Shown: one piece after another, positions 1-64,000 of the stretch
How the letters are laid out: the number at the start of each line of letters is the position of its first letter
Position numbering within the stretch: position 1 is the stretch's first letter
NCBI GenBank assembly: GCA_022821145.1
Contig: JAJEEE010000037.1
Coordinates: 62,001 to 126,000 of the forward strand
Length of the DNA: 64,000 bases
Source of the DNA: Acidobacteriota bacterium
Lineage (GTDB): Bacteria; Acidobacteriota; Terriglobia; 20CM-2-55-15
Direction: 5' to 3'
The notes under the pieces: model-generated
The model's input: only the letters and a program-made list of their open reading frames with translations
Databases searched by the model: none
What the model was told of the DNA's origin: nothing
Program-made: the position numbers and the translations under genes

Positions 1-594
1 TCGCGCGCGGGTCAACCCTCGGTCTTCGTCCGCCTGACCGGATGCAGCCTCCGGTGCACCTACTGCGACACGCAATACGCATACTTCGGGGGCGCGGAGA
101 TGGCGCTGGACGACGTGGTGGACCGCGTGGCGCGGTACGGCGCCCGGCTGGTGGAGATCACCGGGGGCGAACCGCTGGAACAGGCGTCGGTGATCCCGCT
201 GATGAACCGCCTTCTGGACGCGGGCTACACGGTCATGCTCGAGACAGGGGGGCACGTCTCGATCGCGGAGGTTCCCGAACGCGTGATCAAGATCATCGAC
301 GTCAAGACGCCCGACAGCGGCGAGCCGGACACTTTTCTCGAAGCCAACATCGGACTGGCCGCGCCGCACGACGAGTTCAAGTTCGTCATAGCGACAGAAC
401 GCGACTACCGGTGGTCGCGCGACTTCTATCGGACGCGCCTGGCCGGGCTCGGGAACACGGTGCTGTTCTCGCCGTCTCACGGGGACGTGTCGAATCGGCA
501 GTTGTCGGAGTGGATTCTGGCCGACCGCCTGCCGGTCCGCTTCCAGTTGCAGCTTCACAAGTACATCTGGGGCCCGGACGTCCGCGGCGTTTGA
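1..594 (+). CDS. queE: 7-carboxy-7-deazaguanine synthase QueE (5' truncated by window)
   Basis: Radical SAM enzyme that converts 6-carboxytetrahydropterin to 7-carboxy-7-deazaguanine in queuosine synthesis. The frame is open from base 1, so the start lies upstream. The CX3CX2C cluster motif reads CSLRCTYC at in-window residues 15-22, followed by DTQYA. The SAM-contacting TGGEPL motif is at about residues 54-59. 197 residues are present, so only the first few are missing from a family of about 210-230. QueC, the next enzyme of the pathway, follows 61 bases downstream. The product identity is firm. Confidence 0.93.
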   Translation, partial: SRAGQPSVFVRLTGCSLRCTYCDTQYAYFGGAEMALDDVVDRVARYGARLVEITGGEPLEQASVIPLMNRLLDAGYTVMLETGGHVSIAEVPERVIKIIDVKTPDSGEPDTFLEANIGLAAPHDEFKFVIATERDYRWSRDFYRTRLAGLGNTVLFSPSHGDVSNRQLSEWILADRLPVRFQLQLHKYIWGPDVRGV

Positions 595-609
595 CGTTTC
601 GCCGCGGCT

Positions 610-638
610 TTGACTTGGGTCCGGCCCGGACATACACT
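610..638 (+). promoter_or_regulatory. Predicted sigma-70 promoter of queC
   Basis: TTGACT (610-615), a 17-bp spacer and TACACT (633-638) lie in the queE-queC gap. The predicted transcription start would be near 645, leaving a leader of only about 10 bases before the GTG at 656. Seen by pattern only; not confirmed. Confidence 0.5.
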
Positions 639-655
639 GAAGCGGGATCCGTATC

Positions 656-1360
656 GTGAACTCCGTGGCACCACCGAGCCGGCCGCGGGCCGTCGTGCTG
701 ATGAGCGGCGGGCTGGACAGTTGCGTCACGGCCGCCATCGCCCGTCGCGACCACGAGCTACATGCGTTGCACGCCAACTACCGCCAGAGGACCGAGCGGC
801 GGGAGCTGGAGGCGTTTCACGCGCAAGCGGATTCCTTCGGAATCGCCGACCGGCTGGTGGTTCGACTCGACTACTTCGCGGCGATCGGCGGGTCGAGCCT
901 GACCGACACGGCCATCGCGGTGCCCGACGGCGACCCGAACGCGAAGGGCATTCCCAACACCTACGTGCCGTTCAGGAACGCCCATTTCCTGGCCATCGCG
1001 ACGTCGTGGGCCGAAACGATCGGCGCGCGCCGGATCTTCATCGGGGCGGTCGAAGAGGACAGCCCCGGATACCCGGACTGCCGCCCCGAATACTACGAGC
1101 GGATGAACGCCGTGATCGAGGCTGGCACGCGCCCCGGCAGCGGGATTAGAATCGAAACGCCGCTGATTCGCATGCGGAAATCAGCGATAGTCCGCGAAGG
1201 CATCGCGCTGGGGGCGCCGCTGGAGTTGTCGTGGTCATGCTACCGGCTCCAGGAGCCGGCGTGCGGGACGTGCGACAGTTGCCGGTTGCGGCTGGAAGCG
1301 TTCCGAGAGGCGGGCGCCCCCGACCCCATTACGTATGATGAACACTATGCCCAAGCTTGA
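656..1360 (+). CDS. queC: 7-cyano-7-deazaguanine synthase QueC
   Basis: ATP-dependent ligase that turns 7-carboxy-7-deazaguanine into preQ0 using ammonia. The PP-loop SGGLDS is at residues 17-22. The structural zinc site is complete as C195, C203, C206 and C209 (pattern CX7CGXCDSC). The length of 234 aa is normal. The start is GTG. It lies just after queE, so two consecutive preQ0 steps are adjacent. queD and queF are not in the window, so whether the end product is queuosine or another deazaguanine cannot be told here. Confidence 0.95.
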   Translation: MNSVAPPSRPRAVVLMSGGLDSCVTAAIARRDHELHALHANYRQRTERRELEAFHAQADSFGIADRLVVRLDYFAAIGGSSLTDTAIAVPDGDPNAKGIPNTYVPFRNAHFLAIATSWAETIGARRIFIGAVEEDSPGYPDCRPEYYERMNAVIEAGTRPGSGIRIETPLIRMRKSAIVREGIALGAPLELSWSCYRLQEPACGTCDSCRLRLEAFREAGAPDPITYDEHYAQA

Positions 1361-1375
1361 GAGACGGAGGTTCTC

Positions 1376-2311
1376 ATGAGAGTCGTCTGCCGTGCGTTGC
1401 CTGGTTGCCTGCTCTTACTTGCGTTCGCCGCGCCGGCCGCGGCGCAAGGCGTCGTCCGCGGCACGATCCTCGACTTCCAGGGCGAGCCGATCGAGGGCGC
1501 GGCCGTCCGCATCGAAGGCGACGACTATCTCCAGGAGTACCCGACCGGTCCGGACGGCACGTACTCCGCCACGCTGCCCCCCGGCGCCTACACGCTGACG
1601 TTCCTCGTCCAGCGGCAACCGCTGCTGGTCGAGAACAACGTCCCCGTCCGAGCGGGCGAGCCGCTCGTGCGCGACTTCGACATGAGCGCCTTGAGCGACG
1701 AGGACCAGGAGCGGGCGCTGGAAATGCTGGAAGCCCGCGGTGACGCCACGGCGATCCGGGAGGCGTTCGACGCGGGCGTCGCGGCCCTGAACGCGGGCGA
1801 CGTCGACACGGCGATCATTCAGTTCGGGATCGCTGCCGATGGCGACGACCAGCACATCATCCTGGCGAACCTCGCGCAGGCGTTGGCCCAGGGAGGCCGG
1901 CACGAGGAGGCCGCCCAGAACTACGCGCTCGCGTTGATCCAGGACCCGGAGAACGCCGTCTACCTGCAGAACCGGGGCATCGCGCTCGGCAACACCGGCG
2001 ATATCGAAGGCGCCGTGGCCGCCATCGCCCGGGCCGCCGAGTTGGACCCGTTGTCGGCCGGAATGTCCTATTTCAACCTGGGCATCATTTTCGTCAACCG
2101 CGGCCAGATGCCCGACGCGGTCGACGCGTTCGAACAGAGCATCGAAGCCGACCCGGAAAACGCGCAGGCCTACTATCAGCTTGGCCTCGCCCTGGTGGGG
2201 ACGACGCCCGCCGACGCGGTGGCGCCGCTGGAGCGTTTCCTGGAGATCGCGCCCGACGATCCGAACGCCGTCACCGCCCAGGGGTTGCTGGACTTCGCGC
2301 GGACGCAGTAG
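1376..2311 (+). CDS. Secreted carboxypeptidase-regulatory-like / TPR protein
   Basis: 311 aa. Residues 1-24 are a signal peptide ending in AAAQG. A beta-sandwich carboxypeptidase-regulatory-like region (VVRGTILDFQGEPIEGAAVRIEG) begins at about residue 25 and runs to about 105. TPR repeats follow from about 140 to 300, with recurring AEL-DP and YY-LG-AL patterns. GGAGG five bases before the ATG supports the start. Likely exported and used in protein-protein contact. It is followed by a second TPR gene 18 bases on, suggesting one transcript. No specific function can be assigned. Confidence 0.8.
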   Translation: MRVVCRALPGCLLLLAFAAPAAAQGVVRGTILDFQGEPIEGAAVRIEGDDYLQEYPTGPDGTYSATLPPGAYTLTFLVQRQPLLVENNVPVRAGEPLVRDFDMSALSDEDQERALEMLEARGDATAIREAFDAGVAALNAGDVDTAIIQFGIAADGDDQHIILANLAQALAQGGRHEEAAQNYALALIQDPENAVYLQNRGIALGNTGDIEGAVAAIARAAELDPLSAGMSYFNLGIIFVNRGQMPDAVDAFEQSIEADPENAQAYYQLGLALVGTTPADAVAPLERFLEIAPDDPNAVTAQGLLDFARTQ

Positions 2312-2329
2312 GAGCGCGGCGCCGACACC

Positions 2330-2914
2330 ATGCTCGACTCCAGAACGGTTCATTGGGTCCTGCTCGGCGTGATCGCCGGGTCGGCCGCGGCGTACGTCTA
2401 CGCGAACTACCGTACACACGGCGCGCGCCTGGACGAGCTGCGGAACACGCAGAACGCCGCCGTCTCGGAGAGCACGGACGCGCACGCGGACGTCACCGAG
2501 CAGGGGATGCTGGAACTCTTCGCCCGGGCGCTGGCCGTCAGCCCCGACGATCCCGAGTTGTTGTCCCGCTACGCGACGTACCTCTTCGAGATCGGACGTT
2601 ACGCGGAATCGGCCAACTCGTTCGCGCGCCTCATGGAGATCACGCCCGAGGACGCGACGATGCGGACGGCCTACGCGACGGCCCTGTACGGCAGCGGGCG
2701 CGTCGGCGACGCGATCGAGGAATATCGGCGGGCGCTCGAGACGGACCCGTCGCAGACGCTGGCGCTCCACAACCTGATCCTCGCCTACCTGGAGCGGCCG
2801 CCGAACGTCGCGGCCGCGGCCGCGGCCCTGGAGCGCCTGGCAACCATCGATCCCTCCTATGAGGCGCTGCCCACGTTGCGCAGCCGGCTGGAGCGGGCGC
2901 GCGACGGCGCATGA
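2330..2914 (+). CDS. Membrane-anchored TPR protein
   Basis: 194 aa. One N-terminal membrane segment at about residues 8-26 is followed by at least three TPR units (about 60-165; for example ALAVSPDDPEL, YSGRVGDAIEEYRRALETDP-like spacing). The layout resembles the C-terminal TPR half of CcmH/CcmI proteins, but no cytochrome c biogenesis genes are nearby, so that is only an analogy. The stop overlaps the next start as ATGA, indicating coupling with the YHS-like gene. Confidence 0.75.
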   Translation: MLDSRTVHWVLLGVIAGSAAAYVYANYRTHGARLDELRNTQNAAVSESTDAHADVTEQGMLELFARALAVSPDDPELLSRYATYLFEIGRYAESANSFARLMEITPEDATMRTAYATALYGSGRVGDAIEEYRRALETDPSQTLALHNLILAYLERPPNVAAAAAALERLATIDPSYEALPTLRSRLERARDGA

Positions 2915-3192
2915 TGGGTCTTGTCCGGATCCTTTTCCTGGTAATGGTGGTGATGGCCGTGCTGGCGCTGGTGAAGGGAATCGCTTCGGCGTCTCGACCC
3001 GCGCCGCGCGCTGGGCCACGCGAAGGGGGCCGAGGGCGCCGCGCCACGCGTCAGGGCGGGAAGCTGTTCCGCGATCCGGTCTGCGGCACCTACGTGACGG
3101 CCGAGGGATCGCCCGCCGCGGCGCGGGGCCGGGAAACGGTCTACTTCTGCTCGGACGAATGCCTGAGCAAGTTCCGGGACTCGGCGGACTGA
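2911..3192 (+). CDS. Small membrane-anchored YHS/TRASH-like metal-binding protein
   Basis: 93 aa. A membrane helix (about residues 3-24) and a basic linker lead to a YHS-like module: DPVCGTYV with C58, then YFCSDECLSKF with C80 and C84. This three-cysteine pattern is typical of YHS/TRASH metal-binding domains. The start overlaps the preceding stop (ATGATG). The gene is probably co-transcribed with the two TPR genes. The metal and role are unknown. Confidence 0.75.
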   Translation: MMGLVRILFLVMVVMAVLALVKGIASASRPAPRAGPREGGRGRRATRQGGKLFRDPVCGTYVTAEGSPAAARGRETVYFCSDECLSKFRDSAD

Positions 3193-3261
3193 CCCGCCCG
3201 CGAATACGGAATCCCTGGCCGGAGTTACAATGAACGGTTCACCCTGGAGGAACCCGTCCGC

Positions 3262-5166
3262 ATGAGCACCGCCGAAACGATGCGATTCCAGGCCGAGGCC
3301 CGTCAGGTCCTCGACCTGATGATCCACTCCCTGTACACGAACAAGGAGATCTTCCTGCGGGAGCTGATCTCCAACGCCTCCGACGCGTTGGACCGCCTGC
3401 GGGTGGAGTCCCTCACCAACGAGAACCTGCTGGGGAAGGACAAGCTGTTCGAAATCGTCATCGAGGCCGATTCCGACGCGCGAACGCTCACCGTCCACGA
3501 CAGCGGCATCGGCATGAGCCGCCAAGAGGTCATCGACCACATCGGAACGATCGCCCGTTCGGGAACGCGCGAGCTTCTCGAAGGGCTCAAGGATCAGCCC
3601 GGCGAACTGGCGCGGAAAATGATCGGGCAGTTCGGCGTGGGTTTCTACTCGGCGTTCATGGCCGCCGACCGGGTGTCCCTGTCGACGCGCCGCGCCGGCG
3701 AGGCGGGCGGGACGTTGTGGGAATCCGACGGCAACGGCGAGTACACGTTGTCCGAAGCCGAGAAGTTTCGCCGCGGCACGTCGATCACTCTGCACCTGAA
3801 GCCGGTCGACGAAGAGAACGGGATCGAGGACTTCACCCGGGAATGGGTCGTCCGCCGCATCGTCAAGCAGTATTCCGACTTCGTCACGTATCCCATCACG
3901 TTCAAGGAAGCCGGCCAGGCGGCGAAGACGGTCGAAGCCGAAGCCAAGCCGATCAACTCGATGAAGCCCATCTGGGCGCGGCCGTCCTCGGACGTCACCG
4001 ACGAGGACTACACCGAGTTCTACAAGCACATCAGCCACGACTGGAATGCGCCGCTGAAGCATTTCTCGTTCAAGGCGGAGGGGCGGATCGAATACCAGTC
4101 GCTTCTGTACTTCCCGTCCGAAGCGCCGATGGACCTGTTCTTCGATACCGGGCGGTTCGGGCTTCAACTCTATGTCCGCCAGGTCCTGATCATGGAGAAC
4201 TGCGAGGAGATCCTCCCGCGCTACCTCAGGTTCGTCCGGGGCGTCGTGGATTCGTCCGACCTGCCCCTGAACATCTCGCGGCAGCGCCTGCAGGAGGACC
4301 GGCACATCACGCAGATCCGAAAGTGGATCGCCCGCAAGGTCATCGACGCCTTGACGGAGTTGGCCCGGAACGACACGGAGAACTACGAGAAGCTGTGGAA
4401 CCAGTTCGGACGCGTCCTGAAGGAAGGCGTGAGCTTCGACGTCGAGGCCCGGGACAAGTTGTCGCCGCTGCTGCGGTTCGATTCCTCGAACGATGCGGAC
4501 CGGAAGACGACGCTCGCGGAATACGCCTCGCGCATGAAGCCGGAGCAAAACGAGATTTTCTACCTGACGGGGGAATCCCGCCGGACGATCGCCGACTCAC
4601 CGCACCTCGAAGCGTTCGCGGCCCATGACATCGAGGTGCTGTTCCTCAGCGATCCGATCGACGAGATGATGGTCGGCGCTCTCGACGAGTATGAGGGCAA
4701 GAAGCTGAAATCCGTCGGCAAGGGGACGGTGGCCATCGGCGGCAAGGAGGAGCAGAACGAGTCCCGAAAGGACCTGAACGCGCGGCAGGTGGAGTACCTG
4801 GACCTCATGACGCTGCTCAAGGCCAAGCTGGGCTCCGACGTCCGGGAAGTCCGCCTGACCAACCGGCTGACCGATTCCGCGGCTTGCCTGGTCGTGGCCG
4901 ACAGCGACATGAGCCCGCAACTGGAACGGATCCTCCGGTTGCAGGGCGGCCAACCGCCGGATCAACAGCGGATCATGGAATTGAACCCGGACCACGACAT
5001 CGTCAAGAAGCTCAAGGCGCGCGTCGACGCCGACAAGGACGACCCGGCGATCGACGAATTCGCCGAGCTGCTGTTCGGCGGCGCGCTGCTGGCCGAAGGG
5101 TCCGAGTTGAAGGATCCCGCGCGGTTCAACCGCGCGCTCTCCACGTTGATGAGCCGACACCTGTGA
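3262..5166 (+). CDS. htpG: Chaperone protein HtpG (Hsp90)
   Basis: 634 aa, the normal length. GHKL ATPase motifs are intact: LISNASDALDRL near residue 38, HDSGIGM near 80-85 and IGQFGVGFYSAF near 121-132. The middle-domain catalytic-arginine loop appears as LNISRQRLQED. A C-terminal dimerisation region is present. GGAGG stands 11 bases before the ATG. The 69-base gap upstream includes TTACAAT, a possible -10 box. It is an ATP-dependent cytosolic chaperone. The identity is secure. Confidence 0.97.
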   Translation: MSTAETMRFQAEARQVLDLMIHSLYTNKEIFLRELISNASDALDRLRVESLTNENLLGKDKLFEIVIEADSDARTLTVHDSGIGMSRQEVIDHIGTIARSGTRELLEGLKDQPGELARKMIGQFGVGFYSAFMAADRVSLSTRRAGEAGGTLWESDGNGEYTLSEAEKFRRGTSITLHLKPVDEENGIEDFTREWVVRRIVKQYSDFVTYPITFKEAGQAAKTVEAEAKPINSMKPIWARPSSDVTDEDYTEFYKHISHDWNAPLKHFSFKAEGRIEYQSLLYFPSEAPMDLFFDTGRFGLQLYVRQVLIMENCEEILPRYLRFVRGVVDSSDLPLNISRQRLQEDRHITQIRKWIARKVIDALTELARNDTENYEKLWNQFGRVLKEGVSFDVEARDKLSPLLRFDSSNDADRKTTLAEYASRMKPEQNEIFYLTGESRRTIADSPHLEAFAAHDIEVLFLSDPIDEMMVGALDEYEGKKLKSVGKGTVAIGGKEEQNESRKDLNARQVEYLDLMTLLKAKLGSDVREVRLTNRLTDSAACLVVADSDMSPQLERILRLQGGQPPDQQRIMELNPDHDIVKKLKARVDADKDDPAIDEFAELLFGGALLAEGSELKDPARFNRALSTLMSRHL

Positions 5167-5185
5167 TGGAACGGCCGTCCGCACG

Positions 5186-6562
5186 ATGATCGACGTCAAG
5201 CATGCCCGCGCGAACGCCGACCGCCTCAAGGAGATCGTCCGACTCCGGAAGGTCGACCCGGCCAAGGCCGACGTCGACCGTTGGCTTGCGCTCGACGACG
5301 AACGCCGCCGCCTGCAGTGGGACATCGACCAGGTGAACTCGGAGAAGAAGAAGATTGCCGCGCTGGGCCGGTCCGACCCGGACTCCGCACGGCGGAAGGG
5401 CCAGGAGCTTCGGGAGCGGTCCCGGGAGCTCGAGGCCGAGATGGGCGCCGTCATCCGGGAATGGACCGCGCTGATGGACTGGTTCCCGAACCTGATCGAT
5501 CCGGGAATGCCCGAAGGCGCGGGTCCGGAAGACAATGTCGAGGAATGCGCGTGGATACCGGGTCGGGGCTACCTCGACTCCGCGCAGCTCGGCCGCGGGG
5601 ACCATTCCGCCGAGTTCATGCCGCCACGGCCGATCCACGCCGGCGGGGAGGAGTTCGCGCCCCGGCACTACACCGAGCTCGGCGAAATGCTCGGGGGCGT
5701 GGACACGCTGCAGGGGGGCAAGGTGTCCGGGTCGCGGTTCGCCTACCTGCTCGGCGACGTCGCGCTCATGCAAATGGCCATCCACCGCCTGTTGACCGAC
5801 GAGCTGGTTCGCCGCGGATACACGCCGATGGTGCCGCCGCTGCTGGTTCGCGAGCGCGCCCTGTACGGCACGTCGCACTTCCCCGAGGGCCGCGACCAGG
5901 TCTACGAGATCAAGACCCACAACGTCGAGGAACCGATCCCACTGTTCCTGGTCGGGTCGTCCGAGCCCACCAACTTCAGCTACTTCATGGACCGGACGCT
6001 CGAGGAATCGGAGTTGCCGTTCCGCGTCTTCGCGGCAACGCCGTGCTTTCGCTCCGAGGCCGGGTCGTGGGGCAAGGACGTCAAGGGGATCAAGCGCGTC
6101 CACCAGTTCGACAAGATCGAGATGAACGCGGTGTGCACGCCCGGGCAGTCCGATGGAGTGTATGCCGAGTTCAGCGAGATGAACGAGTGGCTGATGCAGC
6201 AACTGGCCCTGCCCTACCGGATCGTCGACAAGTGCACCGGCGACGCCGGATACCTGGCCAGCTACCGCCAGCGGGACGTCGAGGTGTGGATGTCGGGCTC
6301 GGGCGAGTTCATGGAAGTGATGACCGACACGAACACGTCGGACTACCAGGCGCGCCGGCTGAAGATCCGATACCGGGGCGGCGACGGGAACCTGCGTCAC
6401 TGCCACACGGTCAACGACACCGGATGCGCCATGGGGCGCATGCTGATCGCCATACTCGACAACTACCAGCAGGCGGACGGCTCGGTCCGGGTCCCCGACG
6501 TTCTTCGGGAAACCATGCGGAAGGACCGGCTGACGCCGAAACGAACGGAGGTCGAACGATGA
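5186..6562 (+). CDS. serS: Seryl-tRNA synthetase (atypical class II motifs)
   Basis: 458 aa against about 425 for most bacterial forms. An N-terminal coiled-coil arm spans about residues 35-105. The class II motif 2 region reads FRSEAGSWGKDVKGI, followed by RVHQFDKIE. CTGDAGY and DYQARRLKIRYR are also typical. Several loops differ from the usual enzyme: LVGSSEPTN replaces the TAE loop, EVMTDTNTSD replaces the E-I-S-S-C-S-N stretch, and HTVNDTGCAMGRM replaces HTLNGSGLAVGR. Aminoacylation with serine is still the best call. The stop overlaps the next start (ATGA at 6559). Confidence 0.9.
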   Translation: MIDVKHARANADRLKEIVRLRKVDPAKADVDRWLALDDERRRLQWDIDQVNSEKKKIAALGRSDPDSARRKGQELRERSRELEAEMGAVIREWTALMDWFPNLIDPGMPEGAGPEDNVEECAWIPGRGYLDSAQLGRGDHSAEFMPPRPIHAGGEEFAPRHYTELGEMLGGVDTLQGGKVSGSRFAYLLGDVALMQMAIHRLLTDELVRRGYTPMVPPLLVRERALYGTSHFPEGRDQVYEIKTHNVEEPIPLFLVGSSEPTNFSYFMDRTLEESELPFRVFAATPCFRSEAGSWGKDVKGIKRVHQFDKIEMNAVCTPGQSDGVYAEFSEMNEWLMQQLALPYRIVDKCTGDAGYLASYRQRDVEVWMSGSGEFMEVMTDTNTSDYQARRLKIRYRGGDGNLRHCHTVNDTGCAMGRMLIAILDNYQQADGSVRVPDVLRETMRKDRLTPKRTEVER

Positions 6563-7596
6563 AGGCAACATCCACGGCGGCCATGCTCGCGATTCTGCTC
6601 GTTTCGTGGCCGGCCGCATCCCAGTCCGAGCCGGACGTCCTGGCCATGGTGGACGGCGTGGACGTGACCCGGACGGAGGTCTTCGAACGGGCCGCCGGCG
6701 CTCTGGACGAACTGGCGTCCGCGTCGCCGCGTCCGGACACCTACGACCGGGACCGGCTGGAGATCCTGTGGAACGCGCTGGACGCGATCGTCGACGAACG
6801 CATGATCGCGCTGGAGGCCGCCAGCCTCAACGTGTCCACCGACGAGTTGCTGTACATCGAGATCGAGAGCAACGTCTACCCGCCGTCCGACGCCGAGGTC
6901 GACGCCTTCTACCGGGCGAACCAGGACCAGATCCCGCTGCCGCTCGAGGAAGCGCGGCCCCAGGTGCGGGAATTCATGATCGACCAGAGCCGGCGGAACT
7001 TCCGGAACTCGATGATCCGGCGTTACGAGGAAAAATACGCGGTACGGACGTTCCTCGATCCCCTGCGGACCGAGGTGGCCACGGCCGGTTATCCGTCGCG
7101 GGGCCCGGCCGACGCGCCGGTGACGATCCTGGAGTTCGGCGATTTCCAGTGCCCGTTCTGCGGCAGCCTGCATCCCACGCTGGAACGGGTCCGCCAGATC
7201 TACCCGGACACCGTGCGGATCGTCTTCCGCAACTTTCCCTTGAGGAACATCCACCCGCAGGCGCAGAAAGCGGCGGAGGCGGCCCTGTGCGCCGGCGACC
7301 AGGGACGGTTCTGGGACTACCACGATTCGCTGTTCGAGAACCAGAGCATGCTCGACGTCGACGCCCTGAAGGCGCGCGCCCGCGATATGGACCTCAACGC
7401 GGCCGCCTTCGACACCTGCCTCGATCTGGGCGCCAAGGCCGCGGCCGTCCAGCGCGACGTGGACGACGGGCGGGCCGCCGGCGCGACCGGCACGCCGACG
7501 CTCTTCATCAACGGGCGGTTCATGTCGGGGCCCTCGCCGCGGGCGATCCAGAACGTCATCGAGGACGAGCTGGACCGCGCCGGAGTCGAGCGCTGA
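6559..7596 (+). CDS. Secreted SurA-N-like / DsbA-type thioredoxin fusion protein
   Basis: 345 aa. A signal peptide (about 1-22) is followed by a region like the N-terminal helical domain of SurA/PpiC chaperones (AMVDGVDVTRTEVFERAAGAL onward, about 28-160). A DsbA-like thioredoxin domain follows (about 180-340) with redox motif CPFC at 198-201 and the cis-proline loop GTPTLF. It probably acts outside the cytoplasm in disulfide chemistry, perhaps with substrate-holding by the N-terminal part. The ATG overlaps the serS stop, which fixes the start. No PPIase catalytic domain is present. Confidence 0.82.
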   Translation: MKATSTAAMLAILLVSWPAASQSEPDVLAMVDGVDVTRTEVFERAAGALDELASASPRPDTYDRDRLEILWNALDAIVDERMIALEAASLNVSTDELLYIEIESNVYPPSDAEVDAFYRANQDQIPLPLEEARPQVREFMIDQSRRNFRNSMIRRYEEKYAVRTFLDPLRTEVATAGYPSRGPADAPVTILEFGDFQCPFCGSLHPTLERVRQIYPDTVRIVFRNFPLRNIHPQAQKAAEAALCAGDQGRFWDYHDSLFENQSMLDVDALKARARDMDLNAAAFDTCLDLGAKAAAVQRDVDDGRAAGATGTPTLFINGRFMSGPSPRAIQNVIEDELDRAGVER

Positions 7597-7630
7597 ATCC
7601 CGATCGCCGGACAGTCGGACCGGCCCGCAC

Positions 7631-8434
7631 ATGAAGCTCCGGATGTTTCAGGTGGACGCGTTCGCCGACCGCGTCTTCGCGGGCAACCCCGCCGCCGTCT
7701 GCCCGCTCCATGAGTGGCTGCCCGAAGACCGGATGCAGGCCATGGCGCGCGAGAACAACTTGTCGGAAACGGCGTTCCTCGTCGAGCGGCCCGACGCCGT
7801 CTACGGCCTGCGCTGGTTCACGCCGACGACCGAGGTCGATCTCTGCGGCCACGCGACGCTGGCGTCCGCCTACGTCCTGTGGAACTGCCTGGGCGTCGAG
7901 CGCGACCCGTTGCGTTTCGACACGCGAAGCGGCCGCCTCGAAGTCGGACGGCGGGACGCCATGATCGCTCTGCGGTTCCCGGAAGCCGCCATCGAAGCCT
8001 GCCCGAACCCGCCCGAGGCTCTGGCCACGGGCCTCGGCGCCCCGCCCGTCGAGGTCCACATGGCCGGGACCGGCGAACGCAAGTCGACCTACCTGGCCGT
8101 GTTCGGCGCCGAGGACGACATACGCCGGCTCGATCCGGACTTCCGCGTGTTGACCGGACTGGGGGACGCGGCGGTCATCGCCACGGCCCCGGGCGGCGAC
8201 GCCGACTTCGTGTCGCGCTACTTCGCCCCGGCGTTCGGGATCGACGAAGACCCGGTCACCGGATCGGCGCACTGCGCGCTGACGCCCTACTGGTCCGAAC
8301 GGTTGGGCAAGACCCGCCTGCACGCCCGCCAGGTCTCGGCGCGCGGCGGCGAGCTGTTCTGCGAACGGCGCGACGGGGGCGTCGTCATCGCGGGCCGCGC
8401 CGTACTGTACATGGAAGCGACCGTGACGGTCTGA
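7631..8434 (+). CDS. PhzF family isomerase/epimerase-like protein
   Basis: 267 aa with two half-sites of the diaminopimelate-epimerase-like fold. NNLSETAFL contains the family's catalytic glutamate (E46). DLCGHATLASA is at about 70-80, and DEDPVTGSAHCAL lies in the C-terminal half. The family includes the phenazine enzyme PhzF, but most members are of unknown substrate. No phenazine genes are nearby, so a metabolic isomerase role is likelier. It may share the transcript of the preceding thioredoxin gene (34-base gap). Confidence 0.85.
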   Translation: MKLRMFQVDAFADRVFAGNPAAVCPLHEWLPEDRMQAMARENNLSETAFLVERPDAVYGLRWFTPTTEVDLCGHATLASAYVLWNCLGVERDPLRFDTRSGRLEVGRRDAMIALRFPEAAIEACPNPPEALATGLGAPPVEVHMAGTGERKSTYLAVFGAEDDIRRLDPDFRVLTGLGDAAVIATAPGGDADFVSRYFAPAFGIDEDPVTGSAHCALTPYWSERLGKTRLHARQVSARGGELFCERRDGGVVIAGRAVLYMEATVTV

Positions 8435-8473
8435 CGGGGCGGGAACGGCAGAATGGCCGCGCTTGCGGGCTGT

Positions 8474-8770
8474 TCACCATACCTCTCTCAGATTCTCCAG
8501 ACCCCTGAGGTAGTCCTCGGTTTCCAGATTGCTGTGCACGCCGTAATCGGCAAGCGTGCTCATCATTTCCGCCAGCGGCAGGTCCGCAAGTTCCGCGGCC
8601 GCGCCCAGGGACGCTTTTCCTTCCTTGTAACGCTCCACCGCCATCATGATGCGGCCCTTGATGACGAGTTCACGCACCGCCTTCGAAACGTCGCTGCGTT
8701 CCGCCTTCGACAGCTTGTGGAGGAAACGGTAGTTCTCGTCGTCCATGCGTATGCTCATCGTACGCGTCAT
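8474..8770 (-). CDS. UPF0175 family protein (antitoxin-like)
   Basis: 98 aa. An N-terminal ribbon-helix-helix-like segment (TRTMSIRMDDENYRFL) precedes the UPF0175 core AVERYKEGKASLGAAAELADLPLAEM. Members usually pair with a DUF3368/PIN-like toxin of about 150 aa; none is next to this one. The ATG at 8770 overlaps the stop of an upstream 75-aa frame (ATGA), so it appears to be the last gene of the arginine transcript. It could be an orphan antitoxin or a DNA-binding regulator. Confidence 0.8.
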   Translation of the reverse strand: MTRTMSIRMDDENYRFLHKLSKAERSDVSKAVRELVIKGRIMMAVERYKEGKASLGAAAELADLPLAEMMSTLADYGVHSNLETEDYLRGLENLREVW

Positions 8771-8994
8771 TTCATGGCCTCCAACCTGCGCCTGACGTCG
8801 TCGACTATCTCCGCCCGATATCGGCCGTGTTTTTGGAGGATGTCGAGCTTTCTCAAGGATTCCGCTCGGGCCATAATGTGACACGACCGGAATTCGCGGG
8901 CGATGCGGTCCGAAGCGTCGACGAATCCAAGGCGACGCCGAGACGTACGGGGGGACAACTCCGTCGCCTGAAGCAAGACGAGATCAGCACTCAC
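8767..8994 (-). CDS. Small hypothetical protein between argF' and UPF0175 gene
   Basis: 75 aa from a GTG at 8994. The start overlaps the argF' stop (GTGA) and the stop overlaps the UPF0175 start (ATGA). The double overlap is the main evidence that it is translated. It is basic, with a helical, arginine-rich C-terminal half (GRYRAEIVDDVRRRLEAMK). I do not recognise a family. An internal ATG at 8874 would give only 35 aa. By position it is the likely partner of the UPF0175 protein, but it is too short for a PIN toxin. Confidence 0.5.
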   Translation of the reverse strand: MSADLVLLQATELSPRTSRRRLGFVDASDRIAREFRSCHIMARAESLRKLDILQKHGRYRAEIVDDVRRRLEAMK

Positions 8995-9983
8995 CCCAAC
9001 AGCCAGCACAGCATGGCCTTCTGGGCGTGGAGGCGGTTTTCGGCCTGGTCGACGACCACGGACCGGGGGCCGTCGATGACCGCGTCGGAGACGACCACGT
9101 TTCGGCGCACGGGCAGGCAGTGCATGAAGCGCGCGTCGTCGGTTCGCGCCATGAACGCCTCGTCGATGGTCCAGTCCCGATGCCGCTCCCGCGACGCCTG
9201 CTCGGCGTCGGGCGCGTCGTATCGGGACAGGGCGCCCCAGGACTTGGCGTAGACGATCTCGGCGCCCGCCGCCGCCGCGGCGCGGTCCGACGTGCGGCGG
9301 ACGCTGCCGCCGGCCATGGAAGCCAGCGCCTCCGCGCGCGCCATGACCGTTCCGGGCAGGTCGTAACCCTCCGGGTGCGCGACGGTCACGTCCATGCCCA
9401 TTTGGGCCGCGGCCAGGAGCAGCGAGTTGGGCACGGCCGTCGGGAGGGGTTTCGGATGCGGCGCCCACGTGAGCGTGATGCGGCGGTTGCGGTGCGAGCC
9501 CAGAATCTCGCGGACCGTCAGCATGTCGGCCAGCGCCTGGCAGGGGTGGTAGAGCGCCGACTCCATGTTGAAGATGGGGACCGTCGCGTGCTCGGCAAAG
9601 CTCAGGAACCGATGGTCCTCGAGGTCCTCTTCACGCGTGCGGCCCCCGGCCATGACCCGCAGGCCCACGGCCGAGAAGTACCGCGACAGGACCGGCACGG
9701 CCTCCCGGACGTGCTCGGCCGCCTCGCCGTCCATGCGCACGCCGGAACGCGTTTCGAGCGCGTAGAACATGGCGCCCTCCAGCGTGGACACGCCGCCCCC
9801 CAGCTCGCGGATGCCCACCTCGAACGAGGTTCGCGTCCGAAGCGAGGGCGCCAGGAAGAGGAGGCCGACATGGCGGCCTCGGAGGTCGTCCGTCAACGGG
9901 TCCTTCTTGATGCGCGCGGCGTCGTCGAGCAGTTGCTCGACTTCCGGCGCCGCCAGGTCCGCCAGGTTGTAGAAGCGCTTCAT
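8991..9983 (-). CDS. argF': N-acetylornithine carbamoyltransferase (AOTCase)
   Basis: 330 aa. It transfers carbamoyl from carbamoyl phosphate to N-acetylornithine. The carbamoyl-phosphate loop is FLAPSLRTRTSFEVG (S47-R51), HPCQ is at 146-149, followed by WAPHPKPLPTAVPNS, YAKSWGA, HCLPVRRNV and ENRLHAQKAM. These follow the Xanthomonas AOTCase pattern rather than ordinary ornithine carbamoyltransferase (which has STRTR). By eye E77 falls at the loop position that is Glu in AOTCase and Pro in the succinylornithine enzyme. The ATG overlaps the argD stop. Confidence 0.88.
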   Translation of the reverse strand: MKRFYNLADLAAPEVEQLLDDAARIKKDPLTDDLRGRHVGLLFLAPSLRTRTSFEVGIRELGGGVSTLEGAMFYALETRSGVRMDGEAAEHVREAVPVLSRYFSAVGLRVMAGGRTREEDLEDHRFLSFAEHATVPIFNMESALYHPCQALADMLTVREILGSHRNRRITLTWAPHPKPLPTAVPNSLLLAAAQMGMDVTVAHPEGYDLPGTVMARAEALASMAGGSVRRTSDRAAAAAGAEIVYAKSWGALSRYDAPDAEQASRERHRDWTIDEAFMARTDDARFMHCLPVRRNVVVSDAVIDGPRSVVVDQAENRLHAQKAMLCWLLG

Positions 9984-11173
9984 GCGTCCGCGGGATCGGC
10001 CACCAGCTTCTCGAAGACGTCCAGGAACTGTTCCCACTCGTCGGAGGTCACCGTCAGCGGGGGCAACAGCCGGATCGTGTGCGCATGGGAGCACTCGCCG
10101 ACCAGGATCCGTTCGTCGAACAGGCGTTTCTGGAGGTTCGGCGCGGGAGCCTCGCATTCGACGCCCAAGAGATATCCCAGCCCGCGCACCTCGCGCACGC
10201 CTTCGAGCGCGGACAAACGGGAGACCAGGTCGGCCGACCGCGCGCGGACCTGGTCCAGCAGCCCGTACTCCTCGATGATGCCGTACGTCGCGCGGATCGC
10301 CGCGGCGGCGATCGGGTTGCCGCCGAACGTCGTCGCCTGGTCGCCGGGCTCCACGGTTTCGGCGACGGCCTGGTTGGCGATGACAACGCCGGCGGGAACG
10401 CCGCCGCCCACGCCCTTGGCCGTGGTCACGATGTCGGGCTCCACGCCCCAGTGGTGTCCGGCGTACCAGTGGCCGGTCCGGCCCGTGCCGGTCTGGACCT
10501 CGTCGAAGATCAGGACGATGCCGTGACGGCTGCAGAACTCGCGCAACTGCCGGTAATAGTCCGGCTCGGCCGCGAAGACTCCCGCGACGCTTTGAATCGG
10601 CTCCAGGATGACGGCCGCGATCCGTTCGGGATCGGTAATCTCGAAGAGGCCGGCGTCGCCCAGATCGAAAAACCGCGTCCAGACGTCGAGGTTCTCGGGA
10701 AAGCGCTCGCGCATCTTCGGGAAACCCGTGACGCTCAACGCGCCCAGCGTCCGGCCGTGAAAACCCCCGTTCATCGCGACGACCAGGCTCCGCCCCGTGC
10801 CCTTCCGGGCGATCTTCAGGGCGGTCTCGTTCGCCTCCGCGCCCGAGCCGCAGAAGTAGACGGCGTCCATGGAGGGGTAGCTGTGCGTGACGAGCGTCTC
10901 GGCGGCTTCGGCGCGCACGGGGCAATAGACCGCGTTCGAATAGAACGTCAGCCGCTCGATCTGGTCCTTCATCGCCTCCACCCAGCGGGGATGCGAGTGG
11001 CCGATGCTGCAGACGGCGTGACCGCCGTACAGGTCCAGATAGGCGTTGTCGCGCTCGTCGTAGACGTAACTGCCGGCGCCGCGCGCCAGCGTCAGCGGCA
11101 GGCGCAGGTTCCGATAGACCGGCAGCGTGTAGACGTCTTCGAGCTGCTGCGAGATTTCAGGATGCGTTGTCAT
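9980..11173 (-). CDS. argD: Acetylornithine aminotransferase
   Basis: 397 aa class III PLP aminotransferase. It makes N-acetylornithine, the substrate of the next enzyme. GSGAEANE (phosphate site), FDEVQTGTGRTG (D224 to the pyridine nitrogen), TTAKGVGGG (PLP lysine K253) and TTFGGNP are all present. I chose the ATG at 11173, which has AAAGG upstream, over a TTG four codons earlier. The stop overlaps the argF' start by ATGA. Thirty bases separate it from argC. Confidence 0.95.
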   Translation of the reverse strand: MTTHPEISQQLEDVYTLPVYRNLRLPLTLARGAGSYVYDERDNAYLDLYGGHAVCSIGHSHPRWVEAMKDQIERLTFYSNAVYCPVRAEAAETLVTHSYPSMDAVYFCGSGAEANETALKIARKGTGRSLVVAMNGGFHGRTLGALSVTGFPKMRERFPENLDVWTRFFDLGDAGLFEITDPERIAAVILEPIQSVAGVFAAEPDYYRQLREFCSRHGIVLIFDEVQTGTGRTGHWYAGHHWGVEPDIVTTAKGVGGGVPAGVVIANQAVAETVEPGDQATTFGGNPIAAAAIRATYGIIEEYGLLDQVRARSADLVSRLSALEGVREVRGLGYLLGVECEAPAPNLQKRLFDERILVGECSHAHTIRLLPPLTVTSDEWEQFLDVFEKLVADPADA

Positions 11174-11203
11174 GGGCGGGTCCAACCTTTCGTCGGTCCT
11201 TCA

Positions 11204-12250
11204 CTAGACGTAACCGCCCGGCCATTCCAAACCCGCGGTCTCGTTCAGTCCCAGCGCGCGGTTCACGTTCTGGATCGCCTGTCCGGCCGCGCCTTTCCCA
11301 AGGTTGTCGATCGCCGAGAACACGACGGCGCCGCGGTCGGCCTCGCCCGCGACGCCAACGATCGCGCGCGGCGTCGACTGCACCACTCGCATGTCGGGGG
11401 ATCCCGCCACCACGTCGATAAGCGGTTCGCGTCCGTACGCCTGCTCCATCAGTTCGAGCACGTCCTCGGCCGGCTTCCCGGGCAGGAACAGCGTCGTGAA
11501 GATCCCGCGGACGATCGGCGCGGACTGGGGCACGAACTGGAGGCGGATTTCCGAATCGGAGCGCCCGTTGAGGAACCACTCCACCTCCAGCAGGTGTTGA
11601 TGCCGGAGCATCTTGTAGGCGCGCAGGTTCTGGGCCCGCTCCGGATGATGCGTCGTCCGTTTCGGCTCGCGTCCCGAGCCCGAAGAGCCGGTCAGCGCAG
11701 TCACGCAGACCGGGTCCGAGAGCATGCCCGTGTCGACGAGCGGAAACAGCGCCAGCAGGACCCCGGTCGCGAAGCATCCCGGATTCGCGATCAGCCGCGC
11801 GCCGGGAAGCGTTTCCCTCTGGCCCTCGGTGAAGCCGTAGACGAACCGGTCGAGCAGGTCCGGCGCGCGGTGCGGCCCCCCGTAGTACTTCGCGAACCCG
11901 TCGGGATCGGGCGTCCGGAAATCGCCGGCCAGGTCGATCCATGTCGTGCGCGGATGTTGGGCGGCGAGACGCGGCACGACTTCCTGCGAGTCGCCGTGCG
12001 GCAGCGCCAGGAACACCACGTCCGCGTCACCGGCGCGCGCTTCCCCGGCCTCGGCGGTCAAGAACTCTTGCGAAAAGAACCCGCGAAGGTTGGGCAGGAC
12101 GTCTCCGATCGGGCGCCCAGCGTCGCGGTTCGCCGTCGCCCACTCCAACGTCAGGTTGGGATGCAGCGCGACATATCGCATGACCTCGGCTCCGATGTAG
12201 CCGGAAGCGCCGAGGACACCGGCACGGATGGTCGAGTCGTTCGAAGACAT
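11204..12250 (-). CDS. argC: N-acetyl-gamma-glutamyl-phosphate reductase
   Basis: 348 aa, normal length. The NADP-binding motif GASGYIG is at 14-20. The catalytic cysteine is in ANPGCF (C159). The C-terminal NLGKGAAGQAIQN motif is present. It reduces N-acetylglutamyl phosphate, the ArgB product, to the semialdehyde used by ArgD. It sits within the arg operon, 9 bases after the DUF1611 gene. Confidence 0.96.
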   Translation of the reverse strand: MSSNDSTIRAGVLGASGYIGAEVMRYVALHPNLTLEWATANRDAGRPIGDVLPNLRGFFSQEFLTAEAGEARAGDADVVFLALPHGDSQEVVPRLAAQHPRTTWIDLAGDFRTPDPDGFAKYYGGPHRAPDLLDRFVYGFTEGQRETLPGARLIANPGCFATGVLLALFPLVDTGMLSDPVCVTALTGSSGSGREPKRTTHHPERAQNLRAYKMLRHQHLLEVEWFLNGRSDSEIRLQFVPQSAPIVRGIFTTLFLPGKPAEDVLELMEQAYGREPLIDVVAGSPDMRVVQSTPRAIVGVAGEADRGAVVFSAIDNLGKGAAGQAIQNVNRALGLNETAGLEWPGGYV

Positions 12251-12259
12251 GTCCCGGAC

Positions 12260-13312
12260 TCACGAAACCTTCCGGTCCGCCATGTCGAGGAGGCCGAGGA
12301 CGACTTCCGCCAGACGGGCCGGGTGCTTCCCCGCGTTGACGGCCGGCCGATCGAGGTGTGCCTCGATGTACTCCACGCCGACGAGGTTGTCTGTGACGGG
12401 TCCGGAGTAGAGGTCCACGTCGAGCCCCGCGTCGCGGCAATAGCGGTCGCCGGCCCAGGCGCCCGCCAGATCGCTCGCGCAGAAGGCGTGCACGCGGATC
12501 GCCGCCCGAATCTCGTCGTCGGTCAGGACGTCGACGACGCCGTAGTCTCCGATCAACCCGTCGCCCAACTCCAGCAGGATCACGTCCGGATGGCTCCGTG
12601 CGAGGTCCACGATGACGGCCCGGGCCATGGCCACCAACTCGCCGTGCTCCAGCCCGGCCGTGGAGGGATAACCCGAGTCCTGAAACGAGGCCGTGCGGAC
12701 CGCTCCGTTGTCGCGCATCGCGAACAGGTCGCGCAGGCAGGCCACGCCGGTCAGCTTGCCGGCCGCGACGCGGACCCCCGCCTTGGTCAACCCCTGGGTC
12801 AGCTTGGACAGGAAATTCGTTTTCCCACTCTGCATGCACGTACCGGAAACGATGCCGAGCGGCGGCAGCGAGAGGCCGGCCAGCGTCGGCGCCTCGGGCA
12901 GCGTGTCGTCCTTCAGGTTCGGGATCCGCCCGTCGACGAGGGGCATCCCGATCACCTCGCACGCCAGCGGCGAGGTCCGGCCGGTGTCGGCGGCCGGGAC
13001 GCCGATCACGCCGCCGCGGTTCAGGATCGCGAGCCGGTCGCCGACTCGGGCGTCGGAGGGCACGTCCCCGGGCCATCCGCGGAGGGCGCGGCGGCGGCCC
13101 AGAGCACCGACGACGATGTCTCCGCCGAACATCTTGATCATCCGGCCGTCGACGAGCTCCAACTCCTGACTGGACGGTCCGACCGGGAGCACCCGCACCA
13201 CGACGGCGTTCCCGGAACGCGACTCCAACGTCGTCGTCAGCTCGATCTCGTCGGGCAACGCGAGCCGGGAGACGACGGACGCGATCTTGTCCACCTTCAC
13301 CATGAGACCCAT
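12260..13312 (-). CDS. DUF1611-type P-loop protein inside the arginine operon
   Basis: 350 aa. The C-terminal half is a P-loop NTPase of the DUF1611 kind: GTCMQSGKTNF at about 157-167 with K164, then LLELGDGLIGDYGV and a conserved acidic C-terminus. The N-terminal half (KMFGGDIVVGALGRRRALRG) is a beta-rich domain. The ATG at 13312 follows the argG stop by one base with GGAG before it. Some relatives lie beside dipeptide epimerases; here it is embedded between argG and argC. The reaction is unknown; a role in arginine or acetyl-amino-acid metabolism is inference from position. Confidence 0.75.
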   Translation of the reverse strand: MGLMVKVDKIASVVSRLALPDEIELTTTLESRSGNAVVVRVLPVGPSSQELELVDGRMIKMFGGDIVVGALGRRRALRGWPGDVPSDARVGDRLAILNRGGVIGVPAADTGRTSPLACEVIGMPLVDGRIPNLKDDTLPEAPTLAGLSLPPLGIVSGTCMQSGKTNFLSKLTQGLTKAGVRVAAGKLTGVACLRDLFAMRDNGAVRTASFQDSGYPSTAGLEHGELVAMARAVIVDLARSHPDVILLELGDGLIGDYGVVDVLTDDEIRAAIRVHAFCASDLAGAWAGDRYCRDAGLDVDLYSGPVTDNLVGVEYIEAHLDRPAVNAGKHPARLAEVVLGLLDMADRKVS

Positions 13313-13313
13313 C

Positions 13314-14513
13314 TCACTCCGCCTCCCCGGCGTTCTTGTGGAGCCGGCCGGGCACGGCGGCAATCTTGGCGAAACCCCGCGTATCCGCGCCGTCCCAAAG
13401 CGCCGGCAACTCGCCGTATACGCCGCTGGCCCGATCCATCATGCCGTGGGGGCTGCGAACGCCCGTGACGGCGAAACGGCCGTCGTCCATCCTGACGCGC
13501 GCTTCGCCGAAGACGCGTTCCTGCGAGCTGTCGATCAACGCCTCGATGTCCCGGAGCGCCGGCTCGAACGCCAGGCCCTCGTGCAGCAGCTTGCCGTAGA
13601 ACTCGCCGGCCTGGTCCTTCCAGTACCGTTGCCAGGACGTCGTCGTGATCTTTTCCAGCTCGCGGTGGGCGCCGATCAAGACCGTGGCGGCCCCGGCCTC
13701 GAACGCGATGCGCCCCTTGATCCCGAGCACCGTGTCGCCGATGTGGACGCCCAGGCCGATGCGATGCGCCCGGCACTTGGCGCCCAGCGCGGCGATCAGG
13801 TCCGGTCCCGCAAGCGTCTCCCCGTCCAGCGCTACCGGCAAACCCCGCTCGAACCGCACCGTGACGTTCTCTCGCTCGACGGCGCGCGGGCCCGAGAACA
13901 CCTGGTCGTACACGGCGTCGGGAACCTCCCGCCAGGGGTCGTGCGTCTCGCCGCCGCCGATGGTCGACCCCCACAACCCGGCGTTGATCGAGTACTGCCT
14001 CACCGAGGCCGGGATCTCGACGCCGCGCGCCTTCAATGCCGCGAACTCCTCGTCGCGGCTCAAGCGCTCGTCCCGAACCGGCGTGATGATCTCCAGACCG
14101 GGGCAGAGAACCTGGAACACCACGTCGAAACGGACCTGATCGTTGCCGGCGCCGGTCGAGCCGTGCGCAACGGCCGCGGCGCCGGCACGGAGTGCATGCT
14201 CGGCGACGACCGAGGCCTGGACGACGCGCTCGGCTGCGACGGCCAGGGGGTAGACCTGCCCCCGAAGCACGTTGCCCTTGATCTGGTAGCTGACGTACCG
14301 GTCGAACACCTGTTGCCGGGCGTCGACGGTGTGGTGCTCGACAGCGCCCAACGCATTCGCGCGCGAGGCGTTCGCCGCCCGGTCTTCGGCGGAGAACCCG
14401 CCGGTATCGACGGACACCGTGATGACGTCGTAACCGCGCTCCTGGAGATAGAGGACGCAATAGGACGTGTCGAGCCCGCCCGAGTACGCCAGAACGACTT
14501 TCCTATCGGCCAC
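13314..14513 (-). CDS. argG: Argininosuccinate synthase
   Basis: 399 aa. PP-loop AYSGGLDTSYC at residues 9-19. STGAGNDQVRFD and YSINAGLWGSTIGGGE-type sequence match the family. It joins citrulline and aspartate using ATP. The GTG at 14513 is preceded by GGAGG with six-base spacing and lies inside the end of argH (11-base overlap). Longer upstream reading is antisense-like, arginine-rich sequence and was rejected. Confidence 0.96.
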   Translation of the reverse strand: MADRKVVLAYSGGLDTSYCVLYLQERGYDVITVSVDTGGFSAEDRAANASRANALGAVEHHTVDARQQVFDRYVSYQIKGNVLRGQVYPLAVAAERVVQASVVAEHALRAGAAAVAHGSTGAGNDQVRFDVVFQVLCPGLEIITPVRDERLSRDEEFAALKARGVEIPASVRQYSINAGLWGSTIGGGETHDPWREVPDAVYDQVFSGPRAVERENVTVRFERGLPVALDGETLAGPDLIAALGAKCRAHRIGLGVHIGDTVLGIKGRIAFEAGAATVLIGAHRELEKITTTSWQRYWKDQAGEFYGKLLHEGLAFEPALRDIEALIDSSQERVFGEARVRMDDGRFAVTGVRSPHGMMDRASGVYGELPALWDGADTRGFAKIAAVPGRLHKNAGEAE

Positions 14514-15906
14514 GGCGCGCCTCCGCGGGCTCGCGGCCGATGCGCGCCGCCATCGCGCGGAGCCGCTCGATCTCGGACGCCACGCGGCCGGGCGCCGTGC
14601 CCCCGACGACGTCCTTGCTCTCCAGGGCCGCCTCCACCGAGATGGCCTCGAACAGGTCATCGTCGAAGGCCGCGTCGATGCGGCGGTAGTCCTGGATCGT
14701 CAACTCGGCCAACGTCGTCTTTCGCTCGATCGCGAGTCGGACCGCTTCACCGGCCAGGGCGTGGGCCCGGCGGAACGGCACGCCCTTGCGGGTCAGATAG
14801 TCCGCGACGCCGATGGCCTCGAGGAACCCGCCTTCGAGCGCCGCCGCGGCCCGGCGGCGGTCGACGCGCAAGGTCGAGATCAGTCGCTCGAACACCGGAA
14901 TCATGCCGGTGACCGTATCGACGGCGTCGAAGACACCCTCCTTGTCTTCCTGAAGGTCCTTGTTGTAGGACAGGGGCAATCCCTTCAGTGTGGTCACCAG
15001 CCCGACCAGGTGCCCCAGAACGCGCCCGGTCTTCCCGCGCCCCAGCTCGCAGGCGTCCGGGTTCTTCTTCTGGGGCAGCATCGAGCTGCCCGAGGCCACG
15101 GATTCGTCCAGCTCGACGAACCCCAGCTCGCTCGACGACCAGAAGATGACGTCCTCGCCGAGACGCGAAACGTGAACCATGAACAACGTCGCCGCGTGAA
15201 GAAAATCGCAGGCGAAGTCACGGTCGCTGACCGCGTCCAGCGAGTTGTGCGTGAGGTCGGCGAATGCCAGCCGGTCCCGGAGGAACTCCCGGTCCAGGCC
15301 GAACTGGTTTCCCGCGCAGGCCCCCGCGCCCAGCGGCGACACGTCGGCCTGATCGGCCGCCCAGAGAAACCGGTCGCGGTCGCGCAGGAACATCTCCGCG
15401 TAGGCCAGCAGGTGGTGCGCGAACAGCACGGGCTGGGCGCGTTGCAGGTGCGTATAGGCGGGAACGACCACCTCGAAATGAGCTTCCGCGGCGACCCTCA
15501 AGGCGTCGATCAGGCCGACCAGGTCCGCGGCGATCGCGCGCGCCCGGGTACGCAGGTACAGGCGCAAGTCGGTGGCGACCTGCTCGTTGCGGCTGCGTCC
15601 GGTATGAAGCTTCTCCGCGGGCGGCCCCGCGGCGTCGGCCAGCAGCGCCTCCACGTTCATGTGGATGTCCTCGAGATCCTCGGACAGCTCGAGCTTTCCC
15701 GCGGCCACCCCGGCCCGGACGGCCTCCAGACCGTCGGCCATCGCACGCGCCTCGTCGGCCGTCACCAGGCCACGGCGCTCGAGCGCTTCGACCCACACGC
15801 GGCTGCCGTCGATGTCCTCGTGAAGCAGCCGCCGGTCGAATCCGATGCTGGCATTGAGGGAACGGAAACCGGCGTCCATCGGCGACGTGAACCGGGCGGT
15901 CCGCAT
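14503..15906 (-). CDS. argH: Argininosuccinate lyase
   Basis: 467 aa of the fumarase/aspartase superfamily. HTGRSRNEQVATD at about 100-112, TYTHLQ-like AYTHLQRAQP near 150 and the mobile signature loop GSSMLPQKKNPD at about 273-284, with the catalytic serine. It splits argininosuccinate into arginine and fumarate. ATG at 15906 overlaps the argB stop as TGATG; a GTG one codon earlier is an alternative. AAGGAC precedes the start. Confidence 0.95.
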   Translation of the reverse strand: MRTARFTSPMDAGFRSLNASIGFDRRLLHEDIDGSRVWVEALERRGLVTADEARAMADGLEAVRAGVAAGKLELSEDLEDIHMNVEALLADAAGPPAEKLHTGRSRNEQVATDLRLYLRTRARAIAADLVGLIDALRVAAEAHFEVVVPAYTHLQRAQPVLFAHHLLAYAEMFLRDRDRFLWAADQADVSPLGAGACAGNQFGLDREFLRDRLAFADLTHNSLDAVSDRDFACDFLHAATLFMVHVSRLGEDVIFWSSSELGFVELDESVASGSSMLPQKKNPDACELGRGKTGRVLGHLVGLVTTLKGLPLSYNKDLQEDKEGVFDAVDTVTGMIPVFERLISTLRVDRRRAAAALEGGFLEAIGVADYLTRKGVPFRRAHALAGEAVRLAIERKTTLAELTIQDYRRIDAAFDDDLFEAISVEAALESKDVVGGTAPGRVASEIERLRAMAARIGREPAEARRGR

Positions 15907-16826
15907 CACGCCCGTCCTTCGGTCACACAGACGGCTTCGGGGCGGGAGCCGCCATCGAGAGCCGTGATCGTCGTGCCGTGGCTGCCCGGGGCGGCCGCTT
16001 CGTCCAGGATCGCGTGCGGCGCCCGACCGTCCATCAGGTGGACGGCCGCCACCCCGCCTTCCAGCGTCCGGAGAGCGCCGTCGAGCTTGGGGATCATGCC
16101 ATCGCCCACCACGCCGCCGCGGATGAGTTCGCGGGCGCCGTCGACGGTCAACTCCGGGATGCGGGTGGCGGGATCGCCGACGTCGCGCAACACCCCGGGC
16201 ACGTCCGACATCATGAACAGGCGGTCCGCGCCCAGGGCGATGGCCAGGTCGGCGGCGACGGTATCGGCATTGATGTTGAGGACCTCGCCGGCGTCATCGG
16301 CCGCCAGCGAAGCCACCACGGGGATGAAGCCGTTGTCCGCAAGCAAGCGGAGCATCGTGGCGTCGACGCCGTAGATGTCCCCCACGTGCTGGAAGTCGAC
16401 GACCTCGACCCGGCCGGTCTCGCGGTTCGTCATCTCGACCGGCGACCGCCGCACGGCGCTGATCACGCCGCCGTCGACGCCCGTCAGCCCGACAGCGTGC
16501 GCTCCATGGCGCCGCAGGGCCGCCACGACGTCGGTCGAGATCTCGCCGGCGAAGACCATCTTGGCCAGGCGCAGGGTTTCGGCGCACGTGACGCGGCGTC
16601 CGTTGATCTTCCGGGTCCGTATGCCCATCCGGTCCGACAACCGGGACAGTTGAGGCCCGCCTCCGTGGACGACGGTGAGGCGCGCGCCACGGGCGTGGAG
16701 CACGGCCAAGTCGCCCGCCAGCGCGTCGAGCACCCGGGAATCCGCCAGCGGCCGCCCGCCGAGCTTCACCACGAAACGCGGTGCGGCGCGAGCTGCGGTC
16801 TTCGGCTTGGCTGTTGACTCGATCAT
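15906..16826 (-). CDS. argB: Acetylglutamate kinase
   Basis: 306 aa. Motifs VVKLGG near residue 19, VHGGGPQ near 53, and NINADTVAADLAIAL place it in the amino acid kinase family. It phosphorylates N-acetylglutamate. GAAGGACG is directly before the ATG. It is the first gene of the minus-strand arginine operon and is divergent from argR across a 123-base region with two ARG-box-like sites, so repression by ArgR is expected. Confidence 0.94.
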   Translation of the reverse strand: MIESTAKPKTAARAAPRFVVKLGGRPLADSRVLDALAGDLAVLHARGARLTVVHGGGPQLSRLSDRMGIRTRKINGRRVTCAETLRLAKMVFAGEISTDVVAALRRHGAHAVGLTGVDGGVISAVRRSPVEMTNRETGRVEVVDFQHVGDIYGVDATMLRLLADNGFIPVVASLAADDAGEVLNINADTVAADLAIALGADRLFMMSDVPGVLRDVGDPATRIPELTVDGARELIRGGVVGDGMIPKLDGALRTLEGGVAAVHLMDGRAPHAILDEAAAPGSHGTTITALDGGSRPEAVCVTEGRA

Positions 16827-16870
16827 CGTCCTTCGAACCGTCGGCGGCCAGTTCGTCTCCCGGTCACGAT

Positions 16871-16908
16871 AGTGAATAATTTTCCTATCGTAGTGAATAA
16901 GTATGCAG
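16871..16908. promoter_or_regulatory. Tandem ARG-box-like operators between argB and argR
   Basis: Two 18-bp sites fitted to the ArgR pattern wnTGAATwwwwATTCAnw. Box 1 (16871-16888) has TGAATAATTTTCCT; box 2 (16891-16908) has TGAATAAGTATGCA. Each has a perfect left half (TGAAT) and a weaker right half; box 2 is closest. They are two bases apart (20-bp repeat), close to the 3-bp spacing of paired E. coli boxes. The stretch is AT-rich against a GC-rich background, as expected of an operator/promoter. Confidence 0.7.
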
Positions 16909-16949
16909 TACATTAGGGTCGAGGTCAACCCTCCCACGCTGATGTCGCG

Positions 16950-17393
16950 ATGAGCACCAAACGCTTGAGACAGCGCACGATACTGGAGATCGTCGAGTCC
17001 ATGGACATCGACAGCCAGCAGCGTTTGGCCGGGGAGCTTCGGAACCGGGGTGTGCGGGTTTCCCAGGCGACGCTCTCCCGGGACATCAAGGAGTTGGGGC
17101 TGGCCAAGGCCGGCAGCGCCTACATCCAGGCCCAGCGCGAAAGCGCCCGGACGACCGACTCGACGCTGCGCGCGGTCCTTCGCCAGTTCATCATCGACGT
17201 GGACGCGGTCGACTGCTTCCTGGTCCTGAAGACGGGTTACGGGAACGCGGGCGCGGTTGCCGAGGCTCTCGACGAGCGGGGATGGCCCGAAATCGCCGGA
17301 ACCGTCGCCGGCGACAACACGATCTTCGTCCTCTGCCGGTCCCTCGACGACGCCGGCCGCGTCCGTGCCCGAATCGATGAGTTTCTGGAATAG
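16950..17393 (+). CDS. argR: Arginine repressor ArgR
   Basis: 147 aa. N-terminal winged helix with SQATLSRDIKELGL at about 38-51. The C-terminal oligomerisation and arginine-binding domain contains GTVAGDNTIFVL at 117-128. The second Asp of the usual GDDT arginine-binding motif is Asn123 here, a substitution that could alter arginine affinity. It is divergent from argB and next to two ARG-box-like sites, so it likely controls the operon and itself. Confidence 0.95.
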   Translation: MSTKRLRQRTILEIVESMDIDSQQRLAGELRNRGVRVSQATLSRDIKELGLAKAGSAYIQAQRESARTTDSTLRAVLRQFIIDVDAVDCFLVLKTGYGNAGAVAEALDERGWPEIAGTVAGDNTIFVLCRSLDDAGRVRARIDEFLE

Positions 17394-17546
17394 GGGATAT
17401 CGCTGGCCGGCCCGCGGCAGGGTTGGCGCCATGGGTCGAGGGATCACGGGCGTGCATGTAGCGACGCCTGGATCGCGCGCTATCCGGCCCCGGTGCTCTG
17501 GCCGTGACGTCGGCCGGCTCGCGGAGGTCCCGGCGGAGGCCGACGC

Positions 17547-18545
<999 letters not shown>

Positions 18546-18694
18546 TGGGGACGGGATTATATAGGGTGTCGCGGCCCATGAGTAGCGGGTGCGGCGGACG
18601 GCGCCGCGTCAGTCCAAGAAGATGATCTCTTCACTCCGAACGTCCGGCCTGACATGCGCCGAGTCCCGCCTCGCCTGGGATATCCTGGACCGCG

Positions 18695-19276
18695 ATGCCT
18701 TCACGCACGGCACGGTCCGGAACCGGCGCGGCCCCGGGCGGCGCGCGCGTCGTCCGCACGCTGCTCCTGTCCGACGTCCGAGGCTTCACGGGCATCGCGG
18801 ACCGGCATCCCCCCGACGCGGTGTTCCAAGCCTTGAGCCGTTGCCTCCACCTGCAGGCCGGCCTCGTCCGAGCGCATCGAGGGCTGGCCGGACGGTTCGT
18901 GGGAGACAGCGTGACGGCGGTGTTCGACGGGGACGGCATGGCGCCGAACGCGCTTCGATGCGCCATCGAAATCCAGAGCCGGCTCCGCGACGAGGACGCC
19001 GCGCAGCCGGAGGCGCCGCGATTGCGGGTCGGCATCGGGATCGTCACCGGCGCACTCGTTCTGGGGCGCGTCGCCGGAGCCGAGGAACCGGACTTCACGA
19101 TCGCCGGATCGACGGTCCGCCTCGGCGCCCGGCTGTGCGCGCGTGCCGGCCCCGGGGAAGTGCTCATCGATCCGGACACTCACGCCCGCGTCGACGGCCG
19201 GGTCGCGGCCCGCCCGGTGGATGCCGTCGCCATCGACGGGCTCGGCGTGCGCTGTCCCGTCTACCGGATCCGCTAA
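18695..19276 (+). CDS. Class III adenylate/guanylate cyclase-like domain protein
   Basis: 193 aa, essentially one cyclase homology domain. The two metal-binding aspartates are in [10 protein letters not shown] and [11 protein letters not shown]. The region matching the usual G-D-x-V-N-L-A-A-R reads [11 protein letters not shown]: the transition-state arginine is kept but the asparagine is replaced by Arg. The purine-contacting lysine position appears to be Arg. It may be a weak or inactive cyclase or a nucleotide sensor. A TATCCT box lies eight bases before the ATG. It is convergent with ftsZ, and the ends overlap by four bases. Confidence 0.8.
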
Positions 19277-20400
19277 CCGTGGGAACCGGCGCCCTCGGTT
19301 CCCTGGGCGCGCCGGAGAAACGCGGGGATCTCCAGCTCCGGCCGCCCGCCTCCATGCCCGGGCGCCTCAACGGGCCCGGGCGGCGGCTTGATCGCCGTCC
19401 CTTCCGTGACCACGCGCTCGAAGCCGGTCGCGATGACGGTGATCTTGACCTTGTCGTGCATGGTGTCGTCCTGCACGGCTCCGAAGATGATGTTGGACTC
19501 GCTGTCGGCGGCGTCGTGGATGACGTGGGACGCCGCGCTGACCTCGTGAAGCTCGAGGTCGCGCCCCCCCGTGACGTTGATCAGGACGCCCCGGGCGCCT
19601 TCGATGGAGCCGGCCTCGAGCAGGTGGCTGGTGATGGCCTGCCGCGCCGCGTCCACCGCGCGGTTCTCCCCCGACGCCACTCCGGTTCCCATCAGCGCGA
19701 TGCCCATGCCCTTGATCACGGTCCGTACGTCGGCGAAGTCCAGGTTGATGAGTCCCGGAATCGTGATCAGGTCCGAAATCCCCTGGACGGCCTGGCGCAG
19801 GATGTCGTCGGCGACGTGGAAGGCGTCGAACAGGCTGGTTCCCTTCTCCACCGTGTGCAGGAGTTGTTCGTTGGGAATCGTGATCACGGTGTCCACCACG
19901 CCCTTCAGTTCCAGGAGGCCGCGATCGGCCTGGGCCATTCGTTTCCGGCCTTCGAAAGCGAACGGCTTGGTGACGACGGCGACGGTGAGGCTGCCCAACT
20001 CGCCGGCCAGGTTCGCGATGACCGGCGCCGCTCCGGTTCCGGTGCCGCCCCCGAGACCCGCGGTGACGAAGACCAGGTCCGCTCCTTCGAGCGCGTCCAC
20101 GATCTTCTCGGTATCCTCGAACGCGGCTTCACGCCCGATTGCCGGGTCGGCGCCCGCGCCCAATCCCTTGGTCAACTGCGTACCGATCTGGATCTTGACC
20201 GGCGCCTGGGACTGCTCCAGCGCCTGGATGTCGGTGTTGGCCACCACGAAATCCACGCCCTGAATGCCCACCTCCATCATTCGGTTGACGGCGTTCGAGC
20301 CGCCGCCGCCGACACCGATGACCTTGATGCAGGCGCCGATGTCCCTCTCGCGGTCGATGGTAAAGCGAACCACGTTCTCGTTGGTCTCTTCGTAGGACAC
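19273..20400 (-). CDS. ftsZ: Cell division protein FtsZ
   Basis: 375 aa tubulin-like GTPase. GTP-binding [11 protein letters not shown] near 31-42, [10 protein letters not shown] at 117-126 and [11 protein letters not shown] (T7 loop) are intact. The C-terminal linker is short and glycine/proline-rich, ending with the conserved peptide [12 protein letters not shown] that binds FtsA. Start is GTG, with GGGAGGGGG upstream. It is the last gene of the dcw cluster, 27 bases after ftsA. Confidence 0.97.
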
Positions 20401-20427
20401 TGTGTCCCCCTCCCGTTCCCGGAATCC

Positions 20428-21645
20428 CTAGAAGGCCGCGCTCCACAACCGGGCGAACATCCGCTTGAAGGCGGACCCCGACTGTTCGTGAAACGCCTCG
20501 GACTCCCGGCGCCGGTCGCCGTACGCGACCAACCCCACCACCGTGGCGAGTCCGGGCTCGTCGTAAAGTTCGCCGAAACCGGCCGACCCGCTCACCCGGA
20601 CCGGAAGCCGCAGCAGATCCTCCGCCAACTCCGGAATGCCCGTCTGGAGAGCGCCCCCGCCGGTCAGGACGACCCCCGCACCGCACTGGCGCTCGTATCC
20701 GGCGTTCCGAATCTCGTCGCGGACGAAATGGATAATCTCCTCCGCCCTCGGCTGCAGTATTTCGCTCAGGACTCGCTGGCTGGTTTCCTCAGGCTGGCGC
20801 GCGCCCGCGCCCGAGAACTCGAACGTCACGCCGTCGTCCGCCATTGCGGCTTTCACGCACCCGAACTCCCGTTTCAGACGTTCCGCCTCCGGTATCCGCG
20901 TGTGCAGTCCGACGGCGATATCGTTGGTCAAATGGTCGCTTCCCACCGGCAGCACGGCGGAGTGCCGCACGGCGCCGTGGTGGCATATCGCCAGGCTGGT
21001 CGTCGCGCCTCCGATGTCCACGAGGACGCAGCCCAGCTCGCGTTCGTCGTCGCCGATCACCGCTTCCGCGGCCGCGATCGGCTCGAGCACGGTGTCGGCC
21101 ACCTCCAGACCGCACCGGTGGACGGCAGTCACGACGTTCTGGGCCGCCGTGACGGCGCTGGTCACGATGTGGACGTTGACCTTGAGCCGCGTCCCGACCA
21201 TGTCGAGCGGGTCGCCGATGCCCGGCTGGTCGTCCACGACGAACTCCTGCGCAATGATGTGAAGAATTTCCCGGTCGGGGGCCAACGCAACCGCGCGCGC
21301 GTTCTCGATGACGTTGCGAATGTCCTCGCGGGTGATTTCCCGCGACGGCGTCGACAGCGGAATGGCGCCCTCGCTGTTGAAGCTGCGGACATGCGGCCCC
21401 CCCAGGCCCACGAAAACGTCTTCGATCTCGATCCCGGCCATCAACTCGGCCTCGGCCACGCACTGCTGGATGGCCTTGATCGTCTCTTTCAGGTCGACGA
21501 TGGCGCCCATCCGCAAGCCTTTCGAGTCGACCGTGGAGAAACCCACCGGTTGCAGCTCGCCGTCCTTGTCCGACGTTATGAGCGTTCGGACCTTCGTCGA
21601 GCCGATGTCCAGACCTACAACAGGTTTGTCTCTTCTTCGCCCCAT
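20428..21645 (-). CDS. ftsA: Cell division protein FtsA
   Basis: 405 aa actin-like ATPase. VVGLDIGSTKVRTLI at the N-terminus, an SHS2 (1C) domain at about 85-170, VLVDIGGATTSLAI phosphate-2 motif and VVLTGGGALQTGI adenosine motif. The C-terminus (SAFKRMFARLWSAAF) is an amphipathic membrane-targeting helix. It tethers FtsZ to the membrane. The ATG lies inside the end of ftsQ (31-base overlap). Confidence 0.95.
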   Translation of the reverse strand: MGRRRDKPVVGLDIGSTKVRTLITSDKDGELQPVGFSTVDSKGLRMGAIVDLKETIKAIQQCVAEAELMAGIEIEDVFVGLGGPHVRSFNSEGAIPLSTPSREITREDIRNVIENARAVALAPDREILHIIAQEFVVDDQPGIGDPLDMVGTRLKVNVHIVTSAVTAAQNVVTAVHRCGLEVADTVLEPIAAAEAVIGDDERELGCVLVDIGGATTSLAICHHGAVRHSAVLPVGSDHLTNDIAVGLHTRIPEAERLKREFGCVKAAMADDGVTFEFSGAGARQPEETSQRVLSEILQPRAEEIIHFVRDEIRNAGYERQCGAGVVLTGGGALQTGIPELAEDLLRLPVRVSGSAGFGELYDEPGLATVVGLVAYGDRRRESEAFHEQSGSAFKRMFARLWSAAF

Positions 21646-22457
21646 GGGATTCCCTCGGCCGGGCCATCCTCCCCGGACGGCTCGGACCGAATGATCACCT
21701 GATCCCGGAAGCGCAGATCGATTCGTTCGGCCGCGGGATAGTTTTCGAGTATCCGGGTCCGGCTACGTCGATACTTGTCCCACCGGCTGCCGTGGTCCGT
21801 CGCGCCCAGCATCACCACCAGCGGTTCGTCGATGGGAACGATCGACACTTCACCGCCATCGGAAACGTGAACCTCCGACAGGTCACCCGGCCCGATCAGA
21901 TCGAGCACATCGCGATAGATGCCGATCTTGAAGGCGTTGCGAGCGATCTCGGCCTGGTTGCGGCCCGCGCTCAGCCCATCCAGGATCGGAGAGTCCTGAA
22001 TCGTCCACTCGTCCATCGGCAGGATCACGCCGTCGTAGTCGGCGTGGTGGAGCTCTCCGTCGATCCGAGCCGGGGCGAGGGTTTCCGCGTCCCGCTCCAC
22101 GACGGTGATGGCCAACTCGTCGGGCCACACCCGCCGGATCGTGGCGTGGCGCACCCATGGAATCGCCTCGACGGCCCGCCGCGTTTCGTCGAGGTCGACA
22201 CCGAACACGCGCTTTCCGGGAGCGTATCCGGCGCGCGCCAGAATCTCGCTCTCGGTTATCCGGCGCTCGCCGGTGACCTGGATGTGGCGTATCGCCAGCA
22301 ACTCGGTGTCCTGGATCCACGCGGCCGCCCGATACGATCCCAACACCGCGGCCAGGGCCAGCACGCCGACTCCGGCCACCGACAACCTCCGCAACCACGC
22401 CGCCGCGCGCACCCGCGTCTTGGGGCGCGCCCGCTGCTTCCCCGGCTTCTTCAGCAT
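21615..22457 (-). CDS. ftsQ: Cell division protein FtsQ/DivIB
   Basis: 280 aa. A basic cytoplasmic N-terminus and one membrane helix (about 24-46) precede a POTRA domain (IRHIQVTGERRITESEILARAG, about 55-125) and the FtsQ domain. Divisome bridge between cytoplasmic and periplasmic parts. It overlaps murC by seven bases and ftsA by 31. murB and ddl, often found just before ftsQ, are absent. Confidence 0.93.
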   Translation of the reverse strand: MLKKPGKQRARPKTRVRAAAWLRRLSVAGVGVLALAAVLGSYRAAAWIQDTELLAIRHIQVTGERRITESEILARAGYAPGKRVFGVDLDETRRAVEAIPWVRHATIRRVWPDELAITVVERDAETLAPARIDGELHHADYDGVILPMDEWTIQDSPILDGLSAGRNQAEIARNAFKIGIYRDVLDLIGPGDLSEVHVSDGGEVSIVPIDEPLVVMLGATDHGSRWDKYRRSRTRILENYPAAERIDLRFRDQVIIRSEPSGEDGPAEGIPWGEEETNLL

Positions 22458-23872
22458 CGCAGACTCTCCCGGCCGCCGCCGGGAACGTGGATGGGATCGT
22501 TCCCGGCGCCCGACGGCGTGGGCCCGGCGAGCGAGTCGGCGACGGCGGTGATGTTCCCGGCGCCCATGACGACGACCGCGTCGCCGGGTCTCGCTTCGGC
22601 CCGCATTCGTCCTTCGATGTCGGCCACGTCCGGCACGTGGACGGCGTCCTTTCCCAGCGACCGCATCCGTTCCACCAGGGCCGAGGCCGTCACGCCCTCG
22701 ATGGGGTCTTCACCGGCCGGATAGATGTCGGTAACCAGCAGCGTGTCGGCGTCATCGAACGCACGCGCGAAGTCGTCGAACAGGTGAGCGGTCCGCGTGT
22801 ACCGATGCGGCTGAAACGCAGCCAGGATCCGGCCGAAACCGGCCCTCCGCGCCGCGGCCAACGTGGCGCGCACCTCGGTGGGATGATGCGCGTAGTCGTC
22901 GATGACCGTGTAGGGATCGTCCCTCTTGACCTCGAAGCGGCGCTCGACGCCGCTGAACGCGGCCAGACCCGCGGCAATCACTTCCGGCTCGATCCCCATC
23001 TCGAAGGTTGCCCCGAAAGCCGCCGCGGCGTTCAGGACATTGTGCTCGCCGGGAACGCGAAGCTCGCAATCGATGCTGCCGCGGCCGTTGTAGTGGAGCC
23101 GAAACCGCGCTCGCAACCCGTCCAGGACACAGTCGGAAACGCGAATTCCGGCGTCGTCGTCGATGCCGAACGTCACCACGGGCCGCTTGACGCGGCCGAG
23201 GATCCGACGGATCGCGCCCTCGCCCGACGGCGCCACGACCGCGCCGTAGAACGGCGCCTTGTTGGCGAACCGGACGAACGCGTCCTGAATCTCGGGGAGG
23301 CCGCCGTAGTGATCGAGATGATCGGCTTCGACGTTGGTGATGACGGCGATGGCGGGGGACAGCATCAGGAACGAACCGTCGCTCTCGTCGGCCTCGACGA
23401 CGATGAACTCGCCGGTCCCCATGCGTGCGTTCCGCCCCATCGCGTTCAGCTTGCCGCCGATGACGAACGTGGGATCGATTCCCGCGCGGTCGAGGATCGT
23501 GGCGATCATCGACGTGGTCGTTGTCTTGCCGTGCGTTCCCGCGACGGCGACGGTGTACTTGAGCCGGGCCAGCTCGGCCAGCATCTCGGCTCGGGAGATG
23601 ACGGGGATGTGGCGCGCCTCCGCCTCGAGGAGCTCGGCGTTGCCGGGACCGATCGCCGAGGATCGGACGACGACATGCGCGCCGGTCACGTGGTCGGCTC
23701 GATGCGACGCGAACACCTCGGCGCCGGCCCGGACGAGCGCGGCTGTGACGCGCGTCGGCTTCACGTCGGAACCGGTGACGCGGTATCCGAGCGTCAACAG
23801 GACCTCGGCTATGCCGCTCATGCCGCTCCCGCCGATACCGACGAAATGCACGTGCTTGATCCGTTTGAACAT
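22451..23872 (-). CDS. murC: UDP-N-acetylmuramate--L-alanine ligase
   Basis: 473 aa Mur ligase. N-terminal VHFVGIGGSGMSG (8-20), ATP loop AGTHGKTTTT (111-120), EADESDGSF, and the C-terminal FQPHRYTRT signature. It adds L-alanine to UDP-MurNAc. The gene abuts murG with no gap. Identity firm; the FQPHRYTR motif separates it from the other Mur ligases of the cluster. Confidence 0.97.
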   Translation of the reverse strand: MFKRIKHVHFVGIGGSGMSGIAEVLLTLGYRVTGSDVKPTRVTAALVRAGAEVFASHRADHVTGAHVVVRSSAIGPGNAELLEAEARHIPVISRAEMLAELARLKYTVAVAGTHGKTTTTSMIATILDRAGIDPTFVIGGKLNAMGRNARMGTGEFIVVEADESDGSFLMLSPAIAVITNVEADHLDHYGGLPEIQDAFVRFANKAPFYGAVVAPSGEGAIRRILGRVKRPVVTFGIDDDAGIRVSDCVLDGLRARFRLHYNGRGSIDCELRVPGEHNVLNAAAAFGATFEMGIEPEVIAAGLAAFSGVERRFEVKRDDPYTVIDDYAHHPTEVRATLAAARRAGFGRILAAFQPHRYTRTAHLFDDFARAFDDADTLLVTDIYPAGEDPIEGVTASALVERMRSLGKDAVHVPDVADIEGRMRAEARPGDAVVVMGAGNITAVADSLAGPTPSGAGNDPIHVPGGGRESLRC

Positions 23873-25003
23873 TTATCGACGCGCTTCGCCCGCCGCGCCC
23901 CCCGCGGCCGCTCCGTCCACCGGCCGCCCGGCCGCGTCCTCGATCAGGTCCGCGATACGGACCTCCGCGTCGAGAACGGCGCCTCGCCGGGCGTTCTCCT
24001 CGATCGCACGCAGCCTCGGAGCGTCCGTCAACAGCGATACGATCTGGTCGGCCAGCGTCTCGCCCGAAAGCTCGGCGGGATCGATCATCGCGGCCGCTCC
24101 GTCCGCCACCATCGCGCGCGCGTTCTTCCTCTGGTGATCGTCGGCGGCGAACGGCAACGGAACCAGGATCGCGGCCCGTCCGGCGGCCCGAACCTCGGCC
24201 AGGGTCGTCGCCCCCGCCCGGCACACGATCAGATCCGCGTCCCGGTAGCGCACGTCGAACGCGTCGAAGAAACCCGAGACTTCGGCCTCGATCCCCGCGT
24301 CGCGATAACCGGCTCGGACCGCGTCCTCCCCTTTCCGTCCGGTCTGGTGCACGAACCGGATCGCGCCGGCCCCGCCCTCCAGCGCCGATGCGATCCGGCC
24401 GAGCGCGGCCAATACGGCCCGGTTGATGGATTCCGCGCCCTGACTGCCTCCGGTCACCAACACCGTGAACGGCGCCTCGTGTTCCTTCGGGGCCATCGAC
24501 TTGAACTCCGGACGAACCGGGTTCCCCGTGACGACGGCGCGTCCCGGGAAGTGACCGGCCGCCCGCTCGTGGGGCACGGCGACGGCGGTCGCGCGCTTTC
24601 CGAGAAGCCAGTTCGCCAGTCCCGGAACGACGTTCTGCTCCATCAGGACCCTCGGAGTTCCACGAGCCCACGCCGCGGCCACGACAGGGACGGAGGCGTA
24701 ACCCCCCAGTCCCACGACCACGTCCGGACCGAAGCGCCTCAGGATCCCCAGCGAGCCGACGACGGATCGGACAAGCCGGACCGCGTTGCGAACGCGAGCC
24801 CCCCACCCCGTTCGCTTGAAACCGCCGACCGGCAGCGTGATCAACTCGAACCCCTCCCGCGGCACCACGGTGGTCTCGACGCCCCGGTCGGCCCCGACGA
24901 ACAGAACGCGCGCCTCCGGGTCTCGGCGCAACAACTCGCGGGCCACGGCGATGCCGGGCATCAGATGTCCTCCCGTGCCGCCTCCCGCGATTATCACCTT
25001 CAT
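23873..25003 (-). CDS. murG: UDP-GlcNAc:undecaprenyl-PP-MurNAc-pentapeptide GlcNAc transferase
   Basis: 376 aa GT-B glycosyltransferase making lipid II. GGGTGGHLMPG at 7-17, GLGGYASVP, TGGSQGAESIN and the C-terminal CRAGATTLAEV region are all typical. It follows ftsW by 94 bases, the largest gap inside the cluster except for the short intergenic before ftsI. Confidence 0.96.
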   Translation of the reverse strand: MKVIIAGGGTGGHLMPGIAVARELLRRDPEARVLFVGADRGVETTVVPREGFELITLPVGGFKRTGWGARVRNAVRLVRSVVGSLGILRRFGPDVVVGLGGYASVPVVAAAWARGTPRVLMEQNVVPGLANWLLGKRATAVAVPHERAAGHFPGRAVVTGNPVRPEFKSMAPKEHEAPFTVLVTGGSQGAESINRAVLAALGRIASALEGGAGAIRFVHQTGRKGEDAVRAGYRDAGIEAEVSGFFDAFDVRYRDADLIVCRAGATTLAEVRAAGRAAILVPLPFAADDHQRKNARAMVADGAAAMIDPAELSGETLADQIVSLLTDAPRLRAIEENARRGAVLDAEVRIADLIEDAAGRPVDGAAAGGAAGEARR

Positions 25004-25097
25004 GGTGACAGATCAGGACCGGCTGCGAAAAAGTCCACGCCGGCCCACGCCATGGAGAACAACGAGATGACGCCGCATGACACGCCCCGGTCCGGTT

Positions 25098-26189
25098 TCA
25101 ACCGCTTCGTTGAGAAACGTTCATCAGAATGCCCACGCCGGCCAGCATGACCATGAGGGAACTTCCGCCGTAACTCAGAAAGGGAAGCGGCATGCCCTTG
25201 GTCGGAAGCAGTCCGAGAACCACGCTCATGTTGAATAGGGCCTGGATCGCCACCATCATCGTCACACCCAACGCGAGATACGTTCCGAACAGGTCCGGCG
25301 CCCGGCTCGAAGCCCGCAACCCCCTCCAGACGAAGACGCCGTAGAGCATGAGCACGGTCAGCGTGCCGATCAGGCCGACCTCCTCGCCGATGACCGCGAA
25401 AATGAAGTCGGTATGGGGTTCGGGCAGATAGAACAGCTTCTGCTGTCCCGCCATCAGGCCGACGCCCGCCACGCCTCCCGAGCCCATGGCCGTCAGCGAC
25501 TGGATGATCTGGTACCCGCTGCCGAGCGGGTCCGACAGCGGGTCGATGAACGCGAACACGCGCTGGACCCGGTATGGGTACATGTAGACCAGGATCCCCA
25601 ACGCGGAGGCGGCCAGGACACCCGCCAGCGCGATCCAGCGGTAATGCAGCCCGGCCGCGAGCAGCATCAGCCCGACGATGCCCGCGAGGGCCGCCGGCGT
25701 GCCCAGGTCCGGCTGGAACGCGATGAGTCCGCACACCGCGACGACGACGACGCCCACGGGCAACAACGTGAACCGCGCGTCATTGATGCGGTCCCTGCGC
25801 CTCTCCAGGAAATAGGCCAGGAAAACCACGACGGCCAACTTGGCCAGCTCCGCCGGCTGGAAAGAAAAGCCCGCGAAACGGATCCAGCGGTGGGTGTTGG
25901 CCGTCGCCGGCAGGAAGTACGTCAACGCGATCAGAACCGTCGCCAACGACAAGAACGAAAACACAACGGCCGGATTCCGGTAGAGCGTGTAGTCGATCCG
26001 GGTGAGCGTGAACATGGCGGCCAGCCCGAGACCGACGGCAACCAGGTGACGGAACGAGAAGAAGTAGGCGTTCCCGTACGCCTCGCTGGCGAGAACGGCC
26101 GACGAGCTGAACACGAGGATGGAGCCCATCGCGACCAGCGCCAGAACCGCCGCGTACAGGATCCAGTCCGGTTTGAGCTTCCTGGCCAT
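25098..26189 (-). CDS. ftsW: Peptidoglycan glycosyltransferase FtsW
   Basis: 363 aa SEDS-family membrane protein with about ten helices. RWIRFAGFSFQPAELAKLAVV and the C-terminal LLPTKGMPLPFLSYGGSS are signature segments. It polymerises lipid II at the septum together with the FtsI encoded upstream. It lies between murD and murG, the usual place. Confidence 0.96.
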   Translation of the reverse strand: MARKLKPDWILYAAVLALVAMGSILVFSSSAVLASEAYGNAYFFSFRHLVAVGLGLAAMFTLTRIDYTLYRNPAVVFSFLSLATVLIALTYFLPATANTHRWIRFAGFSFQPAELAKLAVVVFLAYFLERRRDRINDARFTLLPVGVVVVAVCGLIAFQPDLGTPAALAGIVGLMLLAAGLHYRWIALAGVLAASALGILVYMYPYRVQRVFAFIDPLSDPLGSGYQIIQSLTAMGSGGVAGVGLMAGQQKLFYLPEPHTDFIFAVIGEEVGLIGTLTVLMLYGVFVWRGLRASSRAPDLFGTYLALGVTMMVAIQALFNMSVVLGLLPTKGMPLPFLSYGGSSLMVMLAGVGILMNVSQRSG

Positions 26190-26245
26190 TGGCTATTCCG
26201 ATCCGCCCGCCGCGCGCCACGCCGGGCGGGCGGGCGATGGGAACC

Positions 26246-27568
26246 TCATGCCCGCGACTTCGTGTACGATCGCACGGCGTCCTTGAAATCGTTCCCGCGC
26301 GCCGCGTAGTCGGCGTACATGTCGAAGCTGGCGCATGCCGGCGCCAGCAGCACCACGTCTCCCGGGCGCGCCGACTCGACGGCCAGGTCCAGCGCCTCCG
26401 TCATCGACGCCGCTCGACGGCTGGGGACGGCGCCGCCGATCGCCGTCTCGAACCTGTCGGCCGCCGCCCCGATCAGGACGGCGCGGCGGACGCGCCCCTT
26501 CATGGCTTCGACGAGAGCGGCCGGCGAGCCGCCCTTGTCCTGCCCGCCCAGGATCACGATCACCGGGGTGGAGAACGATTCGAGCGCTTTCACGGCGGAG
26601 TCCATGTTCGTCGCCTTGGAATCGTTGACGAACTCGACGCCATCGACCGTCGCCACGGTTTCCAGCCGATGCTCGAAGGGACGGAACGATGCGATGGCGG
26701 CGGCGGCGGCGGATTCGGCGATCCCGTAGATCCCGCCGACAACCAGCGCCGCGAGGACGTTCTCCACGTTGTGCGCACCACGGAGCGGTAGACGCGACAA
26801 CGGCATGACCGGAGTCCCCTCCAGGACGAGTTGCCCGTCGGCGACCCAGGCGACGGCGTCGAGCGGCCGGCCACGGCTGAACGGCGCCCGACGCGAACGG
26901 ATGTCGGCGGGCAGCGGAAAGACGTTGCCGTCGTCGCGATTGACGACGGCATGGTCTTCCGCCGTCTGGTTCGCGAATACCCGGAGCTTCGACTCCCGGT
27001 ACGTCTCGAAGCTCGTGTAACGGTCCATGTGGTCCGGCGTGACGTTGAGCAGCACGCCCACGTCGGGCCGGAACGTCCGGACGCCGTCGAGCTGAAAGCT
27101 GCTGACCTCGATCACGTTGATCGTCTCGGCTCCCGACGCGGCGACCATGGCCGATGCGGGGGGGCCGATGTTGCCTCCCACCTGAACGGGCCGCTCGCCG
27201 GCGGAAAGAATGCGCCCGGTGAGCGCGGTCGTCGTGGTCTTTCCGTTCGAGCCGGTGATCGCGACGACGTCGCCCTGCAGGTAGCGCGACGCCACCTCGA
27301 GCTCGCTGACGACGGGCGTCCCGCGGCGGCGGGCGTCCTCCAGCGGCGCGATCCCGAGGGGCACGCCGGGACTGACCACGATCTCGGACGCCCGCCGCAT
27401 TGCGTCCATCGAGTGCCCCCCCGTCTCGGACGGGATGCCGTCGCGCTCGAACTCCCCGGCCAGGGGCGGGTCGGTGAGGACGTCGCTGGCGAGGACGTCG
27501 AAGCCCTCCTCGCGCAGCAGGCGCGACACCGCCAGCCCGCTCCGCGCCATGCCCATCACCACGACCAT
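26246..27568 (-). CDS. murD: UDP-N-acetylmuramoylalanine--D-glutamate ligase
   Basis: 440 aa. GMARSGLAVSRLL at the N-terminus, ATP loop ITGSNGKTTTTAL (105-116), NVTPDHMDRY, FVNDSKATNMDS and LLAPACASFDMYADY-R-G-FK. The last is diagnostic of MurD. It adds D-glutamate to UDP-MurNAc-L-Ala. AGGAC precedes the ATG. Ten bases separate it from mraY. Confidence 0.96.
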   Translation of the reverse strand: MVVVMGMARSGLAVSRLLREEGFDVLASDVLTDPPLAGEFERDGIPSETGGHSMDAMRRASEIVVSPGVPLGIAPLEDARRRGTPVVSELEVASRYLQGDVVAITGSNGKTTTTALTGRILSAGERPVQVGGNIGPPASAMVAASGAETINVIEVSSFQLDGVRTFRPDVGVLLNVTPDHMDRYTSFETYRESKLRVFANQTAEDHAVVNRDDGNVFPLPADIRSRRAPFSRGRPLDAVAWVADGQLVLEGTPVMPLSRLPLRGAHNVENVLAALVVGGIYGIAESAAAAAIASFRPFEHRLETVATVDGVEFVNDSKATNMDSAVKALESFSTPVIVILGGQDKGGSPAALVEAMKGRVRRAVLIGAAADRFETAIGGAVPSRRAASMTEALDLAVESARPGDVVLLAPACASFDMYADYAARGNDFKDAVRSYTKSRA

Positions 27569-27578
27569 CGTTCGGTCC

Positions 27579-28727
27579 TCATCGCAGCTTCAGCGTCGTC
27601 AGGCTGAACAGGGCGAACAGCAGCGCCGCGATCCAGAAGCGGATGATGATCTTGGATTCCTGCCACCCGATCAGCTCGAAATGGTGGTGCAGCGGCGCCA
27701 TTCGGAAGACCCGTTTGCCGCGCAGCCGGTAGGAACCGACCTGGACGATGACCGACAGCGCTTCGACGACGAATATGCCTCCGAGTGAAATCAACAGGAG
27801 TTCCTGCCGGATGACCACGGCCACGGTGCCGATCGCCCCTCCGAGCGCGAGGGAACCGACGTCGCCCATGAAGACCTCGGCGGGATGTGCGTTGTACCAG
27901 AGGAAACCGATGCTGGCCCCGAAGATCGCGCCGCTGAAGATCGTCACCTCGGCCACCTGTTCCACGTGCTGGACGTCGAGATACTCGGCGAAGACCGCGT
28001 GGCCGGTCACGTACGTCAGCACCGTCAACGCGCCGGACGCGATCGCCACGCAGCCGATGGCGAGGCCGTCCAACCCGTCGGTCAGGTTGACCGCGTTCGA
28101 GGAGCCGACCACGACGAGTCCGATGAAGACCAGGAACGGAACGGCGCCGATCAGGCCGATGGCCGTGGCGTCCGTGGCCCCCAGAACGAGGTCCGGGGTG
28201 AACGTCTTGAAGAAGGGCACGGTCAGACGGGTCGAGAACAACTCCCGGCCCGACAGGTACAAGAGGACGATGCCCACGGCGAACACGGTCGCGGCCTGGA
28301 ATCCCAGCTTGGCGCGGGCCTTCAGACCGAGCGATCGCTTCCGGACGATCTTCAGATAGTCGTCGGCGAAGCCCACGGCGCCGAACGCCAGCGTCGACGC
28401 GATCACGATCCACGTGTACGGGTTTCGCAAGTCGGCCCAGAGCAGCGTCGCGGCCACGATCGAAACGACGATCAGAAGACCGCCCATCGTGGGCGTTCCG
28501 GCTTTCGATCGATGGGATCGGGGCCCTTCCTCCCGGATGTTCTGCCCGATCTCGAAACGCCGGAGCTTGCGGATGAGGCCCGGCCCCAGTATCAAGCTGA
28601 GGATGAGCGCGGTGACGCTGGCCGCGGCCGTGCGAACCGTTATGTACTGGAAGACGCTGATGGCCCCCAGGGCCGGAAGCTCGGCCACCGCCGGATAGAC
28701 ACGTTCCCAGAGCAGGTGGTACAGCAT
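27579..28727 (-). CDS. mraY: Phospho-N-acetylmuramoyl-pentapeptide transferase
   Basis: 382 aa, about ten membrane helices. [24 protein letters not shown] (metal-binding aspartates), [16 protein letters not shown] and [18 protein letters not shown] are conserved MraY segments. It makes lipid I at the inner membrane. The ATG at 28727 overlaps the murF stop by one base (TGATG), which fixes the start. Confidence 0.96.
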
Positions 28728-30118
28728 CAGGACTCCACCGTCGAGAAGGCGCCGCGCAAGGCGTCCAGCGTCCGCTCCAGCTTGATTCCGCGCGAACCCT
28801 TCAGGAGGATCAGGTCCCCCCGCCGGACTTCTTCGGCCAGCAGACCGCCGGCTTCGACCGCGTCGCGGGCACGCCGCAGCCGTGCGGGGTCGGCCCCGGC
28901 GTCGCGCGCGCCGTCCACCAGCGCCTCGGCCTCGCTGCCCACGCCGATGATCAGGTCGACGCCGGCTTCGACCGCGTCCCGGCCGCAGCCGGCGTGCAAC
29001 CGTCGGCCGTCCTGGCCGAGCTCGAGCATGCCGCCCGCCACCAGGATCCGCCGGCGGTAGCCCCGCATGGAGCCCAGCAGGCGAATCATGTCGCCGAGAG
29101 CCCGCGGATTGGAGTTGTAGGAATCGTCGATCAGCGAGAAGCCCTCGCGAAACTTGACGACGGAACCGCGCATGGCGGCGGGCCGCATGCTCTTGATGGC
29201 TTCGGCGGCGTCGCGCCACCCGATCCCATGCGTGACGCCGACGCTGATCGAGGCAATGGCGTTGCGGACGTTGTGCGTCCCGAGCAGCGGCAGCACGAAA
29301 TCCGCCTCATGGTTCCGGTGACGCACCGTGAACGAGGTTCCCTCCGTGCCCCGGTCCTCGATCCGGCAAGCGCGGAACGCCGCTTCCGGACCGACGCCCC
29401 AGGTGACGATCTCGCCGGCGAAGCGGGACGCCATGCCGCGAACGCGCGCGTCGTCGTTGTTGAGGTAGGCCCGGCTCTCGCCCACCAAACCGTCCAACAG
29501 TTCGGCCTTGGCGTCGGCGATCGCATCGACGGACGCGAAGAACTCCAGGTGAACGGGATGGACGTTCGTGATCACGCCCTCGTTGGGCTCCGCGATCGAG
29601 GCCAGCGAGCGGATCTCGCCGCCGGCGGACATCCCCATCTCCACGACCGCGACGTCGTGATGCGGCTCCAGGCCCAACAGGCAGAGCGGCAGGCCGTAGG
29701 CGTTGTTCAGATTGCCCTTCGACCGAAGGACGCGCCCGCGCCTGCCGAGCACGGCGGCGATCATCTCCTTGGTGGTCGTCTTGCCGATGCTGCCCGTCAC
29801 CCCGATGAGAGGCCCGCCCCACCGGCGCCGGACGGCGCGCGCCAACGCATGAAGCGACTCCAGGGTGGCGCCGACGCGAATCAGCGGCAAGCCCGGTTCC
29901 GGGGACACATCCCCGGAAACGACCGCCCCGGCGGCGCCCCGGGCGGCGGCCTCCGCGACGAACGCGTGGCCGTCGAAGCGCGGCCCCCGAATGGCGATGA
30001 AAAGCTCGCCGGACCGGATCGTGCGGCTGTCGATCGAGTATCCGCGGACCTCCGCGCGCCGCGCGCCTTCGAGGCGCCCTCCCGCGTAACGGGCTGCTTC
30101 GTCGAGCGTCAGAATCAT
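28727..30118 (-). CDS. murF: UDP-MurNAc-tripeptide--D-alanyl-D-alanine ligase
   Basis: 463 aa. [20 protein letters not shown] loop [35 protein letters not shown] and DDSYNSNP are MurF signatures. It adds D-Ala-D-Ala to the nucleotide tripeptide. The ATG overlaps the murE stop (ATGA at 30115-30118). No ddl gene for making D-Ala-D-Ala is in the cluster. Confidence 0.96.
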
Positions 30119-31569
30119 GGTCCTTCGAGCAACTCCCGTACCACCGCGCGGTCGTCGAACGGCAACGCCCGGCCGCCGACCACCTGGACGGTCTCGTGCC
30201 CCTTGCCCGCGACGACGACCGTGTCGCCGGCGCGTGCGACCTCGAGCGCGCGCGCGATCGCCTGCCGCCGGTCGGGCACCGTCTCGTATCGACCTCCTGC
30301 AAGCCGAATGCCGTTCTCGATCATACCGATGATCGCGAGCGGGTCCTCGTTCCGGGGATTGTCCGAGGTCACCACCGCGAGATCGCTCAATCGGCCGGCC
30401 GTCCGCCCCATCCGTTCCCGCTTGCCGGCGTCGCGGTCGCCCCCGGCGCCGAACACGACGATGACGCGCCCGGAGCCCGTTCGCCGCGCGGCGTCCAGCA
30501 CCTGGGCCAACGCGTCGCCGGTGTGGGCGTAGTCGACGATGACCCGGAAGTCCTGGCCGCATCGGATTCTCTCCGAGCGCCCCGGAACGACCGGGAGCGA
30601 TGCGATGCCGTCCGCGATCGCCTCGAGCGGCAAGCGCAGGGCGAGACCGATCCCGGTTGCCGCGGCAATGTTGTACAGGTGGCAACGACCCAGCAGGGAC
30701 GAACGCAGGGAAAATTTCCCGGAGGGCGTGGCCAGCCGGCCCCGGATGCCCTCGGCGCCGAGTTCGCAGTCGACCGGATGGACATCGGCGTCCGCCGTCA
30801 GCCCGTACGACACGATGCGATCGTTGCCGCAGCCGGCCAGCCGGTCGTAGAACGGATCGTCCCGGTTCAACACGGCCGCCGCCGGAGGCGTTCCGTCCAG
30901 GCCGTCGAAGAGCCGCTTCTTGGTGCGGAAGTACTCTTCCATCGTACCGTGAAAGTCCAGGTGCTCCTCGCTCAGGTTGGTGAAGGCGGCCACGTCGAAT
31001 CGGAGCCCGTCGACGCGTCGCATCGCGATCGCGTGCGACGACACCTCCATCACCGCATTGCGGCATCCGGCTTCGACCGCGCGCCGGAAGAACCGTTCCA
31101 GGTCGGGGGCCTCGGGTGTCGTCCGGGCGGCGGAGACCCGGTAGCCCGGGAAGCGGTAGTCGATGGTTCCCAACAACGCCGCGGGGACGCCGCACGCGGC
31201 CAGGATGGATTCGACCAGGTGCGCCGTCGTGGTCTTCCCGTTGGTCCCGGTAACGCCGACGAGCCGGAGGCCGGCCGTGGGACGGCCATAGAACGCGGCC
31301 GCGAACTGGGAGAGAGCCCGCCGGTCCGAGGACACACGGATCCACGCCGGGGCGGGCGAAGGCGGAGCCTCCGATACGACAGCGACGGCGCCGCGCGCCA
31401 CCGCGTCCCGAACGAAAGCGTTGCCGTCAACGCGCTCGCCGCGCACGGCGACGAAGATGGAGCCCGGCTCGACGACGCGGGAATCGTATTGGACGCCGCT
31501 CACCTCCGCCGAGACGTCGCCGTTGACGGCTTGCACGTCGATACCCGCCAGCAGATCCTTCAATGTCAT
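30115..31569 (-). CDS. murE: UDP-MurNAc-L-Ala-D-Glu--meso-diaminopimelate ligase
   Basis: 484 aa. VGVTGTNGKTTTAHLV, EVSSHAIAMRRVDG, FTNLSEEHLDFHG and DNPRNEDP. The last motif predicts meso-diaminopimelate as the third residue of the stem peptide, rather than lysine. I chose the ATG at 31569 (MTLKDLL, matching the usual family start); a GTG 12 codons earlier is possible. Confidence 0.96.
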   Translation of the reverse strand: MTLKDLLAGIDVQAVNGDVSAEVSGVQYDSRVVEPGSIFVAVRGERVDGNAFVRDAVARGAVAVVSEAPPSPAPAWIRVSSDRRALSQFAAAFYGRPTAGLRLVGVTGTNGKTTTAHLVESILAACGVPAALLGTIDYRFPGYRVSAARTTPEAPDLERFFRRAVEAGCRNAVMEVSSHAIAMRRVDGLRFDVAAFTNLSEEHLDFHGTMEEYFRTKKRLFDGLDGTPPAAAVLNRDDPFYDRLAGCGNDRIVSYGLTADADVHPVDCELGAEGIRGRLATPSGKFSLRSSLLGRCHLYNIAAATGIGLALRLPLEAIADGIASLPVVPGRSERIRCGQDFRVIVDYAHTGDALAQVLDAARRTGSGRVIVVFGAGGDRDAGKRERMGRTAGRLSDLAVVTSDNPRNEDPLAIIGMIENGIRLAGGRYETVPDRRQAIARALEVARAGDTVVVAGKGHETVQVVGGRALPFDDRAVVRELLEGP

Positions 31570-31654
31570 CCTGCGACTCGATCCCGGCCCGTCCGAACGG
31601 GACACGCGTCCCGACGACGCCGGCCCGCATCGAAGCCGTCACCGCAGGCCGGAC

Positions 31655-33739
31655 TCAGCGATCGCCGGCGGCCGTCGGCGCCCGAAACGCATCCGCCGCG
31701 CCGTCGTGGCCGGCCGAGAACCGGATCTCGACGCGCGCGCCCATGGGAACGATGCCGCCCGGAACGTGGGACTGTCCGATGGCGCGACCGGACCCCTGGT
31801 AGCGGCAGTCGAGACCCAGTCTCCGGCAGACCTCGACCGCCTGCCGGACCCCGCGCCCGCGAAAGTCGGGAACCGGAACGCCGGCGCCCGCGGACGGCGA
31901 GGCGTTGTCCACCGGACCGGCCTCGGCTTCGAAGACGGCGTCCAGGATCCGCCACGACCCGTCGTCTTCGGCGGGCGGCGTCCGAGGCTCCGGCCTCGCC
32001 CCCGGCGCCGTCTCGGGCGCCGCCGCTTCCCGTCCGCCGGCCGGGTCCGGCAACAGGCGCGGGATGTCGGGAGGAACCGAGCGGTAGCGCAACGTTTCCT
32101 CGACGATTCTCTTGAACGCCGGCGCCGCGACCTCGCCGCCGCCATGGGGTCCGACCGGCTCGTCGATGGTCACGACGACCGCGACCTCGGGCCGGGTGGC
32201 CGGCGCATAGCCCGCGAACGACGCCACGAACGCGGTCGGGGAATACGCTCCGGTGGCCGGGTCGATCTTCTGCGCCGTGCCGGTCTTCCCGGCCGCGGTG
32301 TAGGCGGCCATCGCGGCATTGACGCCGGTGCCGCCCGTGACGACCGACCGCAGGGCGTCGTGCAACTCGCGCACCGTCGGTTCGCTGAGAACGCGCCGGC
32401 CCTCGGGGCGCGTCTCGGTGGTCCGGCCGGTTCGAAGGTCTTCGGCGCGTTGGACCACGTAGGGCCTGTAGAGCGTCCCGCCGTTGGCCACCATCGACAA
32501 CAGGTTGACCACCTGCAGCGGCGTCGCGCCGATCTCCTGGCCCATCGAGATGGCGCCCACGGAGACGTTGGACCACTCCGCCGCCGGCTTGAACAACCCC
32601 CGCTCCTCTCCGGGCAGGTCGATGCCGGTCTTGCGTCCGAACCCCATGCGCGTGATGTAGTCGGCGAGAAGCGGGTCCCCCAACCGCATGCCGAGCTTGA
32701 TGATTCCGACGTCGGAGGAGTACTGCAGGATCTCGCGCACGGACAGTGTCCCGAACGGCTTGTGGTCGTTGATCCTGTGGCCGCTGATGTAGATGTGGCC
32801 CATCTGGCAGTCGATCAACTCTTCCAGCGTCGTCAACCCCTGTTCCAGCGCCGCGCCGGCCGTGACGATCTTGAACGTGGAACCCGGCTCGTAGACCTGC
32901 GCCACGGCCCGGTTCCTCCAGCTCTCCTGCGGGTATCGTCCGTACTCGTTCGGATTGAACTGCGGAAAGCTGGCCATGGCCAGGACTTCGCCGCCGTGGG
33001 GATCCATGACGACGACGCTCATGGCCCGGGCCCGCGTCGCGGCGATGGTGCGCGCCACTTCCCTCTCGACGATGTACTGTATGTTCTGGTCGATCGTCGT
33101 CGTGAGGTGGGCGCCCTCGGTCGGCTGTTGCTCCAGCGTCTGGAAACTCCGGTTCCGCGCGTCCCTGAGGACGACTTCCCTTCCCCCCGAACCGCCGATG
33201 AGGTCGTCGTACCGGTACTCGAGGCCGCTGCCGCCCTCCCCGTCGCGCATGACGAACCCCAGCACATGGGAAGCCAACTCGCGATTGGGGTAGTACCGTT
33301 CGAACTCCTTCTGAAAGTACAGGCCCGGGATCCTGGCCGCGCGGATCCGGTCCGCTTCCGGCTTCGACAGCTTCCTCCGGATCCACGAGAACGCGCCTTC
33401 GGAGTCGAGCCGGGACTCGAGATCGGTGGCGGGCTCGTTCAGGACTCCCGAAAGGAATTCGGCCGCCGCCCGGGGATCTTCTACGTGAGAAGGGTCGGCG
33501 TAGAGGGAGTCCACCTCGATGCTGACCGCCAGCTCGTTGCCGTTGCGGTCGTAGATCGAGCCGCGCCGGGGGCTGATCTCGATGACTCTCTCGCGTTGAT
33601 CGCTGGCCCGTTGCCTGTATTCCGCGGACTGGACGACCTGAAGCGAGTAGAGGCGGACGCCGATCACGGCGGCCCACAACCCCATCAGCACGGCCACGAT
33701 GGCGATGCGTCTCTGCAAACGTGCGCCCCGAATCCCCAT
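31655..33739 (-). CDS. ftsI: Penicillin-binding protein FtsI/PBP2 with PASTA domain
   Basis: 694 aa. One N-terminal membrane helix (about 10-32), a PBP dimerisation domain, the transpeptidase domain and a C-terminal PASTA domain (VPDFRGRGVRQAVEVCRRLGL, near residue 615). The catalytic motif EPGSTFKI and the AAGKTGTAQK box are intact. The middle motif reads YSSDVGI, so the usual Asn of SxN is Asp. A proline/alanine-rich linker precedes PASTA. It is the septal transpeptidase partner of FtsW. Confidence 0.94.
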   Translation of the reverse strand: MGIRGARLQRRIAIVAVLMGLWAAVIGVRLYSLQVVQSAEYRQRASDQRERVIEISPRRGSIYDRNGNELAVSIEVDSLYADPSHVEDPRAAAEFLSGVLNEPATDLESRLDSEGAFSWIRRKLSKPEADRIRAARIPGLYFQKEFERYYPNRELASHVLGFVMRDGEGGSGLEYRYDDLIGGSGGREVVLRDARNRSFQTLEQQPTEGAHLTTTIDQNIQYIVEREVARTIAATRARAMSVVVMDPHGGEVLAMASFPQFNPNEYGRYPQESWRNRAVAQVYEPGSTFKIVTAGAALEQGLTTLEELIDCQMGHIYISGHRINDHKPFGTLSVREILQYSSDVGIIKLGMRLGDPLLADYITRMGFGRKTGIDLPGEERGLFKPAAEWSNVSVGAISMGQEIGATPLQVVNLLSMVANGGTLYRPYVVQRAEDLRTGRTTETRPEGRRVLSEPTVRELHDALRSVVTGGTGVNAAMAAYTAAGKTGTAQKIDPATGAYSPTAFVASFAGYAPATRPEVAVVVTIDEPVGPHGGGEVAAPAFKRIVEETLRYRSVPPDIPRLLPDPAGGREAAAPETAPGARPEPRTPPAEDDGSWRILDAVFEAEAGPVDNASPSAGAGVPVPDFRGRGVRQAVEVCRRLGLDCRYQGSGRAIGQSHVPGGIVPMGARVEIRFSAGHDGAADAFRAPTAAGDR

Positions 33740-33755
33740 CGCCGCCTCCGGAAGA

Positions 33756-34160
33756 TCAGCGAGGCGCGCGCTGGGCCAATTGAATCTCGACCGGTCCGGC
33801 GTCGACCGGTTCGCCGTCGGCGCCGGTTTCCCAGATCAGAACCTGTTCCACGGCGGGCGCGACCATGCCCATGTCCCGCGCCAACCGATCGATCCGTTCC
33901 GGGCTGGCCATGGTGCCGCGCTCCAACCGCAGCCGGCGCCCCGCCTCGGTCAGCTCCTCGATCTTCTGCTGCGCCTCTTCGATCCGGTAGCCGTATTGAA
34001 TCCACTGGTACTGCTGCCAGCCGTAGAAGAGCGCGCCGACCACGAAAAACGCCCCCAGCAACGTGAACAACAGGTATTCGAAGCTCCACAGCGACTCCAG
34101 GTCCCGTCGAATCCTGGAGTTGTCGATCTTCTTGTCGAACTGAATCTCGATCGTGGACAT
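33756..34160 (-). CDS. ftsL: FtsL-like cell division protein
   Basis: 134 aa. A short cytoplasmic part, one membrane helix (about 29-50) and a coiled coil (YRIEEAQQKIEELTEAGRRL) followed by a PERIDRLARDMGMV-type segment that is common in FtsL/DivIC proteins. Sequence conservation in the family is low, so position between rsmH and ftsI is part of the evidence. The start overlaps the rsmH stop by one base. Confidence 0.85.
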   Translation of the reverse strand: MSTIEIQFDKKIDNSRIRRDLESLWSFEYLLFTLLGAFFVVGALFYGWQQYQWIQYGYRIEEAQQKIEELTEAGRRLRLERGTMASPERIDRLARDMGMVAPAVEQVLIWETGADGEPVDAGPVEIQLAQRAPR

Positions 34161-35155
34161 CACTGTCTCTCCATGACGCGAAGCTTGGCGCTGCGCGAGC
34201 GGGGATTCGCCATTCGTTCGGACTCGTCCGGACGCACGACCTTCCGATTCACCACGCGCCCGATGGCGCGCATCCGGTGCTTGACGATCCGGTCTTCCAG
34301 AGAATGGAAGCTGATCACGGCCAGTCGCGCGCCGCCGGCCAGGAGCGCCGGGACGCCGTCGAGGAACGCCTCCAGGTGGTCCAGCTCCCTGTTCACCGCG
34401 ACGCGGAGGGCCAGGAACGTCCGCGTGGCGGGATGAATCCGCCCCCGGCGCCCCCCACCGCTCACCGACTCGATCGCGCCGGCCAGGTCGCGCGTGCCGC
34501 GATGCGGCCTCGCCCGGACGATGGCCCGGGCAATCCGGCGTGACCGGCGCTCTTCGCCGTACCTGTAGATGATGTCGGCCAGCTCGGTCTCTCCGGCCCG
34601 GTTGACGATGTCCGAAGCCGTCACGGACTGGCTCGGGTCCATCCGCATGTCCAGTGGCCCGTCCTGCCGGAAGGAGAAGCCTCGATGGGCGTCGTCCAGC
34701 ATCATCGAGGACACGCCCAGGTCGGCGACGACCCCGTTCACGTCCCGAAACCGCTCCTCGCCGGCCACGGCGGCCACGTCGCTGAAGTTGGCGTGGCGGA
34801 ATACGACACGGCCCGCGTAGTCGGCCAGCCGCGCACGCGCCAACTCCAGGGCGGCCGGGTCGCGATCGATGGCCAGGAGCCGGCCGTCGGGTCCCGTCCG
34901 CTCCAGAATCGCCGCCGCGTGCCCCCCGGCGCCCACGGTCCCGTCGATGAAGTGGCCGCCGCTTCGGGGCGCCAGGAACGCGATCACTTGCTCGATCAGC
35001 ACGGGCCGGTGCGCGGGCGCCGGTCGATGGGCGCCGTTCGGAGGCGCCGTCGAGGACGCCGAAACCGCCTCGGACACACGGCCCTCCACCGGCCCGCGGC
35101 GCTGTCGCGCGGAACGCGGCCTCGCTCGGAACGCAGCCTGACACACGGCCGTCAC
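34160..35155 (-). CDS. rsmH: 16S rRNA (cytosine1402-N4)-methyltransferase RsmH
   Basis: 331 aa. HRPVLIEQVIAFL, DGTVGAGGHAAAIL (SAM site), DLGVSSMMLDDAHRGFSF, PLDMRMD and VISFHSLEDRIVK are family signatures. The GTG at 35155 lies two bases after the mraZ stop; the first ~45 residues are basic and poorly conserved, so a downstream start is possible. It is the second gene of the dcw operon. Confidence 0.93.
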   Translation of the reverse strand: MTAVCQAAFRARPRSARQRRGPVEGRVSEAVSASSTAPPNGAHRPAPAHRPVLIEQVIAFLAPRSGGHFIDGTVGAGGHAAAILERTGPDGRLLAIDRDPAALELARARLADYAGRVVFRHANFSDVAAVAGEERFRDVNGVVADLGVSSMMLDDAHRGFSFRQDGPLDMRMDPSQSVTASDIVNRAGETELADIIYRYGEERRSRRIARAIVRARPHRGTRDLAGAIESVSGGGRRGRIHPATRTFLALRVAVNRELDHLEAFLDGVPALLAGGARLAVISFHSLEDRIVKHRMRAIGRVVNRKVVRPDESERMANPRSRSAKLRVMERQ

Positions 35156-35157
35156 GT

Positions 35158-35598
35158 CTAGACCCCCAGCTCGCTGATGACCTGCTCGTCCTCATCGGTG
35201 AACGGGTCGGATTCGAGACGGCTGCGGAACCGTTCGTCGTTCCACACGTCCAGATAGTTGAGTTTTCCGAGGACAGCGACCTCGCCCGTCATGTGAGCGG
35301 ACTCCCTCAACAAGGAAGGGATCAGGATTCGACCCTGTTTGTCCATGGATGACCCCTGGCCGTAGTAGCTCACCCGGTCCAGGAATTTTTTCTTGGTGGG
35401 GTTGAAGGCGGGAATACCGGCGAGACGTTCTTCGATTTCTTGCCAAACCGAAAGAGGGTAGATTCGGACGGAATCACCGATAATGCTGGTGACATAGAAG
35501 TCGCTGCCCCAGGAATCCTCGATGTCCGCACGGAAACCGGCCGGGATCTTGAGTCGACCCTTGTTGTCGATCGTGGCTCTTTGGTTGCCGCGCAGCAT
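35158..35598 (-). CDS. mraZ: Transcriptional regulator MraZ
   Basis: 146 aa. Two AbrB-like MraZ domains: MLRGNQRATIDNKGRLKIPAGF at the N-terminus and GSSMDKQGRILIPSLLRE in the second half. It binds GTGG repeats upstream of its own operon. I chose the ATG at 35598 because it gives the family's usual N-terminus and because the operator repeats (35619-35642) would otherwise lie in the coding sequence. An ATG at 35634 is the rejected alternative. Confidence 0.93.
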   Translation of the reverse strand: MLRGNQRATIDNKGRLKIPAGFRADIEDSWGSDFYVTSIIGDSVRIYPLSVWQEIEERLAGIPAFNPTKKKFLDRVSYYGQGSSMDKQGRILIPSLLRESAHMTGEVAVLGKLNYLDVWNDERFRSRLESDPFTDEDEQVISELGV

Positions 35599-35616
35599 CG
35601 AAAATGGCGTCTTTTG

Positions 35617-35642
35617 GCCCACTATGGACCACATCTGACCAC
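35617..35642 (-). promoter_or_regulatory. MraZ operator: three GTGG repeats at 10-bp period
   Basis: On the minus strand GTGGTCAGAT, GTGGTCCATA and GTGGGCCAAA follow one another, with GTGG at 35642-35639, 35632-35629 and 35622-35619. MraZ is known to bind direct repeats of this kind on one DNA face. The array begins at the predicted transcription start and ends 19 bases before the mraZ ATG. Confidence 0.85.
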
Positions 35643-35645
35643 CCG

Positions 35646-35674
35646 AATCTACCCCGGCGCGACACCCGTGTCAA
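35646..35674 (-). promoter_or_regulatory. dcw cluster (mraZ) promoter
   Basis: TTGACA (35674-35669), a 17-bp spacer and TAGATT (35651-35646) on the minus strand. This is a near-consensus sigma-70 promoter with perfect -35 and spacing. The GTGG repeats of the MraZ operator begin four bases downstream, so bound MraZ would block initiation. Confidence 0.8.
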
Positions 35675-35755
35675 CGGAAAAAGTTGCGGAAATCCATGGT
35701 AAATTTCCACTTGCGTGCAATGGATCCGGACACTCGCCACTGTGGCGCTTAGCCG

Positions 35756-36823
35756 ATGAAAGCCGGCATCGTCGGACTTCCCGGGTCCGGCAAGACGACG
35801 ATCTTCCGCGTGCTCACCCGGGCCGCCGCCCCCGATGTCGCCGACCACGGTCGCCGGTCCCGACCCAACGTCGCGGTCGTCAAGGTTCCCGACCGCCGGG
35901 TCGAATTCCTGGCGTCGGTCTTCGAACCCAGAAAGACCACGTTCGCGACCATCGAGTTCGTCGACATCGCCGGGTTGATCCGCGGACGCACGCGGGAGAT
36001 GGTCCTGGATCCGGTGCGCGACGTCGACGCCCTGGTCCATGTCGTCCGGGCGTTCCCGGACGACGCCGTGCCGCATCCGGACGGTACCGTCGACGCGGAA
36101 CGGGATATCCGCAACCTGGACGCCGAGTTGATCCTGGCCGACCTCGCGTCGATCGAGAAGCGCCTGGAACGTCTCGAGATGGACCTCAAGAAGATCAAGG
36201 ATCCGGGGCTCGCCTCGGAACGGGATTTCCTGGTCCAGGCTCGCGCGTGGCTCGAGGACGAACGCCCCCTGCGCGAGATGTCGATCGACGCCGCCATCGA
36301 ACGGCGGATCCGCGGCTTCGCGTTCCTGTCGGCCAAGCCGATGGTCCTGGCCCTCAATATCGGCGAGGACGACATCGAGCGGCTGCGAGGCGGGGGCCGG
36401 GGCGGCGAATCGCGGCCGAACACCGAGCGGGTCCTGGTCTGTGGCCGGCTCGAGGCCGAAATGGCCGAGCTGGCTCCGGACGAGCTCGACGGCTTCCTCG
36501 ACGACTACGGGTTGAGCGAATCCGGAATGGTGCGGCTGATCCGTTCGACCTATCGCCTGCTGGGGTTGATTTCGTTCCTCACCGCGGGCGACGCGGAATG
36601 CCGGGCCTGGACGATCCGGCGGGGGACGCGCGCCGGCCGCGCCGCCGGCGCGATCCACACCGACCTGGAGAAGCATTTCATACGCGCCGAGGTGGCGGCC
36701 TTCGACGACTTCGAGAAGCACGGCGGGTTCGCATCGCTGCGGGAGAAGGGGCTGCTGCGGCTCGAAGGCCGCGACTACGAAGTGAGGGACGGCGACATCG
36801 TCACCGTCCGGCACGGAGGATAG
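35756..36823 (+). CDS. ychF: YchF/OLA1-type translation-associated GTPase/ATPase
   Basis: 355 aa, about the family length. P-loop GLPGSGKTT at 7-15, VDIAGLIRG (G3), LNIGEDD in place of the G4 NKxD (YchF members have a divergent NxxE that favours ATP). A coiled-coil insert is at about 120-165. The C-terminal TGS domain is present. It binds the ribosome. Divergent from mraZ; convergent and abutting the DksA-like gene. Confidence 0.92.
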   Translation: MKAGIVGLPGSGKTTIFRVLTRAAAPDVADHGRRSRPNVAVVKVPDRRVEFLASVFEPRKTTFATIEFVDIAGLIRGRTREMVLDPVRDVDALVHVVRAFPDDAVPHPDGTVDAERDIRNLDAELILADLASIEKRLERLEMDLKKIKDPGLASERDFLVQARAWLEDERPLREMSIDAAIERRIRGFAFLSAKPMVLALNIGEDDIERLRGGGRGGESRPNTERVLVCGRLEAEMAELAPDELDGFLDDYGLSESGMVRLIRSTYRLLGLISFLTAGDAECRAWTIRRGTRAGRAAGAIHTDLEKHFIRAEVAAFDDFEKHGGFASLREKGLLRLEGRDYEVRDGDIVTVRHGG

Positions 36824-37228
36824 CTATTCGTCGTCGGCGCCGGCGGAATGACGGGTCACGCCGGCCATGCTCGCGGCCGGATTCTCGCGCTCGGCTTCTT
36901 CCTGACACGCAAGGCACATCGTGGCCCACGGTACGGCGACCAGGCGCTTCTCGTTGATGTCCTCGCCACAGCCGGCGCACTGGCCGTACTCCTCGCGATC
37001 CATCCGCCCGAGCGCGTCCTCGATCGCTTTCAGGCGCCGGAAATCCGTTTCGGCCAGGTTGTAGAGAAGCTCCTTGTTGTGGCTGATCAACGCCAGGTCA
37101 CCCTCGTCCTCGGTCTTTTCGAGGAGAATCTCCTCCTCGGCTTCCCGGCTGCGATGGAGGGACCGGAACAGGTTCTCATGCTCCGCGGTCAGAACCTTGC
37201 GCAATCTCGCCAGCTTTCTCTTGTCCAT
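36824..37228 (-). CDS. DksA/TraR-type zinc finger protein
   Basis: 134 aa. An N-terminal helical hairpin (about 1-75) precedes a four-cysteine zinc finger CAGC...CLAC with 17 residues between pairs. The GGAGG five bases before the ATG at 37228 fixes the start. DksA-type proteins bind RNA polymerase through the secondary channel. Whether the tip carries the acidic residues needed for ppGpp response is unclear: the loop reads KTEDEGD. It could be a general regulator or a DksA-like variant. Confidence 0.85.
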   Translation of the reverse strand: MDKRKLARLRKVLTAEHENLFRSLHRSREAEEEILLEKTEDEGDLALISHNKELLYNLAETDFRRLKAIEDALGRMDREEYGQCAGCGEDINEKRLVAVPWATMCLACQEEAERENPAASMAGVTRHSAGADDE

Positions 37229-37456
37229 GCGAGCCTCCCGCGCCAAGCCGCCCGATTCAAGCCGCCCGCGACAGCGTCTTGGATATAGACGACCGGGCGC
37301 CTTTTTCGTTCCACCGAGGGCGCGGGATTATACCACCCGGCCCCGGGAACTCCGGGGTCCGTTATGGTAGAGTGGTCTTCTTCGACCGTGGCCGGCGCCG
37401 GTCCCCGCGTGCGCCGTACCGATCACGACCCCGAACGACGAAGGGAAACAACACTC

Positions 37457-37666
37457 ATGGCAGACTCAACCGAGGCTCTGATTTTCGACAACGGCCCCAT
37501 CAAGGTCAGCGGCGAGTTCGTCCTGAAGGACGGCCAGGGACGGGCGTTCGACCTGTCCGGGCGCGACGCGGTGGCGCTGTGCCGGTGCGGTCATTCCGGG
37601 AACAAGCCGTTCTGCGACGGAAGCCACAAGGCTCAGGGCTTCCAATCGGTGACCCAGGCCCGCTAA
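37457..37666 (+). CDS. CDGSH iron-sulfur domain protein
   Basis: 69 aa. CRCGHSGNKPFCDGSHKAQGF at 42-62 gives the CXC-x9-C-D-G-S-H ligands (three Cys, one His) of a [2Fe-2S] CDGSH cluster. A beta strand region IKVSGEFVLKDGQGRAF precedes it. The ATG at 37457 has AAGGGA upstream. It is convergent with the rhodanese gene across a terminator-like hairpin. Redox or cluster-transfer function is likely. Confidence 0.93.
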   Translation: MADSTEALIFDNGPIKVSGEFVLKDGQGRAFDLSGRDAVALCRCGHSGNKPFCDGSHKAQGFQSVTQAR

Positions 37667-37684
37667 CGCGGTTCGCAGTGTTTC

Positions 37685-37718
37685 GACCGGGCTCGGGAAC
37701 GTCTTCCCAAGCCCGGTT
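37685..37718. terminator. Hairpin between convergent genes
   Basis: GACCGGGCTCGGGAA (37685-37699), loop CGTC and TTCCCAAGCCCGGTT (37704-37718) form a 15-pair stem with one C-A mismatch and a G-T pair. It stands between the convergent CDGSH and rhodanese genes. There is no clear T-run on either side, so a bidirectional attenuator/terminator is plausible but unproven. Confidence 0.55.
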
Positions 37719-37726
37719 CGGAGGGG

Positions 37727-38152
37727 TTATTCCGGCCGAATCGGCCCCGGCGCCGGCCGGTCGACGCGGTCGACCACGTTGAGGCCGGCCGCCTTCCAGT
37801 CGTTGATGCCGCAGAATTCACCGGCCATGTAGCCGGCGTCGAGGAACATTTGAGCGGCGCGCGACGCGCGCCCACCGCCCTGTCAGTAGAAGACGAGCAG
37901 TACGTCTCGCGGGATATCGGGCATCCGCGCTTCCAGCTCGCCCATCGGAATGTGGATCGCTCCGTCGATGGCGCCGTTCTCGTCGAGTTCCCAGTCTTCG
38001 CGGACATCGATCAGAAGAAACTCGGCGCCGCTCTGCAGGCGTTCCGCCAGCGTCGGGATCGCGATGCGTTCGGTCTCGTCCTGCGGGGCCGCGGCGACGC
38101 CGGCCGCCCCCGCCCATGCGCCCGCCAGAACGCCGATCAGAATCTTTTTCAC
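37727..38152 (-). CDS. Exported rhodanese-like protein with in-frame TGA at the catalytic Cys (candidate selenoprotein)
   Basis: Read through one TGA (37885-37883), this is 141 aa: signal peptide (about 1-22), then a rhodanese fold with LLIDVREDWELDENGAIDGAIHIP, VLLVFY, the TGA codon at residue 90, QGGGRASRAAQMFLDAGYM and GINDWKAAGLNVV, ending at TAA 37727. Rhodaneses have CxxGxRS here; the TGA replaces exactly that Cys. Without readthrough the protein ends just before its active site. The GTG at 38152 has GGAGG eight bases before it. Alternative: a Cys-to-stop mutation (TGC or TGT to TGA) in a young pseudogene. Confidence 0.75.
37856..37872 (-). promoter_or_regulatory. SECIS-like hairpin after the rhodanese TGA
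   Basis: On the minus strand GGCGCGCGTCGCGCGCC folds into a perfect seven-pair stem with loop GUC. It starts 10 bases after the TGA, and the loop begins after 17 bases. The minimal fdhF SECIS of E. coli is also a 17-nt stem-loop, about 11 bases after UGA, with GUC in its loop. High GC content makes chance hairpins easier, so the call depends on the protein context. Confidence 0.6.
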
Positions 38153-38238
38153 GTACCCTACCTCCAGGCAACGTCTCACGCCCGGAACGTTATCACGACC
38201 GGGACCGCCCGAACAGGACTAACGGCCCGCCCCGGCCC

Positions 38239-40290
38239 TCACGCCCGTTTCGGAGACACGCCGTCCATAGCGGAGGAGACACTGTCCAGAACGACGCGGA
38301 CGGACGGCAGGAAGTGCGCGCGCCGGCGCTCGAGCGCCAGGATGCGCTTGGCCTTCTCGGGACGTTGGGCGAGTTCCGGTTCCGGCACCGCGGCAAAGCC
38401 GCGGCGGCCCGAGGCGGCCGTCACGACCTGGAACTCCCCTTTCTTGAGCCCCAGGTAGACCCAGTCTCCGGTTCGCACGGCCGCGATGGCCCCACCGGCG
38501 ATCGCCTCGGGAACGACATGGGCGATGGACAAGCCGTTCCCGCCGAAGACCACGCGCCCGTCGGTCGCGATCACGCACCCGTGGGCCAATCCCGCGTCCC
38601 GGCCCGGGATCTCGATTTCGGGCATGCCCGACGCGCGCGGACCCTCCCCTCCGACGAACACGATCACGCGCAGCAGACCGCCCTCCACCAGGTAGTCCCA
38701 CAGCCGCTGCCGGGTCCAGGCGGGCGATGGATCCCCGGAACGGTCCGTCGCGCCCTCTGGCCCCCAGTTCAATAGCCACGTCCGGTAGAGATCGTCCCGG
38801 GTGACTTTCTTCCGTAACCGATCGAGCACGCCCCCGGGTCCGGCCTGAGCCTCCACGAAAGCCTCGCGTCCCAGAAAGAACTCGGCCAGGTACACCTTCT
38901 GATCGTAGGGCGATGGATCGCCCCCGTTCCGCGCCAGAGCACCCGCGCACAGGTTGCCTCGGAGACCGGACAGTCCCGAGCTCGGGAGCGTGGGCGTCAT
39001 CGTCGAGTGGAAATAACGGCCGTTCGCGGAGCGCGCGTCCGTGATCCGGTGCATCCACGGCCCATCGAGAGTCACGGCGCGATCGTCGATGAGGCGTTTT
39101 TCCGACAATGTTCGCATCAACGTGTCCACGCCCGAGTTGCCGCCGCCGTCGGTTTCCGCGGCGAGACCCGGCGCGGCCCCCCCGTCTTCGAGATCGAACG
39201 AGAGCAGCCGCGGGACCTTCGACATCTTGCGGCCCAGCATGGCCGGACTCAGCCGCACGCCCATGGCTTGCGCGAGGTAGTGGATGTGGAGTTGCCATGA
39301 CGGAGATCCGCCGGTGGCGCTCCAGACCGTCACCGCGTTCTGCATGTTCATCCGCACCAGGTGGGAGACGCTGATCCGGCGCTCGCGCCGGTGTATGCCT
39401 TGAACCAGCCGCCCCACGGCCCGGGCCAGGGCCGCGTCGCCGGGAGGATGGAGCGAAAGGTCCAAGCCGCGCGGGACCAGGCCGAACGCCGCGACGATCA
39501 GCCGGTTGACGAGGGCGGCTTCCCAGGAGCCGGGGTTGGCCCCGTGCGAAGCCGCCCGCCGGGCCACGACGCCTTCGAGCACGTCCTTCTCCGACTCCAG
39601 GATCATTCGTTTCTGGAACGCCCGGTCCAGACAGTCCTTGATCTTCTCGTACGCGGCCGGCGAAATCGGGAGCTCGATCAAGCCGAACAGCGTCTCCGCC
39701 TCCGACGGGGTCAGCTTCTCCCGAATCAACGCGAACGGGCGGCGCTCCTGTTCCGTCAGACGGACCACGGGCCCGACGCTGACGGGTATGAACGACGCGT
39801 ACAGCGGCCGGACTTTCCGGCGCTGCCGCGCCAGGTCAGCCTCGACCAACGCGCGGAGACACCCCACGAACATCTTGTCGCAGGCCCCGAGGACGAAAGC
39901 GGCGTCGTAACCGTGCGCCTCCATCAGCGCGGCGACGTTCGATGCGCAGACGTTGCGTCCCAGAAACGCGTAATGCGACCCGAGCAGCCCGTGAGACAGC
40001 TCCTCGCAGGGGATGGCGTGGGACACCCCGATCGGAAGCGCGTCGTCGGCCCAGAGCCGGCGGATCACACGGCGCGCCAGCTCCCGGGAGCCGAGGCTGG
40101 GAGGATGGTCCTCGGAACCGTGGATCACGGCGACGCGAGGTTCCCCGGCCATGAAACGTTCGAGTATCGCCTCCCGGTCGGGCCGGATGCCCGCGAATCG
40201 CAGCGATTCCTCGATGACCGGATCCAGGATCGTGTACGGCCGAGCCTGGCTGATCAGGGGATCCCTGAACCGGCGCGAGTGCATCTTCAT
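38239..40290 (-). CDS. Divergent IlvD/Edd dehydratase superfamily protein
   Basis: 683 aa, longer than the usual 560-620. Similarity to dihydroxy-acid/6-phosphogluconate dehydratases is clear in the middle (AFVLGACDKMFVGCL for GCDKxxPG) and C-terminal domain (SGLRGNLCAGAL, DGRVVFGGNGLSIAHVVPEA). Key residues are missing: the first cluster cysteine (HGSEDHPPS), the third (no CGGM-TANTM segment) and the base serine (DGRFSGG becomes DGRVVFGG). A normal [2Fe-2S] dehydratase is therefore unlikely. ATG at 40290 chosen; upstream in-frame codons look non-conserved. Function unknown. Confidence 0.72.
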   Translation of the reverse strand: MKMHSRRFRDPLISQARPYTILDPVIEESLRFAGIRPDREAILERFMAGEPRVAVIHGSEDHPPSLGSRELARRVIRRLWADDALPIGVSHAIPCEELSHGLLGSHYAFLGRNVCASNVAALMEAHGYDAAFVLGACDKMFVGCLRALVEADLARQRRKVRPLYASFIPVSVGPVVRLTEQERRPFALIREKLTPSEAETLFGLIELPISPAAYEKIKDCLDRAFQKRMILESEKDVLEGVVARRAASHGANPGSWEAALVNRLIVAAFGLVPRGLDLSLHPPGDAALARAVGRLVQGIHRRERRISVSHLVRMNMQNAVTVWSATGGSPSWQLHIHYLAQAMGVRLSPAMLGRKMSKVPRLLSFDLEDGGAAPGLAAETDGGGNSGVDTLMRTLSEKRLIDDRAVTLDGPWMHRITDARSANGRYFHSTMTPTLPSSGLSGLRGNLCAGALARNGGDPSPYDQKVYLAEFFLGREAFVEAQAGPGGVLDRLRKKVTRDDLYRTWLLNWGPEGATDRSGDPSPAWTRQRLWDYLVEGGLLRVIVFVGGEGPRASGMPEIEIPGRDAGLAHGCVIATDGRVVFGGNGLSIAHVVPEAIAGGAIAAVRTGDWVYLGLKKGEFQVVTAASGRRGFAAVPEPELAQRPEKAKRILALERRRAHFLPSVRVVLDSVSSAMDGVSPKRA

Positions 40291-40460
40291 AGCCGAAAAT
40301 CGACACGGGCCGAATACTCCTTGTCGGCCCGCGTATCCTCCGTTCGATTTCGGATCGCTGACCGGCGGAATATACACCAGGCGGCCGCGCCCTGACAACC
40401 GCACTCCAATGTAAGTTACTTGTTTACATTCACTTAGATGGAGTCAAATATTCCTTGAAA

Positions 40461-41396
40461 TCAGGACGAAAATCGTTTCCGCCGACGGCGTGCGATGGAG
40501 GCGAGCTTGCGCCGCTCGGTCGGGGCGAGATCGCCTGCGCGATGCGCGATGCCTTCCTCCAGCCGCTCGACATCCCCGGGCGACGCGACGCGGCCGGCCA
40601 GCTCGATCAGCTCGTAAAAGGCAGGCGACGAGCGGCCCAGAATCTGGTCCATGAAGGCGAACGAACGGCGGTGGATCGGTGACGGGCCGAGCCGCCGCAC
40701 GGCTTCCTGGTGAGCGGGGGTGCAGTAACCCTTGTGAATCGCGAAACCGTACCCGGGGTACCGCGTGTCCAACTCGCGCATCCGCCGGTCCCGGAAGACC
40801 TTGGCCACGATCGACGCGGCCGCGATGGAGAAGCTCGCGGCGTCGCCACGAGGAATGCCGGACTGGGGCGGGACGATTCCGGGAATCGTTCGACCATCGA
40901 CCAGCACGTGCTCCGGGACGCGTGGAAGCGATTCGACGGCCAACCGCATCGCCCGGAGGCCGGCATGATAGACGTTCAGCCGATCCACCTGGCCGGATTC
41001 GACGACGCCGACGCCGACGCCCACCGCGGCGGCGCGTATCCGGCCATCCAGCATCTCGCGCGTCTCCGGATCCAGGCGCTTCGAATCGTCCACGCCCTCG
41101 ACGCGAACGCCGGGGGGACAGATGACGGCGGCGGCGACGACGGGCCCCGCCATCGGCCCGATCCCGACTTCGTCCACGCCGGCCACGCGTTCCACCCCCG
41201 CCGCCCACAACTCGCGCTCGATGCGGAACAGGGCGTCGAGCCGGTCCCGCTCCCGTTGGCGGGCCTCCATTCGCCGGTGGATTCGACGGTACAACCGCCG
41301 CGCTCCGGCCCGGGGATCGTCCCGCAACCGCGCCAGAACGTCCGGCGGCGCTTCCGCCGACGCCGCGTACGCCCTTTCGAGCTCCTCGAGCGTCAC
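40461..41396 (-). CDS. rnhB: Ribonuclease HII with N-terminal extension
   Basis: 311 aa; the catalytic domain begins near residue 70 (VAGVDEVGIGPMAGPVV). DDSKRLD, HVLVDGR, SIAAASIVAKVFRDR and HKGY are present. The GRG motif that reads the RNA-DNA junction is GIG here. The N-terminal ~65 residues are basic and helical. The GTG at 41396 follows GGAGG by seven bases. It removes ribonucleotides from DNA. Divergent from the DUF4416 gene. Confidence 0.9.
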   Translation of the reverse strand: MTLEELERAYAASAEAPPDVLARLRDDPRAGARRLYRRIHRRMEARQRERDRLDALFRIERELWAAGVERVAGVDEVGIGPMAGPVVAAAVICPPGVRVEGVDDSKRLDPETREMLDGRIRAAAVGVGVGVVESGQVDRLNVYHAGLRAMRLAVESLPRVPEHVLVDGRTIPGIVPPQSGIPRGDAASFSIAAASIVAKVFRDRRMRELDTRYPGYGFAIHKGYCTPAHQEAVRRLGPSPIHRRSFAFMDQILGRSSPAFYELIELAGRVASPGDVERLEEGIAHRAGDLAPTERRKLASIARRRRKRFSS

Positions 41397-41437
41397 TCGA
41401 CCGCCTCCCTCCGCCACAACACGATAAACTCGTCGGC

Positions 41438-42016
41438 ATGGGAACCCCGCGACCTCTCGGGCCGGTCAAGCTGTTCGTGGCGGTGCGGGTGTCGGACGCG
41501 GCGCGGCTGACGCCAACCGAGGCCGCCCTGGTCGAGGCGTTCGGCCCCATCGACCACCGCAGCCGGTGTCTCCCGTTCGACGCCACGCGCTACTACGCGC
41601 GCGAAATGGGAGACGCCGTCCAACGCGTTCTGCTTTCGTTCGAACACCTGATCGCCGCCGACTCGCTCGCATCCGTCAAGCTGCGGACCCAGGGGATGGA
41701 ACAGGTCCTCCGAAACGGCGCGTCCGTTCCGCGCCCGGTCAACCTGGACCCGGGCTACCTGGAACAATCCAAGGTCGTCGTCGCCTCGACGAAGAACTTC
41801 TATCACCGGTTGTACCTGTCCGAGGGAGTGTTCGCCGAAGTCACCCTGCAGTTCAAGAACCACACCTACGAGTGCTTTCCGTGGACCTATCCCGACTACG
41901 CATCCTCCGAGTATCGGGAATTCTTCGTTCGCGCACGGGAGATCTATCGCATGCAGCTCAGAAACCGCTGCCAGACACGCACCGTTCACGAAGGAACCGG
42001 GCCGGTGAACCGATGA
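41438..42016 (+). CDS. DUF4416 family protein
   Basis: 192 aa. PVKLFVAVRVSD at the N-terminus, YYAREMG and NLDPGYLEQSKVVVASTKN with FPWTYPDY in the C-terminal part are typical of DUF4416, a family without known function. A TAAACT box lies seven bases before the ATG, which may mean a leaderless transcript. The stop overlaps the start of the lyase gene (ATGA). Confidence 0.85.
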   Translation: MGTPRPLGPVKLFVAVRVSDAARLTPTEAALVEAFGPIDHRSRCLPFDATRYYAREMGDAVQRVLLSFEHLIAADSLASVKLRTQGMEQVLRNGASVPRPVNLDPGYLEQSKVVVASTKNFYHRLYLSEGVFAEVTLQFKNHTYECFPWTYPDYASSEYREFFVRAREIYRMQLRNRCQTRTVHEGTGPVNR

Positions 42017-42777
42017 CGACATTCTGGAACACGTCGCTCTCCCGCGTATCGAGGAACAAGGTCCTGATCCGAGGCTACCGCGTGGAGGATCTCATGGACC
42101 GCTGCTCGTTCGGCGACATGATCTATCTCAGCTTCACCGGAGAGTTGCCGGCGGGCGCCGAGGGCCGGATCCTGGAGTCGATCGTCGTGTCCAGCACGGA
42201 ACACTCCGTCATGGCCCCGTCGATCAACGCGACGCGTTTCGTGGCCTCCGGAGGCGTCCCCCTCCAGGCGTCGGTCGCCGCCGGCCTGATCGCGCTCGGC
42301 GACCACCACGGCGGCGCCGTCGAGAACTGCGCGCGGTTGCTGCAGTCCGCCGTCGCCGACGGACGCGGAGCCGGCGAGATCGTCGCCGGGCACCGCGCGA
42401 GCGGCACGCGTGTACCGGGCTTCGGGCACCCGTGGCACGACCGCGACCCGCGCACGTCGAAGCTCGTCGCCCAGGCGGAGGCCTGGGGTCTGGCGGGCCC
42501 GCACCTGGAACTCGCGCGGCGGATCTCGGCGGAGCTCGGGAAAGTCATGAACATCGACGGAGCGATCTCGGGCATCATCTCGGACCTGGGCATCGGCTGG
42601 GAGTACGGCAAGGCGTTCTTCCTGATTTCGCGAACGGTGGGACTGGCCGCCCACCACGTCGAGGAAACGACCCGGGAACGGCCGTTTCGCGCCGTCGCTC
42701 CCGAGGATGTCGCCTACGACGGCCCGGAAGAACGCGACCTGCCCGCGCGCAAACCGCCCAGGCCGCCGGATCGCTAA
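42013..42777 (+). CDS. Citrate synthase-like / citryl-CoA lyase family protein
   Basis: 254 aa, the small domain-poor form of the citrate synthase fold. SSTEHSVMAPSINATRFVASGG, ALGDHHGGAVENCARLL and GFGHPWHDRDPR carry the histidines of the citrate synthase active site, and a later DGAISGIISDLG segment the catalytic Asp region. Such short members are annotated as citryl-CoA lyases. The ATG overlaps the DUF4416 stop. The real substrate is unknown. Convergent with the HIT gene; ends overlap. Confidence 0.82.
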   Translation: MTTFWNTSLSRVSRNKVLIRGYRVEDLMDRCSFGDMIYLSFTGELPAGAEGRILESIVVSSTEHSVMAPSINATRFVASGGVPLQASVAAGLIALGDHHGGAVENCARLLQSAVADGRGAGEIVAGHRASGTRVPGFGHPWHDRDPRTSKLVAQAEAWGLAGPHLELARRISAELGKVMNIDGAISGIISDLGIGWEYGKAFFLISRTVGLAAHHVEETTRERPFRAVAPEDVAYDGPEERDLPARKPPRPPDR

Positions 42778-43118
42778 CCCAGACCCGGCCGGAGCGTCCG
42801 TCCGCCCAGCACGTGCAGGTGCAGGTGGAAGACCGTCTGCCCGCCGCCCGCGTTCACGTTGAACAGCGTCCGGTAGCCGGCGGCGGCCGTCCCTTTCGCC
42901 TGGGCGATGCGCGCCCCGGCGCGCATCATGCGGCCGATCATCGGCGCGTCGCCCTCCGTCACGTCGTTCAGCGTGGGTATGTGCTTGCGCGGTACGATCA
43001 GGACGTGGACGGGCGCCTGGGGCTGGACGTCCTCGAAAGCGAAGAGCTCCTCGTCCTCGTAGACGCGCGTCGACGGGATCTCCCCGGCGACGATCTTGCA
43101 GAACACGCAGTCCGGCAT
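42774..43118 (-). CDS. HIT family nucleotide-binding hydrolase
   Basis: 114 aa HINT-type protein. CVFCKIVAGEIPSTRVYED at the N-terminus includes a CxxC pair. The histidine triad HLHLH is at 98-102 in TVFHLHLHVLGG. Likely a purine nucleoside phosphoramidase. Convergent with the lyase gene with a four-base overlap. Confidence 0.93.
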   Translation of the reverse strand: MPDCVFCKIVAGEIPSTRVYEDEELFAFEDVQPQAPVHVLIVPRKHIPTLNDVTEGDAPMIGRMMRAGARIAQAKGTAAAGYRTLFNVNAGGGQTVFHLHLHVLGGRTLRPGLG

Positions 43119-43162
43119 GCGGCTACTCTACCGCACCCGCCCACGTTCGCAACATCCGGGGC

Positions 43163-44851
43163 TTACGCCGGCGAATCCCGTCGGGCCGAGACGCCGCCGA
43201 GCAGCGCTCCGACGGCGACGACGACGACCGCGCCCACCACGTTGTACCAGAGGAACGCGATCGAGGTGGTCACCGAAACCACGCCCACCGCGGCCATCCC
43301 GGCCGCCAGTCCCAGGAAGGCGCCCGTACCGTCGGCGCGCTTGACGAAGAACGCCAGCAGGAAGACGCCGAGAAGCGAACCGTAGAAGTAGGACCCCAAC
43401 AGGTTGACGGCCTCGATCAGGGAGCCCAGCCGCCCGGCGAAGAGCGCCACCCCGCACGCCAGCCCGCCCCAGAGGAGCGTCGCCAGACGCGACACGGCCA
43501 GGTAATGCGCGTCGGCGGCGTCGGCGCGAACGTAGCGCTTGTAGAAGTCGATCACCGTCGCGCCGGCCAGCGCCGTCAGCTCGGAATCGAGCGACGACAT
43601 GGCCGCGGCGAAGATCACCGCGATCATCAGACCCAGGATCCCGGCCGGGATGTACTGGACGAGATACGTCGGAAAGACGTAGTTGACGTCGTTCGACGCG
43701 GCGCCCCGCACCTCGGTCACCAGAGCCTTCGCATCCTGACGCAACCCGGCCAGCTCGGCGTCGTAGGCGGCGATCCGCCCCGCCGCGTCGGAAACGTCGG
43801 CGCCGGCGTCCCGGGCGTCGAGCAACGCCACCGTCTCGCCGAGACGCAGCGCGTGCACACGCTCCTGCTCGGCTTCCAGAGCCGCCAGTTCCCCGGCCCG
43901 GCCGCTCGCCTCGACGACGGCCACCTCGGCCGGGTTGAAGACCAGGGGCGGCCGCTCGAAGTGATAGAAGACGAACAACAGCACGCCGATGGCCAGGATG
44001 AAGAACTGCATCGGGACCTTGAAGAAGGCGTTGAAGACCAGGGCCAGGCGGCTCTGGTCGAGCGACTTCGCCGTCAGGTAGCGCTGGACCTGGCTTTGAT
44101 CCGTGCCGAAATAGGCCAGGGCCAGGAAGAGCCCGCCGATCATGCCCGACCATATCGTGTACTGGTTGGAGGGATCCCAGGAGAGGTCGATGCTGGACCA
44201 CATGCCCTGGATGCCGCCGATGTAGACGACGTCGGAGACGCCCACCTCGGCCGGCAGCGCCGCGAACAGTGCGACGAGGGCGACGGCGATGCCGGCGAAC
44301 ATCATCAGCATCTGCACGACGTCGGTCCAGACGACGGCCGTGATGCCGCCCATCAGCGTGTAGGCCACGGTCACCACGGCCATGATCAGGATCGTGGCGG
44401 TCTCGTCCCACTCCATGATGACCGACAGCACGATGGCCGGCGCGTACAGGATGATGCCCGCGCCGATGCCGCGCTGGACCAGGAAGATGAAGCTGGCGAA
44501 GGAGCGTGTCTTGGCGTCGAACCGGTGCTCCAGGTATTCGTAGGCCGTGTACACCCGGAGCCGGTAGAAGAACGGCACGAAGACGGCGCACAGGATGACC
44601 ATGGCCAGGGGTTGCGGCAGGTAGAACTGGATGAACTCCATGCCGTCGTCGAAGGCCTGCCCCGTGGTGCCGATGAAGGTGATGGCGCTGGCCTGGGTCG
44701 CCATGACCGACAGGCCGATCGCCGCCCAGGGGAGCCTCCGGTTGGCCAGCAGGTAGCCTTCCACGCCCCTGTTCCTGCGGCTGTGATAGACGGCAAAGGC
44801 GATGACGCCCGAGAAGTAGAGGGCGAAGACGCCCCAGTCCAGGCCGCTCAC
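43163..44851 (-). CDS. Sodium:solute symporter (SSS family)
   Basis: 562 aa, about 13 membrane helices. GYLLANRRLPWAAIGLSVMATQASAITFIG at the N-terminus and AYFGTDQSQVQRYL are SSS signatures. A long, soluble, helical insert at about 300-385 (ALEAEQERVHALR...) separates membrane blocks. Solute not predictable. The GTG at 44851 overlaps the stop of a 50-aa membrane protein (GTGA), a likely partner. Confidence 0.9.
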   Translation of the reverse strand: MSGLDWGVFALYFSGVIAFAVYHSRRNRGVEGYLLANRRLPWAAIGLSVMATQASAITFIGTTGQAFDDGMEFIQFYLPQPLAMVILCAVFVPFFYRLRVYTAYEYLEHRFDAKTRSFASFIFLVQRGIGAGIILYAPAIVLSVIMEWDETATILIMAVVTVAYTLMGGITAVVWTDVVQMLMMFAGIAVALVALFAALPAEVGVSDVVYIGGIQGMWSSIDLSWDPSNQYTIWSGMIGGLFLALAYFGTDQSQVQRYLTAKSLDQSRLALVFNAFFKVPMQFFILAIGVLLFVFYHFERPPLVFNPAEVAVVEASGRAGELAALEAEQERVHALRLGETVALLDARDAGADVSDAAGRIAAYDAELAGLRQDAKALVTEVRGAASNDVNYVFPTYLVQYIPAGILGLMIAVIFAAAMSSLDSELTALAGATVIDFYKRYVRADAADAHYLAVSRLATLLWGGLACGVALFAGRLGSLIEAVNLLGSYFYGSLLGVFLLAFFVKRADGTGAFLGLAAGMAAVGVVSVTTSIAFLWYNVVGAVVVVAVGALLGGVSARRDSPA

Positions 44852-45000
44852 GACGCGCCGCGGTCCAACGTCACGGTCAGGACGTAGAGAACGACGATCC
44901 AGGCGGCCGTGTACACGGCGACGGCCCCGTAGAGCCATCGCCAGCTCGGGAAGATCCCGATCCGCCCGCTGTCGGCTTCCTTCGGGAGTTTGGTGTCCAT
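44848..45000 (-). CDS. Small single-span membrane protein, symporter partner
   Basis: 50 aa. One membrane helix at about 23-43 (WLYGAVAVYTAAWIVVLYVL). Its stop overlaps the symporter start as GTGA, indicating translational coupling. Several SSS transporters have a small companion of this kind (for example YhdT with PanF). That this one is a subunit is inference from layout and size. Confidence 0.7.
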   Translation of the reverse strand: MDTKLPKEADSGRIGIFPSWRWLYGAVAVYTAAWIVVLYVLTVTLDRGAS

Positions 45001-45107
45001 AGGATTCCGCAGAATAGGCGAAACGCCGCCGCGCCCGCAATCTCCGCCTTCCGCGAGCGAACGGATCGGCGTTAGAATCGACAGGGGGCCGGAATGCGAG
45101 GGGAGCG

Positions 45108-46478
45108 ATGGGCGAGAACGCAGCGACCCGAGACAGCGGCCTCGAGGCCTCGACCGCCGCTTGGCGACGATACCTGGACCGCCGCGCGACATTTTCGACC
45201 GAGGACCGGGACACGCTCGAAGACCGTCTGCGCGAAGAGGTGCATGCGCTACGCGCGTCAGGCCTGAACGGCGACGAGGCGTTCCTGATCGCCTTGAAAC
45301 GCCTCGGTGAGCACCACGCCGGAACGCGGGAGTTCGCCCGCGAGCACGCGGCGCAACTGTGGGAACCACGCGCGGAAGCGGGCGATCGCGGCACACCGGC
45401 GGGTCCGAACGACGCCCTCGTGGCCATCGGCCTCGGAACTCTCGCCGCCGCCGCGTTCAAGCTGCCCGCCCTCGCCGGCGTCCCGTTCGACGACGCCAAC
45501 GCCGGATGGTACGCCCGCAATTTCAGTCTGTTCGTGCTGCCGTGCCTGGCGGCCTACTTCGCATGGAAACGCCGCCTCCCCGTCGCCCGGTGGGCTCCGG
45601 CGGCGGCCGCGTTCGCGCTCGCCGCGGTACTCGTCAACGTTCTCGGGTTCCAACCGGACTCCATGTCGGAAACGCTCGCCGCGCTGCACCTGCCCATCGC
45701 GCTGTGGTTCGCCATCGGATACGTCCACGCCGACGGGCGATGGAGGAGCGCCGCCCGGCGCATGGAGTTCGTCCGTTTCTCCGGCGAGATGTTCATCCAC
45801 TACGTGCTCATCGCGCTCGGCGGCGGCGTGCTGACCGGGCTGACGATCGCGATGTTCGAGGCGGTCGGTCTGAACGCCGGACCGCTGGCCGCCGCCTGGA
45901 TCCTGCCTTGCGGGGCGCTCGGGGCCGTCCTGGTGGCCGCGTGGCTCGTGGAGGCGAAGCCGGGCGCGGCCGCGAACCTGGCGCCGATGCTGACACGCAT
46001 CTTCACGCCGCTGTTCGCGGCGGCGCTGGCGGCCTTCCTGGCCGCGATCGCCTGGACCGGCAACGCCATCGATGTCGAACGCGAGATTCTCATCGCGTTC
46101 GACCTGCTGCTGGTCGTCGTCGCGGGAATGCTGCTCTACTCCGTGTCGGCCCGGGACGCCGCGTCGCGGCCGAGCGCTTTCGACGCTCTGCAACTGGCGC
46201 TGATCCTGGCCGCTCTCGCCGCCGACGCGATGGCCCTGACGGCGATCTGGGCCCGGATCGCCGAATACGGGGCGTCCCCCAACAAGGCCGCGGCGCTGGG
46301 CCTGAACGTGATCCTGCTGGCCAGTCTTGCCGGATCGGCGTGGCTCCAGGCCCGGTTCCTCGCCGGCCGCGCGGGTTTCGACCGCGTGGCGCGGTGGCAG
46401 ACGGCCTACCTGCCGGCGTATGCCGCGTGGGCGGCCATCGTGGTCATCGTCTTTCCCCTGGTTTTCGGAGGGCGTTAA
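45108..46478 (+). CDS. Polytopic membrane protein with permease-prefix-like domain
   Basis: 456 aa. The soluble N-terminus (about 1-95), with RDTLEDRLREEVHALRASGLNGDEAFLIALKRLG, resembles permease-prefix helical domains. It is followed by ten to twelve membrane helices rich in alanine. GAGGGGAGCG directly precedes the ATG. No transport motif recognised. Convergent with the MATE gene; stops overlap by four bases. Confidence 0.75.
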   Translation: MGENAATRDSGLEASTAAWRRYLDRRATFSTEDRDTLEDRLREEVHALRASGLNGDEAFLIALKRLGEHHAGTREFAREHAAQLWEPRAEAGDRGTPAGPNDALVAIGLGTLAAAAFKLPALAGVPFDDANAGWYARNFSLFVLPCLAAYFAWKRRLPVARWAPAAAAFALAAVLVNVLGFQPDSMSETLAALHLPIALWFAIGYVHADGRWRSAARRMEFVRFSGEMFIHYVLIALGGGVLTGLTIAMFEAVGLNAGPLAAAWILPCGALGAVLVAAWLVEAKPGAAANLAPMLTRIFTPLFAAALAAFLAAIAWTGNAIDVEREILIAFDLLLVVVAGMLLYSVSARDAASRPSAFDALQLALILAALAADAMALTAIWARIAEYGASPNKAAALGLNVILLASLAGSAWLQARFLAGRAGFDRVARWQTAYLPAYAAWAAIVVIVFPLVFGGR

Positions 46479-47899
46479 CTGCCGGCTTCGGTTCCGTCCG
46501 ACACGGCGCTCTCCTTCGCCAGTCGTCGCGTCACCAGGTAGAACCGGCCGGTCAGGCAGAGGGCGGCGACCGTCAGACCGGCGATCAGACCGCCCCACAT
46601 CGCCTGCGGACCCATGGAGCGGGTAATCCCCAGCGTGTAGCCGAGCGGCAGCCCGATCCCCCAGTAGGCCACCAGGGTGAACACCATGGGGACCGCCGTG
46701 TCCTTCAAGCCCCTCAGCGCCCCGGCCCCGGACACCTGGGCGCCGTCGGAAAGCTGGAAGATGGCCGCCATCAGGAGCAGGTCCAGCGCGATGCGCGTGA
46801 CGGTTTCGTCGTCGGTGTAGATCCCGACGATCGCCTCCGGGAACGTCAGCAGCGTCAGGGCCGCCGCGCCCATGAATACCATCGCCATGGCGACGCCCGT
46901 GAAGCCGGCCCACCGCGCGTCGGCCGGGTTCCCCCGCCCCATCGCCTGACCGACCCGCACGGTGATGGCGATCGACAGGCCGAGCGGGACCATGAACGTG
47001 ACCGACGCGATGTTGATGGCGACCTGGTGCGCGGCGACGGTATCCGTTCCAAGAGATCCCATCAGCAGCGCGACGGTCGTGAACATGCTCGCCTCGAGGA
47101 AGACGCTGATCCCGATCGGGAGGCCCAGCCGGAGGATCGCGGCCAGCGTCCGCGAATCGGGCGCGTCGAACCGCTCGAACAGCGCGAAGCGGCGGTAGCG
47201 CCCGCTCGCGCTCACGTAAACCGCCATGCACGCGAACGTGATCCACATGACCAGCGCGCTGGCCCATCCGCACCCGACGGCGCCCATGGCCGGCACGCCG
47301 AGCCGGCCGTACATGAAGACGTAGTTGGCGGCGACGTTGACCGCCAGTCCCAGGACGCTGATCACAAGGTACGGGCGTGTTCTGGACACGCCGTCGCTCG
47401 TGTAGCGCAACACCGTCACCGCGGCGAAGGCGGGCAACCCCCAACTGATCGCGTCGAGATAGCCCAGCGTGACGGGCACGACGGCCGGATCGACCTCCAG
47501 GAAGTCGAACAACGGGTCCACGTTCCGGATCGCGAGCCAGATCAGCAGCGCCAGCCCCTGGGCGAGCCACACCGCCTGCCGCGCGAACCGTCCGATTTCC
47601 CGGTCCCGGCCCGCGCCGAACAACTGGGACACGGTGGCGGTGACGGCCATGAGCAGGCCGGCCATGAACATGATCGGCGTCATCCACACGCTGCTGCCGA
47701 CGGCCACGGCGGCCAACGCGCCGGCGCTGAGGTTGCCGGCCATGACCGTGTCGGTGAAGCCCATGGCCATGGCGGCGAGCTGGGCGCCGATGACCGGGAG
47801 CCCGAGCCGCAGCAGCATGCGCGCCTCGCCTCGAAGACCCACGGTGCGGGCCGGCGCACTTCGAGCGGGCGCACGGGGAATCGATGCGGGACGGCTCAT
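46475..47899 (-). CDS. MATE family multidrug efflux protein
   Basis: 474 aa, 12 helices in two similar halves. GLPVIGAQLAAMAMGFTDTVMAG at the start and GLPIGISVFLEASMFTTVALLMG at the second-half start match NorM-type MATE proteins, followed by AHQVAINIASVTFMVPLGLSIA. Cation-coupled drug export is the likely role. A ferredoxin-like gene lies just upstream. Confidence 0.93.
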   Translation of the reverse strand: MSRPASIPRAPARSAPARTVGLRGEARMLLRLGLPVIGAQLAAMAMGFTDTVMAGNLSAGALAAVAVGSSVWMTPIMFMAGLLMAVTATVSQLFGAGRDREIGRFARQAVWLAQGLALLIWLAIRNVDPLFDFLEVDPAVVPVTLGYLDAISWGLPAFAAVTVLRYTSDGVSRTRPYLVISVLGLAVNVAANYVFMYGRLGVPAMGAVGCGWASALVMWITFACMAVYVSASGRYRRFALFERFDAPDSRTLAAILRLGLPIGISVFLEASMFTTVALLMGSLGTDTVAAHQVAINIASVTFMVPLGLSIAITVRVGQAMGRGNPADARWAGFTGVAMAMVFMGAAALTLLTFPEAIVGIYTDDETVTRIALDLLLMAAIFQLSDGAQVSGAGALRGLKDTAVPMVFTLVAYWGIGLPLGYTLGITRSMGPQAMWGGLIAGLTVAALCLTGRFYLVTRRLAKESAVSDGTEAGS

Positions 47900-47920
47900 G
47901 CAGGCTGCTGGATCAAGGCG

Positions 47921-48292
47921 TCAGAGGGGATTGGTCGCGAAAACGTACTCCTCGACCGGCCGGCCGTCGATGAGGTGCTCCCGAATGACGCGCTCGACGA
48001 TGTCGGGCGTCATGGAGTGGTACCAGACGCCCTCGGGATAGACCACGGCGATCGGGCCCTGCTCGCAGACGCGCAGGCAATCGGCCTTGGTGCGGTAGAC
48101 GCACGGCGCGCGCTCGGTCAGACCCAACTCCTTGAGCCGCCTCTTGAGATACTGCCAGGACTCGAGGGTGGTTTCCCGCGGCGCGCACTTCGGCACGGTC
48201 TGACCGGCGCAGATGAAGATGTGCCGCCCGAGATCACCGATCCGGAGCGCGGCCGCGGCGTCGCGAAGGGACTCGATCGGGTCCTCGGGCAT
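47921..48292 (-). CDS. (2Fe-2S) thioredoxin-like ferredoxin
   Basis: 123 aa. [15 protein letters not shown] gives C28 and C37-type ligands, and [11 protein letters not shown] supplies a CX3C pair in the second half. This pattern is that of thioredoxin-fold [2Fe-2S] ferredoxins. The C-terminal part [22 protein letters not shown] is typical. ATG at 48292. Electron carrier, partner unknown. Confidence 0.88.
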
Positions 48293-48316
48293 GCCCCATT
48301 GTAACGCGTCGGCGGG

Positions 48317-49330
48317 CTACCGGTCCGACAGCAACGCGTAGCGGAAGTAGGTGTCCGGTGGCCGGATGCGCCCGCGCGCGGCGAGAACGTCGGCGGCCTC
48401 AGTCGCCGCCGCAAGGTAGAACCACGCGACGAACTCGCCGAAGGCGGTGTATCGCGCGGCGTCGAACCGGGCGTTCAACTCCAGCATGGCGGTGCGCCGC
48501 GACTTGAGATAGGGGAGCACGTGATCGCGCGCCGTGATGTTCGCGAAGACACGCCATCGGCGGGCGTCCTGGTCTTCGTAGACGGGATCGGTCTCGGCCA
48601 GCTCGCCGATCTCGGCTCGCGGATCTTCCGCGGCTACGGGACCGATGGACACGACCTGATGCCGTCCGACCCGCACGGATTGGACAACGAGCTGGGGCGG
48701 CCCGGCGTCGCCTTCGGTCATCCAGGCGTAGTAGGCCTCGCGGCGGCCGGCGCGCCGCGGCGGGGGCGGCATCAGCGTCTGGTCGTCGAACAGCACGTCG
48801 ATCACGCCGCCGAAAAGCACTCCGCCCACGACGATGCGGTACAGGATCTCGTCGCGCGGCAAATCGCGGCCGGACTCCAGCGACGCGGCCAGCGCCTCGA
48901 CGTCGTCCCAACGGCCTTCGATCAGTTCGACCAGACCGGCGGCGACGTCCGACATCAGCGCGCGGGTCTCGGGGATCTCGTCTTCGCGGAGGACGGGGAA
49001 GCCGGGCCGCATGTCGTAGTCGGTGCGGCCGCGAACGAGGTTGTCGTCCTCGAAGCCCTGAAGCAGGGTCAGCGCCTCGACCTCGGTGGCCTCGGTCTCG
49101 TCGAGGTACTTGTCCACGTTCCAACCCCGGTGGAAGGCCGAGGCGAGAAAGCGGGCGTCTTCGCTCTCGAAACGCGCCAGCGCGGCCGGATCGTGGGGAA
49201 ACACGCCGTAGCGAAAATCGGAGTGCGCGTCGGGACGCTCCTGCGCCCGAGCATCCGCCGCGACGACGCCGGCGAGAAGGATCACGCCGAGGACGGAAAC
49301 CGAACGGCCGCGATGGAACCTCGTGCTCAT
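48317..49330 (-). CDS. Secreted protein of unknown function
   Basis: 337 aa. A signal peptide (about 1-29, ending ARAQ) precedes a mixed alpha/beta protein rich in acidic residues. The region DFRYGVFPHDPAALARFESEDARFL and the C-terminal VLPYLKSRRTAMLELNARFDAARY show regular helices. I recognise no domain. Codon use fits the neighbours. Likely periplasmic or released. Confidence 0.7.
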   Translation of the reverse strand: MSTRFHRGRSVSVLGVILLAGVVAADARAQERPDAHSDFRYGVFPHDPAALARFESEDARFLASAFHRGWNVDKYLDETEATEVEALTLLQGFEDDNLVRGRTDYDMRPGFPVLREDEIPETRALMSDVAAGLVELIEGRWDDVEALAASLESGRDLPRDEILYRIVVGGVLFGGVIDVLFDDQTLMPPPPRRAGRREAYYAWMTEGDAGPPQLVVQSVRVGRHQVVSIGPVAAEDPRAEIGELAETDPVYEDQDARRWRVFANITARDHVLPYLKSRRTAMLELNARFDAARYTAFGEFVAWFYLAAATEAADVLAARGRIRPPDTYFRYALLSDR

Positions 49331-49598
49331 GACTCGATACTTGAGACGTTATCCGATCGGAAGTGTTGACGCAAACTTTCGTTCCGGGTGCGGCGGGATC
49401 CGGCACGGGAGAACGGCATGGCAGTGTCATCGTCAAAAACCACGAACCCTTCAGAGCGAAACGTTGGGGGAAGCCGTGATACCCGCCGCGTCCGTGACGG
49501 CGGACGTTGGCACGCGGGCGGTAACGAACCCGATCGTGAACGACGATACAGGCTGGCCGCCGTCGTATCCGTTGGGCATGGCCCTGACCACGGCGATT

Positions 49599-49859
49599 TC
49601 AGATTACGACTTCGATGCGGTTTATCACCGGAATCGCTTTGGCGGCGACTTCGACGAACTTGCCAACGAAGTAGTCTGTGACCTCGTTGCCATGGCCTTC
49701 GTTTTCGTGATGCAACATGGGAACGATTGACGTCCAATTGATGTAGCGTTCATCCACACGCTCCCACCACGGACACCAAGCGTCTTTCCCGCCGCGATCG
49801 AATTCCCTTTCAAGTGCACCTACAAGACGTTCTTGCCGGTCCTTATCGTCGTTCGTCAT
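49599..49859 (-). CDS. Small hypothetical protein, possibly the detached C-terminus of the nuclease-like gene
   Basis: 86 aa. DAWCPWWERVDERYINWTSI and YFVGKFVEVAAKAIPVINRIE suggest the C-terminal part seen in some longer PD-(D/E)XK nuclease-family proteins. It starts inside the end of the broken upstream gene in another frame (ATG at 49859, GAAG before it). It may be a separate coupled gene or the tail separated by a frameshift. Confidence 0.55.
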   Translation of the reverse strand: MTNDDKDRQERLVGALEREFDRGGKDAWCPWWERVDERYINWTSIVPMLHHENEGHGNEVTDYFVGKFVEVAAKAIPVINRIEVVI

Positions 49860-50505
49860 CTTCGCAGTTCTTTCGGCATTCCCGAAGCCAGTCGATGAAC
49901 GGCTGTGAAACGCGGTAGGATTCTCTGTTGTCCAGCGCCGAAGTACTATCGCAATACGGCATGATCGCGAAGCCGAGTTTCCGTTTCTCAAGCTGTGCCT
50001 TCGAGATGCTTGTTTCCGACGGACTGTTGCCGTCGGGCGAGAGGTATATCAGAAGAAACCGTTCAGGGAAGTGAGCTTCGAGCCGTTCGAGGTAGTCTCG
50101 GACCTGATTCTCCCGATCAGCAGCATACGGCTTGTTTTCGATCGCCAGACCATAGCGTTAGTTGCCGACGCCTTCGATCTCGACGACGATGTCGATACGA
50201 CGGCCAGATGGGATCGTCCTCTCGGTCTTGACGGTTCGAACGTTGGTCCGATCAACTTCGGGCCAATGTCGCTCGTTTCTCACTCCCTCCAAACGCAGCA
50301 ACGTCTGGAGGAACATCGCCCCCTGACCGTGGCTCGCCTCGGGATCGAGCAGGTCCTTGATGATGCGGGAAAGCCCCGACTCATCCTCCCGCACGTAGTC
50401 AAACACGTTGAATCGCTGTGCCAGCGCCCGATCAAGTTCATCCCCCAGGACCCTCGCTCCGTCCAAGCGGGGAGTCAACTCCGAAAAGAAACCTGCATAC
50501 TCCAT
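49843..50505 (-). pseudogene. PD-(D/E)XK nuclease-like gene interrupted by TAA
   Basis: Reads FNVFDYVREDESGLSRIIKDLL and GRRIDIVVEIEGVGN, then TAA (50160-50158), then in the same frame RYGLAIENKPYAADRENQVRDYL, FPERFLLIYLSPDG and QPFIDWLRECRKN to a TAA at 49843. The segments flanking the stop carry the D...E-x-K core of the nuclease fold (RRIDIVVE, LAIENK). A single base change (for example CAA or AAA to TAA) explains the break. The stop separates the two halves of the active site, so the product is probably inactive. Confidence 0.75.
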
Positions 50506-50630
50506 CTGCGATTCCAGTTCCGTACGCGGTATCGGTCCCTAAGACAGCCTGCTTGCCACGGCGGCGGTGTCATACTCGTTCTTGACGGGCAGCGGGAACA
50601 AGCGAACGCGAATATGTTCGATGGCAGGAT

Positions 50631-51409
50631 TCACGCGGCTTCTTCCGTGTCCGACCTGCCGGAATCTTGTCGGGCAGGTTCGCCCGACGTCTCGTAGGCG
50701 CGGATGAAGCCGACGTTTGTCCACGCGCCTTCGGGAACCCGGTCCCATGCGAAGAGCGTGTAGGACCCGGGAACGACGTTCTCGAACTCCACCGCGCCAT
50801 CGACGCTCAGTTGACCCCGGAACAGGTTGCGGCGCACGCGCAGACGCAACTCGGGAACCAGCGCCGCGCGGCCGCCGGAGGCGGGCGCGCGGGACGCGTC
50901 CAGGACAGACGCGGCCACCCGGCCCGCGTCGTTGGCGACCTCGATCAGGAGGGGCGCCATCGGCTGCGAGTCGAGGCGGAGGACGGGGTCCAGCGCGGGT
51001 TCCGAACCGATCATCGCGTTGCGGATGTACACGCCGTCGCCGAATCCGTTCACGGCGATTTGGTAATCGTTGGGCGGCAGGCCCCGAATTTCGAACGCGC
51101 CATTCTCATCGGTCCGCGCCACGGGCTCCGTCCACGGACGTATCCCGAATCCTTCTTCCCGTGGAATCAATCGAACCGACAGCCAGGAAACGGGCTGGGC
51201 GCCGGGAACCGGCGTTCGCGTATCCAACCGAAGCACGACGCCCTCGACCGTCGCCGGCCCGGGCGATCGGCCGCCTCGAGAACGCCTGCCAGGAGCGAGA
51301 CGATCAACGCACGCCGCGTCAGGGAACATGACACCGGTCGCGGACGTTCGTTTCCACCGAAACAGTCGCGCCGAGATTCGGCCTTCCGGTGGGCGCCCCG
51401 GGACGCCAT
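50631..51409 (-). pseudogene. Carboxypeptidase-regulatory-like protein with a frameshift
   Basis: A signal-peptide-like start (LTRRALIVSLLAGVLEAADRPG) lies in one frame at about 51320-51255. The body, PATVEGVVLRLDTRTPVPGAQPV through FEIRGLPPNDYQIAVNG and VEFENVVPGSYTLFAWD, lies in the -1 frame down to TGA at 50631. They join at the GCCCGGGCC run near 51250-51260, as if one base was lost. The ATG at 51409 overlaps the TonB receptor stop (TGATG); a GTG at 51334 is another possible start. Sequencing error is possible. It was probably an accessory of the receptor. Confidence 0.65.
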
Positions 51410-54318
51410 CACCAGAACACCTGCATCCCGAGCTGGACGATGCGCGGGGAGCGCGCGACGAACAGCGCGCCGAACTCCGGGGAGTCGGCGAAGTTCTGCA
51501 TCGTGGGCGGCGCGACGAAATTGGGCCGGTTGAATGCGTTGTAGAGATCCACCCGCAACTCGGCCGCGACGCGATCCGACACCTCGAACCCCCGGACGAA
51601 CGCCAGGTCGACGTTGGCCAAGCCCGGGCCCGGAATGACGTTGCGGCCGCTGTCGCCGAACTCGCCGAACTCGGGAACCCGGAACGCCTCCGTATCGAAG
51701 AAACGCGACGGGCTGGGGTTGTCCACACGCGGGTCCCCGACCCGGTGCGGGCGGTTGACGATGGGGCTGCCCGTCCCGGCGACGTCGGTCGCGAGGATCG
51801 CCGAGAGCGGGTAGCCGGATTGCAACAGGACGAGCGCCTGCACGCGCCAGCCGCCGTCGCTCGGCGAGAACGGCAGCCGGAACGGAAGCTGGTAGGCGCC
51901 GGAGAACGTGAACCGGTGCTTGACGTGGAAATCCGACAGGCCCCGCTCGCCCGACAGATCGTGGCTGTTCTGCGGGAGGACGCTGATCAGCGTCGCATCG
52001 TCGATGGAGCGGGCAAACCGGTACGCGGCCTGAAAGCTGGCGTCCGCCGCCGGGCGGCCGGCCAGGATCGCGTCGAGCGCGTGTCCCGACGAAGACGCGC
52101 TGGTCTCGAACTGGAAGACGTTCTGGAGTCCGGCCAACGGCCGGCGATCCTCCAGGGTGACGGCCGGTCCGGGGGCGGGCTGGTTGATGTTGGTCTGCCG
52201 CCGCAGGTGGGTGCCCTTTTGCCCGATGTAGGCGATCGTGAAGTCGTATCCGGGGAACAACGCGCGACCGATCCGGAGGCTCCACTGCTGGACGTACGGG
52301 TTGGCCAGGCGCTCGGACACCGAGAACACGCTCGGCGGGTTCGACTCCTGCCCCGGATCGAACGCGTCGGTCAGGTTGAAGCGGGGCACCACGGGATCGT
52401 TGTTGCGGACATCGAACCGCACGAATGGCGGATTCAGACCCAGCATGAAGAGGCTGTCGCCAACCGGAAGGCTGTCATGGTAGATCCCGTATCCGGCGCG
52501 CACGACCGTGTTCGACGCGGGACTCCAGGCCAGCCCGATGCGTGGCCCCCAGTTGTTGACGTCCGGCGCGTACAGCCGGGCCGGCGACGTTTCCAGCGTT
52601 CCGTCGGCGCGGAAAGCGGCGGTCTTTCCCGCCGACTCCGTGAACGGCGCCTGGTACTCGTACCGCAGTCCCAGGCTCAACTGCAGGTTCGGGCGCAGCC
52701 TGCGGTCGTGCTGGAAGTAGGCGGACGCCATCCGGGTGGAGAACTCACGCGCCGTGTCGCCCTGGATCCGCAACGCCGTCGCCGGAAGGCCCAGCAGCAG
52801 GTTCGCCAGCGCGTTCCCCGAATACGCGCCGTCGTTGAACTGGAACTGGCCCCGGCTGAACAGGTCCATGAACGCGTCGAAGACGAAACGCCGGTAGCGC
52901 CCTCCGAAGACGGTCGTGGCGGAGCCGCGAGTCCACGCCAGGGCGTTCGACACGTCGACCGTTCGATTGCGGCGGTCCTGCGGCACGTTGGTCGCGTGTC
53001 CGATGCTGGAGAACCCCGGCAGGATGACGGCCGGGGTGGGGGACGCGTCCAGGACGTCGCGCGGCTGGTGGAGCCGGCCGATCGAGAGATCGACGCGGTG
53101 GACGAGGGACGCGTTCAGCACGTGCGTGTTCGCGACACGCACGAGGTGGGTCGTGAACGCGTCGCGGACGCCGAAACCGGGCAGGTTGGTGATCCCCGTC
53201 ACCAGGTTGAACGGGTCCTCGGTCACGTCGCGGCTGAACAGGTATTCGACGGAGGTTTCGTCCGACGCCGTCGTCCGGTGATCGAGGCGCACGCCGAACG
53301 CGTCGGCGGCGGTGTCGAGCGCGCCCACGCTGAGGTAGTTGCCGATCGTCGTTCCGGGCGCGTTGGGGGCCGGATAGAGCGCCGCCAGCGCCCGGCCGGC
53401 CGGATGCAACCGGCCCGGCGGAATCACGTTGCCGGGAAACGACAATCCGGTCTCCGGATCCAGCAGCGGCTCATCGATACCGGAGAAGTCGCCTCCGAGC
53501 ATCGGGGGGTCCGGAACGGTCGCGGCCCGCGCCAGCGACTGCCGCGCGCGCAGGCCCCAGTAACGGGCGAAGACGAACGTGCGGCCGCTGATGGGGCCGC
53601 CCGCCTCGGCGCCGAAGTAGTGGTACGTGAACGGTGGGATCGGCTCGTCGGGCCGGTCGAAATAGTTGCGGGCGTTGAGCGCGTCGTTTCGATGGAAGTA
53701 GTAGACGTTGCCCATCGCGCGCGGCCCGCCGGGCGGCAGCGAATCGTCCACGCCGGCGTAGGGGACGAAATCGGCCGAGAACTCGAACGATTCGACCAAC
53801 GCCGCCGCGCTCGGCGAGCTGGCGAACACGTTGCCCGACGCCGCGATCCACTGTTGCGACGACCCTTCCGCGATCCCGGAAATGTTGATGCCGCCGCGCG
53901 GCCCGAAAAGGCGATCGGACCGCGGCAGGTCGTCCCGGAGGGCCGGAGCGGACGGCCCGGCCAGTATGGGATCGTCCAGCAGCAACTCGACCGTTTCGAC
54001 GTCGTCGGAGTCGCCCTCCAGCAACACGAGCTCGACCGCGTAGACCCCGCCGTCGGCCAGGACCGCGGGCGCGCTGCGGACCGAGCGGTGTCCCGCGCCG
54101 CGGACCTCGATCTGGAATCGTCCCGTCAGCGACACGGTAAACCGGCCCGCCTCGTCCAACTGCGATTCCAGGACGCGTCCGTCGTCGAGCAGCAGCAGGA
54201 CGCGGGCCTCCGGGAGCGGACGCCCGGTCTCGCTGGTGACGACGGCCGTTAGCGTGGCCGGCTCGGCCTGCGCAAGGGCCGGCGCCGGCAGAAGCAGCAT
54301 TGCAAGGACCCCGATCAT
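51409..54318 (-). CDS. Oar-like TonB-dependent receptor
   Basis: 969 aa. A signal peptide (MIGVLAMLLLPAPALAQA) is followed by a carboxypeptidase-regulatory beta domain (about 20-100), a plug-like region (RGGINISGIAEGSSQQW...) and a long beta barrel ending in VQLGMQVFW with the terminal aromatic residue typical of outer-membrane barrels. FAGDFSG-like and LGLRYEYQAPFTE segments match the large receptor family expanded in Acidobacteriota. Cargo unknown. No TonB box is obvious. Confidence 0.87.
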   Translation of the reverse strand: MIGVLAMLLLPAPALAQAEPATLTAVVTSETGRPLPEARVLLLLDDGRVLESQLDEAGRFTVSLTGRFQIEVRGAGHRSVRSAPAVLADGGVYAVELVLLEGDSDDVETVELLLDDPILAGPSAPALRDDLPRSDRLFGPRGGINISGIAEGSSQQWIAASGNVFASSPSAAALVESFEFSADFVPYAGVDDSLPPGGPRAMGNVYYFHRNDALNARNYFDRPDEPIPPFTYHYFGAEAGGPISGRTFVFARYWGLRARQSLARAATVPDPPMLGGDFSGIDEPLLDPETGLSFPGNVIPPGRLHPAGRALAALYPAPNAPGTTIGNYLSVGALDTAADAFGVRLDHRTTASDETSVEYLFSRDVTEDPFNLVTGITNLPGFGVRDAFTTHLVRVANTHVLNASLVHRVDLSIGRLHQPRDVLDASPTPAVILPGFSSIGHATNVPQDRRNRTVDVSNALAWTRGSATTVFGGRYRRFVFDAFMDLFSRGQFQFNDGAYSGNALANLLLGLPATALRIQGDTAREFSTRMASAYFQHDRRLRPNLQLSLGLRYEYQAPFTESAGKTAAFRADGTLETSPARLYAPDVNNWGPRIGLAWSPASNTVVRAGYGIYHDSLPVGDSLFMLGLNPPFVRFDVRNNDPVVPRFNLTDAFDPGQESNPPSVFSVSERLANPYVQQWSLRIGRALFPGYDFTIAYIGQKGTHLRRQTNINQPAPGPAVTLEDRRPLAGLQNVFQFETSASSSGHALDAILAGRPAADASFQAAYRFARSIDDATLISVLPQNSHDLSGERGLSDFHVKHRFTFSGAYQLPFRLPFSPSDGGWRVQALVLLQSGYPLSAILATDVAGTGSPIVNRPHRVGDPRVDNPSPSRFFDTEAFRVPEFGEFGDSGRNVIPGPGLANVDLAFVRGFEVSDRVAAELRVDLYNAFNRPNFVAPPTMQNFADSPEFGALFVARSPRIVQLGMQVFW

Positions 54319-54337
54319 GGCGCGACCATGGGACGTT

Positions 54338-55927
54338 CTACAGGTGGATGGCTTTGACGCTCAGAATGTTCTCGATGCCCCGGATGCGATCGATGACCGC
54401 GTCGGGCGCCGGCTCGTCGATCAACAGCAGTTCGATCGCCTTCCCGCCGACGTGGTCCCGGCCGACGTACATGCCCGCGACGTTGACGTCGGACTCCCCC
54501 AGCAGCGTTCCGACCCGGCCGATCACGCCCGGCGTGTCGTTGTTCGTCAGCAGGAGCATGCTGCCGCCGAGAATCACTTCGATCTCGAAACCGTCCATGC
54601 TGACGATGCGCGCCTGCTTGTCGGTGAAGACGGTGCCCGAAACGCGGTGGACGCCGCCGTCCGCCCCCAACTCGATACCGACCAGGTTGGTGAAGTTCTC
54701 CCGAACCGGCACGCGCGTCTCCTCGATCCGGATGCCGCGTTCTTCCGCGACGTGGGCGACGTTGATCATGTTGACGCCCTCCTTGAGGATCGGCTCCAGA
54801 ATCCTGAAGAGAACGGTGGACGTCAGGTAACCGAGGTTCATGTCGCAGACCTCGCCGGAATAGCGGATCGAAACCCGCTCGATCCGGCCGTCGACGACCT
54901 GTCCCGCGAACGACGCCAGACGGCTCGCCAGATCCACGAAATGCCGGTACCGCTCGAGCTGTCCCGCCTCGAGCTGGGGAAAGTTCAACGCGCCGCGAAC
55001 CGCGTTCCGGACCAGGAAATCCGCGACCTGGTGGCAGATGTCCTCGGACACCTTGCGCTGCGCCTCGACGGTCGATGCGCCCAGGTGCGGCGTCGCGATG
55101 AAATTGTCCAGTTGCAATAGCGGCGAGTCGGTGTTCGGTTCCTCGGCGAAGACGTCGAAGGCGGCCCCGGCGACCTTGCCGGACTTCAGTGCGTCGTACA
55201 GGTCGGTCTCGTGGACGACGCCCCCGCGTGCGCAGTTGATCACCCGGACGCCGTCCTTCATCCGCGCGATGGTAGTGGCGTTGACGAGATGCCGCGTCTT
55301 CTCCGTCAGCGGCGTGTGGAGCGTCAGGAAGTCGGCTTCGGCGAAGACCTGGTCCAATTCCACGATCTGCAGACCGCCCGACAGTTCGGCGCCCGGGCTG
55401 ATGAAGGGATCGTAGGCGACGACGTTCATGCCGATCCCTTGCGCGACATGGGCCACGTGGCTCCCGATGCGTCCGAGACCGATCACGCCGAGCGTCTTCC
55501 CCCCCAGCTCGACGCCCTTGAACCGGCTCTTGTCCCACTCACCGCCCTTCAACAGCCGGTAGGCCTGCGGGATGTTGCGCGACAGCGCGAACATCATGGC
55601 CACCGTGTGCTCGGCCGTCGTCATCGTGGACCCGCCCGGGGAGTTCATCACGATCACGCCCCGTTCGGTCGCCGCGTCGATATCGACGTTGTCCACGCCG
55701 ACCCCGGCGCGCCCGATGACTTTCAGCTTCGGCGATGCGTCCAGCAGCTCGCGGTCGACGCGGGTCGCGCTCCGGACGACGATGCCGTCCATGCGGGCCA
55801 TGGTTTCCAACAACTCGCCGCGCGAGAGCCGGGGATGGACGATCGGCTCGACGGCCGGGGTACGCCTCAGCGCGTCCACGCCCGCCGGGTCCACTCCGTC
55901 GACTATAAGAACTTTAAAATCAGCCAT
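54338..55927 (-). CDS. serA: D-3-phosphoglycerate dehydrogenase
   Basis: 529 aa, the long form with an ASB and C-terminal ACT domain. KVIGRAGVGVDNVDIDAAT, NAD motif LGVIGLGRIGSHVA, INCARGGVVHETDL and the catalytic His in TPHLGASTVEAQ are conserved. The ACT end reads LTNNDTPGVIGRVGTLLGE. First step of serine synthesis from 3-phosphoglycerate, likely serine-inhibited. ATG at 55927 chosen (MADFKVLIVDG). Confidence 0.96.
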   Translation of the reverse strand: MADFKVLIVDGVDPAGVDALRRTPAVEPIVHPRLSRGELLETMARMDGIVVRSATRVDRELLDASPKLKVIGRAGVGVDNVDIDAATERGVIVMNSPGGSTMTTAEHTVAMMFALSRNIPQAYRLLKGGEWDKSRFKGVELGGKTLGVIGLGRIGSHVAHVAQGIGMNVVAYDPFISPGAELSGGLQIVELDQVFAEADFLTLHTPLTEKTRHLVNATTIARMKDGVRVINCARGGVVHETDLYDALKSGKVAGAAFDVFAEEPNTDSPLLQLDNFIATPHLGASTVEAQRKVSEDICHQVADFLVRNAVRGALNFPQLEAGQLERYRHFVDLASRLASFAGQVVDGRIERVSIRYSGEVCDMNLGYLTSTVLFRILEPILKEGVNMINVAHVAEERGIRIEETRVPVRENFTNLVGIELGADGGVHRVSGTVFTDKQARIVSMDGFEIEVILGGSMLLLTNNDTPGVIGRVGTLLGESDVNVAGMYVGRDHVGGKAIELLLIDEPAPDAVIDRIRGIENILSVKAIHL

Positions 55928-56061
55928 TTGGAGACATCCGGCACCACCCGCACCCGCTTTGGAGTATAGCACGGGCCCTGGATGGCGCCGCTCTTGGGCG
56001 GGCTGCTACACTGTGCCGAGCGGCGGAGCGAGGCAGCGGAGAGAGGCACGGGAAGAGACGA

Positions 56062-56391
56062 ATGTCGAGCCGGACGCATAAATGGGTCCGGGCGGCGGCG
56101 CTGGCGGACGTTCCCGCCGACGGCCGCGCCCGCGGTGTCCGACTCGAGGGACTCGACGTCGCCGTCATGCAGTGGAACGAGAGGTTCTACGCGCTCGAGA
56201 ACCAGTGCCCCCATCTCGGTTTTCCGTTGACCGAAGGCCAACTCCACGAGGGCGTCCTGGTCTGCGGATGGCACGGATGGCGGATCCGGCTGGAGGACGG
56301 CGGCTGCCCGGGGAAGACCGCCGCGGCGCGGACCTACCCGTGCGAGGCGCGCGGACCGGACCTCTGGGTCGAAGTGCCGGTCATACCCTGA
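56062..56391 (+). CDS. Rieske [2Fe-2S] protein
   Basis: 109 aa. Cluster ligands in CPHLGFPL and CGWHGWRI (CxH ... CxxH). The small soluble form resembles ferredoxin components of dioxygenases or the small subunit of nitrite reductase. No partner oxygenase or reductase is adjacent, so it is probably a general electron carrier. A TACACT box lies upstream near 56008. Confidence 0.9.
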   Translation: MSSRTHKWVRAAALADVPADGRARGVRLEGLDVAVMQWNERFYALENQCPHLGFPLTEGQLHEGVLVCGWHGWRIRLEDGGCPGKTAAARTYPCEARGPDLWVEVPVIP

Positions 56392-56445
56392 CCCCGCCCG
56401 CCGGGGGGAGCCGCCTCGCGCGCCGGGCTTCGGCGCGTCCCGGGC

Positions 56446-57393
56446 TCAGATGTCCAACGTCCGCCCGACGCCGCGCTCGCGCGCCCGCTCGTAGACCAGC
56501 GCTCCCAGCGCGACGTCCTCCAGGCCGACGCCCTGCGATTTGAAGAACGTGATCTCGTCATCGGACTGCCGTCCGCCGTAACCGTGGATCACGTCCTTCA
56601 ACTCGACGACCTCGTCCCAGTGGCGGCGTCCGTGTCCGAGTGCAGCGATCAGCTCGCCGCCCTCGATCCGGGCCTGCTCGATGGAATCGACGACCAGGCG
56701 GTCCGACCGGAACAGCGTTTCGGAATCGACCTCGCGGCGCAGGATCATGTTGCCGCCCGCCGCGTTGACATGCGCGCCCGGCGACAGCCACTTGCCGAAG
56801 AGGACGGGTTGACGGCTGCCGGTGATCGTCGTGACGAGCCGGCTGCCGCGGACCGCGTCCTCGGGCGAGGCGGCGGCCTCCAGGCGGGGCCGGACCCGCG
56901 GGCCCATCTCCCGGATGAACGCGCGGGCGCGTTCCGGGGTCCGGTTGACGATCCACACCGTCTCCAACTCGCGCGCCGCGTCCATCGCCAGCAATTGGCT
57001 CCGGGCCTGCCAACCGGCGCCGAACAGGGTGGCCGTACGGACATCGCGGCGCGCCAGCAGGCGCGTCGCCAGCCCGGTCGCCGCACCCGTCCGGATCTGA
57101 CCCAGCACGTTGGCCTGCATCAGGGCCAGCAGATCGGCCGTCCCCGCGTCGTACAGGCAGAAATGGAAGCGGGGCTTCCCCTTCCCCGTCGCGTAGGTCT
57201 TGTAGCCGAAGTACCCGGGAATCGCGCCGGCCAGCATGTGCAGGAAGACGTTCTCCGTACCCAGGCGCCGCCGGGGCAACGTGGTGGCCCCCCCTTGCGC
57301 CTGTTTGCGAAACGCCGCTTCGAGAACGTCGATGGTCTCGGCCACCGACACGAGGCCGGCGACGTCGTCTTCGGCCAGAAACAGAGGGCTCAT
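56446..57393 (-). CDS. Ornithine cyclodeaminase/mu-crystallin family protein
   Basis: 315 aa. GYKTYATG, GQIRTGAATGLATRLLA and the NAD(P) motif ATLFGAGWQARSQL are family signatures, with INAAG-like HVNAAGGNM later. Members are ornithine cyclodeaminases, alanine dehydrogenases or ketimine reductases. The exact substrate cannot be told. The ATG overlaps the rpiA stop (ATGA), so the two are co-translated. Confidence 0.88.
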   Translation of the reverse strand: MSPLFLAEDDVAGLVSVAETIDVLEAAFRKQAQGGATTLPRRRLGTENVFLHMLAGAIPGYFGYKTYATGKGKPRFHFCLYDAGTADLLALMQANVLGQIRTGAATGLATRLLARRDVRTATLFGAGWQARSQLLAMDAARELETVWIVNRTPERARAFIREMGPRVRPRLEAAASPEDAVRGSRLVTTITGSRQPVLFGKWLSPGAHVNAAGGNMILRREVDSETLFRSDRLVVDSIEQARIEGGELIAALGHGRRHWDEVVELKDVIHGYGGRQSDDEITFFKSQGVGLEDVALGALVYERARERGVGRTLDI

Positions 57394-58070
57394 GAAGATC
57401 GCTCCATGGATCGAACGCCGGACGCGCCGGCGACGATCACCCGGTCGGCCATGCCCGAGAACAGACCCGAGTCCACCAGGCCGGTGACGCTCTTCAACTC
57501 GCGTTCCAGCGCGGCCGCATCGTCGATCGGCTCGACATGCCAGTCCACGACGTGGTTGCCGTTGTCCGACACGAAGGGCTCGCCGTCGACGCGCCGGAGC
57601 CGGGGCTCGCCCCCGATCGCGCGCAGCCGGCGGGACACGACGTCGGACGCGAACGGCACGACCTCCACGGGAATCGGCGACCGCGTTCCCAGCCGATCGA
57701 CGATCTTGCTGTCGTCCACGACGATCACGAACCGCTCCGACGCCCGCGCGACGACCTTCTCGCGGACCAGGGCGCCGCCCAGCCCCTTGGTCAGGTCCAG
57801 TTGCGGCGACACCTCGTCGGCGCCGTCGACGGTCAGATCGAGCGACGCGACATCCGCGAACGTGACGATCGGCACGCCGACCTCGCGGGCCAGAGCCTCG
57901 GACCGCAGCGAGGTGGCGACGGCCCGGACTTCAAGTCCCTCTCCGACGCGCCGGCCGAGCTCCCGGATGTAGTGCGTCACGGTCGAGCCGGTGCCCAGGC
58001 CGAGCGTCATGCCCGCCCTCACCTCGTCCAGGGCGGCCACCGCCGCGCGGTACTTGAGCGAATCGTTCAT
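57390..58070 (-). CDS. rpiA: Ribose-5-phosphate isomerase A
   Basis: 226 aa. LGTGSTVTHYI, TVDGADEVSPQLDLTKGLGGALVREKVVA and the VVDDSKIV region are the conserved RpiA motifs. It interconverts ribose-5-phosphate and ribulose-5-phosphate. Upstream of the cyclodeaminase and overlapping it by four bases. Confidence 0.96.
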   Translation of the reverse strand: MNDSLKYRAAVAALDEVRAGMTLGLGTGSTVTHYIRELGRRVGEGLEVRAVATSLRSEALAREVGVPIVTFADVASLDLTVDGADEVSPQLDLTKGLGGALVREKVVARASERFVIVVDDSKIVDRLGTRSPIPVEVVPFASDVVSRRLRAIGGEPRLRRVDGEPFVSDNGNHVVDWHVEPIDDAAALERELKSVTGLVDSGLFSGMADRVIVAGASGVRSMERSS

Positions 58071-58142
58071 GGAAGGTCCCGATGAGCCCGCGTCCGCGTT
58101 CCGTCCAGGTCCGGAGTGATGGCGTCGAACATGCTGCGAGTG

Positions 58143-58694
58143 TCAGTGCGAGCTGCGTCCGATCAGGTTGAGGAACTCGTTTCGCGTATTCTGGTTTTCC
58201 TTGAATATCCCGAGCATGGAGCTGGTCACGGCGACGGAGTTCTGCTTCTCGACGCCGCGCATGATCATGCACAGGTGCCGAGCCTCGATGACGACGGCCA
58301 CGCCCCGGGGGCGGATCTTCCGGTCGAGCGTCTCGGCGATCTGCAGCGTGAGGCGCTCCTGCACCTGGAGCCGACGGGCATACATGTCCACCAGCCGCGG
58401 AATCTTGCTCAACCCGACCACCTTGTCGGTCGGAAGGTAGGCCACGTGGCACTTCCCGAAGAACGGGATCATGTGGTGCTCGCACAGGCTGAACACCTCG
58501 ATGTCCTTGACGATGACCATCTCGTCGTGCTCGACGTCGAAGAGAGCGCCGTTGAGTATGGAGTCCGCGTCCAGCGAGTAGCCGCTCGTGAGGTAGCGCA
58601 GCGAGCTTTCGACGCGCTCGGGCGTGCGGGCCAGCCCGTCGCGCGACGGGTTCTCGCCCAACTCGCGCAGTATCGTGCGGATCTCGTCGATCAC
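58143..58694 (-). CDS. folE: GTP cyclohydrolase I
   Basis: 183 aa. [18 protein letters not shown] provides the zinc Cys and His; [21 protein letters not shown] and [16 protein letters not shown] complete the active site. It converts GTP to dihydroneopterin triphosphate for folate; the same product feeds the queuosine route whose queE and queC lie at the start of the window. GTG start with GGGAGG five bases before. Confidence 0.96.
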
Positions 58695-58794
58695 CCCAGC
58701 CTCCCCGGGAGCCCGTAGATATTAATGGGAAGGGCGGGAGCCGGACAAGCGGCCGTCTTCCCAACGCCGAACCCCGTATGCTATTAGAATCCGT

Positions 58795-59151
58795 ATGCCG
58801 ATCTACGAGTACCGCTGCGGAAAGTGCGACGCGGTCATCGAAAGAATCCAGAAGTTCTCGGACGCGCCGCTCGCGCAGCACGACGGCTGCGGCGGCGCGC
58901 TGACCAAGCTCATCTCCCAATCCTCGTTCCAGTTGAAAGGCTCGGGTTGGTACGTGACCGACTACGCCGGCAAGGGCAAGTCCCAGGAGGGCGGCAACGG
59001 GGACAAGCCGGAAACCGGCGAGAAGGGCGACAAGAAGGAAGCGAAGGAATCCGGCGGCAAGTCCGAGGGCGATTCCAAACCGGCCGCCGGAACCGAAGGC
59101 TCCAAGCCGGAGCGTTCGAAGGCGTCCGGCGGCGGAGCCGCCAAGAAGTGA
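58795..59151 (+). CDS. FmdB-like zinc ribbon protein
   Basis: 118 aa. N-terminal MPIYEYRCGKCDAV and CGG form the FmdB/CxxC zinc ribbon. The C-terminal ~60 residues are a low-complexity tail of Lys, Glu, Gly and Ser, probably disordered. TAGAAT lies four bases before the ATG and TATGCT twelve bases before, suggesting a leaderless or very short leader transcript. The stop overlaps the nth start (GTGA). Confidence 0.88.
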   Translation: MPIYEYRCGKCDAVIERIQKFSDAPLAQHDGCGGALTKLISQSSFQLKGSGWYVTDYAGKGKSQEGGNGDKPETGEKGDKKEAKESGGKSEGDSKPAAGTEGSKPERSKASGGGAAKK

Positions 59152-59786
59152 CCCGCCACCGCCGGCTCGACCGGATCGTCCAGGCTCTGGAAGCGACCTA
59201 CCCGGACGCCCGCTGCGCCCTGAACTTCAAGACGCCGTTGCAGCTCCTGGTGGCCACGATCCTCTCGGCCCAGAGCACCGACAAGCTCGTCAACACGGTG
59301 ACGCCCGCGCTGTTCCGGAAATACCGGTCCGCGCGCGCCTTCGCCCGCTCCGACCCCGCCGAGCTGGAAACCATGGTCCACTCGACCGGGTTCTTCCGCA
59401 ACAAGTCCAAGAACATCCGCGCCGCCTGCGCCATCATCGACACGAAACACCGGGGCCGCGTGCCCGACGACATGGACGCGTTGCTCACCCTGCCGGGCGT
59501 CGCCCGGAAGACCGCCAACGTGGTGCTGGGCACGGCGTTCGAGAAAGCCGAGGGCGTGGTCGTCGACACGCACGTCAAGCGGCTGTCCAAGCGGCTGGGC
59601 TTCTCGAAAGAGACCGATCCGGAAAAGATCGAGCGCGACATGATGAAGAAGGTGCCGCGGGACAAGTGGATCGCGATCGCGCACATGCTGACCCACCACG
59701 GACGCGGCCCGTGCAAGGCGCGCAAGCCCGACTGCGGAAGCTGCACGCTCGCCGACCTGTGCGAGTCGGAAGACAAGCGCGTGTGA
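59148..59786 (+). CDS. nth: Endonuclease III
   Basis: 212 aa. Helix-hairpin-helix LPGVARKTANVVL with the catalytic lysine, VVDTHVKRLSKRLG with the catalytic Asp, and the [4Fe-4S] site CKARKPDCGSCTLADLC (CX6CX2CX5C). It excises oxidised pyrimidines. The GTG at 59148 overlaps the preceding stop. Confidence 0.96.
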   Translation: MTRHRRLDRIVQALEATYPDARCALNFKTPLQLLVATILSAQSTDKLVNTVTPALFRKYRSARAFARSDPAELETMVHSTGFFRNKSKNIRAACAIIDTKHRGRVPDDMDALLTLPGVARKTANVVLGTAFEKAEGVVVDTHVKRLSKRLGFSKETDPEKIERDMMKKVPRDKWIAIAHMLTHHGRGPCKARKPDCGSCTLADLCESEDKRV

Positions 59787-59813
59787 CGGCCGCTCCCGTT
59801 GAGGCCGGACGCC

Positions 59814-60080
59814 ATGTCGGAAGCCCTGGATAAGGTCCGCGGCGAGCTGGACGGCTACGCGCACCCCTTCTTCGAGTTTTCGGCCGAGGAGGCCGGCGAC
59901 GGCGTCGAGGTCCGCGTCCGCTCGAAGATGCCGGGGGTACACACGCCCGAGTACCGCTTCACGCTGACCCGGAGGGAGGTCGACCATTCCCGGTTTCGAT
60001 GGAGCTTCCAGGGGCTTCTCTACGGGAACCTCAACGACTACATGGTGGAGCTCTTCACCCGGAACCCAGGGGACCCGTAG
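59814..60080 (+). CDS. Small hypothetical protein after nth
   Basis: 88 aa. Alternating beta-strand pattern (GDGVEVRVRSKMPGVHTPEYRFTLT) followed by FRWSFQGLLYGNLNDYMVELF. No recognised domain. Codon use matches the neighbours. Probably co-transcribed with nth (27-base gap). Confidence 0.7.
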   Translation: MSEALDKVRGELDGYAHPFFEFSAEEAGDGVEVRVRSKMPGVHTPEYRFTLTRREVDHSRFRWSFQGLLYGNLNDYMVELFTRNPGDP

Positions 60081-60180
60081 GAAGACGCGTACTCACTGGC
60101 GCGGCGCCGGCGGGCCGCCCGACGGCTTCGAAAGGCGCTGCGCGAGGAATCGCCGGCACGGAACCGGGTTGTGGCGGAAG

Positions 60181-60196
60181 CGATCGCGTGCGATCG
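60181..60196. promoter_or_regulatory. Palindromic operator upstream of FitA-like gene
   Basis: CGATCGC-GT-GCGATCG: seven-base perfect arms around two bases, 33 bases before the ATG of a ribbon-helix-helix gene. Such antitoxins autoregulate through palindromes of this size. Confidence 0.55.
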
Positions 60197-60228
60197 TCAA
60201 GTCAGCCGCAACCGACCGGAGTTTTTCC

Positions 60229-60462
60229 ATGGCCAGAGTTACGATTCGCGACCTGTCGCCGAAAACGATCGAGCGCCTCCGGCGGCGCGCCGAACAGCGC
60301 GGCTGCAGCCTCGAAGCCCTGGCGCGATCGATCCTGGACCGAGCGGCCGAGGACTTGCCCGAGTTCCCGCATGACCTGATCGCCGTCGTCGAGCCCGGCG
60401 AAGATATCGAGCCGTTCCTCGACAGCCACGATGGTCCGCAAGCGACAGTCGATCTGCCCTGA
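60229..60462 (+). CDS. FitA-like ribbon-helix-helix antitoxin, without toxin
   Basis: 77 aa. MARVTIRDLSPKTIERLRRRA followed by GCSLEALARSILDRAA is the FitA/VapB-type DNA-binding start. The acidic C-terminus would normally cover a PIN toxin. No PIN gene follows: the next 230 bases have none. Likely an orphan antitoxin. Confidence 0.8.
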   Translation: MARVTIRDLSPKTIERLRRRAEQRGCSLEALARSILDRAAEDLPEFPHDLIAVVEPGEDIEPFLDSHDGPQATVDLP

Positions 60463-60636
60463 TCCTGCTGGATATTGGCGATACTGGCGTCCGATTCGGT
60501 TTCGGACATCTCACCCCCGCCTGGCTTCTCTACAGCTTCTCGAATCACTGTCCAAAGAAGTCGTGGGGCGGGGGAGAAACAATCGTCTGGCAACGTCGTG
60601 TGTGCGAAGCAGGAGCGCAAGCGGCGATTGCCAAGT

Positions 60637-60678
60637 GTGCACGGCTAGCGTGATTTTAAACACGTATCTGGCGTGCAC
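60637..60678. promoter_or_regulatory. Nested inverted repeats upstream of VapB-like gene
   Basis: Outer arms GTGCACG (60637-60643) and CGTGCAC (60672-60678) are perfect; inner arms CGTG (60649-60652) and CACG (60661-60664) flank ATTTTAAA, which may be part of the -10 region. It ends 14 bases before the antitoxin start, as in autoregulated toxin-antitoxin operons. Confidence 0.6.
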
Positions 60679-60692
60679 AGAACGGAGGCGTG

Positions 60693-60926
60693 ATGACGCG
60701 ACGTGTCCGCATCACGATGAGCGATGACGCTTGGCGCGTGATCGAGAAGCTGCCGCGCGGCGCTCGAAGCCGGGCGGTCAACTCAGCGATTCTCGACTGG
60801 TCCCGCGCCGCCGCGAGACGGCAGGCAGCCGCCCGGATGGACGCCCTACGGTCACGCCTGCCCGCAGTAGGTACGGACGAGATCGTCGGCTGGATCCGGG
60901 AACAACGGGAACGGGAAGCGCCGTGA
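60693..60926 (+). CDS. VapB-like ribbon-helix-helix antitoxin
   Basis: 77 aa. MTRRVRITMSDDAWRVIEKLPRGARSRAVN resembles VapB/CopG antitoxins; the C-terminal ARMDALRSRLPAVGTDEIVGWIREQRE is the toxin-covering tail. GGAGG precedes the ATG at 60693. The stop overlaps a GTG beginning a VapC-like remnant. Confidence 0.8.
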   Translation: MTRRVRITMSDDAWRVIEKLPRGARSRAVNSAILDWSRAAARRQAAARMDALRSRLPAVGTDEIVGWIREQREREAP

Positions 60927-60973
60927 CCGTCGCGTCCGTCGTCATGAACGCGGTCATAGCGCCAAACCAAACC
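60923..60973 (+). pseudogene. VapC PIN toxin remnant
   Basis: From the GTG that overlaps the antitoxin stop (GTGA), the frame reads VTVASVVMNAVIAP. Intact VapC toxins start like MTVVVDASVVMNALL. The stretch with the first catalytic Asp is missing, and after about 17 codons the sequence runs into the convergent amidohydrolase end. A short match, so tentative. Confidence 0.4.
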
Positions 60974-60978
60974 AACCC

Positions 60979-62457
60979 CTACCGAATCGACGCCGGGGCG
61001 CGCTGGCCTTCGGGCAGGAGCGTCGTGAAGGTCCGCGGCCCACGGATCTCCTGGAAGTCGTCCTCGGCCCGCTCGATCAACTCCGGCGACGCGAACAGGT
61101 CGAGCGCCGTTCCGGCCAATGTCTTGGCCGCGACGAACATCCCCTTCTCGCCGATGGACATCCCCGTGCAGGCAACGACCTGCCAACTGTGGATGGGGGC
61201 GCCGTACGTATAGGACGCCACCTGCAGGGCCCCGACCGGCACGAACCAGGCGATCTCGCCGACATCGGTCGAGGCCGGCACCAGGCCCGGCTCGTCCGGC
61301 AGCGGTTCGATGACTTCCGACAGCGCGCGGTCGAATTCCCCGTCGAGCGGCGCCTGCGTCAGCCGGGCGAACTCCTTCTCGGCGTCGGTGAACCGCGGCG
61401 GCCCCACCCGCACCAGATTCTCGTGGATCAACTCCGCGAGCGTGCGGTTCGGCAGCACCTCGTGGATGTCGGCGTCCACCTGCACGGCCGACAGTTCCGT
61501 CCGCGTCATCAGCGCCGCCCCCTGCGCGATCTCGTTCATCCAGGCGAAATAGTTCTCGACGTCCTCGTGCCGGTCGGCGCGGATGTAGTACCAGACCTCG
61601 GCAGTGGGCGGCACGACGTTGGGTTGTCCGCCGCCGTCGGTGATGACGTAGTGAATGCGGGCGTCTTCGCGGATGTGCTCGCGCATGTAGTTGACGCCGG
61701 TCGTCATCAGCTCCACGGCGTCCAGGGCGCTCCGGCCCTGCTCGGGCGCCATCGATGCGTGAGAGGCCACGCCCCGGAAGCGGAACTTGACGGACGCCAG
61801 GGCCTTGGTGAATGCGAAATCCGACGTGGTCACGTCCATGGCGTGCCAGGTCAGTACGACGTCGTCCGCCTTGAAGTAGCCGTCCCGCGCCATGTAGGTC
61901 TTGCCGATGCCGGTCTCCTCGGCCGGGGTGCCGTAGAGCCGGATCGTGCCCGGCAGGTTGCCGGCCTCCAGCACCTGCTTGACGGCGATGGCGGCCGCCG
62001 TGCTGCCCGTGCCGAACACGCTGTGCCCGCACCCGTGCCCCGCCAACACGTCCGGACGCGGCTGGATGCGGGGGACCGCGTCCTGCGAGAGGCCGGGCAA
62101 CGCGTCGTACTCGGCCAGCAGCCCCACGACCGGGCCGCCGGTTCCGTAGGAGGCGACGAACGCGGTCGGCATCCCGGCCACTCCGGTGTCGACCGTGAAC
62201 CCGTTCCGGCGGAGCCAATCGACCAGCGCGGCCGCGGAGCGCGTCTCCTGGAGGCCGACTTCCGCGTAGCTCCAGATGTTGCGGTTGATGGCCCGCATGT
62301 CGTCGGCGTTGGCGTCGATCCAGTCCGAGGCCGCGCGCTTGGCTTCAGCGACGCCGTCGGCGTCCGGAAGCTGGGCGGCGGCGCCCACGGCGAGGGCGGC
62401 GGCTAGGCCCATGGGGACAACGACACGCATATGGAGCGGAAATCGTGATGGCAGCAT
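60979..62457 (-). CDS. M20 family amidohydrolase, AbgB-like
   Basis: 492 aa. A signal-peptide-like start (LHMRVVVPMGLAAALAVGAAAQ) precedes a di-zinc M20 peptidase: LLAEYDALPG, AGHGCGHSVFGTGS, YGTPAEETGIGK, TWHAMD and the lid-domain GVASHASMAPEQGRSALDA. Closest in pattern to aminobenzoyl-glutamate utilisation protein B. Probably an exported amide hydrolase. ATG at 62457 chosen; a second at 62430 is possible. Confidence 0.87.
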   Translation of the reverse strand: MLPSRFPLHMRVVVPMGLAAALAVGAAAQLPDADGVAEAKRAASDWIDANADDMRAINRNIWSYAEVGLQETRSAAALVDWLRRNGFTVDTGVAGMPTAFVASYGTGGPVVGLLAEYDALPGLSQDAVPRIQPRPDVLAGHGCGHSVFGTGSTAAAIAVKQVLEAGNLPGTIRLYGTPAEETGIGKTYMARDGYFKADDVVLTWHAMDVTTSDFAFTKALASVKFRFRGVASHASMAPEQGRSALDAVELMTTGVNYMREHIREDARIHYVITDGGGQPNVVPPTAEVWYYIRADRHEDVENYFAWMNEIAQGAALMTRTELSAVQVDADIHEVLPNRTLAELIHENLVRVGPPRFTDAEKEFARLTQAPLDGEFDRALSEVIEPLPDEPGLVPASTDVGEIAWFVPVGALQVASYTYGAPIHSWQVVACTGMSIGEKGMFVAAKTLAGTALDLFASPELIERAEDDFQEIRGPRTFTTLLPEGQRAPASIR

Positions 62458-62801
62458 GTATACAGACCCCCGTTCGTGGATTCTAGCCGACTTTCCCGAG
62501 TAGTGCGGCCACGGGCTCGCGGACGTGGTTTCAGTGGAACTTGGACCGCTTCGGCGACTCTTTTGCTCTCTTTTCTCCCGCGCCATCACGAAAACGCGTA
62601 TCACCGACTTCGATTCTGATGGGCTGTGTAAAGGCGGAACGCACCGGTTGCTGAGGATAGAAAGTATTGTTATGGATTCTAATCTAGGAATGGAATTCAA
62701 TCATGTTCTGATGTGTTCCGGACACAGTGCGGCCTCCGGTGTTTCCGAGCGGAGCGGGACCATCGAGACCGCCGGAACCGTTGATTCCGAAGGCAAGGTT
62801 G
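62458..62801. other. 344-base non-coding stretch, locally AT-rich
   Basis: No convincing gene on either strand. The part from about 62620 to 62720 is clearly richer in A and T than the surroundings. It holds an imperfect palindrome TGTGTTCCGGACACA (62712-62726) centred on TCCGGA. It probably carries the promoters of the two flanking divergent genes. Confidence 0.5.
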
Positions 62802-63236
62802 ATGAAGAACGCAGATCGGATTCGATCGCACGTGGTCGAGCGCTACATCGATCCGGCGCGAAGCCGCGGTGAGGAGACGATCACCGTAGTGGCGGGAGCC
62901 GTGCTCCGGGAAATGGAATTGCGCGGCGATTACGCGCCCAGCGTGTGTTCCGCGCTGCGAGCCAGGAAGTTCTGCACGGAGAACGACCTTGTCTTGATCC
63001 GGGAGGTCGGGGCGAAGTCGAAACAGAGCACCGCGACGGCGTTCACGTATCGACTTCCCACGAGTTCAACGGCCGGCCGCGCTGGGCGAAGCGCAATCTG
63101 GGACCTGCTGGGGGTAGGCGAGGCGACGTTCGCCGCGCTCGGAGGAGGCGAGCGGTGGCTGACACGAGAACGAGCGGCGTTCGTCCGGTCCGCGGCCGAC
63201 CGCAAGCCGATCGGTCGGCAAGGCAGCGCAAAGTGA
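62802..63236 (+). CDS. Hypothetical protein, winged-helix-like
   Basis: 144 aa. MKNADRIRSHVVERYIDPARSRGEETI, then AGAVLREMELRGDYAPSVCSALRARKFCTENDLVLI, looks like a small helical DNA-binding module, but I do not recognise the family. AAGG lies seven bases before the ATG. Next to an NYN nuclease gene in accessory-looking DNA. Confidence 0.6.
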   Translation: MKNADRIRSHVVERYIDPARSRGEETITVVAGAVLREMELRGDYAPSVCSALRARKFCTENDLVLIREVGAKSKQSTATAFTYRLPTSSTAGRAGRSAIWDLLGVGEATFAALGGGERWLTRERAAFVRSAADRKPIGRQGSAK

Positions 63237-63452
63237 GTTGACGAATCTACTGGGACGCCGTGTTTTTCATCTACTGGATCGAGAACCATCCGACGCACGT
63301 CGAGCGGATCAAGAGGCTATTGACGCGGATGGAGCTGCGCGGTTCGCGTATCGCGAGACGGATGGTGTCGGATGGGCGCGACGGCGATAGTCGACTGCTC
63401 TGCTTGCACCCGGGTCGCCCGGTGGTTGACAATCCCGGGGAGAGGACTTGGC

Positions 63453-64000
63453 ATGGATGGCGTGTTCGTCTATTGGGACAACTCCAACATCTTTCACGAA
63501 GCGCAACGCTTCGCTCTCGAACGCGACGAAGGTCCCCACGCCCGCTACCGCGTGCGAATCAACTTCGAGAACATTCTGCGGTTGGCGCAGGCCGATCGGC
63601 CGCTCAAGAAGGCCTTGGCCGTGGGGTCCGTCCCGCCGGAGCTGCGGCAATTGTGGAACCGGCTGGACAATCTGGGCGTGGACGTCAGGCTGTTCGACCG
63701 CGGGGAACCCGGCCGCGGCGAGCAGAACATGCCCGATCGCGTTCTACAGTTGCGGATGCTCGAGGACGCGCTCGACTACAACGGCGACCCCGGAATCGCG
63801 ACGCTGCTGACGGGAGATGGCGCCGGGTATCAGGAAGGCGCCGGCTTTCACAGCACGTTGGAGCGCATGCACAACCGCGGCTGGCGAGTCGAGATCCTCT
63901 CGTGGGCGCATTCCTGCAACCAGCGGATGCGCCGCTGGGCCGAGGAGCATGGAATCTTCGTGCCGCTGGACGACTTTTACGAATCGATCACCTTCATGGA
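63453..64000 (+). CDS. NYN/PIN-like domain nuclease (3' truncated by window)
   Basis: At least 182 residues in the window; the stop is outside. VFVYWDNSNIFHEA has the first acidic residue and Asn of NYN domains; LLTGDGAGYQEGAGF matches the GDGDF-type motif with one Asp changed to Ala, and RGWRVEILSW follows. GAGAGGA precedes the ATG. NYN proteins are RNases or structure-specific nucleases, some in defence loci. TTGACA lies upstream near 63425. Confidence 0.8.
   Translation, partial: MDGVFVYWDNSNIFHEAQRFALERDEGPHARYRVRINFENILRLAQADRPLKKALAVGSVPPELRQLWNRLDNLGVDVRLFDRGEPGRGEQNMPDRVLQLRMLEDALDYNGDPGIATLLTGDGAGYQEGAGFHSTLERMHNRGWRVEILSWAHSCNQRMRRWAEEHGIFVPLDDFYESITFM

Follow-up and report, generated by a model that had tools for sequence, protein, structure and literature searches.

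The window, by which we mean the whole 64,000-nucleotide stretch analysed here, carries on its minus strand a rhodanese gene (38152..37727) that starts with GTG at 38152, ends with TAA at 37729..37727 and is predicted to encode a protein of 141 amino acids with selenocysteine (Sec) at residue 90, referred to below as Sec-rhodanese. These exact coordinates were confirmed on reading the sequence, in which a Shine-Dalgarno-like GGAGG (38161..38165, minus strand) is also directly visible 8 nt ahead of the start codon. The sequence pattern at the N-terminus is that of a probable signal peptide, MKKILIGVLAGAWAGAAGVAAA (38087..38152, minus strand), and judging from this hydrophobic segment the product is probably exported. 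Several orthologs of Sec-rhodanese also have hydrophobic N-termini, and others begin straight at the domain. The frame contains one in-frame TGA only, at codon 90 (37885..37883), within the motif LLVFY-U-QGGGRAS. The initial annotation had placed this sole internal stop exactly at the codon of the catalytic cysteine and had described 51 open codons beyond it that complete the rhodanese fold. Both descriptions were borne out, the 141-residue frame running on to the TAA with the tail GINDWKAAGLNVV.

The adjacent genes are a convergent CDGSH iron-sulfur protein gene (37457-37666, plus strand) and, upstream on the same strand, a gene for an IlvD/EDD-family dehydratase (38239-40404, minus strand); neither has an obvious link to the rhodanese. 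Inspection by eye of the ORFs surrounding 12 related loci showed neither a shared operon nor a conserved gene neighbourhood, and the context is therefore uninformative about the substrate.

Sec-rhodanese scores 48.2 bits against the Pfam rhodanese domain PF00581 (cut-off 22.2), and the best Foldseek matches of its AlphaFold model (mean pLDDT 72, built from a four-row alignment) are solved rhodanese domains. In sequence alignment, U90 coincides with the catalytic cysteine of solved rhodaneses. The columns G93, R95, A96, R98, A99, A100, C114, G115, D118, and W119, all encoded 3' of the TGA, are invariant, and the catalytic loop together with the residues following the TGA ranks among the most conserved columns.

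Two cues used in the initial annotation, an open frame past the TGA and a local fold, are each weak as evidence alone. In the window, which has 67.5% GC, 119 of 256 long TGA-ended frames continue for 51 or more codons beyond the TGA before the next stop, and we dropped the long open frame as evidence on this count. The single-sequence folding energy was dropped likewise, since the local fold at the hairpin, at z = −1.0, is ordinary for a sequence of this composition. When the window sequence is folded to minimum energy, a slightly different hairpin register is favoured. The exact geometry of the 7-bp stem follows only 3 of 1,307 TGA trinucleotides. The case for a selenoprotein therefore rests on comparison.

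The genome assembly holding the window (4.18 Mb, 99% complete) contains all four selenocysteine genes named in the initial annotation: selA (440 bits), selB (380 bits, over the cut-off), selC (75 bits), whose tRNA-Sec has a UCA anticodon, and selD (360 bits). At least 2 further genes of the assembly have a TGA within LUHGPT. One, whose in-frame TGA falls within ARLUHGPT, encodes a formate dehydrogenase-N alpha-like protein (L105, G000:C67:3745-4521), which is likely to be a second selenoprotein of the genome. The other, whose in-frame TGA falls within SLUHGPT, encodes FwdB, formylmethanofuran dehydrogenase subunit B (L111, G000:C83:6464-6862; 361 bits, cut-off 328), likely to be a third selenoprotein and one found here in a bacterium. 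Because the sel genes and other TGA/LUHGPT genes are present, this cell very probably makes general use of selenocysteine. Co-occurrence with selB was dropped as evidence for the rhodanese itself, since selB is over the cut-off in 79 of 101 relatives overall and in 20 of 22 TGA genomes and does not discriminate.

To compare the catalytic codon, we searched 101 relatives, then widened the search to 396 genomes of the phylum, and placed 48 rhodanese sequences in a tree. The codon corresponding to Sec90 (37883..37885, minus strand) is TGA in 33 of these 48, and 15 were counted as Cys, a class that includes L084, a CxU-type protein, and some sequences brought in with a stop codon that lies away from the catalytic site. 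The TGA orthologs come from many genera and families and from independent assemblies, and their alignment reaches the end of the domain. One close ortholog, L031, has TGC and is nested among TGA orthologs inside a starred clade (97/91), so that the predicted alternation of TGA and TGC over a conserved downstream frame was indeed found. Between two genomes of the same genus, the part after the TGA evolves as coding sequence, unlike the sequence past the TAA, with a dN of 0.027 and a dS of 0.15 that derive from only 8 substitutions. A 92%-identical copy is present on another contig.

These comparisons bear on two readings in which no selenocysteine is made. According to the first, a cysteine codon (TGC or TGT) has mutated to TGA or been misread as such, leaving a dead or mis-assembled gene. 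TGA and TGC are one base apart, L031 does have TGC, and the draft genome is in 89 contigs. Against this, TGA recurs in the 33 sequences across independent assemblies and many families of the phylum, and both the frame and the hairpin past the TGA are conserved. Pseudogene and sequencing error were rejected on the conservation of the TGA and are extremely improbable. According to the second, TGA is a true stop that yields a functional truncated product of 89 residues, and the similarity beyond it is merely residual. That a product ends at the stop is a formal possibility in any such case, and SelB-dependent decoding of UGA competes with termination. However, the residues after the TGA hold the catalytic loop, in some of the best conserved columns, and the Cys ortholog continues to the same C-terminus; we give this explanation hardly any credence. 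Overall, the comparison supports the view that selection maintains UGA in this rhodanese as a codon that is translated.

Downstream of the TGA lies a candidate SECIS hairpin, GGCGCGC-GUC-GCGCGCC (37856..37872, minus strand). As initially described, it is a perfect 7-bp stem that begins 10 nt after the TGA and presents its GUC loop 17 nt after it. Bacterial SECIS elements are expected to have a loop of 3-9 nt, a stem of 4-16 bp, a distance of 16-37 nt from the UGA and an energy of −7.5 kcal/mol or lower, with a G in the first two loop positions in the pattern G[G|U] (PMC13188914). The window hairpin lies within this published model, with 7 bp, loop GUC, 17 nt and −12.9 kcal/mol. A scan of the window against Rfam at gathering thresholds gave no match. 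In all 17 TGA orthologs of the close clade, 7 of 7 stem pairs are kept (16 distinct sequences in the formal count). Their hairpins lie 17 nt from the UGA, with energies of −9.3 to −12.9 kcal/mol, and their loops (GUC, GGA, or GGC) all begin with GU or GG. In the Cys ortholog L031, 3 of 7 pairs are left and no hairpin conforms to the model.

Synonymous codon choice shows the same constraint on the hairpin. Codons +4 to +7 use the same synonym wherever the residue is shared (observed 1.00, expected 0.31-0.36). Synonymous conservation over the hairpin codons as a whole is 0.80 against 0.33 expected (Mann-Whitney p = 0.0008), and codons elsewhere in the gene reach 0.53 against 0.44 expected. Within the close clade the stem shows little variation, all of it G-C/G-U changes on one side, and so offers no informative covariation. 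A sister clade of Sec-rhodaneses (L040-L046, L071, L072, L076, and L079; motif TAU-NGGGRAARAA and similar) has its hairpin 21 nt after the UGA, 4 nt farther from the codon than in the close clade, and its loop is CGUGC throughout. There, 3 pairs show compensatory changes on both sides, and the covariation score was reached by 0 of 500 shuffles and 0 of 6 slides. In a simple bulge-free search, a strong model hairpin was missing in the Sec members L048, L051, L069, and L070, and marginally in L044. A lipobox-like AAAGCQ is seen at the N-terminus of six sister-clade proteins of family f7 (L040-L043, L045, and L046).

Given that codon and hairpin alike are conserved in relatives throughout the phylum, we consider that the window almost certainly holds a genuine selenoprotein gene with selenocysteine at residue 90. 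SelB with Sec-tRNA(Sec) would bind the hairpin that starts 10 nt past the UGA, and the ribosome would then place selenocysteine at residue 90 rather than terminating, so completing the rhodanese fold.

The predicted active site suggests a chemistry for the protein. The loop U-Q-G-G-G-R has 6 residues and a conserved Arg; an anion-binding loop of 6 residues is typical of sulfurtransferases and not of Cdc25-like phosphatases. Sec90 would be the nucleophile in this loop and would most likely accept sulfane sulfur, forming a selenopersulfide. A second cysteine follows 24 residues after Sec, C114 in the motif FCGI (37811..37813, minus strand), and is a candidate resolving residue. Among Sec members 32 of 33 have it, among Cys members 3 of 15, and most Cys-type relatives have GG at this site. 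Fisher's test gives p = 8e-8 for the enrichment, a value that is overstated and only indicative because the sequences are related. This distribution suggests that Sec90 and Cys114 form a redox or persulfide-resolving pair, in which Cys114 would probably resolve or reduce the Sec intermediate via a selenenylsulfide. On balance, we lean towards sulfur transfer as the main activity. The same second cysteine could instead mark a protein of rhodanese fold that acts mainly, through a Sec90-Cys114 selenenylsulfide, as a Sec/Cys selenol-thiol oxidoreductase or as a reductase of peroxides or persulfides. Such a role agrees with the homology of most Sec families to thiol oxidoreductases (PMC2398784); the loop, in contrast, has the length found in sulfurtransferases and a conserved Arg. 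We regard an oxidoreductase as the less probable of the two activities, and as one to be taken seriously.

Reports of selenocysteine-containing rhodanese-related sulfurtransferases go back to 2005 and include the Sargasso Sea and GOS surveys (PMC1088965, PMC2398784), and the catalogued rhodanese-like selenoproteins comprise five forms, two of which (forms 2 and 4) have a UxxG motif (PMC13188914). Rhodanese-type selenoproteins are thus a kind already known, and the gene described here adds a member. Sec-rhodanese has in common with forms 2 and 4 the rhodanese domain (PF00581), the Sec, a SECIS just past the UGA and the UxxG motif, here U-Q-G-G. The catalogue lists these two forms by accession (MBM9537886.1, MCY3690685.1) and motif, and the acidobacterial clade, whose signature is VFYU-xGGGRA and FCG(I/L), may belong to one of them. 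The rhodanese-related (seleno)protein family NF041203 (form 3, LYCAU) likewise combines a rhodanese domain with Sec, but there Sec follows Cys in a CxU motif, whereas in Sec-rhodanese it replaces the catalytic Cys and no Cys stands two residues before U; the score of 31.3 bits is below the cut-off of 115. TsoB (NF045694, form 5), also with a Sec rhodanese domain, is a large rhodanese/DsbD fusion with two Sec, in contrast to the 141 residues and single Sec seen here (24.7 bits, cut-off 805). E. coli PspE and GlpE (weak scores of 24 and 17 bits) are also small single-domain rhodaneses but have Cys in place of Sec. Another rhodanese met in the phylum, L084 (G313:C64:70944-71255), reads Y-C-T-TGA (YCTU, CxU type) and resembles the catalogued form 3; its hairpin has a CGUGU loop 21 nt after the UGA.

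A full-text literature search combining selenocysteine, rhodanese, and Acidobacteria, of incomplete coverage, returned no paper describing the clade. A more far-reaching proposal would make it an uncatalogued Acidobacteriota Sec-rhodanese subfamily acting as a selenol/persulfide oxidoreductase through a selenenylsulfide of Sec90 with resolving Cys114, in two sister clades whose SECIS elements lie 4 nt apart relative to the same motif. We advance it tentatively and regard it, as a whole, as rather unlikely.

Since such genes are cut short or lost when annotation treats every TGA as a stop, selenium-dependent sulfur chemistry in the Acidobacteriota is likely under-counted. The phylum-wide set offers a natural experiment, in which Sec/Cys exchange is accompanied by hairpin decay and sister clades use two hairpin registers. 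The Sec/Cys pair, for its part, provides a testable mechanism for a family whose selenoproteins have come to light largely by prediction.
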